Of a stretch of 47,250 nucleotides of DNA, positions 1 through 47,250 are shown piece by piece; the stretch's first letter is position 1, and every line of letters starts with the position of its first letter. The position numbers and the translations under genes are program-made. Origin of the DNA: a virus. Where the stretch lies: positions 1-47,250 of the IMG/VR virus record IMGVR_UViG_3300025869_000025; one strand, written 5' to 3'. The notes beneath the pieces were generated by a model, which saw only the letters and a program-made list of their open reading frames with translations, ran no database searches and had not been told where the DNA came from.

Positions 1-5
1 TAGGT

Positions 6-356
6 ATGCATCCACAATCAATGGTAGGACAAACACAGTTTTGTACTCTTAAGACTTTTTATGGTAGTGATGGTACAGCTTATAATTATCCTGCATGGCG
101 TAGACAAACATGGGTGCCAGGATATAGAAATCCTGAAGAAGAACACGAACAGACTACTGCAGCTTGTATGAAGTATACAGGAAAGCCCTATATGATGTGT
201 GAAGTAATAGAATGGGGATATGTAGAACATATCGTAGGATTGGGGTGGACTTGTGTTACAGATGAGCCTTACTATGATGATGCAGGTAGACCTAATTGGG
301 TGCTTGTGAACCATGACATAGATTTTAAGGAGAAATTTAATGCGGGCACAGTATAA
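6..356 (+). CDS. Hypothetical protein, possibly 5'-truncated
   Basis: I do not recognise this 116-residue protein. It is rich in Trp, Tyr and Cys (for example WRRQTW, EWGYVEH, GLGWTC), looks soluble, and shows no signal peptide or membrane segment. The first visible ATG is at base 6, but the frame stays open to the window edge, so the true start may lie outside. It overlaps the next gene by 17 nt, placing it in the same polycistronic unit as the oxygenase-like gene downstream. Codon use and AT-richness match its neighbours. Confidence 0.7.
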   Translation: MHPQSMVGQTQFCTLKTFYGSDGTAYNYPAWRRQTWVPGYRNPEEEHEQTTAACMKYTGKPYMMCEVIEWGYVEHIVGLGWTCVTDEPYYDDAGRPNWVLVNHDIDFKEKFNAGTV

Positions 357-894
357 AGATGGGTCAAAAGTTATAACAAAAAAGCTAGTGAGAAAACAAT
401 TAGACAGTAACGTTCCTTGTAATCAAATAGAGTTTGATGTAGATAAAGACTGGTTATTAGATAAAGCTTTGAAGTGTGAAAGAAAACAGTTCTATCATCA
501 TGGAAGAAAGGAAGAAAAAGTTGAAGGCTACAAGTACGCACATATAAGCTATCCCGAGCTAGAGATAATGGTAGGTGAGAACGGTTTAAATTTAAACTGT
601 AAGTATAATATGAAGTTTGTATTTATTGCTCCTAATGCTACTATTGGTTGGCATAAAGACTGGGGCACAAAGTGTGCATTTAATTGGGTAATAAATGGTA
701 ACAAAGCAGCTATACGATACTCCAATGGACAAGAGGGCGCTCAACTCGATTACGCGTATAAATCTGCACTAATAAATACGCAGGAAGAACATATGGTACA
801 AAATAATGACAAAGAACGAATACTGTTTAAAATATCTATATTCGATAGAAGCTACGAGGAAATATGCAACAAGTTCAATTCCCGATTTATGTAA
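340..894 (+). CDS. Putative 2OG-Fe(II)-dependent oxygenase (beta-hydroxylase-like)
   Basis: This 184-residue protein carries what looks like the facial triad of a 2-oxoglutarate/Fe(II) dioxygenase: H105-x-D107 in GWHKDWG, a distal H151 in TQEEHMVQN, and R160 nine residues later as the expected 2OG carboxylate ligand. The spacing and the closing beta-strand pattern after the arginine resemble the aspartyl/asparaginyl beta-hydroxylase-like proteins seen in marine phages. The substrate cannot be deduced. It is the first of three such candidates within 3 kb (others at 2089 and 2595). The overlaps at both ends suggest translational coupling. The triad is visible; the enzyme class is inference. Confidence 0.6.
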   Translation: MRAQYKDGSKVITKKLVRKQLDSNVPCNQIEFDVDKDWLLDKALKCERKQFYHHGRKEEKVEGYKYAHISYPELEIMVGENGLNLNCKYNMKFVFIAPNATIGWHKDWGTKCAFNWVINGNKAAIRYSNGQEGAQLDYAYKSALINTQEEHMVQNNDKERILFKISIFDRSYEEICNKFNSRFM

Positions 895-1337
895 TTCATA
901 GTGATAATGTAGAAGAATTAGATGGTATACTTTGGCTAGATGACCAAGTATTAGATGACAAAAATATGCAAGGGGAAACTCTAGGAATGAGAAGAATACA
1001 AACCCCAATGAAAAGTATCTATCCTTTAAGATATATGATTGAAGATGAAATCAGTATGTTAAAGCATAGAGGAACAACCTTTATAGATAGTAAAGGAAAA
1101 ATCATTGTTAAAGAAAAAAATAGAACAGCTAAACTTATGTATCATAAGATTAGAAAAAGAGAATTAAAAGAAGTAGCGACTGTAATATGGCTGACTGGAG
1201 TTCCTTTTCCTTTTATAGAGAAAAGACCACCACCAGCTAAATATACATGGGCAGGAGTATTACATTTATCAGGCTTTCCTTGGAAAGTGTGGGAATATTG
1301 TGAAGAAAAGAAAAAAGATAGTTGGAGAAAAGTTTGA
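864..1337 (+). CDS. Conserved-type phage protein of unknown function
   Basis: I do not recognise a domain in this 157-residue protein. The N-terminal half is acidic (DNVEELDGILWLDDQ) and the middle is basic (KEKNRTAKLMYHKIRKRELKE). The C-terminal part contains a proline run, RPPPAKYTW, followed by aromatic residues, and ends in a Lys-rich tail. No signal peptide or clear membrane helix is visible, although VATVIWLTGVPFPF is hydrophobic. The start overlaps the upstream oxygenase gene by 31 nt and the end overlaps the next gene by 16 nt, so it is embedded in the operon. Confidence 0.65.
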   Translation: MQQVQFPIYVIHSDNVEELDGILWLDDQVLDDKNMQGETLGMRRIQTPMKSIYPLRYMIEDEISMLKHRGTTFIDSKGKIIVKEKNRTAKLMYHKIRKRELKEVATVIWLTGVPFPFIEKRPPPAKYTWAGVLHLSGFPWKVWEYCEEKKKDSWRKV

Positions 1338-1543
1338 ACTTACGAACAAAAATTAATGAAAGAATGGATATACTACAGGGATGGATGGAACAAGATTACC
1401 ATTTAGCTAGACCTGAAGTAGTATATGAGCATACATTAACTGTTAGTAAGTTTTGGTCAGTATTATCTGAAGAAGATAGGGACTATATACAGGCGGTACA
1501 GTCTGCAATAGATAGTGAATCAAAAATATCATGGAAAAGATGA
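1322..1543 (+). CDS. Small conserved-type phage protein, unknown function (TTG start)
   Basis: A 73-residue soluble protein. The core MDILQGWMEQDYHLARPEV...TVSKFWSVLSEEDRDYIQ reads as a compact helical fold, and I recall similar small proteins in cyanophage-type genomes, without a known role. The start used here is TTG inside the end of the preceding gene. An in-frame ATG at 1364 (MDILQG) would give a 59-residue product that keeps most of the apparently conserved part, so the exact start is uncertain. It overlaps the next membrane-protein gene by 13 nt. Confidence 0.7.
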   Translation: MEKSLNLRTKINERMDILQGWMEQDYHLARPEVVYEHTLTVSKFWSVLSEEDRDYIQAVQSAIDSESKISWKR

Positions 1544-1806
1544 ATCATATAGGCAAAGAAGCCAGACGTAAAAAGAAAGAAAACTTCGCTTGGTGGATAA
1601 AGTGGGCATCTTCTGTGGCTATTTTAGGAGCAATGTCAATTAGATCTGCAGGCGTATTGCCTACAGCTGACCTGGTATTGTCGTTTATAGGAGTGTTCGG
1701 ATGGACTTTAGTAGGATTACTATGGAAAGACCGAGCAATAATAGTATTAAATGCAGCAGGACTTACAATATTAGCAATAGGATTATTAAAAGTTGCTTTT
1801 GGATAA
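1531..1806 (+). CDS. Small membrane protein with WKDRA motif (DUF6552-like)
   Basis: This 91-residue protein begins with a strongly basic segment (KEARRKKK) and then has roughly three hydrophobic helices, at about residues 22-38, 46-63 and 69-90. The loop between the last two contains LLWKDRAIIVLN. The layout W-x-x-KW, a small hydrophobic helix, an arginine, then a WKDRA-type motif recalls small inner-membrane proteins of marine phages that I associate with DUF6552; this assignment is from memory. The positive-inside rule predicts a cytoplasmic N-terminus. It is not a convincing holin, because no endolysin gene is near. Confidence 0.7.
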   Translation: MEKMNHIGKEARRKKKENFAWWIKWASSVAILGAMSIRSAGVLPTADLVLSFIGVFGWTLVGLLWKDRAIIVLNAAGLTILAIGLLKVAFG

Positions 1807-1823
1807 GTAAAAAGGAAAAATAT

Positions 1824-2099
1824 ATGAATACAAATGAAGCACAAGAATTAATGATAGCACTAGAAACTCACATTTGCTATGTAGAATACACTAGTTTAAA
1901 TAGTGGTACTCAAAAAGAAAGGGAAATGACATGTTGCCCTTACTTTATCCCTAGTGGAAATGGATTATCGTTTAATCAGAAAGCGTCTCTAATGGATAAA
2001 TGTTTAGCATATGACATTGAGTTTGAAAGATGGGATGACATAGACTTAGAGACTATAACAGATTGGTATACTATACAAGAACAACCTTATGAAGAATAA
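1824..2099 (+). CDS. Small acidic protein, possible SH3-like beta-barrel (DUF2693/WYL_2-like)
   Basis: I chose the ATG at 1824 because AAGGAAA lies just upstream and the longer reading in this frame would run deep into the preceding membrane-protein gene. The 91-residue product is acidic and ends in ERWDDIDLETITDWYTIQEQPYEE-type sequence. The pattern 'short strand, basic turn, methionine-threonine strand, proline, then a closing acidic tryptophan segment' is reminiscent of the small SH3-like beta-barrel proteins common in T4-like cyanophages. This is a fold-level resemblance only; no function is proposed. It overlaps the next oxygenase gene by 11 nt. Confidence 0.7.
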   Translation: MNTNEAQELMIALETHICYVEYTSLNSGTQKEREMTCCPYFIPSGNGLSFNQKASLMDKCLAYDIEFERWDDIDLETITDWYTIQEQPYEE

Positions 2100-2598
2100 G
2101 TATTTTGTTGTAAAAAATTATTTATCAGCAGATGAATGTGATGATTACATTGCACTTACTAGAGTACTTGACCCAAATCCTACTTTAGAAGTTGGACTAA
2201 AAACTAGAAATAAAGGACAGCATGCTGTAAATAGAACTTACTGGACTATACGTAGTATGGGCAAACATTTTAGACCTCTGAAACAATTAGCAGAAGAAAA
2301 GTTTGAATTAAAACCTGACTCATTAAAGTTTAAATGGCAACACTTTGCACATATTATGTGTTATGATATCCCAGGTCAAGGATTAGAGTGGCATGCAGAA
2401 CCTAATATCTCTACTGTGTCTGTATCTATTAATTTATCAAATGAGTGGGAATATGACGGTGCAGACTTTCAAATGAGAAACCTACCTGATTTAAAATTAA
2501 ATAGAGGAGATGCAATATTATATAGTGGAAGCTGGGTACATAGAGTTTCTGACTTAGTAAGTGGAAGAAAATTAAGTTTTGTGATGTGGTTAAAATGA
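2089..2598 (+). CDS. 2OG-Fe(II) oxygenase, prolyl-4-hydroxylase-like
   Basis: This 169-residue protein has the length and motif order of the short P4H-like 2OG oxygenases of marine phages. Visible elements are W-H102-A-E104 (first two metal ligands), the strand VSVSINLS, the turn EYDGADFQM, the segment GDAILYSGSWVH151RV with the distal histidine, and GR160KLSFVMWL with the arginine expected to bind 2-oxoglutarate. The second ligand is Glu (HxE) rather than the usual Asp, which is odd but not incompatible with iron binding. Substrate unknown: protein side chain, sugar and nucleobase are all possible. The stop overlaps the next start as ATGA. Confidence 0.85.
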   Translation: MKNKYFVVKNYLSADECDDYIALTRVLDPNPTLEVGLKTRNKGQHAVNRTYWTIRSMGKHFRPLKQLAEEKFELKPDSLKFKWQHFAHIMCYDIPGQGLEWHAEPNISTVSVSINLSNEWEYDGADFQMRNLPDLKLNRGDAILYSGSWVHRVSDLVSGRKLSFVMWLK

Positions 2599-3113
2599 TT
2601 ACATATAGTAGTTGGATTACTCCTGAAGAAGTAAGAGAAATAGAACAAACAATATTAGTAAAAGAAAAGTATGTATTAGATATTCCTCCAAGATGGCGAA
2701 CTCCATTTAAAGGATTAACAGGTAAGTATTCTTGTTATAACTGGTTGGATGATTTTGAATTTTTAATACCTAAATTACAAACAATATTAAAGACTACTCA
2801 TGTAGTACAATGCTGGGCTAATGTTTTGCGACAAGGAGAAGGAGTTCCAAGACATAAACATGCAAGGGGTAAGTCTCCTAATTTTAAATGTGGTAATTTA
2901 TTTATAACAGGAGATACGAGTATAGGTACTGACTATGATTGGATAGGCAATATTCCTAGTACTCCTGGAGATTTACAATGGTTTGGTTGTCATTTATTTC
3001 ATGAAGTAAAACCAAATATAAGTAAAAAAGAAAGAATTAGTTTGGCATTTGACTGTCATCCTATACAAGAAGATATGAGTGTATTTACAAAAGGAGAATA
3101 TAGAGAAATATAA
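2595..3113 (+). CDS. Putative 2OG-Fe(II) oxygenase (HxH-type)
   Basis: Read from the ATG at 2595, which overlaps the previous stop as ATGA, the protein has 172 residues. A GTG nine bases earlier is possible but less attractive. The core W74ANVLRQGEGVPRH87KH89 is like the 'W-N-hydrophobic-G...H-x-H' entry of the 2OG-FeII_Oxy_5-type phage oxygenases. It is followed by a glycine-rich strand region, PGDLQWFGCHLFH136EV (distal His) and R147 in the closing strand ERISLAFD. The first ligand pair would therefore be His-x-His instead of His-x-Asp, as in some members of that group. Family placement is inference; the substrate is unknown. Confidence 0.65.
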   Translation: MITYSSWITPEEVREIEQTILVKEKYVLDIPPRWRTPFKGLTGKYSCYNWLDDFEFLIPKLQTILKTTHVVQCWANVLRQGEGVPRHKHARGKSPNFKCGNLFITGDTSIGTDYDWIGNIPSTPGDLQWFGCHLFHEVKPNISKKERISLAFDCHPIQEDMSVFTKGEYREI

Positions 3114-4621
3114 TGTGCGGATTTATAGTAACACAAAATAAACATATGGCAGTAACAATGCTACAACGACAAGAGTTCCGTGGACCTGATGGTATGGACT
3201 TCTGGTCTGATAACACTTTAACTCTTGGACATGCTCTATTAGACATTAGTGGGCAAAAGCAAAAACAACCATATAAGACTAGAAAAGGACATATACTTGT
3301 ATTTAATGGAGAAATGTATGACACGACACAACCCAACGATACAAAGTTTTTAGCTAATGGATATGATATGTATGGTCTAAGCTTTTTAGAATTTACAAAT
3401 TGGCATGGGTCTATAGCAATATATCAACCTAAAGAAAAGAAAGTAACTTTAATTAGAGATCAATTTGGTGCAAAACCATTATGGTATTATAAAAAAGGAA
3501 AAGCTTTTGCAGCTGCTACAAGTCTTAGAAGTTTTATAAGCAAAACAAAAAATGATAGTAAAGATAAACAATTTATTTTTAATCCTTTATGGTCTGGTAA
3601 TGCTTCGCCTTATCATAACATCCATAAAGTAGGCCCAGGACAAGTTATAGAACATAATTTAGAAACTGGTGTAACCGTTCAACGTAATCTATGGCAAAAT
3701 TATCAAATAAGGTCATGGAAATTTGACAAGCAAGAATTTAGAAAAAGAACAATAGAGTCAATAAGAAAAATTGCTAAGAATAAACAAAAGACAGCAATAT
3801 TTCTTAGTGGAGGCTTAGATAGTACATTTGCCTTATCTTGTATAAAAGACATGGGATTAGACTTAACAGCATATATTTGTCAGTATGATAAGAGTAGAGC
3901 GGAACATCAGAATCATGATGGTTTTAGAGGCGAAGGAGTTCTGGCAGAACGAACATGTAAAGAGTGGGGAATTCCATATAAAATTATTGTACTAAAGCAA
4001 GAAGATATGGCACATTTATCAAGAAAATGGATAGCAAACACTCACTTTCCTTGGGTTGACAGGAATAGACAAGCCCCGAGATACCTACTAGCCCAAGCAG
4101 CTAGTAGAGATGGTTGTAAAGTTGTAATTACAGGAGATAGTGCTGATGAACTATACACAGGATATAGACACCACTCCAAAAGAATAACAGACCCCAACTG
4201 GGATAAAGAAACAGTAAATAGATGTATAAAAATGGGGTGGTTTCCAAGTCAAGTTTTTTCTAAAACTGATAAATTTAATAATGGATTATTCTTTGATTTA
4301 CTAGCTACATCAGAACAAAATATACTAGCAACTGACCAAACTTGTGGAATGTTTGGAATGGAATCAAGACCTGTATTTTTAGGTCAAAACTATGTGCAGT
4401 ACATATACTCTTTTAATGGAGCAGTGAAGTTTAAACAACAGGAAGGTTGGTACCCAGGAACATACAAATATTTACTCAGAGAGGTATTTGGAGATATGTT
4501 ACCCAAACATGTTAGAGAAAGAAAAACAAAAATAGGTTGGTCTAGCCCTTGGAACAACAACTATGAGCCTATGACAGAGAAATGGTATAGAGAAGATTTG
4601 GATTATCTAACAGTATTATGA
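3113..4621 (+). CDS. asnB: Asparagine synthase-like glutamine amidotransferase
   Basis: A 502-residue two-domain enzyme. The N-terminal class II glutaminase domain starts with Met-Cys2-Gly, so Cys2 would be the nucleophile after methionine removal, and includes FRGPD (22-26), FNGEMYD (64-70) and RDQFGAKPLWYY near 115. The C-terminal synthetase domain has the ATP PP-loop SGGLDS (232-237) and a later GDSADELYTGY. Family knowledge: glutamine-derived ammonia amidates an adenylated carboxylate, usually aspartate. AsnB relatives in surface-glycan loci amidate sugar acids, so the real acceptor is open. It is shorter than E. coli AsnB, as is common in phages. The neighbours, a cytidylyltransferase and a cupin, favour a biosynthetic role. 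Confidence 0.9.
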   Translation: MCGFIVTQNKHMAVTMLQRQEFRGPDGMDFWSDNTLTLGHALLDISGQKQKQPYKTRKGHILVFNGEMYDTTQPNDTKFLANGYDMYGLSFLEFTNWHGSIAIYQPKEKKVTLIRDQFGAKPLWYYKKGKAFAAATSLRSFISKTKNDSKDKQFIFNPLWSGNASPYHNIHKVGPGQVIEHNLETGVTVQRNLWQNYQIRSWKFDKQEFRKRTIESIRKIAKNKQKTAIFLSGGLDSTFALSCIKDMGLDLTAYICQYDKSRAEHQNHDGFRGEGVLAERTCKEWGIPYKIIVLKQEDMAHLSRKWIANTHFPWVDRNRQAPRYLLAQAASRDGCKVVITGDSADELYTGYRHHSKRITDPNWDKETVNRCIKMGWFPSQVFSKTDKFNNGLFFDLLATSEQNILATDQTCGMFGMESRPVFLGQNYVQYIYSFNGAVKFKQQEGWYPGTYKYLLREVFGDMLPKHVRERKTKIGWSSPWNNNYEPMTEKWYREDLDYLTVL

Positions 4622-5007
4622 TAGGTTTTACATGCGGAGCATTTGATTTATTACACGCAGGACATATAGTAATGTTAAAGGAAGCGAAAGATAACTGCGA
4701 TTATTTAATAGTAGGATTACAGACTGACCCAAGTATAGACAGGCAAGACAAAAATCAACCTGTACAGTCTGTATACGAAAGGTATATACAACTTAGAGCA
4801 GTTAAATATATTGATGAGATTATACCTTATGATACAGAACAAAGTTTACTTGATTTGTTAGAAGCTACCCAAATACAGCTTCGTTTTGTGGGGGAAGATT
4901 GGACAGATAAACATTTTACAGGAAAAGGATTGCACGAAGTATATTATACTAGTAGAGCACATTCTTTCTCAACAACACAACTAAGGAACAGAATAAATGA
5001 TAGATGA
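4618..5007 (+). CDS. TagD-like cytidylyltransferase (nucleotidyltransferase)
   Basis: This 129-residue protein has the full signature of the cytidylyltransferase family: GAFDLLHAGHI near the N-terminus (the HxGH ATP/CTP-binding motif), the RY...LRAVKYIDE segment, and the C-terminal STTQLRNRI, equivalent to the ISTT-x-x motif. Length and layout match glycerol-3-phosphate cytidylyltransferases (TagD, about 130 residues), which make CDP-glycerol from CTP. Other sugar-phosphate or ethanolamine-phosphate substrates cannot be excluded. The start overlaps the asparagine synthase stop as ATGA, so the two are probably translated together. It could supply an activated polyol for one of the glycan-type transferases elsewhere in the window (inference). 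Confidence 0.85.
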   Translation: MIGFTCGAFDLLHAGHIVMLKEAKDNCDYLIVGLQTDPSIDRQDKNQPVQSVYERYIQLRAVKYIDEIIPYDTEQSLLDLLEATQIQLRFVGEDWTDKHFTGKGLHEVYYTSRAHSFSTTQLRNRINDR

Positions 5008-5527
5008 GTTAAAATCTTGGGGAGCCAAACCTACCTACAGTGGATTAGGATTTATATTCGTACACGAATCTAGCAAGCAAATTAGATGGAACTTCTATTG
5101 CCCTGACCTTACACCTGTTGAAGTAAATGATTTTCATACTCATAGGATTAAATTTGAGTCCCAAATAGTAAGAGGGCGACTAATCAATGAAGTATGCAAG
5201 TGGCAGAAGTCAGAAAACAGTCTACTACAGATAGTAGAAACCAACTGTATACATCCACATTTTGAACCGAGCGTAACTGAAGAAAATATAAAAATACGAC
5301 TAGATGGAAAATACTCACTTCCAGCAGGTGCATGGTATATTAGCGAAGCAGATACCTTTCATAGAGTTGTGTGTCCCGAAAAAACAATAACAAGACTACA
5401 CATACTTGATAAGGAAACAAAAAATAACTTGACAATAAAGAGAAAAGATAAGCCATTTGTTTGTCCTTTACAGGACTTTAAAAAGCCTGAAAAAGAATGT
5501 TGGGAAATACTTAGGACATTCTTTTGA
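4997..5527 (+). CDS. Cupin-fold protein
   Basis: A 176-residue protein with cupin-like spacing. The first motif is DFHTHRIKFESQIVRGRL, giving metal-ligand candidates His-x-His and Glu followed by Gly-Arg. About 70 residues later comes LPAGAWYISEADTFHRVV, with a Pro-Ala-Gly turn and the last histidine. The closing strand TITRLHIL completes the barrel. Cys/His residues outside the motifs (NCIHPHF) are not conserved features I know. Possible roles are a small-molecule dioxygenase or a sugar epimerase-like enzyme; the substrate is unknown. It overlaps both the cytidylyltransferase gene (11 nt) and the helicase gene (4 nt), linking the metabolic block to replication genes. Confidence 0.6.
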   Translation: MIDELKSWGAKPTYSGLGFIFVHESSKQIRWNFYCPDLTPVEVNDFHTHRIKFESQIVRGRLINEVCKWQKSENSLLQIVETNCIHPHFEPSVTEENIKIRLDGKYSLPAGAWYISEADTFHRVVCPEKTITRLHILDKETKNNLTIKRKDKPFVCPLQDFKKPEKECWEILRTFF

Positions 5528-6804
5528 AAGCAGTAATAAAAAATAGAATACAGATAATGGGTACACCTGATGTATTTAATAAAATAGAAAAAGAGTTGAC
5601 TTATACGTTACCTCCTCGTATGCCACAAGACCCACCTATGGTGCTCAAAACAATTAGGTATATTAGAAAAGGTTTAATCTCTATTCCTGTTGGAAGACTA
5701 GATTTAATCCCAGATGATTACGAAGTTTTCGATAAGAGGATTAGTGTAGAAGCAGACTTTCCTGAGTTTAAGTTTGATTTACGACCAAGCCAAAAAGCGG
5801 TTTATGATGAAGTAGATGACTGTGCTATAATTAACGCTTGGGTAAGTTGGGGAAAGACTTTTACAGGTTTAGCTATAGCAGCGAAGCTCGGTCAGAAAAC
5901 ATTAGTAGTTACACATACAACTACATTAAGAGCGCAGTGGGAAAAAGAAGTAAAAAAAGTATTTGGAATTGACGCAGGAGTGATTGGTGGTGGAAAGTTT
6001 AATGTAGAGCCTCCTATAGTAATTGGCAATATACAGTCATTATACAGACGAGTAAACGACATAAAAGAAGTATTCGGAACAGTTATTTTAGATGAAATGC
6101 ACCATGTATCAAGTCCAACTTTTACACGTATAGTAGACGAAATGCCTGCTAGATTTAAAGTAGGACTGACAGGAACACTAGAACGAAAAGATGGAAGACA
6201 TGTAGTGTTTAGAGATTACTTTGGGCATAATGTATTTAAACCACCAAAAGAAAATTATCTAATACCCAAAATAGATATTTACAAAACAGATATAAGATTT
6301 ATAGATGGTTCGTTTACGCCTTGGGCAGAACGAATCAACGACCTTACTCATAACGAAGAATATGTCCATAGTGTGAGTATGATAGCGGCAAAGTATGCTG
6401 CAGAAGGACATAAGGTATTGGTTGTTTCTGACAGAGTACATTTTTTAAAGAGATGTGCTAATCTTGTAGGAGACAAAGCAGTATCAATAACAGGCGATAT
6501 GAATTTTGAAGAAAGAGAGGAAGCTATGCAAGAAGTGAGAACAAGTAAAAATATTTTATTTGGAACACAATCTATATTTTCAGAAGGTATATCATTAAAT
6601 GAATTAAGTTGTTTAGTACTAGGTACACCAGTTAATAATGAACCATTACTTACACAGCTTATAGGCAGAGTAGTCCGAAAAATGGATGGCAAAAGACAAC
6701 CAGTTATCGTAGACATAAACTTAAAAGGCAAAACAGCATCTCGTCAAGCAAACGCTAGGATGGGATATTATATTAGAGAAGGCTATGAGGTAGCCGTATT
6801 ATGA
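5524..6804 (+). CDS. SF2 DNA helicase, UvsW-like
   Basis: A 426-residue superfamily 2 helicase. Visible motifs are Q-like LRPSQ (86-90), Walker A ending in WGKT (109-112), DEMHH (190-194) as DExH motif II, GLTGTLERKDG as motif III, and QLIGRVVRKMDG as motif VI. T4 UvsW and related phage helicases unwind branched DNA in recombination-dependent replication, fitting the gp46/gp47-like and FEN genes downstream. The Walker A sequence AWVSWGKT lacks the usual leading glycine (AxxGxGKT), although the Gly-Lys-Thr core is intact. The start is TTG overlapping the previous stop (TTGA). An ATG 33 nt downstream is possible, but the leader KAVIKNRIQI looks like a genuine N-terminal strand. Confidence 0.9.
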   Translation: MKAVIKNRIQIMGTPDVFNKIEKELTYTLPPRMPQDPPMVLKTIRYIRKGLISIPVGRLDLIPDDYEVFDKRISVEADFPEFKFDLRPSQKAVYDEVDDCAIINAWVSWGKTFTGLAIAAKLGQKTLVVTHTTTLRAQWEKEVKKVFGIDAGVIGGGKFNVEPPIVIGNIQSLYRRVNDIKEVFGTVILDEMHHVSSPTFTRIVDEMPARFKVGLTGTLERKDGRHVVFRDYFGHNVFKPPKENYLIPKIDIYKTDIRFIDGSFTPWAERINDLTHNEEYVHSVSMIAAKYAAEGHKVLVVSDRVHFLKRCANLVGDKAVSITGDMNFEEREEAMQEVRTSKNILFGTQSIFSEGISLNELSCLVLGTPVNNEPLLTQLIGRVVRKMDGKRQPVIVDINLKGKTASRQANARMGYYIREGYEVAVL

Positions 6805-7706
6805 CAGAAGAAACAAAAGAAATCCAATTAAATTTGGAAGAGATGAGAAAGATGAAAATCTTTGTAGCTACTCCAATGTATGGTGGTCAATGCTATGGAC
6901 TATATACTAAATCACTGATGGACACTACAAGTATGTTTATGCATTATGGAATTGAAATGCAGATTTATTATTTATTTAATGAATCGTTAGTAACTAGAGC
7001 AAGAAATTATTGTGTTGCTAACTTTTTAAAATCTGAGTCAACTCACATGTTATTCATAGATAGTGATGTTGCATGGCAAGCCAAAGACTTAATGTATATG
7101 ACTCACTTAGTTGCAGAAGACCCAGAGAAATATAGAGTTATGACAGGACTATATCCTAAGAAAACTATAGCTTGGGAGAAAGTATTGAAAGCTGCTAAGT
7201 CAGGAACATTTGACGATAATCCAGTAGCACTAGAAAAAGTTGCAGGAGATATGGTTTTTAATCCAGACCATGGAGCATATCCAGATGGTAGAGCACCTAT
7301 ATATGAACCAGTAAAAGTCAAAGAGGCAGGTACAGGATTTATGATGATACATAGAAGTGTATTTGAAGAATATGCAGAAGCACATCCCGAGTTAGAGTAT
7401 ACTCCTGACCATTTAAGAGAAGGGGAGTTTAAATTAGGAGAAAAAATTCATGCTTATTTTGACTGTATAATCAATGAAGAAAACAGATATCTAAGTGAAG
7501 ATTATATGTTTTGTGAAAATTTGAGAAAGCAAAATATAGATATATGGACATTACCAATGATTGAACTTATGCATTGTGGTAGTTACATCTACCAAGGTAA
7601 ACTAGTAGATATGGCATTGAATGACGTTCATGCAACAATGTCTCCAGAAGATATTGGAAAAATTCGATCTAGTCGTCCGTATGAAGATGACAAAAATAGT
7701 TCTTGA
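6801..7706 (+). CDS. GT-A type glycosyltransferase
   Basis: This 301-residue protein has the layout of the phage GT-A transferases found in cyanophages: a first beta strand KIFVATPMYGG at 19-29, the segment ESLVTRARNYCVANFL, and FID87SD89V, a DxD motif for the metal and nucleotide-sugar. An aromatic C-terminal half contains YLSEDYMFCENLRKQN, typical of the catalytic acid region. Donor and acceptor are unknown. The stop codon sits inside the -35 box of the promoter at 7703, so the last codons double as promoter sequence. It overlaps the helicase gene by ATGA. Together with the transferases near 17-22 kb this suggests glycan chemistry by the phage. Confidence 0.85.
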   Translation: MTEETKEIQLNLEEMRKMKIFVATPMYGGQCYGLYTKSLMDTTSMFMHYGIEMQIYYLFNESLVTRARNYCVANFLKSESTHMLFIDSDVAWQAKDLMYMTHLVAEDPEKYRVMTGLYPKKTIAWEKVLKAAKSGTFDDNPVALEKVAGDMVFNPDHGAYPDGRAPIYEPVKVKEAGTGFMMIHRSVFEEYAEAHPELEYTPDHLREGEFKLGEKIHAYFDCIINEENRYLSEDYMFCENLRKQNIDIWTLPMIELMHCGSYIYQGKLVDMALNDVHATMSPEDIGKIRSSRPYEDDKNSS

Positions 7707-7731
7707 CAACATCTATAAAATTTGATATAAT
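7703..7731 (+). promoter_or_regulatory. Consensus sigma70 promoter P1
   Basis: TTGACA at 7703-7708 and TATAAT at 7726-7731 with exactly 17 bp between them: a perfect consensus. The spacer ends in TTTGA, as in the promoters at 12903 (+) and 30928 (-). The TGA stop of the glycosyltransferase lies within the -35 hexamer. The expected start of transcription is near 7738, just inside the following reading frame. It should drive the SSB, peroxiredoxin, gp47/gp46 and methyltransferase genes. Confidence 0.9.
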
Positions 7732-8118
7732 ATGTTATTATTTAATTGGAATGAGATTTTAAAAAGAAGCAAAGGAAATGTTTTGGACACCATTACAATC
7801 CTGCGAATTATTACTTTTAAACTTACACCCAAAAATTACAACGACCGAGTGTTTAAATTTTATGAACACTACTATGGCGGACAGTCGTTTCTCTTGAATC
7901 CTGAGAAACTACTAAATGCTGGTCGCAGCTACTCAGATAAAGAAGTAGTGGAATATGCAGGAGTCGCATCGTTTCGCAATTACTTTGAGTATCAGCAAAC
8001 CAAAGACTCCACACTTGACCTTCTGATGTTACCAATATCAGAAGATATTATTACTAAAAACAGACTGCTTGACATAAAAAACGGCAGGATTCATTTTATG
8101 TTCGAGGAGACACAATAG
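7732..8118 (+). CDS. Unknown protein encoded upstream of the gp32-like SSB
   Basis: A 128-residue protein without a domain I can name. It starts LLFNWNEILKRSKGN, is mostly helical in appearance, and ends DIKNGRIHFMFEETQ. Its place directly before the SSB gene recalls T4, where genes 33 and 59 (transcription accessory protein and helicase loader) precede gene 32, but there is no sequence proof. The ATG follows immediately after the -10 box of P1 and has no Shine-Dalgarno sequence, so a transcript from P1 would start inside the gene. A TTG at 7783, preceded by AAAGGA, is an alternative start. The FNWNE leader looks structured, so I keep the ATG. Confidence 0.7.
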   Translation: MLLFNWNEILKRSKGNVLDTITILRIITFKLTPKNYNDRVFKFYEHYYGGQSFLLNPEKLLNAGRSYSDKEVVEYAGVASFRNYFEYQQTKDSTLDLLMLPISEDIITKNRLLDIKNGRIHFMFEETQ

Positions 8119-8128
8119 GAGAATTATT

Positions 8129-8758
8129 ATGGCAATAGGCTTTAATGTAACCAAGGGCTCAGCCCAAAAAGATAAAATATCAACTTATAACTACGCGGAT
8201 AAGGAAGACCACAAGGTAAGACTAGTGGGCGACTTACTCCCTAGATATGTCTACTGGATTAAAGGAGAGAACAACAAAAACATCCCTATGGAATGTTTGT
8301 CTTTCGACAGAAACTCTGAAACCTTTAATAACATCGAACACGACCACGTAAGAGACTTTTACCCAGACTTAAAGTGTGGATGGTCTTATGCGGTTCAATG
8401 TATTGATTATTCAGACAATTCAGTTAAAGTATTGAATCTTAAAAGAAAACTGTTTGACCAAATTATTGTAGCTATGGAAGACTTAGGTGATCCAACAGAC
8501 CCAGTAACTGGTTATGACATTCATTTTAAAAGAAAGAAAACTGGACCTCAAGTATTTAACGTTGAGTATCAGTTAGCTGTCTTAAAATGTAAAAATAGAG
8601 AACTAACCGACGAAGAAAAAGAGCTTATCAAAGATCTTAAATCCATGGATGATGTACTTCCTAGACCTACTGCTGACGCACAGTTGGAATTGCTAAGAAG
8701 AATCAATAATCAGGATGGCGGAGAAGAGCAAGTAGATTCGGAGTTCGACGTATCATGA
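8129..8758 (+). CDS. Single-stranded DNA-binding protein, T4 gp32-like
   Basis: This 209-residue protein shows the pattern of the marine-phage gp32-type SSB: RLVGDLLPRYVYWIKG early, then EDLGDPTDPVTGYDIHFKR and the strand region FNVEYQLAVLKCKNR. The C-terminus is acidic (GGEEQVDSEFDVS), as in SSBs that recruit replication partners through their tails. It is shorter than T4 gp32 (301 residues) but near the size of its cyanophage-type relatives. A good ribosome site, AGGAG, lies seven bases before the ATG. It coats single-stranded DNA during replication and recombination. It is the first gene with a strong ribosome site after promoter P1 and overlaps the peroxiredoxin start. Confidence 0.9.
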   Translation: MAIGFNVTKGSAQKDKISTYNYADKEDHKVRLVGDLLPRYVYWIKGENNKNIPMECLSFDRNSETFNNIEHDHVRDFYPDLKCGWSYAVQCIDYSDNSVKVLNLKRKLFDQIIVAMEDLGDPTDPVTGYDIHFKRKKTGPQVFNVEYQLAVLKCKNRELTDEEKELIKDLKSMDDVLPRPTADAQLELLRRINNQDGGEEQVDSEFDVS

Positions 8759-9261
8759 TTGGAGTAGGAAGTATCTTTCCTAATTTCCACATGGTTGGAG
8801 TAGATGAAAGCAATAGTTTTTTAGATTTAGATGTATTAGCACCCAATAGTTGGACTGTTATGTATTTTTATCCTAAAGATTTTACTTTTATCTGCCCTAC
8901 TGAAATTGCAGGAATGGATATGCTAGTATCAGAAGCAGATGTTATCGGCGTTAGCGGTGACAATGAGTTCTGTAAACTAATGTGGAAACAAACAAATGAC
9001 ACAATTAGAAATATTAATCATATTTTAGCTGCAGATTGTGGACTTAAGTTATCTACTAAACTAGGAATAGTTGATGAAGATAATGGAGTCTGCTTTAGAG
9101 CTACATATATTGTAGACCCAGAAGGGGTTGTTCAACATGTATCAGTCAATGCACTTGATACAGGTAGAAATGCAAACGAAGTACTAAGAACACTACAAGG
9201 CTTAAAAGCTGGTGGACTTACAGGTTGTGAATGGCAACCAGGAGAAGACTTCGTAGCATGA
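8755..9261 (+). CDS. Peroxiredoxin (AhpC/TSA family, 2-Cys)
   Basis: A 168-residue thiol peroxidase. The peroxidatic cysteine is C47 in FTFICPTE, preceded by the family-typical FYPKD. The resolving cysteine is C158 in GGLTGCEWQPGED near the C-terminus, so this is a 2-Cys enzyme of the AhpC/Prx1 type, slightly shorter than host AhpC (about 187 residues). It reduces hydrogen peroxide and organic peroxides in the cytoplasm using a thioredoxin-like donor. It lies inside the replication operon, between the SSB and the gp47/gp46 genes, and the phage also encodes glutaredoxin at 12952. The start overlaps the SSB stop as ATGA. Peroxiredoxin is uncommon among phage genes. Confidence 0.93.
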   Translation: MIGVGSIFPNFHMVGVDESNSFLDLDVLAPNSWTVMYFYPKDFTFICPTEIAGMDMLVSEADVIGVSGDNEFCKLMWKQTNDTIRNINHILAADCGLKLSTKLGIVDEDNGVCFRATYIVDPEGVVQHVSVNALDTGRNANEVLRTLQGLKAGGLTGCEWQPGEDFVA

Positions 9262-9572
9262 AGCAATTAAAAAAATTACTATTATGGATAGTAGATACCT
9301 GGCGTATAATCATGGATGCAAAATATAATCCATTAAAGTATATTCCAGACCCAAGTTTACAAACTTACTTTATGTTAGTATTGTTTACTATGTGGTCAGT
9401 ATACTTTGGATTTGTTGCCTCTTACTATATAGGATGGCTTGGCTATTCAGTAGTAACAAGTATCATTGTTCATATTGCAGTTCTTTTACCTATAAGTTTC
9501 ACTAATGCGGTATTTTTAGACGCAGAAAGAGATGGAGCAAGATGGGTAAAAGATTGGAGAAATGAAAAATGA
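9258..9572 (+). CDS. Small integral membrane protein
   Basis: Starting at the ATG that overlaps the peroxiredoxin stop (ATGA), the product has 104 residues. A basic amphipathic N-terminus (KQLKKLLLWIVDTW) is followed by two hydrophobic segments at about residues 36-58 and 60-85, then a charged tail with DAERDGARWVKDWR. It is probably an inner-membrane hairpin protein with both ends in the cytoplasm. I do not recognise a family. A holin role is conceivable from topology, but its position inside the replication operon, with no lysin nearby, argues against it. Confidence 0.7.
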   Translation: MKQLKKLLLWIVDTWRIIMDAKYNPLKYIPDPSLQTYFMLVLFTMWSVYFGFVASYYIGWLGYSVVTSIIVHIAVLLPISFTNAVFLDAERDGARWVKDWRNEK

Positions 9573-10519
9573 TATTGTTCACCGCAGACTGGCATATTAA
9601 ATTAGGACAAAAGAATGTACCTGTAGCGTGGGCTTGCTCTCGTTATGAGATGTTCTTTGAACAAATACAGAATGTAATTGCGGAAAATAATTGTGATTTA
9701 CACATCATTGGTGGGGACTTGTTTGACCGAGTTCCCAGCATGGATGAACTTACTCTTTACTTTGATTTTATAAAGAGAGTAAATGTAAGAACTATTATCT
9801 ATGACGGCAATCATGAAGCCACAAGAAAAAATAAGACTTTCTTTACTAACCTTAAGAAAGTTACCAGTAGTATCAATCCTCTAGTAGAAGTAATTGATAC
9901 AACATATTACGAAGATAACTGGGCAATATTACCTTATGCAGACTTACACAGAAAAGATGCAATAGAAAATATTGATGCAGAAATCTTATATACTCATGTT
10001 CGTGGAGAGATACCACCACATGTAGTACCAGAAGTAGATTTAGAAAGATTTGATAAGTTCAAAGTTGTTTTTGCTGGAGATTTACATGCTCACGAGAATA
10101 CTCAAAGAAACATTGTATATCCAGGCAGTCCTATGACTACATCATTTCATAGAAATCAAGTCCAAACGGGGTATTTACTAATAGACGGCTTAGAATGGAA
10201 GTGGGGGAGTTTTAAACTACCTCAACTTATTCGTACTAGTGTGACTAACCCAGATGATATGATTCAGACCGACTTTCACCATACTATATATGAGTTGGAA
10301 GGAGATGTTCAAGATTTAGCTAAAGTTAAAAACACTGAGCTACTTGATAAGAAAGTAGTAAAACGAGAAATGGAAGCAACTCTTAAGTTGAGTCAAGACA
10401 TGACAATATCAGAAGAACTAATAATGTATCTATCTGAAATCTTAAGTCTGGAAGAAACTAAAATACCAAATATTATAGGAGTGTTTAATGATTATTCTAA
10501 AGAAGCTGAAGTGGGATAA
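9569..10519 (+). CDS. gp47: Recombination nuclease subunit, gp47/SbcD-like phosphoesterase
   Basis: A 316-residue calcineurin-like phosphoesterase. The metal-binding motifs appear in order: TADWHIKLG (D-x-H), GGDLFDR, DGNHE, THVRGEIPPH and GDLHAHE. This is the nuclease half of the SbcCD/Mre11-Rad50/T4 gp47-gp46 complex, which processes double-strand ends and restarts replication. The partner ATPase is the next gene, overlapping by 32 nt. Length and motif spacing match T4 gp47 (about 340 residues). Activity on DNA ends with Mn2+ is expected from family knowledge. Confidence 0.95.
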   Translation: MILFTADWHIKLGQKNVPVAWACSRYEMFFEQIQNVIAENNCDLHIIGGDLFDRVPSMDELTLYFDFIKRVNVRTIIYDGNHEATRKNKTFFTNLKKVTSSINPLVEVIDTTYYEDNWAILPYADLHRKDAIENIDAEILYTHVRGEIPPHVVPEVDLERFDKFKVVFAGDLHAHENTQRNIVYPGSPMTTSFHRNQVQTGYLLIDGLEWKWGSFKLPQLIRTSVTNPDDMIQTDFHHTIYELEGDVQDLAKVKNTELLDKKVVKREMEATLKLSQDMTISEELIMYLSEILSLEETKIPNIIGVFNDYSKEAEVG

Positions 10520-12293
10520 TTGCTTTTCTTATGGAGAAGGAAACGAGTTAGACTTAGATAAGTCAACTCTTACACAGCTTGTAGGCACAAATGGAGTGGG
10601 AAAATCCTCTATTCCCTTGATTTTAGAGGAAGTATTATTTAATAAAAACAGTAAAAATGTTAAGAAGGCAGATATCGCAAACCGCTATATCAATAGTGGT
10701 TATAATATCTCTCTATCTTTTACAGTGGATAATGATGAGTACTGTATTAGCGTTATAAGACGTGCAGCACTTAAGTGTAAACTTACAAAAAATGGAGAAG
10801 ATATAAGTTCACACACAGCGTCAAATACGTACAAGACGCTTGGGGAAGTATTGGGCATTGATTTTAAAACCTTTTCTCAATTAGTTTACCAAAACACCAA
10901 TGCATCATTACAATTCTTAACAGCGACTGACACGAACCGTAAAAAGTTCTTAATTGACCTCTTGAAGCTAGACGAATATGTGTCTTACTTTGAGATTTTT
11001 AAAGAAGCTGTAAGAGTAAAAGCAAACGAAATCACAGGAAGCAATGCGAAAATTGCAACAATCGAGAAATGGTTGGCAGATAATATTCTTGAAGATAGTG
11101 TCATACTCGAAAAGATGATTTTACCAAAAATTAATGAAGAAGATGAAGAATCTTTACGTTCTTTACAATTAGAATTTGAAAATATCTCCGAAAAGAATAA
11201 AAAAATAAATCTTAATGAAATGCTGAAACAGCAGGTAAAAAACATACCACTAGAACAGTACAAAGCAGATTTACAAACTTATCCTGAGTTGCAAGATACT
11301 TCTGATATAGAACAAGATATAGGAAAAGTAAACCATAATCTTGCATATCATGAGAGACTCTTAAATGAGTATGAAAGTCAAACAGGTAAGTGTCCTACAT
11401 GCGGTCAGGACATAGAAGTAGACTTCACAGAAGAAAAACTAGAACTTCATAGAGAAGGAATAAAGACAGCAAAGCTAAATTACTTAGAGAAGAAAGCAGA
11501 TTTAACCGAGATACAACATGCAAATAAAATACATAGGGCAGCAACCAAAGGAGTCCAAGACTGGGAACAAACCTACAGGTCTATTGACCATGAGCTCCCG
11601 TCAGAAGCAATGGATGGAGAAAGAATCTCCGAGCAAATTCAAGACCTTCGTAAAACGATTGCCGATAGTAGGTCGAATCTTCAAGAGGTTATAGATGAAA
11701 ACGAAAGAAGAGAAAGACATAACACCAGAATTAGCATCATCTTGGAACAAACTGATGGATTTCAAAGGGAGCTTGATGCAAGTAAATCTAGTCTTGAGAG
11801 TTCAGAAAGCAAATTGGCGATTCTTGAAACACTCAAAAAAGCATTTAGTACGAACGGACTTTTAGCTTATAAAATAGAATCTCTAGTGAAAGAATTAGAA
11901 GTTCTAACAAACGACTACCTCGCAGAATTTAGTGATGGTAGATTTAGTATTAACTTTGTAGTGGAGAACGATAAATTAAATGTGGAAGTCTCAGATAATG
12001 GCAATATTATTGACATTCTTGCTCTTTCTAGCGGCGAGTTAGCTAGAGTAAACATAGCAACCTTAGTAGCAATACGAAAACTAATGGCTTCTATAAGTCG
12101 TAGTCAAATCAATGTGCTATTTTTAGATGAGGTAAACCAAGCCTTAGATGAAGTTGGTAAAGAAAAAGTAGTGGAAGTATTACTTAAAGAAGAAAACCTT
12201 AATACATATATGGTATCACATGGTTGGACTCACCCATTACTAGAAAAAATAGAGATAACTAAAATAGATAATATTAGTTATTTAGAAGGATAA
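10488..12293 (+). CDS. gp46: Recombination ATPase subunit, gp46/SbcC/Rad50-like
   Basis: A 601-residue SMC-type ATPase. It has Walker A VGTNGVGKS (32-40), a coiled-coil middle broken by the zinc hook C302-P-T-C305, and near the C-terminus the ABC signature LSSGELARV followed by Walker B VLFLDEVNQALDE. T4 gp46 (560 residues) is the closest functional analogue. It should form a dimer joined by zinc at the hook and regulate the gp47-like nuclease encoded just upstream. The ATG at 10488 lies inside the end of the gp47 gene, with GGAG upstream, and no better start is visible. Confidence 0.95.
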   Translation: MIILKKLKWDNCFSYGEGNELDLDKSTLTQLVGTNGVGKSSIPLILEEVLFNKNSKNVKKADIANRYINSGYNISLSFTVDNDEYCISVIRRAALKCKLTKNGEDISSHTASNTYKTLGEVLGIDFKTFSQLVYQNTNASLQFLTATDTNRKKFLIDLLKLDEYVSYFEIFKEAVRVKANEITGSNAKIATIEKWLADNILEDSVILEKMILPKINEEDEESLRSLQLEFENISEKNKKINLNEMLKQQVKNIPLEQYKADLQTYPELQDTSDIEQDIGKVNHNLAYHERLLNEYESQTGKCPTCGQDIEVDFTEEKLELHREGIKTAKLNYLEKKADLTEIQHANKIHRAATKGVQDWEQTYRSIDHELPSEAMDGERISEQIQDLRKTIADSRSNLQEVIDENERRERHNTRISIILEQTDGFQRELDASKSSLESSESKLAILETLKKAFSTNGLLAYKIESLVKELEVLTNDYLAEFSDGRFSINFVVENDKLNVEVSDNGNIIDILALSSGELARVNIATLVAIRKLMASISRSQINVLFLDEVNQALDEVGKEKVVEVLLKEENLNTYMVSHGWTHPLLEKIEITKIDNISYLEG

Positions 12294-12294
12294 T

Positions 12295-12891
12295 ATGAGT
12301 AGAAAAACAGGAAAGAGTTTAAATCCTAGTGATTTTTATCCTACACCGCCTTGGTGTTATGAAAATTTAGAAATAGACTGGAGTGTATTCACTTCTGCCC
12401 ACGAGCCTTGTAGAGGAGACGGCAGAATCGAACTATTTTTACAAGAGAAAGTAGGCACAACAACATATTCTGAAATATTAGAGGGGAAAGACTTTTTTGA
12501 GTGGGAAGATGATGTTGATTTGATTTTAACAAATCCACCATTTAATATACTACAAGAGTTTGCAAATCATGCAATGGCTCATAGTAATACTTGTATATTC
12601 CTCTCAAGATTAAACTACTTAGGTAGTATTGGTAGACACAACTGGTGGAAAGAGAACACTCCTACTGCCCTTCACGTACTTAGTAAACGTCCTTCTTTTA
12701 CAGGAGAAGGTACAGATGCTACAGATTACTGTTGGATAGTGTGGGACAAAACCGATAGAACAGAAAGGGGCGTTTTCTTTATTGCACCTCCTTCTCCCTC
12801 GCAAGTATTAGAAGGTAAAGAACTAGCATATACTAAAGAGGAGCTACAAGAAGGTAGTGAAGTGTACAACAATATCATTCTGTCAACATAG
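12295..12891 (+). CDS. DNA N6-adenine methyltransferase-like protein
   Basis: This 198-residue protein carries a DFYPTPP start box, EPCRGDGRIE as the AdoMet-binding motif I, and LTNPPFN as the N6-adenine catalytic motif IV. That combination is typical of small phage adenine methyltransferases of the 'PTPPW' type. The target site is unknown. It may protect phage DNA from restriction or time replication and packaging. No cognate restriction enzyme is near. It is the last gene before promoter P2. Some relatives are inactive, so activity needs the NPPF motif to be functional; here it is intact. Confidence 0.85.
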   Translation: MSRKTGKSLNPSDFYPTPPWCYENLEIDWSVFTSAHEPCRGDGRIELFLQEKVGTTTYSEILEGKDFFEWEDDVDLILTNPPFNILQEFANHAMAHSNTCIFLSRLNYLGSIGRHNWWKENTPTALHVLSKRPSFTGEGTDATDYCWIVWDKTDRTERGVFFIAPPSPSQVLEGKELAYTKEELQEGSEVYNNIILST

Positions 12892-12902
12892 AAAAATATA
12901 TA

Positions 12903-12931
12903 TTGACAACATCTCATAAATTTGATATAAT
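12903..12931 (+). promoter_or_regulatory. Consensus sigma70 promoter P2
   Basis: TTGACA at 12903-12908 and TATAAT at 12926-12931, spacer 17 bp, with TTTGA before the -10 box. A second overlapping TATAAT lies at 12931-12936. Transcription should start around 12938, a few bases before a strong ribosome site (AAAGGAG, 12941-12947) four bases from the glutaredoxin ATG. It is placed in the largest plus-strand gap (12892-12951) and should drive glutaredoxin through the GT29-like gene. Confidence 0.92.
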
Positions 12932-12951
12932 ATAATATAAAAAGGAGTAAC

Positions 12952-13182
12952 ATGCAAGTAGTAATTTACAGTATACCAAATTGTACATATTGTGTACAAG
13001 CAAAAAATTTAGCAGAAAATCATCCAAAAGTCGAGGAGACTATATATAAGATGATGGGCGATGGTTTTAAACCAACAGAAGTTAGGGAACTGTTTCCGAC
13101 AGCAAGAACATTTCCTCAGATTATAGTAGACGGAGAAAAGATAGGCGGATTCACAGAACTCAAGGCTTTACTAGATGGTTAA
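12952..13182 (+). CDS. Glutaredoxin
   Basis: A 76-residue glutaredoxin. The active site is C11-T-Y-C14 after the first strand VVIYSIPN. The cis-proline motif is TFPQI, and GGFTELKAL is the glutathione-binding turn. The size matches the small bacterial and phage glutaredoxins that reduce ribonucleotide reductase. NrdA, three genes downstream in the same unit, ends with the matching CxxC tail. It has the strongest ribosome site seen in the plus-strand block and is the first gene after P2. Reduction by glutathione is expected from the family. Confidence 0.95.
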   Translation: MQVVIYSIPNCTYCVQAKNLAENHPKVEETIYKMMGDGFKPTEVRELFPTARTFPQIIVDGEKIGGFTELKALLDG

Positions 13183-13663
13183 TTCTAGAAGGAAAGGTCA
13201 TGACGCTGAGATACGCGTAGCAGATATGCTTAAAAGAATCACAGGCGAGGAGTTCGTACAGACTCCTGGCTCAGGTTCTGGCAAGATAAAAGGTGATTTA
13301 ATGGTACCTCACAAACATAACCTCTTTACAATAGAGGTTAAGTTCTATCGTGATATGGCATTTAATCATAAAATATTTACTCAAAAGAGTAATACCTTTG
13401 TGGGTTGGTGGTCTAAGTTGTGCAAACAGGCACAGGATATGGAGCAGGAACCTCTGCTTATATTTAAAGAGAATCACTCACAGTGGTACGTGGCAACGAC
13501 AAGAAAGCCATGTTACAAAAAACATATGTACATAAACTGGTTGGGGTGCTATGTCACCTTTGCTGAACAATTTTTAGAAACAGAGGAGTTAAAGTTTACA
13601 AATGGCGATAAAATTTACGAGCCATGGAGAGTCGATCCCGAATGGGAACTTACTAATAGTTGA
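13175..13663 (+). CDS. PD-(D/E)XK nuclease, Holliday-junction-resolvase-like
   Basis: A 162-residue nuclease. The N-terminus RRKGHDAEIRVADML has the helix with a conserved Glu seen in Hjc/Hjr-type resolvases. It is followed by TPGSGSGKIKGD41 and IE54VK56, which complete the PD-x(n)-E-x-K metal site. Such enzymes cut branched DNA before packaging and during recombination. The C-terminal half is aromatic (FVGWWSKL, SQWYVATTR) and unlike archaeal Hjc, so a general structure-specific endonuclease is possible. It overlaps glutaredoxin by 8 nt and the FEN gene by 62 nt, the longest same-strand overlap in the plus-strand block. Confidence 0.8.
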   Translation: MVNSRRKGHDAEIRVADMLKRITGEEFVQTPGSGSGKIKGDLMVPHKHNLFTIEVKFYRDMAFNHKIFTQKSNTFVGWWSKLCKQAQDMEQEPLLIFKENHSQWYVATTRKPCYKKHMYINWLGCYVTFAEQFLETEELKFTNGDKIYEPWRVDPEWELTNS

Positions 13664-14459
13664 TGGACTCAACTTGGCGTTCAGATGGAAACATCAGGGC
13701 AAGAATGACTTTGAACATGATTATGTACGAACAGTACAATCATTAGCAAAGTCTTATGACTGCGGAGAAATCGTAGTCTTAGGGGATGGCGGTAGTAATT
13801 ACCGTAAGGAAATATATCCCGAATACAAAGCAAACAGAAAAGAAAGATATGCAGAACAGACTGAGAAAGAGGAACAAGAGTTCCAAGAATTCTTAGCCGA
13901 GTTCCAAGTTACTATGAATACTTTAAAGTATAAGGGACACCTTACGCTTAAATATGCAGGAGTAGAAGCTGATGACATAGCTGCTCTTATCTGTCAAAAC
14001 AGAGAGAATCTAGGTATACAAAATATTTGGATGATTTCATCAGATAGAGACTGGGATTTACTTATTGATGAGAATATAAGTAGATTCTCTACAGTCACTA
14101 GAAAAGAAACAACGCTTCATAATTGGGACGAGCATTATGATTTTGACCCAGAGTACTTCTTAACATATAAGTGCCTAACAGGGGATAAAGGAGATAACGT
14201 TCCAGGAGTTGATGGTATCGGTCCAAAGAGAGCGACACAGATTATTCAACAATATGGAGATATTTTTGATATTATGGCGAGTTTACCAATAGACGGAAAG
14301 TATAAATTTATACAGAACTTAAATGAGTTCGGAAGTGACGGACTTGAAATTGGTATTAAACTCATGGATTTAACATATGACGTAGATGGAGCAGTACTCG
14401 GTCACGCCAAAGAGATTATAGGATTAGTGGAGAATTATGTCAGTGAAAATAGACTTTAG
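13602..14459 (+). CDS. 5'-3' exonuclease / flap endonuclease (FEN, T4 RNase H-like)
   Basis: A 285-residue FEN-family nuclease. Conserved acidic motifs are visible: LLIVDGLNLAF at 17-27, VLGDGG, EYKANRK in the arch region, VEADDIAALI, SSDRDWDLLI, and TGDKGDNVPGVDGIGPKRA, which ends in the helix-three-turn-helix. It removes RNA primers and 5' flaps during lagging-strand synthesis. Size and motifs match T4 RNase H and T5 D15-type proteins. The ATG at 13602 overlaps the resolvase by 62 nt; GAGGAG about 15 bases upstream is a rather distant ribosome site. The end overlaps NrdA by 23 nt. Confidence 0.93.
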   Translation: MAIKFTSHGESIPNGNLLIVDGLNLAFRWKHQGKNDFEHDYVRTVQSLAKSYDCGEIVVLGDGGSNYRKEIYPEYKANRKERYAEQTEKEEQEFQEFLAEFQVTMNTLKYKGHLTLKYAGVEADDIAALICQNRENLGIQNIWMISSDRDWDLLIDENISRFSTVTRKETTLHNWDEHYDFDPEYFLTYKCLTGDKGDNVPGVDGIGPKRATQIIQQYGDIFDIMASLPIDGKYKFIQNLNEFGSDGLEIGIKLMDLTYDVDGAVLGHAKEIIGLVENYVSENRL

Positions 14460-16212
14460 TAAAGATAGTCTTTTAGATGATTTTGCTTTAGCAACTCTAA
14501 AAGATAGATATATGGTAGGTGATGAAACTTCACCCCAAGAAGCTTTTGCGCGTGCCGCAACAGCTTTTGCAGATGATGAGGCTCATGCACAAAGACTATA
14601 TGATTATGTAAGTAAACTATGGTTTATGTTTGCTACGCCAGTATTATCAAACGGAGGCACTAAAAGAGGATTACCTATTAGTTGCTTTTTAAATTATGTA
14701 GATGACAGCAGAGAAGGGATAACAGACCACTTCACAGAAAATGCTTTCTTATCTTCTTTTGGAGGAGGTATTGGAGGTAGCTGGAGTGATGTTCGTGCGT
14801 CTGGCTCTAAGACTTCTAAAGGAAGTGAGAGTACAGGAGTAATACCTTTTATGAAGGTAGTAGACGCAGAAATGTTAGCTTTCTCACAAGGAGTAACTAG
14901 ACGGGGCAGTTACGCAAGTTATATACATATGAGTCACCCCGAGATTGAGGAATTTTTAGATGTACGGAAGCCAACTGGTGGCGATACTAACCGTAAGTGT
15001 ACTAATATCCATCACGCTGTGGTTGTTCCTGACGCTTTTATGGAGCTTATTCACTCCGCTTCAAAGTATCCTGATTTTGACGACAGCTGGGATCTTACAG
15101 ATCCTCATTCCCTTGAAGTAAAGAAAACTGTATCTGCGAGAGCGTTATGGGTTAAAATACTTCAGAATAGAATGGAAACTGGAGAGCCTTACTTAATGTT
15201 TGAAGATGCGGTAAACAAAGATTTGCCCGAGTTTCAAAAGAAGAAAGGAATGAAAGTACATCACAGTAATCTGTGTTCAGAAATAACACTCGCCACAAAC
15301 GAAGAAAGAACGGCAGTTTGTTGTCTCTCTAGTGTTAATCTAGAGTATTATGATGAATGGAAAAAAGTACCTGCATTTATACCTGACTTAGTCAGAATGT
15401 TAGATAATGTACTTGAATACTTTATTCACAATGCTCCTGACCAATTAGAGAAAGCTAAGTTTAGTGCTCAGAGGGAGAGGAGTATTGGACTTGGTGCTAT
15501 GGGTTTTCATGCGTATTTACAAAAAAATGGAATACCTTTTGACAACCCAATGGCAACAGGCGCTAATTCTGAAATGTTCCAACATATCAAAACACAAGCG
15601 GAAACCACAACTAGACAACTAGCTGTTGAAAGAGGGGCTTGCCCAGACGATGATACTTGTTCTGTAAGGAACGCTCATCTATTGGCAATCGCTCCTAACG
15701 CTTCATCTAGTATTATCTGTGGAAACACAAGTCCAAGTATTGAACCATATAGAGCAAATGCCTATACTCAAAAGACAAAGTCTGGTAGTAACTTAGTTAA
15801 GAATAAATTTTTAGATAGGTTGCTAATGAGTAAAATAGGACATGCTGAAATATATGATAACACTTGGAAAAGTATTGTTGCAAACAGAGGTAGTGTACAA
15901 CATCTTGACGTACTTGACGAGTGGGAAAAAGATGTATTTAAAACAGCCGTAGAAATCAATCAAGCATGGATTATAGAACACGCTAGTATCAGACAGGAAT
16001 ATATCTGTCAGTCACAAAGCGTAAACCTATTTTTCCCACCTGATGTAAATAAGGGCGATTTACATAATGTCCATATGTTAGCATGGGCGAAAAATTTAAA
16101 AACATTGTATTACTTGAGAAGTGAAGCTATCAGTAGAGCTGATAATGTATCTAATCAAGCTAAGCGAGAAATAATATTTGAACAGTCAGACTGTTTAAGT
16201 TGCGAGGGATAA
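14437..16212 (+). CDS. nrdA: Class I ribonucleotide reductase, catalytic subunit
   Basis: A 591-residue NrdA-type subunit that reduces ribonucleotides to deoxyribonucleotides. Active-site elements are C83 in PISCFLN, the radical loop N278-L-C280-S-E282 (NxCxE), the second redox cysteine in AVCCLSSVNL (295/296), and LYYLRSEA near the end, containing the tyrosine pair of the radical path. The C-terminal redox pair is C586-L-S-C589. It is much shorter than E. coli NrdA (761 residues), and no ATP-cone precedes the catalytic barrel, so allosteric activity control by dATP is probably missing. The co-encoded glutaredoxin is the likely electron donor. Confidence 0.96.
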   Translation: MSVKIDFSKDSLLDDFALATLKDRYMVGDETSPQEAFARAATAFADDEAHAQRLYDYVSKLWFMFATPVLSNGGTKRGLPISCFLNYVDDSREGITDHFTENAFLSSFGGGIGGSWSDVRASGSKTSKGSESTGVIPFMKVVDAEMLAFSQGVTRRGSYASYIHMSHPEIEEFLDVRKPTGGDTNRKCTNIHHAVVVPDAFMELIHSASKYPDFDDSWDLTDPHSLEVKKTVSARALWVKILQNRMETGEPYLMFEDAVNKDLPEFQKKKGMKVHHSNLCSEITLATNEERTAVCCLSSVNLEYYDEWKKVPAFIPDLVRMLDNVLEYFIHNAPDQLEKAKFSAQRERSIGLGAMGFHAYLQKNGIPFDNPMATGANSEMFQHIKTQAETTTRQLAVERGACPDDDTCSVRNAHLLAIAPNASSSIICGNTSPSIEPYRANAYTQKTKSGSNLVKNKFLDRLLMSKIGHAEIYDNTWKSIVANRGSVQHLDVLDEWEKDVFKTAVEINQAWIIEHASIRQEYICQSQSVNLFFPPDVNKGDLHNVHMLAWAKNLKTLYYLRSEAISRADNVSNQAKREIIFEQSDCLSCEG

Positions 16213-17172
16213 ATGAGTTTATTAAAAGAAAGAGAATACTATAAGCCTTTTCAATATCCTTGGGCATTTGAGAACTATAAGAAACAACAACAAATGCATT
16301 GGCTACCTGAAGAAGTACCATTACAAGATGATATAAAGGATTATAAAGAAAAACTAAGTGAAGGTGAAAGGACATTGCTAGACAATATCTTTAAGTTTTT
16401 CACACAAGCAGATGTAGACGTATGTGGAGGCTATGCCCACCATTACTTGCCTACATTTAAACAACCAGAAGTAAGAATGATGTTAGTTAGTTATGCTGCT
16501 ATGGAAGCAGTACACCAAGAAGCATATTCCCTTCTACTAGAAACTTTAGGTAAGTCGGAAGATATGTACCAAGAGTTTTTTGATATCAATGCTATGATGG
16601 AGAAACATGAATATCTACAAGATTTCGGTATGAACACTCCATATGATATGGCAAAGACAATGGCAGTATATAGTGCATTTACAGAAGGAGTACAGTTATT
16701 TAGTAGCTTTGCGATTCTTCTAAACTACCCACGACATAACTTGATGAAAGGAATGGGACAGATTGTTACATGGAGTATTCGTGATGAATCATTACATGTA
16801 GAAGGTTTGTCAAAACTATTTAGAACTTTTATTTCAGAGAATCCTGAGTTATGGACTGATAAGTTAAAGTACGAAATATACTGTGCTGCAGAAAAGACAG
16901 TAGAGTTAGAAGATAACTTTATTGATATTTGTTTTGATAAAGCAGATATACCAGATTTGACAGCAAAAGAAGTCAAGGAATATATTAGATATATTGCTGA
17001 CAGAAGGTTATTAGGTATCGGTATGAAGAAAATATTTCATAGTACAGATAATCCTTTACCTTGGATTGACATGCAAGTCAATGCAGTTGAGCATACCAAC
17101 TTTTTTGAAAACCGTGCTACCGAGTATGCTAAGGCTAGTACACAAGGCAATTGGCAGGATGTATTTAAATGA
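16213..17172 (+). CDS. nrdB: Class I ribonucleotide reductase, radical-generating subunit
   Basis: A 319-residue NrdB-type subunit. The dimetal ligands can be read as D67 (TQADVDV), E98 and H101 (MEAVH), E158 (TEGV), E192 and H195 (RDESLH). The candidate radical tyrosine Y105 sits seven residues after E98, the E. coli NrdB spacing. All ligands and the tyrosine are present, so this looks like a conventional tyrosyl-radical class I enzyme rather than a metal-free or tyrosine-less variant. It begins directly after the NrdA stop and overlaps the next small gene by ATGA. The C-terminal tail (QGNWQDVFK) should dock on NrdA. Confidence 0.96.
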   Translation: MSLLKEREYYKPFQYPWAFENYKKQQQMHWLPEEVPLQDDIKDYKEKLSEGERTLLDNIFKFFTQADVDVCGGYAHHYLPTFKQPEVRMMLVSYAAMEAVHQEAYSLLLETLGKSEDMYQEFFDINAMMEKHEYLQDFGMNTPYDMAKTMAVYSAFTEGVQLFSSFAILLNYPRHNLMKGMGQIVTWSIRDESLHVEGLSKLFRTFISENPELWTDKLKYEIYCAAEKTVELEDNFIDICFDKADIPDLTAKEVKEYIRYIADRRLLGIGMKKIFHSTDNPLPWIDMQVNAVEHTNFFENRATEYAKASTQGNWQDVFK

Positions 17173-17375
17173 GTTCAGAATTACCTACACAAACAATCAC
17201 TATCGATGAAACCTCGTATGATGTATCAGCATTATCTAAAGAACAACAAAGTATTGTTAATGCAATAAACAAGTGCGATATCGATTTAGAAGATTATAAG
17301 CACAAGATGGCTATTACACAAACGGCTAGACAGGCGTATGTTAATGATCTTGGCGAACAATTAAAGGAAGACTAA
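17169..17375 (+). CDS. Small conserved protein (DUF6447-like)
   Basis: A 68-residue protein with two parts: a short beta-like start (TITIDETSYDVSALS) and a long helix running through EQQSIVNAINKCDIDLEDYKHKMAITQTARQAY. The pattern 'I-D-G/E-x-x-Y-x-h-x-x-L-S, then a coiled helix with h-A-x-x-QTAR-x-AY' is one I associate with the DUF6447 proteins common in T4-like cyanophages. Function unknown. It is sandwiched between nrdB (ATGA overlap) and the GT8-like gene (TAATG overlap). Confidence 0.75.
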   Translation: MSSELPTQTITIDETSYDVSALSKEQQSIVNAINKCDIDLEDYKHKMAITQTARQAYVNDLGEQLKED

Positions 17376-18019
17376 TGAAGATATTCGTAGGATATGAAAG
17401 TGAATATCCCGAAATGTTTGAAGTGTGTAAGGCATCAATCTTACGATTTAATCCTACACATGAAGTTATACCTTTAATTACATCAGAGTTGGAGGAACAA
17501 GGAATCTACACTAGAGAAGAAAAAGGAAATACTGAATTTGCTTTTACTAGATTTCTTGTACCACTTCTCTCTAATTATATGGGATATTCTTTATTCTGTG
17601 ATGGCGACTTTCTATGGAGATGTGATCCGCAAGAAATAACTCATTTTAAAAAGAATAATGATTCTGTTATGTGTGTACAACACGCAGAATTAATGTTTGA
17701 CCAGTACACAAAAATGCACGATAAACTAAACAAACCTTATAAGAAAAAATATTGGTCATCTTTAATGTATTTTAATAATGCAGAATGTAAAATGTTAAAT
17801 AAGTGGTATGTAAACAATGCTGCTGCTAAACACTTACATGGGTTTACTTGGGCAAATGGAATAGGTTCTTTACCTGCTTCCTATAATGCTTTAGTAAATT
17901 ATTATGACTTTGGTGAGAGAGCTAAAGGAGTACATTTTACAGATGGCGGACCATGGATGGGTATAAACGACCATGAGCAATATTGTAAAGAATGGACAGA
18001 CATATATAATTCATTATAA
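17375..18019 (+). CDS. GT8-like glycosyltransferase
   Basis: A 214-residue GT-A transferase. It starts with KIFVGYESEYPE, followed by an FAFTRFLVPLL helix that packs on the donor site, and YSLFCD76GD78FLWRCDP, a DxD-type metal motif as in family 8. A C-terminal HFTDGGPW supplies the third metal-ligand histidine expected for GT8. The donor sugar is unknown. It opens a run of four overlapping genes (this one, a radical SAM enzyme, an SDR-like protein and a GT29-like protein) that looks like a glycan biosynthesis module attached to the nrd block. Confidence 0.85.
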   Translation: MKIFVGYESEYPEMFEVCKASILRFNPTHEVIPLITSELEEQGIYTREEKGNTEFAFTRFLVPLLSNYMGYSLFCDGDFLWRCDPQEITHFKKNNDSVMCVQHAELMFDQYTKMHDKLNKPYKKKYWSSLMYFNNAECKMLNKWYVNNAAAKHLHGFTWANGIGSLPASYNALVNYYDFGERAKGVHFTDGGPWMGINDHEQYCKEWTDIYNSL

Positions 18020-18936
18020 TGAGAAACATACCTGTAGTAGCAGTAGACCAGTATGACTTTCTAGCACACAGACGAGAGCAGGAAAAGAAACATTGGGCAA
18101 AAAAGAATAACCTAACAGAGTTAGATTCGATTCTTACTGTTGAAATAAATACTACAGAGTTATGTAATAGAACTTGTGTCTTTTGTCCGAGACACGACCC
18201 AAAAGTATTTCCAAATAGAAACTTGCATCTTACCATAAAAGGAGCCGAGACAATAGGTCTTGAACTAGGTAAGGCAGGTTTTAGTGGAAAAATATCATTG
18301 AGTGGATTTGGAGAAAATTTACTCAACCCAAATTTCAGAGAGATAGTTCATATCTTTCGACACACAGTTCCATTAGCAACTTTAGAGTGTAACACTAATG
18401 GCGACAAACTTACCCAAACATATGCAGAAGAACTATTTGAATATAGTGGATTAGATTTAATTTACATAAATCTTTATGATGGCGTAGAGCAAATGACTCA
18501 TTTCGATAAAGTTATGAAAAATATACCTGAAGAAAAGTACAAGTATCGTATGCATTGGGGAGATTTTGAGAACCATGGATTATTACTTAACAACCGTAGC
18601 GGGGTCATCGATTGGGTAGGTATAGAAGAATCTAATGTGGCTTCTTTAAAAGGTAAACCATGTCATTATCCTTTCTATAAAATGTTCGTAGACTGGAATG
18701 GAGATGTTCTATTTTGTTCAAACGACTGGGGAAGGGAACATGTTGTGGGAAATTTACTACAAGATACATTACACAATGTATGGTTTGGTAAACCTATGAC
18801 AAAAATTCGTAAAAAATTAATAAAAGGAGATAGGTCACACAGCCCTTGCAATAAGTGTAGTGTAGACGGTTCTCTGTTTGGAAAAGAATCTTTCAATCTA
18901 GTAAAGGAGTACTATGAAAATCGCAGTAACAGGTAG
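18019..18936 (+). CDS. Radical SAM enzyme with SPASM-type C-terminus
   Basis: A 305-residue radical SAM protein. The [4Fe-4S] motif is C49-NRT-C53-VF-C56 (CxxxCxxC) after the strand LTVEINTT. SGFGENLLNPN follows in the place of the GGE/GEP segment. The C-terminal region GKPCHYPF...DWNGDVLFCSNDWG...SPCNKC has the cysteine pattern and 'hydrophobic-D-x-x-G-x-hxxC' strand of SPASM/twitch domains, which bind auxiliary clusters. Such enzymes modify peptides, proteins or sugars by radical chemistry. The glycosyltransferase neighbours on both sides suggest a carbohydrate or fibre-linked substrate (inference). It starts at a TAATG junction. Confidence 0.9.
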   Translation: MRNIPVVAVDQYDFLAHRREQEKKHWAKKNNLTELDSILTVEINTTELCNRTCVFCPRHDPKVFPNRNLHLTIKGAETIGLELGKAGFSGKISLSGFGENLLNPNFREIVHIFRHTVPLATLECNTNGDKLTQTYAEELFEYSGLDLIYINLYDGVEQMTHFDKVMKNIPEEKYKYRMHWGDFENHGLLLNNRSGVIDWVGIEESNVASLKGKPCHYPFYKMFVDWNGDVLFCSNDWGREHVVGNLLQDTLHNVWFGKPMTKIRKKLIKGDRSHSPCNKCSVDGSLFGKESFNLVKEYYENRSNR

Positions 18937-19417
18937 CAGTAAATTAGCAAATTGTATACAAGGTAATAAAATAAGAGTAGAGTTTGGGGCAGATTGGTCA
19001 CAGTATGATGTATTTGTAAACAATGCTCATGTAGAGTGGGAACAGTGTAGACTTCTCGAAGAAGTATACGAGGTATGGAAAGATGATGAAACTAAAACAA
19101 TAGTTAATATTTCGTCAAGAGCCCATCAACCTAATATATCTAAAGGATATAAGTACGCCGCACAAAAAGCCGCTCTAAATCATATGGCAACTAACTTAAA
19201 TTATAACAGTGATGCCAAGTGTAGAATTGCTACAATCAACTTTGGGTTATTAGAGTCTTCAATACATTCAAGTATCTCATATGAGAGAGCAGGTGAGTGG
19301 GTAGATTGGGTGATAAAAAACTCAGACATTACTGAAATAACAATTGAAAATCCTGCAAATTATATCCAAATTCAAAATGAAAAAGAAATCGCTAGAAGTT
19401 TAGGATTGAAGTCATGA
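18914..19417 (+). CDS. Reduced short-chain dehydrogenase/reductase-like protein
   Basis: A 167-residue protein that keeps the SDR skeleton in shortened form: KIAVTGSSKLA (nucleotide-binding turn), VFVNNA (the NNAG position), TIVNISSRA (catalytic Ser at 67/68), and Y81-AAQ-K85 (the YxxxK active site). The classical TGxxxGxG glycine pattern is degraded to TGSSKLA, and the total length is about 80 residues below normal SDRs, mostly lost from the Rossmann helices after the first strand. It may still bind NAD(P), or be a non-enzymatic remnant. AAAGGAG precedes its ATG, inside the end of the radical SAM gene. Confidence 0.75.
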   Translation: MKIAVTGSSKLANCIQGNKIRVEFGADWSQYDVFVNNAHVEWEQCRLLEEVYEVWKDDETKTIVNISSRAHQPNISKGYKYAAQKAALNHMATNLNYNSDAKCRIATINFGLLESSIHSSISYERAGEWVDWVIKNSDITEITIENPANYIQIQNEKEIARSLGLKS

Positions 19418-20040
19418 TGGGACGAGTAATATTAGTAGGAAATTCAGTAGAATTACTTCAACACGAGTATGGCTCATATATTGACAGTTTTGACACAATT
19501 GTTAGATTCGGAAAAGGCATACCTACAGATGAAAATTTTGAACAGATAGGTAAAAAAACTGATGTATGGATTACAGGTTTCTTAAGGCAGAAGCATTATA
19601 CTAGGTTTAAAAATGTTAAAATATTATTTAATCGCTGTAGAATACACATGAACATAGAGCCAAAGTCTCCTATGCTACTTCCAGAGTATGAAGTTATGTT
19701 CACAGATAAAGAAATACTAGAAATATTTGATTTAGTAGGAGCTACTAATGATAAGGCATTAGGTGACCGTCCTTCTGCAGGTTTTCTTGGTATATTGTAT
19801 TTTTTAAATAAGTGTGAATATGAGAGTATAGAAATCATAGGATTTGATTTTTTCTCTAAAAAGTTGCCTTTCTCTACAGGAGCAGACTATCCCGCTAGTT
19901 GGCATTTGCCAGTTAATAGTAAGGAGAGGAGTCCTCACAATCCAAATGAAAAACAAATAGTAAAAGAGTTAGCCGATAGAGGCAAAATTAAATGGAAAGT
20001 TCTTTCAGATTTGAAAGATGAGTTTCTAGATTTTTCCTAG
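19414..20040 (+). CDS. GT29 (sialyltransferase)-like protein
   Basis: A 208-residue protein resembling family 29 glycosyltransferases. The N-terminal L-motif-like stretch is RVILVGNSVELL...YIDSFDTIVRFGKG (3-35), followed by GKKTDVWITG. The S-motif-like part is RPSAGFLGILYFL (119-131), and near the C-terminus SPHNPNEKQ offers the His and Glu of the VS motif. GT29 proteins transfer sialic acid from CMP-sialate in eukaryotes. Bacterial and viral relatives with the same fold are poorly characterised, and the donor here is unknown. It is the last plus-strand gene and overlaps the convergent minus-strand gene by 15 nt. Confidence 0.8.
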   Translation: MMGRVILVGNSVELLQHEYGSYIDSFDTIVRFGKGIPTDENFEQIGKKTDVWITGFLRQKHYTRFKNVKILFNRCRIHMNIEPKSPMLLPEYEVMFTDKEILEIFDLVGATNDKALGDRPSAGFLGILYFLNKCEYESIEIIGFDFFSKKLPFSTGADYPASWHLPVNSKERSPHNPNEKQIVKELADRGKIKWKVLSDLKDEFLDFS

Positions 20041-20976
20041 TCTAAATCCTACTTTTACTAGTGACCCAGCTACGCGTTTCTGCTTAGTTGATTTTAACAT
20101 CAAAAGCTCATTATTTCGTGCATTTCGCATATTTATAGGTATACTAGGAATTAAGTTGGTATACATATCCCAAGGAAGCGAGAGCTGTATAGTTGTAGGT
20201 AACATTGTATAAGTTTTAAGTAACCACTTATGCTGTATATTTAATTGAAAACATTTTCTTAGCATTACATTATAATTAACACTATCAAGTGGTCCAAGAG
20301 CCTCTAGTTCTACTAAAATATCATTTTTACCATTCATGTATAGTGGCATAAATTTATGTTGATAACCTAATAATCTTGTCATAAACCATTCTGTACTTGC
20401 TTGGTAAAGAAGTCTATCAATCTTAGGCATATTAGGAGATCTTGATTCTAAGCCATCTTTTTCTGTAGGACAGAATAATTCTTCTAGTGAAAAAGTTTTT
20501 AACATGTCATAGTTAAATATCATAAACTCTGGATCAATATTATGTAGTTTAGTTGGTGAAATAGGTATTTGTAAAATTCTGTAAAAGTCTTTGAATCTTG
20601 GATGTTTTCTAAAGACTCTTTTATGAGATAAGAAAGAAACAGACCCCGCAAAGAATTCTTCATTAGGAAAATTATTAGACCATTTACCGTTTATTATATT
20701 GTTGCCACCTAGCCAAACTATTCTTTTATGTAGTCCACCTTTATCTTTCCAATGATCTAGTAAGTGACACATACATTTGGCTAAGTCTGACTTTCTCCAA
20801 AAAGATTCATATATTTTAACATTTGGAAAGTTATCTACTATCCATTCAATCGGAGCTTCATCCCAATCTTTATTATTTACATATAGATGTATTCTAACTT
20901 CTTCTTTATCGGGCAGGAGTGATGCTAAAGTAAACATACTCCATACTTTTTTATAGGGGTGTACTATTTCAATCAT
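20026..20976 (-). CDS. Putative glycosyltransferase-like protein, unknown family
   Basis: A 316-residue soluble protein without a motif I can name with confidence. The start MIEIVHPYKKVWSMFTLASLL, then IHLYVNNKDWD and a central RIVWLGGNNII resemble a GT-A-like Rossmann sheet, and its neighbours are transferase candidates. A DxD is not obvious. EWFMTRLLGYQHKFMPLY and the basic tail (STKQKRVAGSLVKVGFRLGK) are notable. It is the last gene of the minus-strand fibre unit and converges on the GT29-like gene. The role is inferred mainly from context; a fibre chaperone is an alternative. Confidence 0.6.
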   Translation of the reverse strand: MIEIVHPYKKVWSMFTLASLLPDKEEVRIHLYVNNKDWDEAPIEWIVDNFPNVKIYESFWRKSDLAKCMCHLLDHWKDKGGLHKRIVWLGGNNIINGKWSNNFPNEEFFAGSVSFLSHKRVFRKHPRFKDFYRILQIPISPTKLHNIDPEFMIFNYDMLKTFSLEELFCPTEKDGLESRSPNMPKIDRLLYQASTEWFMTRLLGYQHKFMPLYMNGKNDILVELEALGPLDSVNYNVMLRKCFQLNIQHKWLLKTYTMLPTTIQLSLPWDMYTNLIPSIPINMRNARNNELLMLKSTKQKRVAGSLVKVGFRLGKI

Positions 20977-21877
20977 TTTTTATCTTTTTAAATTCCCAAA
21001 AGTTATCTACATATGCCTGTAGTCTTTCTTCCGCATCTTCATCAAATTCAAATATTACTCCAGAGTTTCTTGCTGAGAGTATTTTACAAAGTGCAAGGTA
21101 CGATTGTCTGTTTGATACTGTATCATAAAAACTTTCGTAAGTTAATAAATTTTTCTCTCGTGCTTCTTTAGGAAAGCTAACAAGAGAAAGTCTTTTTCTG
21201 AGAAGGAGTGCAATTAATCCCATCTCACTATTTGGAGCAGTCGCTACTTCTTTACAATTAAGTAGTAGTTCATACCCACCTTCTTTTTTGTTTAGTACAT
21301 TTTCTGCACCAAATCTTCTTTTTAAATCGGCAATATAAACATGAGCAGTAATTGGATGAGGTTTTATTACATATCCTTCATCTACTAATTTCTTTACTCG
21401 TCTATAATCAATTACAGTTCCTTTACATAATAAATTACTACCTGGTAAGAAAATTACTTTATCATAAAATTCTGTATTCCATTGTAAATTATATTTATTC
21501 TGTAGTCCATTTACTATTTTTTCGATTCTTTCTTCATCAATCTTTATGTCTGAATTAGCAATCGCTTTAAATAATTTGGTGTTAATTTTTATAGAATTAA
21601 CTCTACAGTATATTCCTTTACCTAAAAAATCTGTATATAACCATTTTCTAATACTATGTAGTTCATTAGTATTAAACCATAAATCATATTCCCAGGCAAC
21701 TCCTTCACTAGTGTCAAGAACAAGTTTCTCTTTTAATTTAGCTAATCCATCTAAGTCATCTTTAGGTCTTGTACAAGAGCCTGACTTCATGAAGTGAGTT
21801 GGTATATCTCCCAATGACTCATTTATAGTCATTGCTACCAGTTTATTTTTCTTAACTGGCTTCTGCTTTGTTCTCAT
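20969..21877 (-). CDS. Putative GT-B/capsule-type transferase
   Basis: A 302-residue protein. The C-terminal half has YVIKPHPITAHVY followed about 35 residues later by VATAPNSEMGLIALLL. That is the 'K-P-H-P ... N-S-x-x-G-hxAL' pattern of GT-B-type surface-polysaccharide enzymes (Kps-like and CDP-glycerol glycerophosphotransferase-like proteins). The N-terminal half is less typical, starting with a basic leader, and the protein is shorter than most of these families. If it uses CDP-glycerol, the cytidylyltransferase at 4618 could supply it (inference). It overlaps the downstream gene by 8 nt and the upstream small gene by 26 nt. Confidence 0.6.
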   Translation of the reverse strand: MRTKQKPVKKNKLVAMTINESLGDIPTHFMKSGSCTRPKDDLDGLAKLKEKLVLDTSEGVAWEYDLWFNTNELHSIRKWLYTDFLGKGIYCRVNSIKINTKLFKAIANSDIKIDEERIEKIVNGLQNKYNLQWNTEFYDKVIFLPGSNLLCKGTVIDYRRVKKLVDEGYVIKPHPITAHVYIADLKRRFGAENVLNKKEGGYELLLNCKEVATAPNSEMGLIALLLRKRLSLVSFPKEAREKNLLTYESFYDTVSNRQSYLALCKILSARNSGVIFEFDEDAEERLQAYVDNFWEFKKIKND

Positions 21878-22019
21878 TTCTTAGCTTGAAAATTTCTTTT
21901 TCTAGGTTTTTTATTCTTTCTTCTGTTTCACCAATATGGTCAAAGACGGCTGCCATCATTGACTCTAATTTTTTATTAAGATAGTTTGGTGTAATATCTT
22001 CTTGTTCTGCTTTCATCAT
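21852..22019 (-). CDS. Small coiled-coil protein downstream of the Thr-rich fibre
   Basis: Read from the ATG one base after the stop of the Thr-rich fibre gene, the product has 55 residues; a second ATG follows immediately. Longer readings starting inside the fibre gene are possible but lack a reason. The helix FDHIGETEERIKNLEKEIFKLRNENKAEAS has leucine/isoleucine heptad spacing and high charge, so it is probably a coiled coil. Its position between fibre and transferases suggests a small assembly factor or chaperone, but nothing in the sequence proves this. A GGAG lies about eleven bases before the start. Confidence 0.6.
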   Translation of the reverse strand: MMKAEQEDITPNYLNKKLESMMAAVFDHIGETEERIKNLEKEIFKLRNENKAEAS

Positions 22020-22020
22020 A

Positions 22021-24753
22021 TTAAGAATCGCTCCATTGTGAGCCATCCCAATAAGATAATCCAAAGTCTGCTAGACTCGCAACTTCGGTATCAAAAATTG
22101 TACCTGCTTGGGAGGCGGTTATTCTTTCAAATACTGTTGTTGTCGTATCGAAAGTTGTTGTTGTTAAGTGGTCAGTTGTTCTGTTTGTTTCTGTTGCTCT
22201 AGTTGTGGAGATAGTAGTTGTTGTTGTTCTATCTGTTCCAAAAGTAGTAGTCCTAGTTGTTTCAAAAGTGGTTGTAGTTCCAAATGTAGTTGTTCTACTT
22301 GTTTGAGTAGATTGACTTGTTTCAAAAGTACTTGTTGTTGTTCTGCTTGAACCAGTTGTTCTACTAGAGGCTGTGCTTCTATCTGTATCAAATGCTGTTG
22401 TTGTTTCTCTGCTTGAAGCTGTTGATCTAGTTGTAACTGTTCCCTGTGAAGTCTCAAACGTTGTGGTTGTAGCTCTACTTGAAGCTGTTGACCTAGCTGT
22501 ATTAAATGTTGTTGTTGTAGAGTGAGATGTTCCAGTAGTTCTAGAAGATGCTCTCGAAGTAATATAAGCAGTTTCGTAAGCTGTAGATTGACTAGTGTTT
22601 GTACTTCTACTTGTGTTTGTAGTTTGTGTAGTATTCGTACCTCTTGCAGTATTCGTACTTCTTGCAGTAATATATGAACTAATAGTAGCGAATGTTGTAT
22701 TATCAATATATGCTGTACTAGTAGCAAATGTAGTTGCTGTATTTGTAGCCTGAGTAGTATTAGTACTTCTACTTGTGTTTGTAGCTTGAGTAGTATTCGT
22801 ACTTCTGCTTGTTCCAAATGATGTATTATTTGTAAACGCTGTATTATTTGTAAAGCCAGTACTTCTACTTGTGTTTGTGGCTTGAGAAGTATTTGTACTT
22901 CTACTTGTACCAAATGCTGTATTATCAATATAGGCTGTTACTGTATTAGTATTTCTAGCTGTATTTGTAGCCTGAGTAGTATTAGTACTTCTTGATGTGT
23001 TTGTAGCTTGAGTAGTATTCGTACTTCTACTCGTACCAAACGCTGTATTATCAATATACGCTGTAGTTCTAGAAGTGTTTGTATTTCTACTCGTACCAAA
23101 CGCTGTATTATCAATATACGCTGTTATTCTACTAGTATTAGTATTTCTAGAGGTATTATTTGTAAATCCTGTACCTCTAGAAGTATTAGTATTTCTAGAG
23201 GTATTATTTGTAAATCCTGTGCTATTTGTAAATCCTGTAGCTCTACTTGTATTATTTGTAAATCCTGTAGAGTTTGTAAAGCCAGTACTTCTTGAACCTG
23301 CTGTATTGTTTGTAAAGCCAGTTGACCTTGATGTATTATTAGATGCAGTATAGAATTGTGTTCCACCTTCTGGGTCAAAGTTATAATCAATGTATACAGT
23401 TATGTAAATAGTAGTTCTAGAAGTGTTTGTTGAAACGGCAATTGCTGTGTTTCTGGAAGTGTTCGTATTTCTAGCAGTGTTGGTTGCAAAAGCGGTGTTT
23501 CTAGCAGTATTAGTATTTCTAGCTGTATTTGTAGCAAAACTTGTAGAGTTTGTAAACGCTGTATTTCTTGCAGTATTTGTAGCAAAACTTGTAGAGTTAG
23601 TAAATCCTGTACTTCTACTTGTATTTGTTGCCTGCGTAGTATTATACGCAGTAGAGTTTGTAAAAGCGGTGTTTCTACTTGTGTTTGTTGCTTGTGTAGT
23701 AGTATAAGCTGTTATAGTAGCAAATGTTGTATTGTCAATATAAGCTGTTGTAGTAGCAAATGTTGTGTTATCAATATATGCTGTTGACGTATTAGTATTT
23801 CTAGAAGTATTGGTTGCCTGCGTAGTAGTATAAGCTGTTATAGTAGCAAATGTTGTATTGTCAATATATGCAGTATCTCTAGCTGTGTTAGTACTTCTTG
23901 CTGTATTTGTTGATTGTGTAGTAGCATACGCTGTTATAGTAGCAAATGATGTATTATCAATATATGCTGTTGTTGTTGCAAATGTAGTAGTAGTACCAGT
24001 TGTTTGTGTTGTGTTCGTGCTTCTAGACGTATTTGTTGCTTGTGTAGTATTTGTGCTTACTGTTGTTCCAACTGCTGTATTATCAGTATATGCTGTCGAT
24101 GTAATAAATGTTGTTGTATCTTCGTAAGCAGTTGTTGTTGCAAAAGATGTGTTTCTGCTAGTACCTATTGTTGTATCAAAAGATGTTATGTATGCAGTTG
24201 TAGTATTAAATGCTGTAGTTGTACTTTTACTTGTATTAAATGTTGTAGTTGTAGTAAAGGCCGTTGTAGTCGACTGCGAAGTATTAAATGTTGTTGTTGT
24301 ATTAAATGTCGTAGTTGTAGTATACGCTGTCGTCGTACCTTGTGAAGTTGTAAAAGTAGTTGTAGTTGTAAACGCTGTAGTTGTATTAAAAGCAGTTGTA
24401 GTACTGGTTGTTGTATTGAATACTGTTGTTGTTGCAAATGTAGTTGTTCTACTTGTGTCTGTTGTTCTGCTAGTGTCGAAAGTTGTACTTCTACTTGTAT
24501 CAAAAGTTGTTGTAGTATTGTAGTCGGTATCAAAAGTAGTAGTCGTATTGAATACTGTATTTTGTACACCTGATATAGTACTAGTAGTTGTAGCAGTCTG
24601 TCTTGTAGTCGAGTGCGTAGCAGTAAACGGCCCAGCTAAAGTTCCGCCATCATTGACGTAAACTTCGTTGACACGACGAATTGTTCCACTGTCGTTGACA
24701 GCGATAAATCGAACAGTCCGTAGTGTGCCGGAATCGTTTACAAATATTGCCAT
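22021..24753 (-). CDS. Giant Thr/Asn/Ser-repeat fibre protein
   Basis: A 910-residue protein, over half of it Thr, Asn and Ser. Residues 1-40 hold three copies of a VND(S/G)GT unit, a module I know from marine phage structural proteins. From about residue 45 to 870 the chain is built from six-residue units such as TTTAFN and TAYIDN, separated by short SRST, SQST or ATNTSR pieces. Aromatic residues recur at even spacings (6, 10, 14), as expected for beta strands with one aromatic face, for example a trimeric beta-solenoid. A unique island (about 448-471, DYNFDPEGGTQFY) interrupts the array. A non-repetitive C-terminal cap ends in LSYWDGSQW. NTS/NTT sequons are very frequent. Confidence 0.85.
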   Translation of the reverse strand: MAIFVNDSGTLRTVRFIAVNDSGTIRRVNEVYVNDGGTLAGPFTATHSTTRQTATTTSTISGVQNTVFNTTTTFDTDYNTTTTFDTSRSTTFDTSRTTDTSRTTTFATTTVFNTTTSTTTAFNTTTAFTTTTTFTTSQGTTTAYTTTTTFNTTTTFNTSQSTTTAFTTTTTFNTSKSTTTAFNTTTAYITSFDTTIGTSRNTSFATTTAYEDTTTFITSTAYTDNTAVGTTVSTNTTQATNTSRSTNTTQTTGTTTTFATTTAYIDNTSFATITAYATTQSTNTARSTNTARDTAYIDNTTFATITAYTTTQATNTSRNTNTSTAYIDNTTFATTTAYIDNTTFATITAYTTTQATNTSRNTAFTNSTAYNTTQATNTSRSTGFTNSTSFATNTARNTAFTNSTSFATNTARNTNTARNTAFATNTARNTNTSRNTAIAVSTNTSRTTIYITVYIDYNFDPEGGTQFYTASNNTSRSTGFTNNTAGSRSTGFTNSTGFTNNTSRATGFTNSTGFTNNTSRNTNTSRGTGFTNNTSRNTNTSRITAYIDNTAFGTSRNTNTSRTTAYIDNTAFGTSRSTNTTQATNTSRSTNTTQATNTARNTNTVTAYIDNTAFGTSRSTNTSQATNTSRSTGFTNNTAFTNNTSFGTSRSTNTTQATNTSRSTNTTQATNTATTFATSTAYIDNTTFATISSYITARSTNTARGTNTTQTTNTSRSTNTSQSTAYETAYITSRASSRTTGTSHSTTTTFNTARSTASSRATTTTFETSQGTVTTRSTASSRETTTAFDTDRSTASSRTTGSSRTTTSTFETSQSTQTSRTTTFGTTTTFETTRTTTFGTDRTTTTTISTTRATETNRTTDHLTTTTFDTTTTVFERITASQAGTIFDTEVASLADFGLSYWDGSQWSDS
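22180..24590 (-). repeat. Low-complexity coding repeat array of the Thr-rich fibre
   Basis: About 2.4 kb of imperfect direct repeats inside the fibre gene. On the plus strand they read as T/G-rich words such as TTCTACTTGTGTTTGTAG and TCAATATATGCTGTTGT with many near-identical copies. The best copies lie at 23140-23290 and 23440-23720. Long open frames on the opposite strand here are by-products of the composition and are not genes. Confidence 0.9.
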
Positions 24754-24756
24754 GTC

Positions 24757-24981
24757 TTAACTCGAGTATACGAAAAAGATGTGGCCGCTTGACGTACTTC
24801 CTACTCCTGTTGGAGCAGTCGTAGTAATTGTGTGCGGTAATCTAGCTGAAGGCACTGTGCCTGATGTAATCTTGGCTGCTGCGATACCTGCACCTTGAAA
24901 GTTTGCGCTGGAATCTACGGCTTGAACACCATCAATTTTTATTCCTGCGTCTTCGATATTAAAATCTAATTTTTGTCCCAT
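24757..24981 (-). CDS. Small fibre-associated structural protein
   Basis: A 74-residue protein beginning GQKLDFNIEDAGIKIDG, then GAGIAAAKITSGTVPSARLP and a Ser/Gly-rich C-terminus ending in HIFFVYSS. The middle segment is a single copy of the 'A-A-K-I-x-x-G-T-V' type repeat that dominates the large fibre just upstream, so it looks like a trimmed fibre tip or cap. It lies 3 nt before the Thr-rich fibre gene and 1 nt after the large fibre gene, so all three are co-transcribed from P3. No enzymatic motif is visible. Confidence 0.75.
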   Translation of the reverse strand: MGQKLDFNIEDAGIKIDGVQAVDSSANFQGAGIAAAKITSGTVPSARLPHTITTTAPTGVGSTSSGHIFFVYSS

Positions 24982-24982
24982 T

Positions 24983-27900
24983 TTATACCTCTATTGTTGT
25001 TCTTATATATTTATAAGCCATTGTATCACCACTTGCTGGTGTTACTCTTAATCTTACATTACCACTACTTATATCTGCATCAAATGTTGCTTGTGCACCA
25101 TTATCAAATATAGAAGCGTACTGCGTTAAATAAACTGTTGTTCCGTCATGGAAAAGTGTTATTTCTAGTGATTGATAATCACTGTCTGTTGAATTTGTTA
25201 TCTGTACTAAATATTTAGCAGTTCTAAATGTAGCTGCTGTAAAACTATCTAGTGTAAATACTGTTGTTGCTGTAGAGCTTCCTGTGCCTACATCCATACC
25301 AGCTACTTCATCTATGTGAAGTTTTTGTGGTGGTGCTGAATCTTGGATACCTAAGTTACCATTTACATTTGTTGTATCGGCACCATCTCCAAGTGTAACT
25401 GCTCCAGAGAATGTAATATTCCCTGTCATGTTTTTACCGCCAAGTGCTGCACTTGATAATTGTGTAGTTGTTACAGAGTTATTTGCAATCTCACTTGACC
25501 CAACAGCGTTTGCTGCTATTTTAGCTGCTGTTATTGCATTAGCATTTATTTTTGCAGTCGTTACTTGTAAAGCTCCTAAATGAATTGTATCTATTGATCC
25601 AGTCTTTAATTCTGCGCTGTCTACTGCATTGGCTGCTATCTCTGCTGAGCCTACTGCGTCAGTAGCTATTAAGTCTGCGGTAATTAATCCTGAGGATATC
25701 ATACCTACATTGTTAATTGCATTGTCTGCCATCTTAGCTGCTGTTACTGAATCAGCGGCAAGATGTATTGTATCAATACTACCACTTACTAATTCTGATG
25801 AATCTACCGAGTTAGCCGCTAATTCTGAAGAACCTATTGCTCCTACAGTAATTGATTCTGCTGTTACTGAATTACTTGCTATCTTAGCTGCTGTAACAGC
25901 ATTATCAGCTATCTTAGCTGTTGTTACATTAGCATTTGCAATATGTGCTGTATCAATACTGCCGTCTACATAATGTTCTGAATTTATAGAATCATCTGCA
26001 ATTTTTGTTCCATCTATTGCGTCATCTGCAATATTACCAGTAGCAATAGTATTAGCTGCTATATCTCCTGATACAATAGTTCCATTAGATATTAAGTCTG
26101 ATGTAATTAAACCGCTTGATATAAATGCTACACTATTAATAGCGTTATCACCTATTTTAGCTGATGTTACTGCATCACTTGCTAGTTGAGCTGCTCCTAC
26201 TTGTCCATCATCAATATGTTTTGTTAAGATACTGTTCTGAGCTATCTTAGTTCCATCTACCGCGTTATCTGCTATGTTGGATGTTGCTATTGTGTTGGCT
26301 GCTATTTCAGCTGTTGTAACACTTCCTGCTATAATCTTACTTGCATTAACAGTATTGTTTGCTATTGCAGAAGCTGTTCCTGTTAAGTTACCTGTTACGT
26401 TTCCTTCTATGTCTGCTACTAGTACACCTTTTGTATAACCTGTTCCACTTGTGTTTACTGTTGTGGTTGGCTGTACTTGTAAATCTTTGAATATTTGCCA
26501 CTTACCAGAGTTATCTGCGTTTCTAAATATACCTGAGTATTTGTCTGTACCACTAGTATCATATAATCCATAGAAACCTATATCAACTGCATCTGAACTT
26601 CCGTTGCCAGTTGCCATTGAGATAAGAGAATCTCCAGTTGTAATTGTTGTAGCTGAAGCTGCGAATGAGGTTCCTGATACTGTCACGTTTCCTGAGAAAG
26701 TAACATTACCTGACATTGTCTGTCCACTCAACGCATCTGATTTAAGTTCTGCTACTGATACAGCATTTGCTGCGATATGTGAAGCATTAATACTATTATT
26801 CTGTATATTTGTGCTAACAATAGAGTTTACTGCGAGTTTTGCATTTGTTACTTGGTCATCTCCAATATGTATTGTGTCTATTGAGCCTGATACTAGTTCT
26901 GCTGTATCTACTGAGTTTGCACCTAATTGAGTGCTAGTGATACTCCCGTCAGCAATCTTAGCTGCAGTAACTGCGTTATCTGCTATCTTTGCTGTGGTTA
27001 CATTAGCATTTAATATTTTTGCTGTTATAACTGAGTCAGAAGCTAGGTGTATGGCATCTATAGAGCCACTTACTAGTTCTGCTGTATCTACAGAGTTTGC
27101 AGCAAGTTGATCTGCTGTAATCTGTGCATCGTCTATGTGTCTTGTTAAAATACTATTAGAAGCAATCTTTGTACCGTCTACTGCGTTGTCTGCTATCTTA
27201 CCTGTTGCTATAGTATTATCTGCTATATCTCCTGATACAATAGTACCATCTGCGATATGGTCTGAAGCAATTACTCCAGAAGGTAGCTTAGCTGCTGTAA
27301 TAGCATTATCTGCTATTTTACCAGTTGTTACATTACTATTAGCTATTTTAGCTGTTGTAACTTGTGAAGCTCCTATATGTATAGTATCTATACTACCTGT
27401 TATTAGTTCTGCACTATCTACAGAGTTAGCCGCTAATAAATCTGCGGTAACAGTACCAGCTGGTATTTGAGTAGCCGTGACCGAGTTATTTGCTATTTCA
27501 CTACTTCCTACTGAATTTACTGCAATTTTTGCACTTGTTACTGAGTTAGCGGCTAGTTTAGCTGCTGTTACTTGTAAAGCCCCTAAATGTATTGTATCTA
27601 TTGAACCTGTTTTTAATTCTGATGAATCTACTGCATTTGCTGATATTTCTGCGTTTGCTATAGCGTTAGCAGCTACGTGTCTTGCTACTATTGAATCTGT
27701 TGCTATTTCAGCTCCTGTTACATTGTTTGCAGCTATCTTAGATGTTATTACTTGTGCAGTAGCAATGTGAGAAGAGTCTATACTTCCGTCTATTAGCTGA
27801 AGACTATCAACTGAATTAGTTGCTAGTGCAGCTGTGTCTATTGAGTTATCTGCAACTCCTGTTACTGCTGACTGCTGTAGTTGAGCTGCTGCAATAGCAT

Positions 27901-28069
27901 TAGTTGATATTTCACTAGTTCCTACTGCATTTGCTGCTATTTCACTACTTCCTACTGCGTTTGCTGCTATTTCACTTGCTGTAATTGAATTACTTACTAT
28001 TTCAGTAGTACCTACTGCATTCGCCTCAAGTGAGGAGACTAATGCATTACTTTTTCCTATGAGTGACAT
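24983..28069 (-). CDS. Tail fibre with decapeptide repeats
   Basis: A 1028-residue fibre. Residues 1-440 and about 563-875 are ten-residue repeats of the form (A/D)N(S/A)(V/I)xxxxI(A), with variants such as GSIDTIHLG and ADNAVTAAKI. Between them (about 441-563) sits a non-repeat domain with MSGNVTFSG...GFYGLYDTSG...NSGKWQIFKDLQ, a segment typical of marine phage fibres. The C-terminal 150 residues form a globular domain (KLHIDEVAGMDV...TAKYLVQITNS...YKYIRTTIEV), likely the receptor-binding or trimerisation tip. The same repeat grammar occurs in the J protein. No signal peptide, as expected for a virion protein. Confidence 0.88.
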   Translation of the reverse strand: MSLIGKSNALVSSLEANAVGTTEIVSNSITASEIAANAVGSSEIAANAVGTSEISTNAIAAAQLQQSAVTGVADNSIDTAALATNSVDSLQLIDGSIDSSHIATAQVITSKIAANNVTGAEIATDSIVARHVAANAIANAEISANAVDSSELKTGSIDTIHLGALQVTAAKLAANSVTSAKIAVNSVGSSEIANNSVTATQIPAGTVTADLLAANSVDSAELITGSIDTIHIGASQVTTAKIANSNVTTGKIADNAITAAKLPSGVIASDHIADGTIVSGDIADNTIATGKIADNAVDGTKIASNSILTRHIDDAQITADQLAANSVDTAELVSGSIDAIHLASDSVITAKILNANVTTAKIADNAVTAAKIADGSITSTQLGANSVDTAELVSGSIDTIHIGDDQVTNAKLAVNSIVSTNIQNNSINASHIAANAVSVAELKSDALSGQTMSGNVTFSGNVTVSGTSFAASATTITTGDSLISMATGNGSSDAVDIGFYGLYDTSGTDKYSGIFRNADNSGKWQIFKDLQVQPTTTVNTSGTGYTKGVLVADIEGNVTGNLTGTASAIANNTVNASKIIAGSVTTAEIAANTIATSNIADNAVDGTKIAQNSILTKHIDDGQVGAAQLASDAVTSAKIGDNAINSVAFISSGLITSDLISNGTIVSGDIAANTIATGNIADDAIDGTKIADDSINSEHYVDGSIDTAHIANANVTTAKIADNAVTAAKIASNSVTAESITVGAIGSSELAANSVDSSELVSGSIDTIHLAADSVTAAKMADNAINNVGMISSGLITADLIATDAVGSAEIAANAVDSAELKTGSIDTIHLGALQVTTAKINANAITAAKIAANAVGSSEIANNSVTTTQLSSAALGGKNMTGNITFSGAVTLGDGADTTNVNGNLGIQDSAPPQKLHIDEVAGMDVGTGSSTATTVFTLDSFTAATFRTAKYLVQITNSTDSDYQSLEITLFHDGTTVYLTQYASIFDNGAQATFDADISSGNVRLRVTPASGDTMAYKYIRTTIEV
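25440..28060 (-). repeat. 30-bp-period coding repeats of the large fibre
   Basis: Imperfect 30-bp repeats encode the decapeptides of the fibre, in two blocks separated by the unique segment at about 26380-26745. Frequent plus-strand words are GCTATCTTAGCTGCTGT and TCTGCTGTATCTAC. The copies are diverged enough that most are only partly identical. Confidence 0.85.
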
Positions 28070-28070
28070 A

Positions 28071-28403
28071 TTATGTTTGCTCCAAATATGAGAGTACGCA
28101 GTCGATTGAATTTGCTACATTACTCTGTACCTTGATTATATCCCCAGCTTCTAAAACAACTTTTGCATCTCCACCAATAACTACTTGTGTAGAATTACTT
28201 GGTATTGGAGTGTTATGCATTAAAGCTACGTGAGTACTTGAACTTGCGTCAAAAAACTCTACTGTTGCTTCAATTTGTCCACCACTTTGATTACAAATGT
28301 AACACCCAATAATTGTAGATGTTGTACTACCTGGGCAAGTATAGACACTCGTTAACGAGGTTCCTACACTAGCTTGTGATGCTGATTTAAATGCTGATGC
28401 CAT
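28071..28403 (-). CDS. Small virion structural protein of marine-phage type
   Basis: A 110-residue all-beta-looking protein: TSLTSVYTCPGSTTSTIIGCYICNQSGG, then IEATVEFFDASSSTHVALMHNTPIP and VVLEAGDIIKVQSN. The pattern 'V-Y-T-x-P...S-T-h-I-h-x-h-x-h-x-N' followed by 'h-P-x-x-s...L-x-x-G-D-x-I' is common in small accessory structural proteins of marine phages, often near fibres. It could be a baseplate or fibre decoration protein. It starts 4 nt after the preceding small fibre gene and ends 1 nt before the large fibre. Confidence 0.75.
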   Translation of the reverse strand: MASAFKSASQASVGTSLTSVYTCPGSTTSTIIGCYICNQSGGQIEATVEFFDASSSTHVALMHNTPIPSNSTQVVIGGDAKVVLEAGDIIKVQSNVANSIDCVLSYLEQT

Positions 28404-28407
28404 AATC

Positions 28408-28608
28408 TTATCCTAATGCTATGCTCAGTGCCAATGCTTCTGCTTCTGATATTCCTGCAGAAGTCAAAGTAACAATTTCACCTGAGCTGTTCTTTGTGTA
28501 AATTGTTTTGTCAGAAACATTCATAGCAAGTTCATGCGTTTGCAAGTCACTTGTTTGAGGTACACTGCCTGCTGTTTCTGATCTTTTAATTTTAATTACA
28601 TGGGACAT
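28408..28608 (-). CDS. Small fibre-type protein with KIKRS...GELA motif
   Basis: A 66-residue protein consisting almost only of the fibre N-terminal motif VIKIKRSETAGSVP...LQTHELAMNVSDKTIYTKNSSG. This is the pattern seen at the start of many phage fibres and in the Mtd N-terminal domain, which attaches fibres to the virion. A second copy begins the gene upstream (KIKRSASSAAPSSLGAGELAYS). It may be a minimal fibre or an attachment adaptor. It lies 3 nt after that gene's stop. Confidence 0.75.
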   Translation of the reverse strand: MSHVIKIKRSETAGSVPQTSDLQTHELAMNVSDKTIYTKNSSGEIVTLTSAGISEAEALALSIALG

Positions 28609-28611
28609 TTC

Positions 28612-30168
28612 TTAGAATGTTCCTCCGTCTAGTGTATTTGACCATGCGACTGTTCCGTTTGCTCCTACTTGAAGCATTTGACCTACTGAATTAGTAGAGT
28701 CATAAGTACCAATATTTAATGTTGTAAATTGATTACCACCATTTGCTCCGAAAATCATTTGACCTTCAGCAATAGCGTTGTCTAAACCTTTAATTTGTAA
28801 AGTATCTGATGCTATTTCTATAGAAGTATTGTCTACATTAACTGAAAGAGTATTACCTGATTTACCAAGTCCTGCTCCTGCTGTTACACTACCAGCTCCT
28901 GAGAACTGAGTAAAGGTTAATGCATCAGTACCAAGAGTTGCTGAACCAGTAACGTTTGAAAGAACGAAACCTGCGTCTGCATTAGTAGAACCTTCTTCAA
29001 TAAAAGTAAATAGTCCTCCAGTTACATCAGCACTTGAATCTGCGTCTAGCGCTCTTGTTAACACTGCTGCGTTTGAACCATCACCGACTGTACTTACAAA
29101 GTAAACACCATTCTGTGTTCCTGTTGATTGATTTTTAACAAGTACTCTATCATTAAGTATTAAAGTAACACCGTCTACTGATATAGCTCCATTTGAGCCA
29201 TATGTTAGAGTTGCCCCTACACCACCAGTACCATTATTATACGTTCCTGAAATAGCGGCTTCTGTTGCTACTCTACAAGAATCTTTAATATCTAGTGCTT
29301 GTTTTACGCTGTCTACGTATGCTTTGGTTGAGGCATCTGTTGCTTGGGTAGGAGTACCAATATTAGTAATCCTGTTTGCACCCATGTCAATTGTTTGTGA
29401 GCCTGCAACTGTAAGTCCACCATCAAAGTCTACTGATGGGGTAAATGTTGTAGTACCAGCAACTGTTATAGTATCGCTACTTGCGTTACCAATATTTACT
29501 GCTCCATTAAGAGTTGTGCCACCTGTGACTTCTAAATCGCCACTTGCAGTTACATCTGTACCACTTATAGTACCTGCGGCTACTATATTACCTGAGCTCG
29601 CATTTACTGTGAATTTGTTAGTAGCAATTGCTAAGTTGCCAGTCATGTTTACGCCCGCTAGCGAACTTAATCCTACGACTGATAGAGCACTGCCTACTGT
29701 TGTTGATTCACTTCCGTTAGTAGTAACAAATTTTAGATATGAGGTTCCGCCCTGGTTTATATCTAATGCTGCTGCATTGTTATCTAATAGTGTGAGTGAA
29801 TTTGCTTGACCTGAAAGGTCTAATGTACCACCATGAGTAATAACTAAATTGCCTGTTGGCGCTATTGTTAAATTACCTGAAGCTGTACTAAGAGTATTGC
29901 TAGATCCTGTAATTACAATATTACCAGTTTTTAATTGGTCAATTTTGCTACTACTGTCAACTACTACAGCTGAACTTGCTGTCAGCGTACCAGCTGTATG
30001 GTCGAGCATTTCGACATACAAGTCCCCGCCTATTGTTGTTACCGCCGAGGTGCTTGGATGCCCTACAAATAGTTTCTTTGAATTTGATGAATACGCTAAT
30101 TCACCAGCACCGAGGGAAGAGGGAGCGGCGGAACTCGCACTTCTTTTGATTTTAATGGTTTGTGCCAT
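28612..30168 (-). CDS. Tail fibre / adhesin with Mtd_N-like attachment motif
   Basis: A 518-residue fibre. The N-terminus has IKIKRS...LGAGELAYSSNSKKLFVG, the virion-attachment motif. The middle is a beta-rich Gly/Ser/Thr repeat region (VTASGDLEVTGGTTLNG and similar), then MGANRITNIGTP...ASTKAYVD, the widely shared tail-fibre connector. Next comes DRVLVKNQSTGTQNGVYFV...LTRALDAD, another known fibre segment. The C-terminal part has repeated NVDNTSIEIASDTLQIK-type units. It probably forms a trimeric fibre or side spike on the tail tip. It is co-transcribed from P3. Confidence 0.88.
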   Translation of the reverse strand: MAQTIKIKRSASSAAPSSLGAGELAYSSNSKKLFVGHPSTSAVTTIGGDLYVEMLDHTAGTLTASSAVVVDSSSKIDQLKTGNIVITGSSNTLSTASGNLTIAPTGNLVITHGGTLDLSGQANSLTLLDNNAAALDINQGGTSYLKFVTTNGSESTTVGSALSVVGLSSLAGVNMTGNLAIATNKFTVNASSGNIVAAGTISGTDVTASGDLEVTGGTTLNGAVNIGNASSDTITVAGTTTFTPSVDFDGGLTVAGSQTIDMGANRITNIGTPTQATDASTKAYVDSVKQALDIKDSCRVATEAAISGTYNNGTGGVGATLTYGSNGAISVDGVTLILNDRVLVKNQSTGTQNGVYFVSTVGDGSNAAVLTRALDADSSADVTGGLFTFIEEGSTNADAGFVLSNVTGSATLGTDALTFTQFSGAGSVTAGAGLGKSGNTLSVNVDNTSIEIASDTLQIKGLDNAIAEGQMIFGANGGNQFTTLNIGTYDSTNSVGQMLQVGANGTVAWSNTLDGGTF

Positions 30169-30187
30169 GTTTCTGTCCTAAATGAGC

Positions 30188-30568
30188 TTAAAAAGCCCCT
30201 GCGTCTATAGTGTCCGAGTCTGTTGAGTCGTTGCCTATCATTATAGGAACAAAACTATATACGCCCGAAGACGTTTCTCTATAGATCTTTAACTGATTGT
30301 CATCAGTGTCATAAAATAAATCTCCTTCCGCTAAGTTTGCTGTACTAGAGGCTGGAGAGGATGTTTGTACGAAAAATTGGTTAGCTAAAAAGTTAAGGGC
30401 TCCTTCGACAGTGGATTGACTAGAAAGTGTCCCTACCGGATTGTCGAATGTGAGTGAGCCTGCATCTGTTGCACTGGCGGCTACAGCGCTAGAAACCGTT
30501 AATGTAGTGGTCTGTGCTGTTGCGCTTAAACTTGTAGTTTGAGGAGTAATCGTGACTGTAAGTGCCAT
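30188..30568 (-). CDS. Virion structural protein, fibre-linked
   Basis: A 126-residue protein, Thr/Ser-rich at the start (VTITPQTTSLSATAQTTTLTVSS). It then has TVEGALNFLANQFFVQT and LAEGDLFYDTDDNQLKIYRETSSG, a motif that in other phage fibres marks the attachment segment after the shaft. It is probably a short structural component that joins a fibre to the baseplate. It starts directly at the stop of the next upstream gene (1-nt overlap). I cannot tell which fibre it serves. Confidence 0.75.
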   Translation of the reverse strand: MALTVTITPQTTSLSATAQTTTLTVSSAVAASATDAGSLTFDNPVGTLSSQSTVEGALNFLANQFFVQTSSPASSTANLAEGDLFYDTDDNQLKIYRETSSGVYSFVPIMIGNDSTDSDTIDAGAF

Positions 30569-30906
30569 TATCTTGTAACTTCTGCTGTAACTCTTGCTAC
30601 GCCTTGGATGAGTCTGGTAATACTGTTTGCACTACTGTTAAATAGTTCTAAATCATAATAGTATTTTCCTGACGCTACGTTCCGTGTTAATGCATATCCT
30701 AAACTCATTGTTAATTTACCTTGTGCGGCATTTGTAACTGTACAAGAAAAGGTTGCTGTAAGAGTACTAGATGTTGGCGTGGGTCTTAGTTGTGCAGACG
30801 CAGTGTGACTACTCAGATTAACTGGGTCGCCGTTTTGCGCTACTACTAATTCTATGGAAAAGTCAGACCCCTGGTCTATGACTATATCATAATTTCCTGC
30901 TGCCAT
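30568..30906 (-). CDS. Baseplate/fibre-attachment protein (BppU N-domain-like)
   Basis: A 112-residue beta-sandwich-like protein: YDIVIDQGSDFSIELVV, DPVNLSSHTASAQLRPT and KLTMSLGYALTRNVASGKYYYDLEL. This 'I-x-Q-G-x-D-F-x-h...G-x-P-V-x-L-x-x-x-x-A-x-x-Q-h-R' pattern is shared with N-terminal domains of baseplate upper proteins (BppU-like) and marine phage structural proteins. It is the first gene after promoter P3, with AGGAG a few bases upstream of its ATG, so its expression should be strong. The role as an adaptor between tail tip and fibres is inferred. Confidence 0.78.
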   Translation of the reverse strand: MAAGNYDIVIDQGSDFSIELVVAQNGDPVNLSSHTASAQLRPTPTSSTLTATFSCTVTNAAQGKLTMSLGYALTRNVASGKYYYDLELFNSSANSITRLIQGVARVTAEVTR

Positions 30907-30927
30907 AATTGTACTCCTATAAATAGA

Positions 30928-30956
30928 ATTATATCAAAAATATGGGGTGTTGTCAA
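30928..30956 (-). promoter_or_regulatory. Consensus sigma70 promoter P3 (minus strand)
   Basis: On the minus strand TTGACA (30956-30951) and TATAAT (30933-30928) are separated by 17 bp ending in TTTGA. A 20-base stretch covering the -35 box and its upstream flank is identical to P1, although the strands and neighbouring genes differ. It lies in the largest minus-strand gap (30907-31006) and should drive the fibre and glycan-type genes down to 20026. Confidence 0.92.
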
Positions 30957-31006
30957 GAACTATTTTTAAGAGGGGGTATGTTTTAAGTTAAAATAAGGTA
31001 TGATAC

Positions 31007-31378
31007 TTAACTTGGTTTGGTTGGCCAAGTAATATTATCTATATCTGTAACGCTAGATTGAGCTGTAGGCATATCTCTTAGTGTTTGCCTGTAAGTTACC
31101 CACTCTGTTTTTTTAGAAGCACTTAAAGGAGAATCTGACATTTGTGTCCAATCTGATTCAGATAATAGAGTATTTCTTTTTCTTCTTACCTCTGGTAAAA
31201 TGTCCGCGGTATATGATGTAACAACGCCGTCTACGATTTTTTGCGTTGCTCTATCGTAATGTCCTTGAATAATCCCTTCACCACTTTCAAGTAATATATC
31301 TGATAAATCTGTAAGATGGGTGCTACTACCTTGTGTAGTTATTAATCCTGTACTAATGTTGTATATGCTGTATTTCAT
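31007..31378 (-). CDS. Tail (fibre) assembly protein-like
   Basis: A 123-residue protein. The C-terminal half RRKRNTLLSESDWTQMSDSPLSASKKTEWVTYRQ, followed by LRDMP and a closing WPTKP, is the hallmark of the phage tail-assembly/XkdW-like proteins often encoded beside tail fibres. The N-terminal half (YSIYNISTGLITTQGSS) resembles the small beta domain of such proteins. It probably helps fold or attach a fibre and may not stay in the virion. It follows the J gene by 8 nt and is the last gene before the gap holding P3. Confidence 0.82.
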   Translation of the reverse strand: MKYSIYNISTGLITTQGSSTHLTDLSDILLESGEGIIQGHYDRATQKIVDGVVTSYTADILPEVRRKRNTLLSESDWTQMSDSPLSASKKTEWVTYRQTLRDMPTAQSSVTDIDNITWPTKPS

Positions 31379-31386
31379 TTTTCTTC

Positions 31387-34300
31387 CTATTGTGTATTAT
31401 CTACATCTATATATATTGCTTGATATGTGCTGTTGAATATAGAGCCACTATTATTCCACTTAACTCTCCAATATACAGTTTCTTGTGACGAACTCATTCC
31501 ACTGAGAGTTCCTTGCCAAACAAACACATAGCTTCTAAATGTACCTGCATCAGCGTTCATTGCAGGACTTAAAGCAGTCCAAGTAGTTCCATTGAAACTA
31601 TATTGTATAGTTCCATTTCTTACATCACCTAATACAGCACTGTATATAACTTGATAACCTGCACCATTTCTAACATTGTTTAATGTAGTATTCATATAAA
31701 CAGCTTCAGTGCTATTAACAGTAGAGCCAGGATATAGTCCATTCCATTGGTTATTTTCGGCTGTTACTCTAAGAGGTACAGTTCCTCCCGTTTGGTTAAT
31801 AATGTCAGCACTTGCATTGGCAAAATGTTTGACATTCAAAGTATCTACATCAATTTTTTCTGAACGAATAGCAGATATCTGTGCTGCTCCTACAGCATTC
31901 GCTGCTATGGTTAAAGTAGTAATCTGATTTGCTGCAATAGTAGCTGTAGTAATTTGATTCGCCGCTATCTTAGCCGTGTTAATAGCATTAGCTGCTATTT
32001 CTGACTCTCCAACATTACCTGCTCTTATTTTTGCTGATGTGATAGCATTAGCTGCTATTTGTGCATTACTAATTGTTCCTGATAATTTACCTGTACCGAC
32101 TGCTGTAATCATAGCGTCATCTACACTGCCTGACTTTATTTCTGCTGAATCAATAGCATTAGCAGCAATCATGGCATTAGTAATATCTCCATTACCTACA
32201 CTAATTTTTGCAAAAGCAATATCTCCTGTACCAATAGCTATTTTTGCTATGTCTATAGAACCTGTACCAATAGCTATTTTTGCTATATCAATATCTCCAG
32301 TTCCGATAGCTATTTTTGCTATATCAATATCTCCAGTTCCGATAGCTATTTTTGCTATGTCTATGGAGCCTGTTCCGATACTTATTTTTGCTATACCAAT
32401 ATCTCCTGTGCCAATAGCTATTTTTGCTATGTCTATAGAGCCTGTTCCGATACTTATTTTTGCTATGTCTATAGCTCCAGTCGCGCTTATTTCTGCGTTT
32501 GTTATACTGTTTGCTACAATTTTTGCTGCTGTGATTGAGTTAGCTGCAACATGGTCGCCGTTTACAGAATCATTTTGAATGACAAGACTAGTTACAGAGT
32601 TAATTGCTATTTGATTATTATTAATAGAGTTTGCTGCAATAACAATTGCATTTACTGAGTTTGCTTTTAATTGGTTTGACTCAATAGCATTTGCAGCTAT
32701 AACAACTGCATTTACAGAATTTGCTGCTATCTCTGAATTACCTATTGCATTTGCTTGAATTATAGCTGCTGTTACTGAATTTGATTTTAGCTGTGCATTT
32801 TCTATAGAGTTAGCAGCTATACTATCTACGTTGATAGCATTACTGGCTACACTTGCATTTACTATGGCATTGGCAGCTACCCCTACTGTTGTTATAGCAT
32901 TTCCTGCTACCTGGTCAGTATCAACTGCTCCATTTTGAATTATTATTCCATTTACAGAGTTGATTGCGATTTCGCTACTTCCTACTGAATTTCCTAATAA
33001 TATAGTTCCGTTTACTGAGTTAGCAGCTATTGAAGCTGAAGTAACTGAGTTTGCAGATATCTCTGCATTATTAATTGTGTTTGCCCCTATTTGAATACTT
33101 CCTACAGAGTTAGAAGCTAGTTCTACTCCTGTAATACTATTTGCTGTAACTGTAAAAGCACCTACTGCGTCTGATGTAAGTTGGGCGGCTGTAATACTAT
33201 TAGCTGTTATTGCTACTGTTCCGATTGAATTTGCTGATATCTCTGAACTACCAATAGCATTAGCTGTTATAGCTATACCGCCGATTGAATTTGCTGCTAT
33301 CTCTGAGCTACCAATAGCATTAGCTGCTATAGCTATACCACCTATTGAATTAGCGGCTATTTCTGAAGTGCCTATAGCATTTGCAGTTATTGCTGCACTG
33401 CCGATTGAGTTTGCTGATATATGGGAAGAATCTATTTCTCCTGCTATTATATTTGCAGCCCCTATTGAATTTGCAGATATATGAGACTCATCTATAGCAT
33501 CTGCTACAATAGCTGCAGCATTTATTGAGTTAGCTGATATTTGTACTCCTGTAATAGAATTTCCAGATATCTGTACACTTCCAATGGCGTTTGCTCCAAC
33601 TTCCTCATCATTGTCTATTTTTACTTTATTTGTGAATGAAGTAATAGCAAAGGTTCCAGCATTATTAGCTACTTCTGCAAGTATCGCATCTGAAGAAGAA
33701 TCTATTCTTAATGCTTGTCTAAATATATTTTTACCAGAGTATGCTCTTGAAGGTGCAGAACTTATGTTCATACTTGTATTACTTTCTATATAAGATACTG
33801 TAGAATAGAATCTTGTTGCTCCTGCAACATCTACTATAACTACATCTCCTGCTCTAAAATCTGTTGTGAACGCTGTACTCGTTCCTGTTATTGTACTAGA
33901 CCCAGCTGTTAAAGTTATTGTTCCAGTTGCTTGTACTATATCATTGTTTGACTCTCCGAGTCTTTTCATAAATGTATATAGTATTTTATTACCATTAACA
34001 TCTGCAGCATCTTCATCTGTGTGTAAATGTATTGCTTGTAATGGGTCTGATCTAGTATTTCCTCTGTCTAAGGCTCCATCATAGTCAAATAATAGATAAC
34101 CAGTTTCTCCATTTGCTAAGTTGTTAAAACCTGCCTGTGTGGTAAAGTTAGTATTTGCACTTGCAAAGGCTAATCCATCTGCTCCATTTAATGGTTGGTA
34201 CGAGTATGTGTTATTTGAAAAAGTTATAGTACCATTTGAAGTATTGATATTTTGAGTAGCAGTTAATAAACCACCTCTTACAATACTACCATTTAATCCT

Positions 34301-37300
34301 GCTGGTATAGTATCCGCAGAAAAAGGTGCTAGACTAGAGACATCGAAGTCTACTTTTGTTTGTATGTAAGAAGATGTTTGTCCACTTGTATTTCTTGTTT
34401 GAACTCTTAGTATATATTCATCTCCAACTACTACATTTCGTATAGTATAGGAAACTTGTTTGTCTACATCTATTTTTACAAATTCATCGTGATTTGGGTC
34501 GTGGGCTTCAGTCTGTGCATTATGTTGTATTCTATATCCTGCTAAGTGTTCGTATACATCAGTTAAACTATTACCATCACTATCTGTTCTAGTAGAAGTA
34601 GGATGAGTCCAAGATAATAAAATATCATAACCAGATACTCCTGCATCTAATGTTACATTGTCTCCACCACTAGGTACTATAGCCGCTGTTAGATTTTGAG
34701 GTACTGGTACTTCTTCTGTTCTTTTTGGTTTTCTTAATTCTGCTGGAAGTTCTGGTATTTCATATCCTCTATCTACTGCATTAAACTTTTCAATATTATA
34801 CTCTGCAGCATTAATATTATAAGTCATCTCTCCACTATTTTCTTTTATTGAAGTAACAACATACTGTTTTATATTTCCAGTTACATCTACACCTTTATCT
34901 GTTTCTCCAGATATAGCATAGATAACTTCTCCATTTGGTACAGAACTAAATGCACTTGATACAGTTATTGAAGTTGAATTAAAAGAACTTACTGTTTGTT
35001 TTTCTATTCTAACATCTTCTGACCAGTGTAGTTGTACTAAAGCGCCTGCGTCATCTTTAACATTTCTTGCTTTATATTGGTCATCTATATCTCCACCAGC
35101 TTCATCAACTAATACTAAGTCTCCTTCTCTATAAACTACAGAATTAATTGTTGCTGTTTCTTGTGTTAAATATGCACCGCCACTAGGATATATTAAGTGT
35201 AGTTCATAATTATTATTTGAATCTAAAGTACTTGATAAGTCTCTATCTGTTTTTATTACTGTAGTAGTTGAGCTTGAAGATGTAGTAACTCTACCGCTTA
35301 ATTGTGTGCCTGAATCATCTGCATCCTGAATATTAATAACATCTCCAGGTCTAAGAACTGCTCCAGCATTAATTCCTGTTGCAAAAGTTACAACTTCTCT
35401 TTCTAATCTTTCTGTAAATAAATGCCACTTACCATATCTATGTGCTTGTCCTTGTGATGTACAACCAAATGCTGTAACTGTTTTTCTAGTTATTCTTCCT
35501 GATTTTTGTATTTCATCTATGTCTTCTACAACTTCTGTTGCTTGTTTATAACTATCTTCTGGGTCATTCCATCCTACTCTTACTTGATTGTGTTTAAGTC
35601 TTCCTGCTGTACCGGAGTAAGCAAACTCGCCATCTACAACATTTCCTTTTGTGAATGTGTAAACAGCTCCTTTTTGAATATTAGAGCCTAAAGTGACTTC
35701 TCCATTATACCAGATAAGCATACTTCTAATAACTGTTGCAAATTGTTTTAAAGTTTTTAGTGCGTCTTGATTCTTTGCTATATAAGTGTTGCAAGTAAAT
35801 CTTGGTTCACTTCCCCCTTTGCCATCTGGTACTAATTCATCACAGTATTTTGCAATTTGATACATAGTCCATTTGTCAATTTGTGAAAAAGTACCTTCAG
35901 GATCTAAATAGTTTCCTAATCCGTATCTTGGATTAGTAAGCATGTCCATAAATATCCATACTGGATTATCAGTAAATACTGGTTCGTAGTTTGCTTGGTC
36001 TGCTGTTTGTGTTAAATTGTTAAATTCTAGTTTGTCTCCTCTAAAATTACCATCCCAATCTACATATGCTCCTGTATCAGCTCCTGTAGTAACATTTCTT
36101 GTATAAGTTGCAACAGATCGTCTAACACCTGCTGCAGTATACTCAAATCTTGGGAAATAGTTAGTAGGTACTTTTACCTTCATTCCAAATATCTCATATC
36201 CTCTTTGTGGAATCTGAGTGAAGTCTTCTGCATCTACTACAACTCCTGCATATGCAGTATAAGGATATCTTAGCTTATCTGTAATAATATTTTCTATAGA
36301 TTTTAATTGTGAACTATTAGTTTGTTGCCATGAATTTTCTTTTTGATTTATTGGTGAAAGTCTTTGAATTTTTATTCTGTAGGCATCATAAGGTTGGAAT
36401 TCTTCTGTATTAATGAGGTAAGTATAACTAAACGCTTCTTTTGATTTGTCTGTTATAATTCCTGATTGAGAATCTTTAGTTCTAGTATTTTTATGATAGC
36501 TAGTTGTTGATGTTGCAATAGTTGGTCTGCCTACTACTAAGGCGTCTGTATAGGTACTGCCTCCGTCTCTTGAATAACCAAAATATATTCTATGTTCTGC
36601 AAAGCCAGGTCCTAATTTACCATTTTCTTTTTGTGAAATTAATCCTTGTGGAAACGCCATATTAAGTTTTACGGCATCTACTTCCCCAGGATTACCAACA
36701 TTCATTTGTGCTGAAGTCTTGATTACTTCATTTGCGGTAGCATTGGTTGTTGGTTGGTCTAATCCAAAAGTACTATTTGTTGGATAACCAGTGCCTTGTA
36801 CTTGATCTAAAGAAGCATTAATATTAGCAGCTGAAGAGGCACTTCCTATTCCTGCCGGAGTAGGTAAGTATGGCTGGTCTCTTTCTCCTGTTCTGAAAGC
36901 AAATCCAAAATTATTATAATTATATTGAGGAGTTTCATTTGATTCTTTTATTGGACTGGATAGTATAGCAATAGTATTTGCTGTATCAATACCTCCACCA
37001 ACTGTTAAAGTTGCTCTATTGTTATCAGCATCATAACTTGCTACTTTGTCTACTAAGTCTAAATATAAACTTGTATTTGATTTTGTTTGTGCAGGTGCTA
37101 AGTCTACTCTTACTGCAGATGTATTTATAAATTCTGTAATTTTTGTAGCGAGCTGTGTTCCATTTGGTCCAGCTCCGTCTATTCTTAAATAGGCGGGAAC
37201 TATGTGAGCTGTAGCATCATAAACATCTGAACTTGCAAATGTCATAATAGAAGTATCAGTTCTAATAATATTATTTCCTGCTATAGTGTCGCCTGCATTA

Positions 37301-37596
37301 ATACCTTTTTTAGCTGCTCCTATTATTTGAATTTCTCTTGTGCCATCTGTAGTTAAAGAGTATTCAAAAATAGAAGGACTGTTATTGTCTACTACTATCT
37401 TAGTACTAGCGGTATATCCTGAATCTACTGACCTTTGTGGTGAAAAAGTGTTATTATTAGTTTCTCCTATTACAGGATTTTTATCGAGTCTTATACTTGC
37501 TGCTCCATTGACTAATCCTTCTATCGGGCCTTCTGATAGTGCATCATATATTATGGCTGTTTGAGCTGTTGATTTTCCTCTAGTTACGTATGCCAT
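31387..37596 (-). CDS. J: Tail tip / host specificity protein, lambda J-like, with repeat shaft
   Basis: A 2069-residue tail-tip protein. The start TRGKSTAQTAIIYDALSEGPIEGLVNG is typical of gpJ. Residues 1-900 carry the J core, including PVWIFMDMLTNPRYGLG, ISGETDKGVD and VINIQDADDSG. A fibronectin-III-like domain is at about 960-1075. Residues about 1335-1912 are ten- and twelve-residue repeats (ANSIGSAAIT, GTGDIDIAKIAI) that should form a fibrous shaft, and the last 150 residues form a globular, aromatic tip (WNGLYPGSTVNS...VYWRVKWNNSG). It is nearly twice the length of lambda J (1132 residues), the excess being mainly shaft. It contacts the host receptor and closes the tail tube. Confidence 0.95.
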   Translation of the reverse strand: MAYVTRGKSTAQTAIIYDALSEGPIEGLVNGAASIRLDKNPVIGETNNNTFSPQRSVDSGYTASTKIVVDNNSPSIFEYSLTTDGTREIQIIGAAKKGINAGDTIAGNNIIRTDTSIMTFASSDVYDATAHIVPAYLRIDGAGPNGTQLATKITEFINTSAVRVDLAPAQTKSNTSLYLDLVDKVASYDADNNRATLTVGGGIDTANTIAILSSPIKESNETPQYNYNNFGFAFRTGERDQPYLPTPAGIGSASSAANINASLDQVQGTGYPTNSTFGLDQPTTNATANEVIKTSAQMNVGNPGEVDAVKLNMAFPQGLISQKENGKLGPGFAEHRIYFGYSRDGGSTYTDALVVGRPTIATSTTSYHKNTRTKDSQSGIITDKSKEAFSYTYLINTEEFQPYDAYRIKIQRLSPINQKENSWQQTNSSQLKSIENIITDKLRYPYTAYAGVVVDAEDFTQIPQRGYEIFGMKVKVPTNYFPRFEYTAAGVRRSVATYTRNVTTGADTGAYVDWDGNFRGDKLEFNNLTQTADQANYEPVFTDNPVWIFMDMLTNPRYGLGNYLDPEGTFSQIDKWTMYQIAKYCDELVPDGKGGSEPRFTCNTYIAKNQDALKTLKQFATVIRSMLIWYNGEVTLGSNIQKGAVYTFTKGNVVDGEFAYSGTAGRLKHNQVRVGWNDPEDSYKQATEVVEDIDEIQKSGRITRKTVTAFGCTSQGQAHRYGKWHLFTERLEREVVTFATGINAGAVLRPGDVINIQDADDSGTQLSGRVTTSSSSTTTVIKTDRDLSSTLDSNNNYELHLIYPSGGAYLTQETATINSVVYREGDLVLVDEAGGDIDDQYKARNVKDDAGALVQLHWSEDVRIEKQTVSSFNSTSITVSSAFSSVPNGEVIYAISGETDKGVDVTGNIKQYVVTSIKENSGEMTYNINAAEYNIEKFNAVDRGYEIPELPAELRKPKRTEEVPVPQNLTAAIVPSGGDNVTLDAGVSGYDILLSWTHPTSTRTDSDGNSLTDVYEHLAGYRIQHNAQTEAHDPNHDEFVKIDVDKQVSYTIRNVVVGDEYILRVQTRNTSGQTSSYIQTKVDFDVSSLAPFSADTIPAGLNGSIVRGGLLTATQNINTSNGTITFSNNTYSYQPLNGADGLAFASANTNFTTQAGFNNLANGETGYLLFDYDGALDRGNTRSDPLQAIHLHTDEDAADVNGNKILYTFMKRLGESNNDIVQATGTITLTAGSSTITGTSTAFTTDFRAGDVVIVDVAGATRFYSTVSYIESNTSMNISSAPSRAYSGKNIFRQALRIDSSSDAILAEVANNAGTFAITSFTNKVKIDNDEEVGANAIGSVQISGNSITGVQISANSINAAAIVADAIDESHISANSIGAANIIAGEIDSSHISANSIGSAAITANAIGTSEIAANSIGGIAIAANAIGSSEIAANSIGGIAITANAIGSSEISANSIGTVAITANSITAAQLTSDAVGAFTVTANSITGVELASNSVGSIQIGANTINNAEISANSVTSASIAANSVNGTILLGNSVGSSEIAINSVNGIIIQNGAVDTDQVAGNAITTVGVAANAIVNASVASNAINVDSIAANSIENAQLKSNSVTAAIIQANAIGNSEIAANSVNAVVIAANAIESNQLKANSVNAIVIAANSINNNQIAINSVTSLVIQNDSVNGDHVAANSITAAKIVANSITNAEISATGAIDIAKISIGTGSIDIAKIAIGTGDIGIAKISIGTGSIDIAKIAIGTGDIDIAKIAIGTGDIDIAKIAIGTGSIDIAKIAIGTGDIAFAKISVGNGDITNAMIAANAIDSAEIKSGSVDDAMITAVGTGKLSGTISNAQIAANAITSAKIRAGNVGESEIAANAINTAKIAANQITTATIAANQITTLTIAANAVGAAQISAIRSEKIDVDTLNVKHFANASADIINQTGGTVPLRVTAENNQWNGLYPGSTVNSTEAVYMNTTLNNVRNGAGYQVIYSAVLGDVRNGTIQYSFNGTTWTALSPAMNADAGTFRSYVFVWQGTLSGMSSSQETVYWRVKWNNSGSIFNSTYQAIYIDVDNTQ
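31860..33590 (-). repeat. 30-bp-period coding repeats in the J shaft
   Basis: About 1.7 kb of imperfect 30-bp repeats encode decapeptides with the ANSI/ANAI start. Typical plus-strand words are CCTATTGAATTTGCTGC and ATCTCTGAGCTACC. The repeat grammar is the same as in the large fibre at 24983-28069. Confidence 0.85.
32197..32484 (-). repeat. Tandem 36-bp repeats, eight copies
   Basis: Eight consecutive 36-bp units within the J shaft encode twelve-residue variants of GTGDIDIAKIAI. Copies differ at a few bases each; on the plus strand the core word GCTATTTTTGCTATGTC recurs. The high identity marks these as the youngest repeats in the gene and a likely site of slippage. A degenerate ninth unit follows (GNGDI). 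Confidence 0.9.
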
Positions 37597-38288
37597 TATG
37601 CTATCACTCGCTTGCTAACCCAATCAATGTTTCCACCACCACCACCACCACTAGCTGTACCACCATATGATCCTGTGCCTGTGCTTCCTTCTGAAGGTTT
37701 TGATATAAATCTATACCCCATTTGATTTTTTATTCTACTTTGTGTAAATCCAAAATTAGTAACTGCTCCACCTACTTCCATTCTTCCATAACAGATTGGT
37801 ACAGGTACTCCCATTTTTGTTGTATTAATTGGACCGTTAAATAATGAACTCTTTTCTTCTTTTAATTCATCGGGGTCATCCATCGTCATTTCTATTATTC
37901 CTTGTAATGCTAAACTCACACCAATTGACATCATTGCTGCTGCTATTTTTGCAGCTGTACCAGTATCTCCCATTGATATACTTACAACGATAAGAATAAT
38001 TCCTAAAATTATTTTGCCTATTCCTTTTTTAGAACCTTGAGGAATTGGAGTTATGATTATATCATCTTTACCTAAATTATGTCCAATATTATCATAGTCC
38101 ATAAAGTCTTCGCCTTTTTGAACAGTAAACTGAATATCACTATCTGTACATTCTAATAGGTATCTTCTGACTCCTCCTTTCATACAGTCGAGCGCATGCA
38201 TAGCCTCTTGGACTGTGTCGCAGTTAAGTCTATGAGTTTCTCCAAAGAGTTTTCCCATTCTTCCCATTAAGTGTATTGTTCTAGTCAT
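37596..38288 (-). CDS. I: Tail assembly protein, lambda I-like
   Basis: A 230-residue protein in the position of lambda gpI. The N-terminal part has the ubiquitin-like pattern of the family (IHLMGRMGKLFG...CDTVQEAMHALDCMKGGVRRYLL), then a hydrophobic stretch (KIILGIILIVVSISMG...AAAMMSIGVSLALQGI). A Gly/Ser-rich C-terminus with a run of glycines precedes VSKRVIA. GpI is needed for tail-tip assembly and is absent from the finished virion in lambda. It overlaps K by 8 nt and J by one base (TAATG). Confidence 0.9.
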   Translation of the reverse strand: MTRTIHLMGRMGKLFGETHRLNCDTVQEAMHALDCMKGGVRRYLLECTDSDIQFTVQKGEDFMDYDNIGHNLGKDDIIITPIPQGSKKGIGKIILGIILIVVSISMGDTGTAAKIAAAMMSIGVSLALQGIIEMTMDDPDELKEEKSSLFNGPINTTKMGVPVPICYGRMEVGGAVTNFGFTQSRIKNQMGYRFISKPSEGSTGTGSYGGTASGGGGGGNIDWVSKRVIA

Positions 38289-38601
38289 AATTTGGTTCCA
38301 AAATATAGTGGTCTTTGTCGGGATACGATACGATTAAATATGGTATACCAACGGCGTTACAATTATCTATGTCATGTTGACTCGGTTTACAATCTTCATC
38401 GTAGTGACTATGGACTACAAATATTATTTTCGAATTGAGTTGATATGTAATGAAAGTTTTTGCGTCCATTTTAAACATATCTTTTTCTTCTGAAATATTT
38501 TCGAGAGGAATATAAATTTTATTATTATTTTCTTCTACAACAAGTCCACAACATTCTCTAGGTGCGCATTGTTCAGCATGATGAAATATAGAATCCATCA
38601 C
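38281..38601 (-). CDS. K: Tail tip protease-type protein, lambda K-like JAMM domain only
   Basis: A 106-residue JAMM/MPN metalloprotease domain. The catalytic glutamate is E16 in PRECCGL, and the zinc motif reads H64-S-H66 followed by seven residues, S74, two residues and D77, which is exactly HxHx(7)SxxD. Lambda gpK joins this domain to a C-terminal NlpC/P60 domain, but here the gene stops after the JAMM part and no NlpC/P60 partner is seen nearby. It probably processes a tail protein or cleaves peptidoglycan cross-links during assembly or entry; the target is uncertain. It overlaps L by ATGA. Confidence 0.9.
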   Translation of the reverse strand: MMDSIFHHAEQCAPRECCGLVVEENNNKIYIPLENISEEKDMFKMDAKTFITYQLNSKIIFVVHSHYDEDCKPSQHDIDNCNAVGIPYLIVSYPDKDHYILEPNYD

Positions 38602-39809
38602 GAGAAGGCTCTTGCTCCTGGGAATCCTCCAAACGGAAGTTCTACGTTTGTATTTGTAGCGTTCTTTCCTGTACTTGTTGCTGTGCCCGAGCTGATTGGA
38701 TTAAATCCAAATCTTTTTTTACATCCTGTAGTAGTCTTACTGCATCCATCCCCTCTTTCCCAATAAGGGCCATGTCCAGGAGCTTGATCATCACTTGGAG
38801 ATCTTGCTTTCCATAATAGTGTTTTACCATTTGTAGATGAAGTAGCCACATTGTCTGTAAATTTTACATAACTGTTATCTCTATCGTCTAAAAAGCTAAA
38901 GTATTCTGTACCATGAGAATATGTTGAGTATACTCTAACTCTTTTAAAGTTAGAATTACTATCTGATGGTGTTCCTGGTGAGCTTGTAGATTTAACAGCT
39001 TGCCAATAGTCTGTCACAGTAACACTTGAAGTAGTACTGTTTGCATTAAATCTTGTAGTTGTTTTAGTAGTTTTGTAATAAGTATTTATAGTAATAGCAC
39101 CACTAGAATATGTTGTGAAAGTAGTTGTACTTGGTACTACATACTCATCATCTTGATTTACATAAACTGTGTATTCTGTGCCATCTCCCCCTGTTTTTAA
39201 TTTTCCTTCTAAGTGCCAATTACATCCGCTTTGTGCTTTCTTCCATTCAGGTAAGTGTTCACTTGCTCCTTGATACATGAAAGGACATCTCTCCGCTAAG
39301 ACATTTCTTGCTGGTAGAGTCACTCCTTGTATATCAAATGGGGCAACTAGTTCAAAAGTTACTGAAGCTTTTGTTCTTGATTTAATTCTATCAATAACCC
39401 AAACAGATCTTGGAAACTCTATAGGAGGACTTGCATCTCCTGTTTCTCCATATAAATACTTTTTAAGAGTTAATCTTCTAATTACTCTTAAACCAATCAT
39501 TTCATGATAATCTAAACCTACTGCATCACTTAATACGCTTAGAGCATTTGCTAGAGTTACTGTAGGGCGAGCTATAGCTCCATCATTTTTTAGTTCGAAT
39601 CCATCTGCTTTTATAGGAATAGGAGTATAAGTACGAATAGTAGAGTTAGTAGTAAAGTCTCTCATTCTAAGAGAGGTAGATTCGTCATCATCTATTCCAC
39701 TAGTAAAATATGCAAAGTTATCTTTTACAAATTCAAACTCATATAGTTGTACCAGCTCTGAGCCTGGGTCTAACTTCTGTATATCCTTTACTAATATTTT
39801 CTCAGCCAT
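38598..39809 (-). CDS. L: Minor tail protein, lambda L-like, with an insertion
   Basis: A 403-residue gpL homologue. The first 200 residues match the family (LVQLYEFEF, EFPRSVWVIDRIKSRTKASVTFELVAPFD, LPARNVLAERCPF). Four cysteines that in lambda gpL coordinate a [4Fe-4S] cluster are recognisable: C175, C196, C356 and C363, the last pair six residues apart as in lambda. Between the second and third lies an insertion of about 150 Thr/Ser/Tyr-rich residues (TTKTTTRFNANSTTSSVTV), which makes the protein about 1.7 times the lambda length (232). The cluster is inferred from the family. It overlaps M as TAATG. Confidence 0.92.
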   Translation of the reverse strand: MAEKILVKDIQKLDPGSELVQLYEFEFVKDNFAYFTSGIDDDESTSLRMRDFTTNSTIRTYTPIPIKADGFELKNDGAIARPTVTLANALSVLSDAVGLDYHEMIGLRVIRRLTLKKYLYGETGDASPPIEFPRSVWVIDRIKSRTKASVTFELVAPFDIQGVTLPARNVLAERCPFMYQGASEHLPEWKKAQSGCNWHLEGKLKTGGDGTEYTVYVNQDDEYVVPSTTTFTTYSSGAITINTYYKTTKTTTRFNANSTTSSVTVTDYWQAVKSTSSPGTPSDSNSNFKRVRVYSTYSHGTEYFSFLDDRDNSYVKFTDNVATSSTNGKTLLWKARSPSDDQAPGHGPYWERGDGCSKTTTGCKKRFGFNPISSGTATSTGKNATNTNVELPFGGFPGARAFS

Positions 39810-40180
39810 TATGCTTCGTAGACTCTCCTAAAAGTGCAACTTAAAGAATAATATTCTGCATACTCCCAAGTCTGTTGCCAGTCATCACAAACAACTTTTA
39901 CTGTTTTTTCTCCACCACTTTCATTGCTATCTTCATAAGTATAGTTAAAAGCAGTTACTCCTCCTTTAAGTTCAAAAAAGTCTGCTATATCATCTATGTC
40001 TGCTTTTGTTCTTGTTGCAAAATTTATTGAAAATTCTTGTTGTAAATTATTTATACCATTAGCTATTCTTTGTTCATAGCCATCTCCAAATTGTGTTTTA
40101 AATATCTTCGGTGTATTCTTTCTAGTAAAACCTTTATCTGGTCTAAATGTTACACTTCCGTTGCTAAATCCTATTGCCAT
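39809..40180 (-). CDS. M: Minor tail protein, lambda M-like
   Basis: A 123-residue gpM homologue. The N-terminal FSNGSVTFRPDKGFTRKNTPKIFKTQFGDGYEQR, followed by GINNLQQEFSINFATRT, is characteristic, as is the C-terminal WEYAEYYSLSCTFRRVYE. GpM forms the distal-tail ring at the tip of lambda-type tails and contacts the tape measure protein. Length is close to lambda gpM (109 residues). It sits between H and L, with a 1-base gap to the H stop. Confidence 0.93.
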   Translation of the reverse strand: MAIGFSNGSVTFRPDKGFTRKNTPKIFKTQFGDGYEQRIANGINNLQQEFSINFATRTKADIDDIADFFELKGGVTAFNYTYEDSNESGGEKTVKVVCDDWQQTWEYAEYYSLSCTFRRVYEA

Positions 40181-40181
40181 A

Positions 40182-43100
40182 TTATCCGCTTAATAGCCCT
40201 CCAGGTCTTTGCTGTTTGCCTATTTCTTCTAGTACAGCCATGTTGATTGCTTGTGCAAATTGTTTTCCTGTTTCTTCATCACTAGTAGTATCTGAACTAC
40301 CGTCTGCCATGTTTACATTGATTGTTGTATTCACAGGTCCGTTGTTTTTGCCACTTAATTCTACAGGTATGCTTCTATTATTTGGAAGAGGTACTACTGC
40401 TTCTTTACCATGTAGTACTGCTCCATAACCTGAACTTGGTCCATCTGAAACACCTCCTCCTGAGAAAGATCTATAGCCTTTGCTCATCACTCCCCCATCT
40501 CTACCAGTTGGTACTGTTCCTGTAAAAAATTGTGCCATAGTACCTAAAAAAGTTCCTCCGCCTGTTGCAAGTGCCATTTTTGCTCTTTCATACATAGTAA
40601 TCATTAACTGAATCTGAGCAACTTTTGCCATTATTTTTGCGGTCTTATCTTCTTGTCCTGCTACTGCTCCCATCAGGCCTATAACACCTGAGAACTGATT
40701 TAAGTTTTTACTAAATTCGTCTCTTTTGCCTTTTCCTTCATCTTTATAAGGAACAGTTCCGTCTCCTACTGATTGTTCTGTTCCGTTTCCTGCTGGTTGT
40801 TTCCATTCAAACTTCTGAGTCTGTGGGTTAAACCCATATTGTCCAGGTTCTAAGATATTCCAAGCTGCTAGTGCTTGTGCTGGTGTTAAAGAAGTTGAAA
40901 CGTTTTCTAAATTTCCCATAGTAGTTTTGAATCCAGTTACTTTTTCTCCACTACCTGCTATAGCAGTTTCTAAAGATGATTTTTTATTCTCTGCCGTCAT
41001 AAACTCTTGTGCTCTCATAGGCACTTCGCTTAATAATCTGTTAAAGAAAGTTCCTATAAATTTGTCTTTATCTCCACCATATAGTAACTCATTTATTTCT
41101 TTAGAAACTGTTGCTAAATGACCGCTTGCTGAATCTTGCTGGGGCCCTGCCTCTGTGATGCCATTTCCATACACGGACCTTTTTCTTGTTTCTCCATCTG
41201 CATTTGTATAGCTTTCTGTTTTTCTTTGCATCAAATTTAGTTCTGCAAAAGTCATATAAACTAAAGAGCCATCTACCTTTTTCATTAACATACCTTTAGC
41301 AGCATTACTTCCCTTGTTCTGAGGTATATTTGATTCTACTTGTAATTGTTTTTGTAGATTTAAAAGGTTTTCTGCTCTAGATCTTGCTTGTGCACCAAGC
41401 GAGCCTACTTGAGTAGTTTGCATATGTTTATTAAATGCAGCTGGATTTTCTTTTAGACTTCTTACTTCGCTTTCATGATCTAATCCTCCTATAATATCCA
41501 TTTTTGTCTTGTGTGCTTCTAAATCTTTTGCTAATCTTGCTCCACGCATCGTTTCTACATCAATCTCACCTTGTAAAATATTTCTTTGAATAGTTCTAAG
41601 ATTGTTTGCTATGCTATCTCCTGCACCTTTGATTTCCATTCCATGTGTAAAACCGCTTTCTATAATATTCTCTTTTATTATTCTTCCATGTCTTGTTGCG
41701 GCATCGTCTAATTTTTCTGCTTCTGTTTTACCTGTGGGCATTACTGCCCCTAATGTGTCTTCTAATAGTTGTTCTGAAAGGAATCCTCCAATAGCGTCAG
41801 TTATTGTAGTTGTAAAAGCTTTACCTATATTATCAAACATACTAGAGTCTCCTCTCATGCCTGCTCCTATAGCTTTTCCAAGATTTGCTTCTAAGTCTTT
41901 ATATACTCCATGATAGGTTGAAAACATTAAGCTTGACCTTTTTTCTTCTAAATCATAAGCTATTTTTGCACCATGAATTACTTGATACTGAGCAGCTATT
42001 TGTTGATTTAATGCTTTAAGTTTTTTATCGTCTGTCTCTGTTTGTACTTGAAGATTTAATTGGTCTAGTTTAAGTATTTCTCCTTGAAGTTTAAATCTTT
42101 TTTCTTCTACTTTTAATGTTTTATTTAAAGTAGTCATTCCAGCTAAATCGCCAAACAGTGATAGTGTTTTACTCTTTGCCATTTTCTTTTGTAGTTCTAC
42201 AGCCTGAGTTTGGAAGTAAGTATATAACTGTAATTTAGCAGTCTCACGATCTAAGTGGGCTTGATATTGACTTTGTGTTTTTATTAACTCTTTGTATTGT
42301 TGAATATTAGAGTCAAACAAATTTAACATATCTTGAAAAGGAACTTTAGGTAAAGATTGCGATATTCTATTTTGCTGTTTTACCATTTCTTTAGCATTGT
42401 TATTCAAAGCTTTAATAGCAGCACCTTCAGCACCTATCGCATCTTTTATTTTAATCATCTCTATAGTTAATGCAGGAGTTAATTTACCAGTTTTTATTAT
42501 TTCTTCGTTTAAATCTGCAAACCTACTATCTAATTTTGCAAGAGTAGTAATTGTAGTTGCAAATTCAGCTTCTAATTCCCTAAATTTCTCAGAATTAATA
42601 TCTGATATTCTTCCTAAGTATAATAAGTCTCCTGTTATTTTTGCAAAGTCAACACTTTGTACTGCTTCAAAAGTATGTAATAAACTTTGCTCTCCACTGC
42701 CTATTAATCCATCTGCTCTTACTTGAGACATTTTTAGTAATTCTTCATTTAAAGTTGCTATAGATCCTTTACTAGCATCTACTCTTTCATTGAAATTTTC
42801 TAGTATTTTATTAGCGTCTTTATTGAGATATTGCATAAAAGCTCTAAATGCCATATATAGCATTGAGATAACAGCAGCATATCCCATCAGGCCTGATAAA
42901 AACATCCCTACTTTACTAGCGGCTACAGAAACAACATTAAATATTGATTTAATATTTGCGGCACTTCTAGAAAAGAATAGGTGAATTTGAGCTGCTCCCT
43001 GTTGTGATCTTGCTACATTTTTTGTTATAAAAGTATCATGCTCTTTAGTCATTTGCAAAAGAATTTTTTTGTAATAATCTCTTTTCTTATCACTCATGTT

Positions 43101-44294
43101 TTTAAACATTCCAATTTCTCTTTTATGTTGTGAGTGTAAATTGGAGATTTGTGCTTTACTTAATTTTTTACCATCTGCAATTTGAGCACCCAGCTTTCCA
43201 CCTGCTCCTAATCTATCTGCACCTAGCTTTCTTGCAAACTTGTTTTGTGCTAGACTTGGTGATGATAATTGTTTCACTTTAGCTGCTAATTCTTCCTCTT
43301 TAAGTTTTAACCTTTCTATTTCAGCTATTCTAGCTTCAGCTGCGTCTGCCTGACGTATTCGTAATTCGTTTGTGCTAGGGATTAAACTTTTAATGATAGA
43401 AGATGCAAATAACCCCATTGCAATTGCTGCATTGGTTGTGTTACCTGCAATAAATTTAGCCATTGGTTCTGCGATAGCAGCAATAGCTGGTCTTACTTTA
43501 TTTAATAATTCATCAAAAGCGATACCTACCTGTGCTAAAGCATTTGCAGTAGGATCCATGATTTCATTAATCTTTCCAAACTTTTCTTCTGCTTGTCCAA
43601 GTACTTCGTTTACAACTGCTTGTGATTTTTGATATATTGAAAGTTGGTTTTTATTTAGACCTAGTGCGGCTGCATATTTTGTCGATGCCTCTTCTAGTCT
43701 TAATATAATACCTAATTCGTCCAATAGTTCTGGTTCCGCTTTAGTAACACCTCTTACTAATCTGTTGAATGAATCTGTCACATCTCGACCGAGTGCGACT
43801 GAAACTGTAAATGCGGCTTCTGATAGTTCTCTTAACTGTCCTGAAGAAAGTCCCGCGGCTCTACCAATAGCTGCGGCTTGTGAAGCTTCTGAAAAACTAA
43901 TCATTCCTCGAGTAGCTGCCTGAATATCTTTTGATAAGGACTGGTACGCGATACCTGTTGCAGCAGCAAAAGCTACTTGTCCTTCTCTTAATACACGAAA
44001 GTCTGCCGCACCTTTTAGGAATCTAAAGGCTGCGTCAAGGGCAAATAAGTTAGCGGCTAAAGTAGCATAGGCAGGAACAAGTCCTCCTGTGATACCTTGG
44101 GACATTTTTGAAAAGTTTTTAGTTGAATTTGAAGATGCCTGTGCAGCACCTTTTAAACTACGGTCTGCTGATTGTGCACTCTTACCTGTATTTTTAAGAC
44201 TTTTTCCTGCTTTATCAGCTTGTTGTGAGACTTTTTCTAAACCTTTGGCATTTGCCTTGAATTCAATTGTCCCACCATCTATCTTTTTCGACAT
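40182..44294 (-). CDS. H: Tape measure protein, lambda H-like
   Basis: A 1370-residue tape measure protein. The N-terminal part is a helix-rich Lys/Ala/Ser region (ANAKGLEKVSQQADKAGKSLKN), then LVPAYATLAANLFALDAAFRFL and AAAIGRAAGLSSGQLRELSEAAFTVSVALGRDV, typical of TMP domains. Hydrophobic segments at about 285-305 (AAIAMGLFASSIIKSLI) and 460-490 (GMFLSGLMGYAAVISMLYMAF) may form the pore during DNA entry. At about 0.15 nm per residue, the lambda ruler relation, the tail would be about 200 nm. No peptidase or lytic domain is obvious. It is directly downstream of the GT chaperone, as in lambda. Confidence 0.95.
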   Translation of the reverse strand: MSKKIDGGTIEFKANAKGLEKVSQQADKAGKSLKNTGKSAQSADRSLKGAAQASSNSTKNFSKMSQGITGGLVPAYATLAANLFALDAAFRFLKGAADFRVLREGQVAFAAATGIAYQSLSKDIQAATRGMISFSEASQAAAIGRAAGLSSGQLRELSEAAFTVSVALGRDVTDSFNRLVRGVTKAEPELLDELGIILRLEEASTKYAAALGLNKNQLSIYQKSQAVVNEVLGQAEEKFGKINEIMDPTANALAQVGIAFDELLNKVRPAIAAIAEPMAKFIAGNTTNAAIAMGLFASSIIKSLIPSTNELRIRQADAAEARIAEIERLKLKEEELAAKVKQLSSPSLAQNKFARKLGADRLGAGGKLGAQIADGKKLSKAQISNLHSQHKREIGMFKNMSDKKRDYYKKILLQMTKEHDTFITKNVARSQQGAAQIHLFFSRSAANIKSIFNVVSVAASKVGMFLSGLMGYAAVISMLYMAFRAFMQYLNKDANKILENFNERVDASKGSIATLNEELLKMSQVRADGLIGSGEQSLLHTFEAVQSVDFAKITGDLLYLGRISDINSEKFRELEAEFATTITTLAKLDSRFADLNEEIIKTGKLTPALTIEMIKIKDAIGAEGAAIKALNNNAKEMVKQQNRISQSLPKVPFQDMLNLFDSNIQQYKELIKTQSQYQAHLDRETAKLQLYTYFQTQAVELQKKMAKSKTLSLFGDLAGMTTLNKTLKVEEKRFKLQGEILKLDQLNLQVQTETDDKKLKALNQQIAAQYQVIHGAKIAYDLEEKRSSLMFSTYHGVYKDLEANLGKAIGAGMRGDSSMFDNIGKAFTTTITDAIGGFLSEQLLEDTLGAVMPTGKTEAEKLDDAATRHGRIIKENIIESGFTHGMEIKGAGDSIANNLRTIQRNILQGEIDVETMRGARLAKDLEAHKTKMDIIGGLDHESEVRSLKENPAAFNKHMQTTQVGSLGAQARSRAENLLNLQKQLQVESNIPQNKGSNAAKGMLMKKVDGSLVYMTFAELNLMQRKTESYTNADGETRKRSVYGNGITEAGPQQDSASGHLATVSKEINELLYGGDKDKFIGTFFNRLLSEVPMRAQEFMTAENKKSSLETAIAGSGEKVTGFKTTMGNLENVSTSLTPAQALAAWNILEPGQYGFNPQTQKFEWKQPAGNGTEQSVGDGTVPYKDEGKGKRDEFSKNLNQFSGVIGLMGAVAGQEDKTAKIMAKVAQIQLMITMYERAKMALATGGGTFLGTMAQFFTGTVPTGRDGGVMSKGYRSFSGGGVSDGPSSGYGAVLHGKEAVVPLPNNRSIPVELSGKNNGPVNTTINVNMADGSSDTTSDEETGKQFAQAINMAVLEEIGKQQRPGGLLSG

Positions 44295-44297
44295 TGT

Positions 44298-45118
44298 TTA
44301 CCTGCTTCTCGCTTTTGCTTTTGCTGACAGTTCAGCTTGCTTCTGTGAGTCTTTGACTCGTTTATTTATAGAGTTTGAGTTCTCATTTTCTATATGAGCT
44401 AAAAAGTAGACGACTGTGCGTTTGTCCTCGATATCGAATGTCTCTAAGTAAGTACCTATAGGAGCAAAATCTTTGCCCATATACATTCCACTTGCTCCGT
44501 CCCACCTATCAGTTAATATGCTATGTAGCATAAATGATTGTTGGACCTCTAATGGATAATCACTCACTTCTGGAGGCATCTTATCGGGATCGGGATCTTG
44601 ATTTAGTTGCTCGCAGATTGCAAGGTATTTGTCTAAATCAATATCCTCAGAAAATTGTTTTTTAATTAGCCCAAGTATTTTACTTACTTGGTTTTGGTAA
44701 AATTTTCCAGTTCTCCGACAGTTTCACTTACCCACTCATCGAAATCACTAGAGTTCTTCATAAGTAACTCTGCATTTTCGTTGTTCCACACTAAAGTGTC
44801 TTCTGGGTCTACTTCGCTAATATCTACTAATAGAAGCTCTTCTAAGTAATTATATTTTAAGCCTTTCCAGCCTTTTATGATTGCTTTGCAGTATTCAGTT
44901 AAGAATTTATCATTATCAAGCTGTTCTTCGTATGCCCTAGTCTTTTTGTTGAACTTTTGTGATACACTTTTATTTCTAAGTTTTAGCAATTCTTCTCTTG
45001 CTAAATAAGTAAGTTTTACAGTAAATCCCTCTAATCCTGGGAAATCTACTTCTACTGTCTTGCTTGGAGTTAACAAACTCTTAAGCGATACTACTGGTGT
45101 TTTATTTTCTGTTGTCAT
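44298..45118 (-). CDS. GT: Tail assembly chaperone GT fusion made by -1 frameshift
   Basis: Ribosomes translating G that slip by -1 at 44705-44699 enter an open frame running without stop to 44298, giving a fusion of 140 plus 133 residues (273 in total). The extension starts YQNQVSKILGLIKKQFSED, continues through KMPPEVSDYPLEVQQSF and ends in a charged helix (KDSQKQAELSAKAKARSR). Lambda gpGT is made the same way; the T part binds the tape measure protein and the tail tube protein. The T region alone has an ATG at 44579 but no role as a separate gene is expected. Overlap with G is by design. Confidence 0.88.
44671..44705 (-). promoter_or_regulatory. Programmed -1 frameshift signal in G
   Basis: On the minus strand the in-frame heptamer A AAT TTT (44705-44699) fits X XXY YYZ. 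After a spacer of seven bases comes a hairpin with a 7-bp stem, CCAAGTA (44691-44685) and TACTTGG (44677-44671), loop 7 nt. The G stop TAA (44686-44684) lies across the 5' arm and loop. The -1 frame is open into the T region. All elements are visible in the sequence; efficiency is unknown. Confidence 0.88.
44684..45118 (-). CDS. G: Tail assembly chaperone G
   Basis: Read from the ATG at 45118, preceded by AGGAA, the protein has 144 residues: TTENKTPVVSLKSLLTP, FPGLEGFTVKLTYLAREELLKLRNK and a C-terminal acidic half (DISEVDPEDTLVWNN). A longer reading starting at 45163 is rejected because it begins inside the terminator hairpin. Position and size match lambda gpG (140 residues), which coats the tape measure protein during assembly and leaves before tail completion. 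The last codons contain the slippery site used to make GT. Confidence 0.9.
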   Translation of the reverse strand: MTTENKTPVVSLKSLLTPSKTVEVDFPGLEGFTVKLTYLAREELLKLRNKSVSQKFNKKTRAYEEQLDNDKFLTEYCKAIIKGWKGLKYNYLEELLLVDISEVDPEDTLVWNNENAELLMKNSSDFDEWVSETVGELENFTKTK

Positions 45119-45133
45119 TTGTTTATTCCTATT

Positions 45134-45166
45134 AAAAAAATGTATGGGGAAATGACTCCCCATACA
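45134..45166 (-). terminator. Rho-independent terminator after the major tail protein gene
   Basis: On the minus strand a perfect 10-bp stem (TGTATGGGGA / TCCCCATACA, 45166-45157 and 45150-45141, loop 6 nt) is followed by seven T (complement of 45140-45134). It sits between the major tail protein gene and G. It probably lowers transcription of chaperone and later tail genes relative to the abundant tube protein. Confidence 0.92.
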
Positions 45167-45178
45167 CTCAGTTTGTTA

Positions 45179-46396
45179 TTAAGCTCCTACGTAAGTAACT
45201 GATACTTCGTTGGTAGCGTCCGCTGCTGTTGCTGATGATAAGTCTGTTGGTAAACCATGGAAGGCTACATCTACAGATATTACATCTGATAAATCATGGG
45301 CAGGTAACTCTAAGTGAGCTTTTGGCAATGTAACTGCAACTCGAGGAGTATTACTACCACCACCGATATTGAATGTCATTGCAAAAGCGTTAGTGATTAC
45401 GCCTCTTGATTCTTGAAGTTTCTCAAATAAGTCTAAAGACCCATTTGCCACATCATTTAGATAACAAGTGAAATTACCTGTCACCGACCTTGTACCAGTA
45501 ACATGACCTAATGGTAAGTTTACTTGTCCAATTGTTTCCGGTGTTAAGTAAGTATTGTTGTTCTCTATAGTAATGTTTCCACCTGTTAGAGTAACTGCAA
45601 AGGTTGTGTCTGAACTACCTAAGCTACCGACTGCACCTGATACTTCACTTGCATCATAGACTAGTGATAAGTCTGTTAATTTTTGTCTAATGAAGTTTGA
45701 AGTCGTGTCTACTCCTTCTCTGATTAAACCTTTTGCTGTAGCTCCTGAAGCTTCAGTATTTAAAGAAGCCGCTTCTTCAATTGTTTTGCCGTTTCCAGAC
45801 CAACCGATTTGTGCGATTCCTTCAATATCAAAGTCAATTGAAGCCGAGCCTACTGAACAATCTGCTAATTTGTAAATTGTTACTCCGTCAGTACCTGTAG
45901 TATATAGTGCGTTAGTTGAGTCTTTTGCTGCTCCAAGAACAAAGTACATGTTGAAAGATCCAACTTCTACATTGTTTGAATTTGCAAAATCAAAGACTTG
46001 ACTATTTGTTCCACCGAAAGCGTCTCCGCCACAAGCTTTATCATAGTCTTTTGCACTCATTGCTGCCCATAAAGGGCCTTCTACTGCAAAATGTTTTGCT
46101 GCATCGGCATGGTCGCCTGATACATATTTTGCGTTACTACCTGACTTTGTAGGTCTCATGTAAGTGTTAAAACTCCACTCTGCTGGTGCAAAAGAGTCGG
46201 TGAACATTGCTCTACCTCTCTTACTGTAACCAGCGGATGTTGCCGCTTCACTTAATGTTATTTCTGAAGTATTTGTAGCTTGGCTGAAAGAAAATCCATC
46301 TAATACAGGTATCTCATAAAGAGCTGTGTTTCCAGATGTTCCGTCTTCTGACCATTCCATAAATACTTTGGTATCTCTACTAAAGAAAAATGCCAT
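45179..46396 (-). CDS. V: Major tail (tube) protein, lambda V position
   Basis: A 405-residue protein starting FFFSRDTKVFMEWSEDG with YEIPVLDGFSFSQATNTSEITLSE, a well-known start pattern of siphovirus tail tube proteins. Later parts include KRGRAMFTDSFAPAEWSFNTYMRP and the strand-rich end IGQVNLPLGHVTGTRSVTGNFTCYL. It polymerises into the tail tube around the tape measure protein. It is longer than lambda gpV (246 residues), the extra length being a Gly/Ser/Thr-rich middle and end, possibly surface domains. GGAG precedes the ATG, and the terminator just downstream fits high expression of this gene. Confidence 0.9.
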   Translation of the reverse strand: MAFFFSRDTKVFMEWSEDGTSGNTALYEIPVLDGFSFSQATNTSEITLSEAATSAGYSKRGRAMFTDSFAPAEWSFNTYMRPTKSGSNAKYVSGDHADAAKHFAVEGPLWAAMSAKDYDKACGGDAFGGTNSQVFDFANSNNVEVGSFNMYFVLGAAKDSTNALYTTGTDGVTIYKLADCSVGSASIDFDIEGIAQIGWSGNGKTIEEAASLNTEASGATAKGLIREGVDTTSNFIRQKLTDLSLVYDASEVSGAVGSLGSSDTTFAVTLTGGNITIENNNTYLTPETIGQVNLPLGHVTGTRSVTGNFTCYLNDVANGSLDLFEKLQESRGVITNAFAMTFNIGGGSNTPRVAVTLPKAHLELPAHDLSDVISVDVAFHGLPTDLSSATAADATNEVSVTYVGA

Positions 46397-46410
46397 TTTA
46401 TATATCTCCG

Positions 46411-46875
46411 TTAATATCGAATCTCTACGGTAATTTCTCCAACACCGAGAGGTTCTAATACACCTTCATCTGTATCTACAGTTAAGATTGAAGTCTGTAC
46501 TGTAGACTGAGATGTTCCTGTTGAATCTGTGTAAGTTAATGGATCATTATCCTCTAACACAGTTTCTACATCTTCTAACAATTCTTCGAGTGCTTCAATG
46601 ACATCATTGTCATCTGATACATAACATCGAACTGTTATTCTTAAAAATCTAAATCGAAAGCCACCGCCATCGTATTCTCTTGTTTCGCCCCCTGCTCCTA
46701 TATGGATGGTAGGGAACTCATTCACTTCGTCCCAAAATTTGAGTCTGCGCTCTACATTACTTACAGAAGTTCTCATTGGAGGACTTCCATTTATCTGCGT
46801 CTCTAACGCTACTGCTAAGGCTTCGACTATGGCTCTACGACGCGACGAATATCTTCTTGCTTGTGTTGAGTCCAT
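46411..46875 (-). CDS. Tail terminator / tail completion protein, lambda U position
   Basis: A 154-residue protein. RRRAIVEALAVALETQINGSPP, then FPTIHIGAGGETREY and FRFLRITVRCYVSDDNDVIEALEELLEDVETVL, ending in a beta strand EITVEIRY. This layout (helix, two-strand sheet, acidic helix, closing strand) and its place between the Z-like gene and the tube protein fit the gpU-type tail terminator that stops tube growth and joins the head. The assignment is positional plus fold-like, not motif-based. It starts at a TAATG junction with the upstream gene. Confidence 0.75.
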   Translation of the reverse strand: MDSTQARRYSSRRRAIVEALAVALETQINGSPPMRTSVSNVERRLKFWDEVNEFPTIHIGAGGETREYDGGGFRFRFLRITVRCYVSDDNDVIEALEELLEDVETVLEDNDPLTYTDSTGTSQSTVQTSILTVDTDEGVLEPLGVGEITVEIRY

Positions 46876-47250
46876 TATACTCTCCTTACTTTGAGGAACT
46901 TATCTCCTATTATACTTTGTGCTATTGCTCTAACACTTTGCCCTATTATCTTTCTTGGGTCTCTTTGTGTACTGCCTTGTTTATATCCTGGTTCAAATGT
47001 TTGATAAGGCATTTTCATGTAAGTATAGTCTACTTGTACACCGCCTTTTGGTCCTACCATTACTTGTGTAGGTTCTACACTATTAGCAAATCTACCACTT
47101 CTATACACTAATGCTCCACCTTGTCCCATTCTACTTGCTACTTCTTGTGGAAGTTGTGCTTCTAACATTGCTTGTAAATGTAAAGGACTTTGTGCTGTTT
47201 TTGCTTTTTCTACTGTTCTTCTGCCAGTTTTTTTATATTTAGCACCAGAT
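46875..47250 (-). CDS. Partial tail completion protein, lambda Z position (cut by window edge)
   Basis: The frame stays open to the end of the window, so the 5' part is missing. An internal ATG at 47168 exists, but upstream codons continue in frame (AKYKKTGRRTVEKAKTAQSP). The visible part includes LPQEVASRMGQGG, YRSGRFANSV, VDYTYMKMPYQTFEPG and DPRKIIGQSVRAIAQS. Its position before the U-like gene equals lambda Z, whose product helps connect tail to head. The basic, Gly-rich character fits a minor tail protein. Confidence 0.75.
   Translation of the reverse strand, partial: SGAKYKKTGRRTVEKAKTAQSPLHLQAMLEAQLPQEVASRMGQGGALVYRSGRFANSVEPTQVMVGPKGGVQVDYTYMKMPYQTFEPGYKQGSTQRDPRKIIGQSVRAIAQSIIGDKFLKVRRV

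Follow-up and report, generated by a model that had tools for sequence, protein, structure and literature searches.

A threonine-repeat phage fibre paired with glycosyltransferase-like genes in unrelated phages: a predicted O-glycosylation cassette

In mycobacteriophages, phage-encoded glycosyltransferases decorate the phages' own structural proteins, and the targets named are capsid and tail-tube protein C-termini (Freeman et al., 2023, as cited in PMC12619734). Virion glycosylation is already known in a few phages and has so far rarely been predictable from sequence. In bacteria, secreted serine-rich repeat adhesins of the Fap1/GspB type are associated with GtfA/GtfB and accessory Sec proteins. 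The Kdo-transferase and GT29 families use CMP-activated keto-sugars.

The locus compared here with these systems lies in the window, the whole stretch of DNA that was analysed, which is a 47,250-base IMG/VR entry from a marine siphovirus. A lambda-J-like tail block occupies the minus strand, and replication genes and nrdA/nrdB are found on the plus strand. The plus-strand cluster runs in the order GT8/GT24-like, radical SAM/SPASM, short SDR and GT29-like; ORF6 and ORF5 are on the minus strand. ORF5 and the GT29-like gene are convergent, with stops that overlap by 15 bases, and the same arrangement occurs in nearly all relatives. A megablast search of the region against cultured phages returned no match. 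Every ORF named in an earlier sequence-only reading was recovered at the coordinates assigned to it, including the minus-strand pair of transferase-like genes downstream of the fibre and co-oriented with it. That reading overlooked two ORFs, one of 55 aa with coiled-coil character and one of 68 aa between nrdB and the GT8 gene. The features of the locus are:

22021..24753, minus strand: Thr/Ser/Asn-repeat fibre, 910 aa, predicted glycan acceptor (composition, repeat statistics, rank among ORFs)
21852..22019, minus strand: 55-aa coiled-coil ORF between the fibre and ORF6 (motif conservation, codon-position substitutions)
20969..21877, minus strand: ORF6, GT-B-type, predicted fibre-acting transferase (phrog_26179, AlphaFold2, Foldseek, invariant residues)
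20026..20976, minus strand: ORF5, GT-A-fold glycosyltransferase-like by modelling (AlphaFold2, Foldseek, co-occurrence)
19414..20040, plus strand: GT29 (sialyltransferase)-like protein (PF00777, ST3Gal1 L-motif, co-occurrence)
18914..19417, plus strand: short SDR-like protein, accessory (Pfam just under cut-off)
18019..18936, plus strand: radical SAM/SPASM enzyme, accessory (Pfam)
17375..18019, plus strand: GT8/GT24-like protein with an invariant DxD (phrog_28018, PF01501 in relatives, co-occurrence)

The fibre contains 36.8% T, 11.2% S and 9.9% N, and the combined 58% of Thr, Ser and Asn agrees with the initial description of a protein more than half made of these residues. Its richness in N-T-S/T sequons was likewise borne out, with 43 NTS or NTT among 58 N-x-S/T sequons. 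Self-identity reaches 0.34 at lag 6 and 0.36 at lag 16, compared with about 0.15 at odd lags, and the repeats show spacings of 4, 6, 10, 16 and 22 residues. Even spacings of this sort are what an extended strand whose faces alternate should show, a form that the repeat may adopt. The repeat was described as PHI-x-T-x, where PHI (Φ) is F, Y, W, R, K or Q. Thr stands at +2 after one of these residues in 80% of cases in the fibre, against 39% ± 4% in shuffles and 10–14% in the window's other fibres, and the fibre ranks first of 232 ORFs for PHI-x-T-x. Three parts can be distinguished, namely N-terminal VNDSGT-type repeats (~42 aa), the PHI-x-T-x body and a C-terminal FGLSYWDGSQW tail. Complete relatives vary from 668 to 1621 aa, with Thr steady at 35–40%; where the ORF6 of the phage is at least 97% identical, complete fibres measure 910 to 998 aa. 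A tblastn search with the whole fibre against cultured phages gave no match.

Viral contigs were scanned with ORF6, ORF5, the GT29-like protein and the fibre as queries, and the loci were dereplicated to unique ones. The layout fibre > ORF6 > ORF5 > < GT29 < GT8 was found in nearly every locus. A Thr-rich fibre lies directly upstream of ORF6 in all 72 unique loci with upstream sequence, and on contigs that are long enough ORF6 is accompanied by ORF5 (75/75 unique loci), GT29 (71/71) and GT8 (58/58). In the reverse search with the fibre, ORF6 adjoined it except in three loci that are truncated within the fibre by the contig end. The radical SAM/SPASM and SDR genes, which had been counted as part of the glycosylation system, proved optional and are present in 8 of 58 unique loci. 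The former was correctly recognized, with both domains passing the Pfam cut-offs; the latter stands as a short SDR-like gene whose Pfam score is slightly below the cut-off (26.0 versus 26.6 bits). The loci also share a backbone, since nrdB follows in 37/37 and a J-like tail gene lies upstream in 31/32. Because of this common backbone, the loci represent about one lineage inherited together, and synteny by itself carries little weight. For the same reason, the approximately 220 environmental loci were rejected as independent events.

Homologues of ORF6 are also present in cultured phages of other types. The family falls into 10 clusters at 50% identity, covering Autographiviridae, T4-like and other phages, and a PHI-x-T-x protein is paired with ORF6 in all ten, directly upstream in nine. 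On the same strand, PHI-x-T-x genes precede ORF6 in the Caulobacter phages Lullwater, Quill_5.2 and BL198 (Autographiviridae) and Cr30 (T4-like), in the Vibrio phages KVP40, VS2, D484, F86 and D479, and in the environmental contigs L267/L283, L254 and L274. The repeat protein is gp41 in Lullwater, where gp42 is the ORF6 homologue, AGS81089 in Cr30 and KVP40.0254 in KVP40. The repeats of Cr30, L254 and L283 are weaker, with P(T at +2) of 0.33–0.41. The repeat ORF is unannotated in D484, F86 and D479, and VS2 is wholly without annotation. In each whole genome tested that has ORF6, the PHI-x-T-x protein ranks first, and this top ORF is the neighbour of ORF6 in KVP40 (1/1614), Cr30 (1/1135) and Lullwater (1/392).

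In cultured phage DLP6, a PHI-x-T-x arm of ~570 aa makes up the C-terminal part of a baseplate-wedge protein at 151–155 kb. ORF6 lies at 1.8 kb and GT8 and GT29 at 116–117 kb, unlinked to the arm, and ORF5 was not found in this genome. Because ORF6, GT8, GT29 and the repeat arm are scattered, their co-presence in DLP6 is not due to synteny. A scan of all ORFs in S-SCSM2R and ctDrO704, which have a GT8 relative without ORF6, revealed no comparable PHI-x-T-x ORF. Similarly, ORF6 is absent from the vicinity of proteins that combine the KVP40 N-terminal domain with another, non-Thr body. The repeat therefore tracks ORF6, and not GT8 or fibre anchors generally. Scans from the acceptor side with the Thr proteins of KVP40 and Lullwater returned mostly the proteins themselves or relatives in the N-terminal domain only.

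Homologues whose transferases never accompany this fibre type were looked for, and the opposite was found: the pairing is complete within the window's clade and recurs in unrelated phages, which gives genomic support to the self-glycosylation of the fibre first proposed by the sequence-only reading. Because the pairing of enzyme and fibre turns up again in phages that are unrelated, some of them grown in the laboratory, these phages are predicted from sequence probably to coat their own fibres with sugar. The cluster is read here, with fair confidence, as a virion-protein O-glycosylation cassette acting on the fibre. At the genomic level, the phage's glycosyltransferase-like genes are linked to a predicted virion protein, as expected of a phage virion-protein glycosylation system. 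That the predicted acceptor is a virion protein is directly supported in DLP6, where it is a baseplate wedge subunit, and is probable in the other phages.

Remodelling of host surface glycans (LPS, capsule or teichoic-type polymers) by the transferases, for example as a block to superinfection, would place the fibre nearby only through a common host-surface theme. This explanation draws upon the resemblance between ORF6 and Kdo transferases with host glycolipids and O-antigen as their substrates, and upon the cyanophage S-SCSM2R, whose GT8 relative sits among KdsA/KdsB genes. It is nevertheless unlikely, as it does not account for the tracking of PHI-x-T-x by ORF6 in ten clusters, for the first rank of the repeat genome-wide, or for the retention of both in DLP6 though they are unlinked.

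The AlphaFold2 model of ORF6 has a pLDDT of 86. Its best 17 Foldseek matches in the PDB are all CMP-Kdo transferases (KpsC, WbbB and one related enzyme), with a best E of 1.9e-4 and TM-scores of only about 0.4. The model suggests a GT-B-type glycosyltransferase distantly like the CMP-Kdo transferases KpsC/WbbB, and both its fold and its nearest structural match agree with the retaining CMP-Kdo transferases. Profile comparison with E. coli KpsC and KpsS was not significant and did not establish homology, though the alignment with KpsS extends over the HP and NS motifs. Residues D65, K128, Y129, H174 and P175 are invariant (32/32), and the motifs KPHPxT and NSE are conserved. Scans of bacterial and archaeal genomes by conserved patterns found no ORF6.

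ORF5 was modelled with a pLDDT of 90, and its best Foldseek matches in the PDB are the GT-A enzymes UGGT, glycogenin and TarP (E 5e-6 to 1e-3); modelling thus points to a GT-A-fold glycosyltransferase-like protein. A DxD motif is not evident, a sequence search of the PDB gave one non-significant match, and tblastn against cultured phages gave none. The GT29-like assignment was upheld by PF00777, which is matched over part of the model above its curated cut-off (36.4 bits versus 23, 4.8e-9) and was found in 23/23 relatives. Compared with ST3Gal1, its L-motif is clear and its S-motif match is weak; the invariant SWH and H175/E179 resemble sialylmotifs III and VS, with varying spacing. The GT8-like assignment is a tentative one, drawn from an invariant DxD (D76, D78) and matches to PF01501 in 7 of 20 relatives (best 2e-4); the window protein itself has no direct Pfam match, and a sequence search of the PDB returned none. 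Two of the four transferases resemble users of CMP-activated keto-sugars, and such a sugar may be the donor here.

Genes downstream of fibres are often chaperones. ORF6 could accordingly be a non-catalytic chaperone or assembly factor that reuses the GT-B fold, with the remaining glycosyltransferases as passengers; its position, a small coiled-coil ORF that suits an assembly role and the lack of a DxD in ORF5 would fit. This is quite improbable given that KPHPxT and D65 persist, with rare exceptions, across lineages 21–30% identical, that the GT29-like and GT8-like motifs are invariant over 20–23 divergent members, and that GT8 and GT29 are present in DLP6 too. Glycosylation of phage DNA bases, like that of T-even phages, scarcely merits belief: phage glycosyltransferases are often DNA-modifying, according to the relevant passage of PMC12619734, but no gene for a hydroxymethylated base was recognized among the families searched in a non-exhaustive annotation, two of the enzymes are closest to families whose acceptors are sugars, and the pairing with the fibre is left without explanation.

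For glycosylation of the fibre, the predicted linkage is O-glycosylation of Thr and not N-glycosylation. The latter, allowed in the initial proposal, was rejected, as sequons are frequent in the window clade only and are not conserved across lineages (0–4.4 per 100 aa elsewhere, with 0 in Cr30), and no N-linked oligosaccharyltransferase or glycosyltransferase (NGT) was recognized among the cluster's genes. In the proposed mechanism, the alternation of Thr with aromatic residues, Arg, Lys or Gln in the fibre body would create a dense array of Thr hydroxyls. ORF6, probably the first or core transferase, would act inside the infected cell, either ahead of assembly or in the course of it, and modify Thr (or Ser) of this array. 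ORF5, the GT8-like and the GT29-like proteins would extend the glycan in the window's phage group, perhaps to a sialic-acid-like or Kdo-like end, and this elaboration would be common to the window type and the DLP6 type, which have similar repeats. The phage might benefit through shielding, protease resistance or receptor tuning. A further suggestion, offered tentatively and open to considerable doubt, is that ORF6 is the first member of a new class of protein O-glycosyltransferases, resembling Kdo transferases and placing a host CMP-activated keto-sugar directly onto the Thr of PHI-x-T-x under an enzyme-acceptor code common to unrelated phages.

A motif search recovered the 55-aa ORF between the fibre and ORF6 (MMKAEQEDITPNYLNKKLESMMAAVFDHIGETEERIKNLEKEIFKLRNENKAEAS) in 70 of 72 unique loci, and its substitutions by codon position (1939/1218/3501) favour the third position. 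On these two grounds, the ORF is very probably a genuine gene. Short ORFs similar to it were found in DLP6, L274, L267 and KVP40; in the KVP40 type and L267, a short coiled-coil ORF lies between the repeat protein and ORF6, as in the window. The coiled-coil protein may help in assembly or in recruitment.

A search of open-licence papers found none on Thr-rich fibres with transferases or on the ORF6–repeat pairing, and term searches in the papers on DLP6 and Lullwater brought up neither glycosylation nor threonine. If the reading is true, the ORF6 family together with PHI-x-T-x would be a sequence marker for glycosylated fibres, and PHI-x-T-x would be a ready-made acceptor motif with cultured test systems. 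Its reach would take in T4-like phages, KVP40 among them, as well as Autographiviridae and the marine siphoviruses that are frequent in the searched metagenomes. A role would also be given to phrog_26179 and phrog_30602, both of which are listed as of unknown function.

Among the known systems, the CMP-beta-Kdo transferases KpsC and WbbB share with ORF6 the predicted GT-B fold, the top Foldseek matches and the HP motif. KpsC and WbbB build capsule linkers or O-antigen; the sequence similarity of ORF6 to them is below significance. The GT29-like protein shares with ST3Gal1 the L-motif (VGNS...DxVxR) and resembles it more weakly in the S-motif (PSxG) and in an H...E pair of varying spacing; it has about 208 aa and matches the Pfam model only partially. 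As generally described, the Fap1/GspB adhesins are also low-complexity Ser/Thr repeat proteins encoded beside dedicated transferases; here, by contrast, the protein is a phage fibre with strict two-residue PHI/T alternation, and GtfA/GtfB and accessory Sec were not recognized. The mycobacteriophage systems, as far as the account in PMC12619734 describes them, are alike in that phage-encoded glycosyltransferases serve the phage's own structural proteins, which is predicted for the present locus. They differ from it in that the predicted acceptor here is a long Thr-repeat fibre, that the enzyme is KpsC/WbbB-like, and that the cultured phages with ORF6 have Gram-negative hosts.

Thr-repeat sequence akin to that of the 910-residue window fibre was found in several phages, in part outside the annotated genes (positions are those of each locus).

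L243, 26408-30274: T4-like baseplate-wedge protein AAY80_265, phage DLP6
L239, 4940-5491: Thr-rich PHI-x-T-x ORF (PHI = F/Y/W/R/K/Q), Vibrio phage D484
L240, 4840-5445: the same, Vibrio phage F86
L241, 4906-5448: the same, Vibrio phage D479
L237, 3355-4001: Thr-repeat gene, Caulobacter phage Quill_5.2

AAY80_265 carries a C-terminal Thr-repeat extension of about 570 residues that is similar to the window fibre. Threonine is not mentioned in the DLP6 paper, as judged by a term search. The public annotation of the three Vibrio phage genomes lacks these ORFs, perhaps because their sequence is of low complexity. The Quill_5.2 gene is apparently split over two frames, which a sequencing error or else a frameshift would explain, and its annotated protein looks truncated.

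Downstream of the homologue of ORF6, the predicted GT-B-type glycosyltransferase gene of the window, the Vibrio phages share a gene block.

L236, 6542-9707: KVP40.0257-0260, Vibrio phage KVP40

The matching region in D484, F86 and D479 includes a protein annotated as QueC-like. Besides this protein, the block encodes an unknown protein and one resembling nicotinamide phosphoribosyltransferase; in most cases a radical SAM protein is encoded there too.

Two features adjoin GT8-like glycosyltransferase genes.

Window, 17169-17375, plus strand: 68-residue ORF (MSSELPTQTITIDETSYDVSALSKEQQ...), too short for the size cut-off applied in the ORF list
L004, 6001-9526: GT8 relative and neighbours, cyanophage S-SCSM2R

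The small ORF overlaps the nrdB stop codon and directly adjoins the GT8 start. In S-SCSM2R, carbohydrate phosphorylase and KdsB/KdsA genes lie beside the GT8 relative, which suggests that this phage encodes a CMP-Kdo supply.
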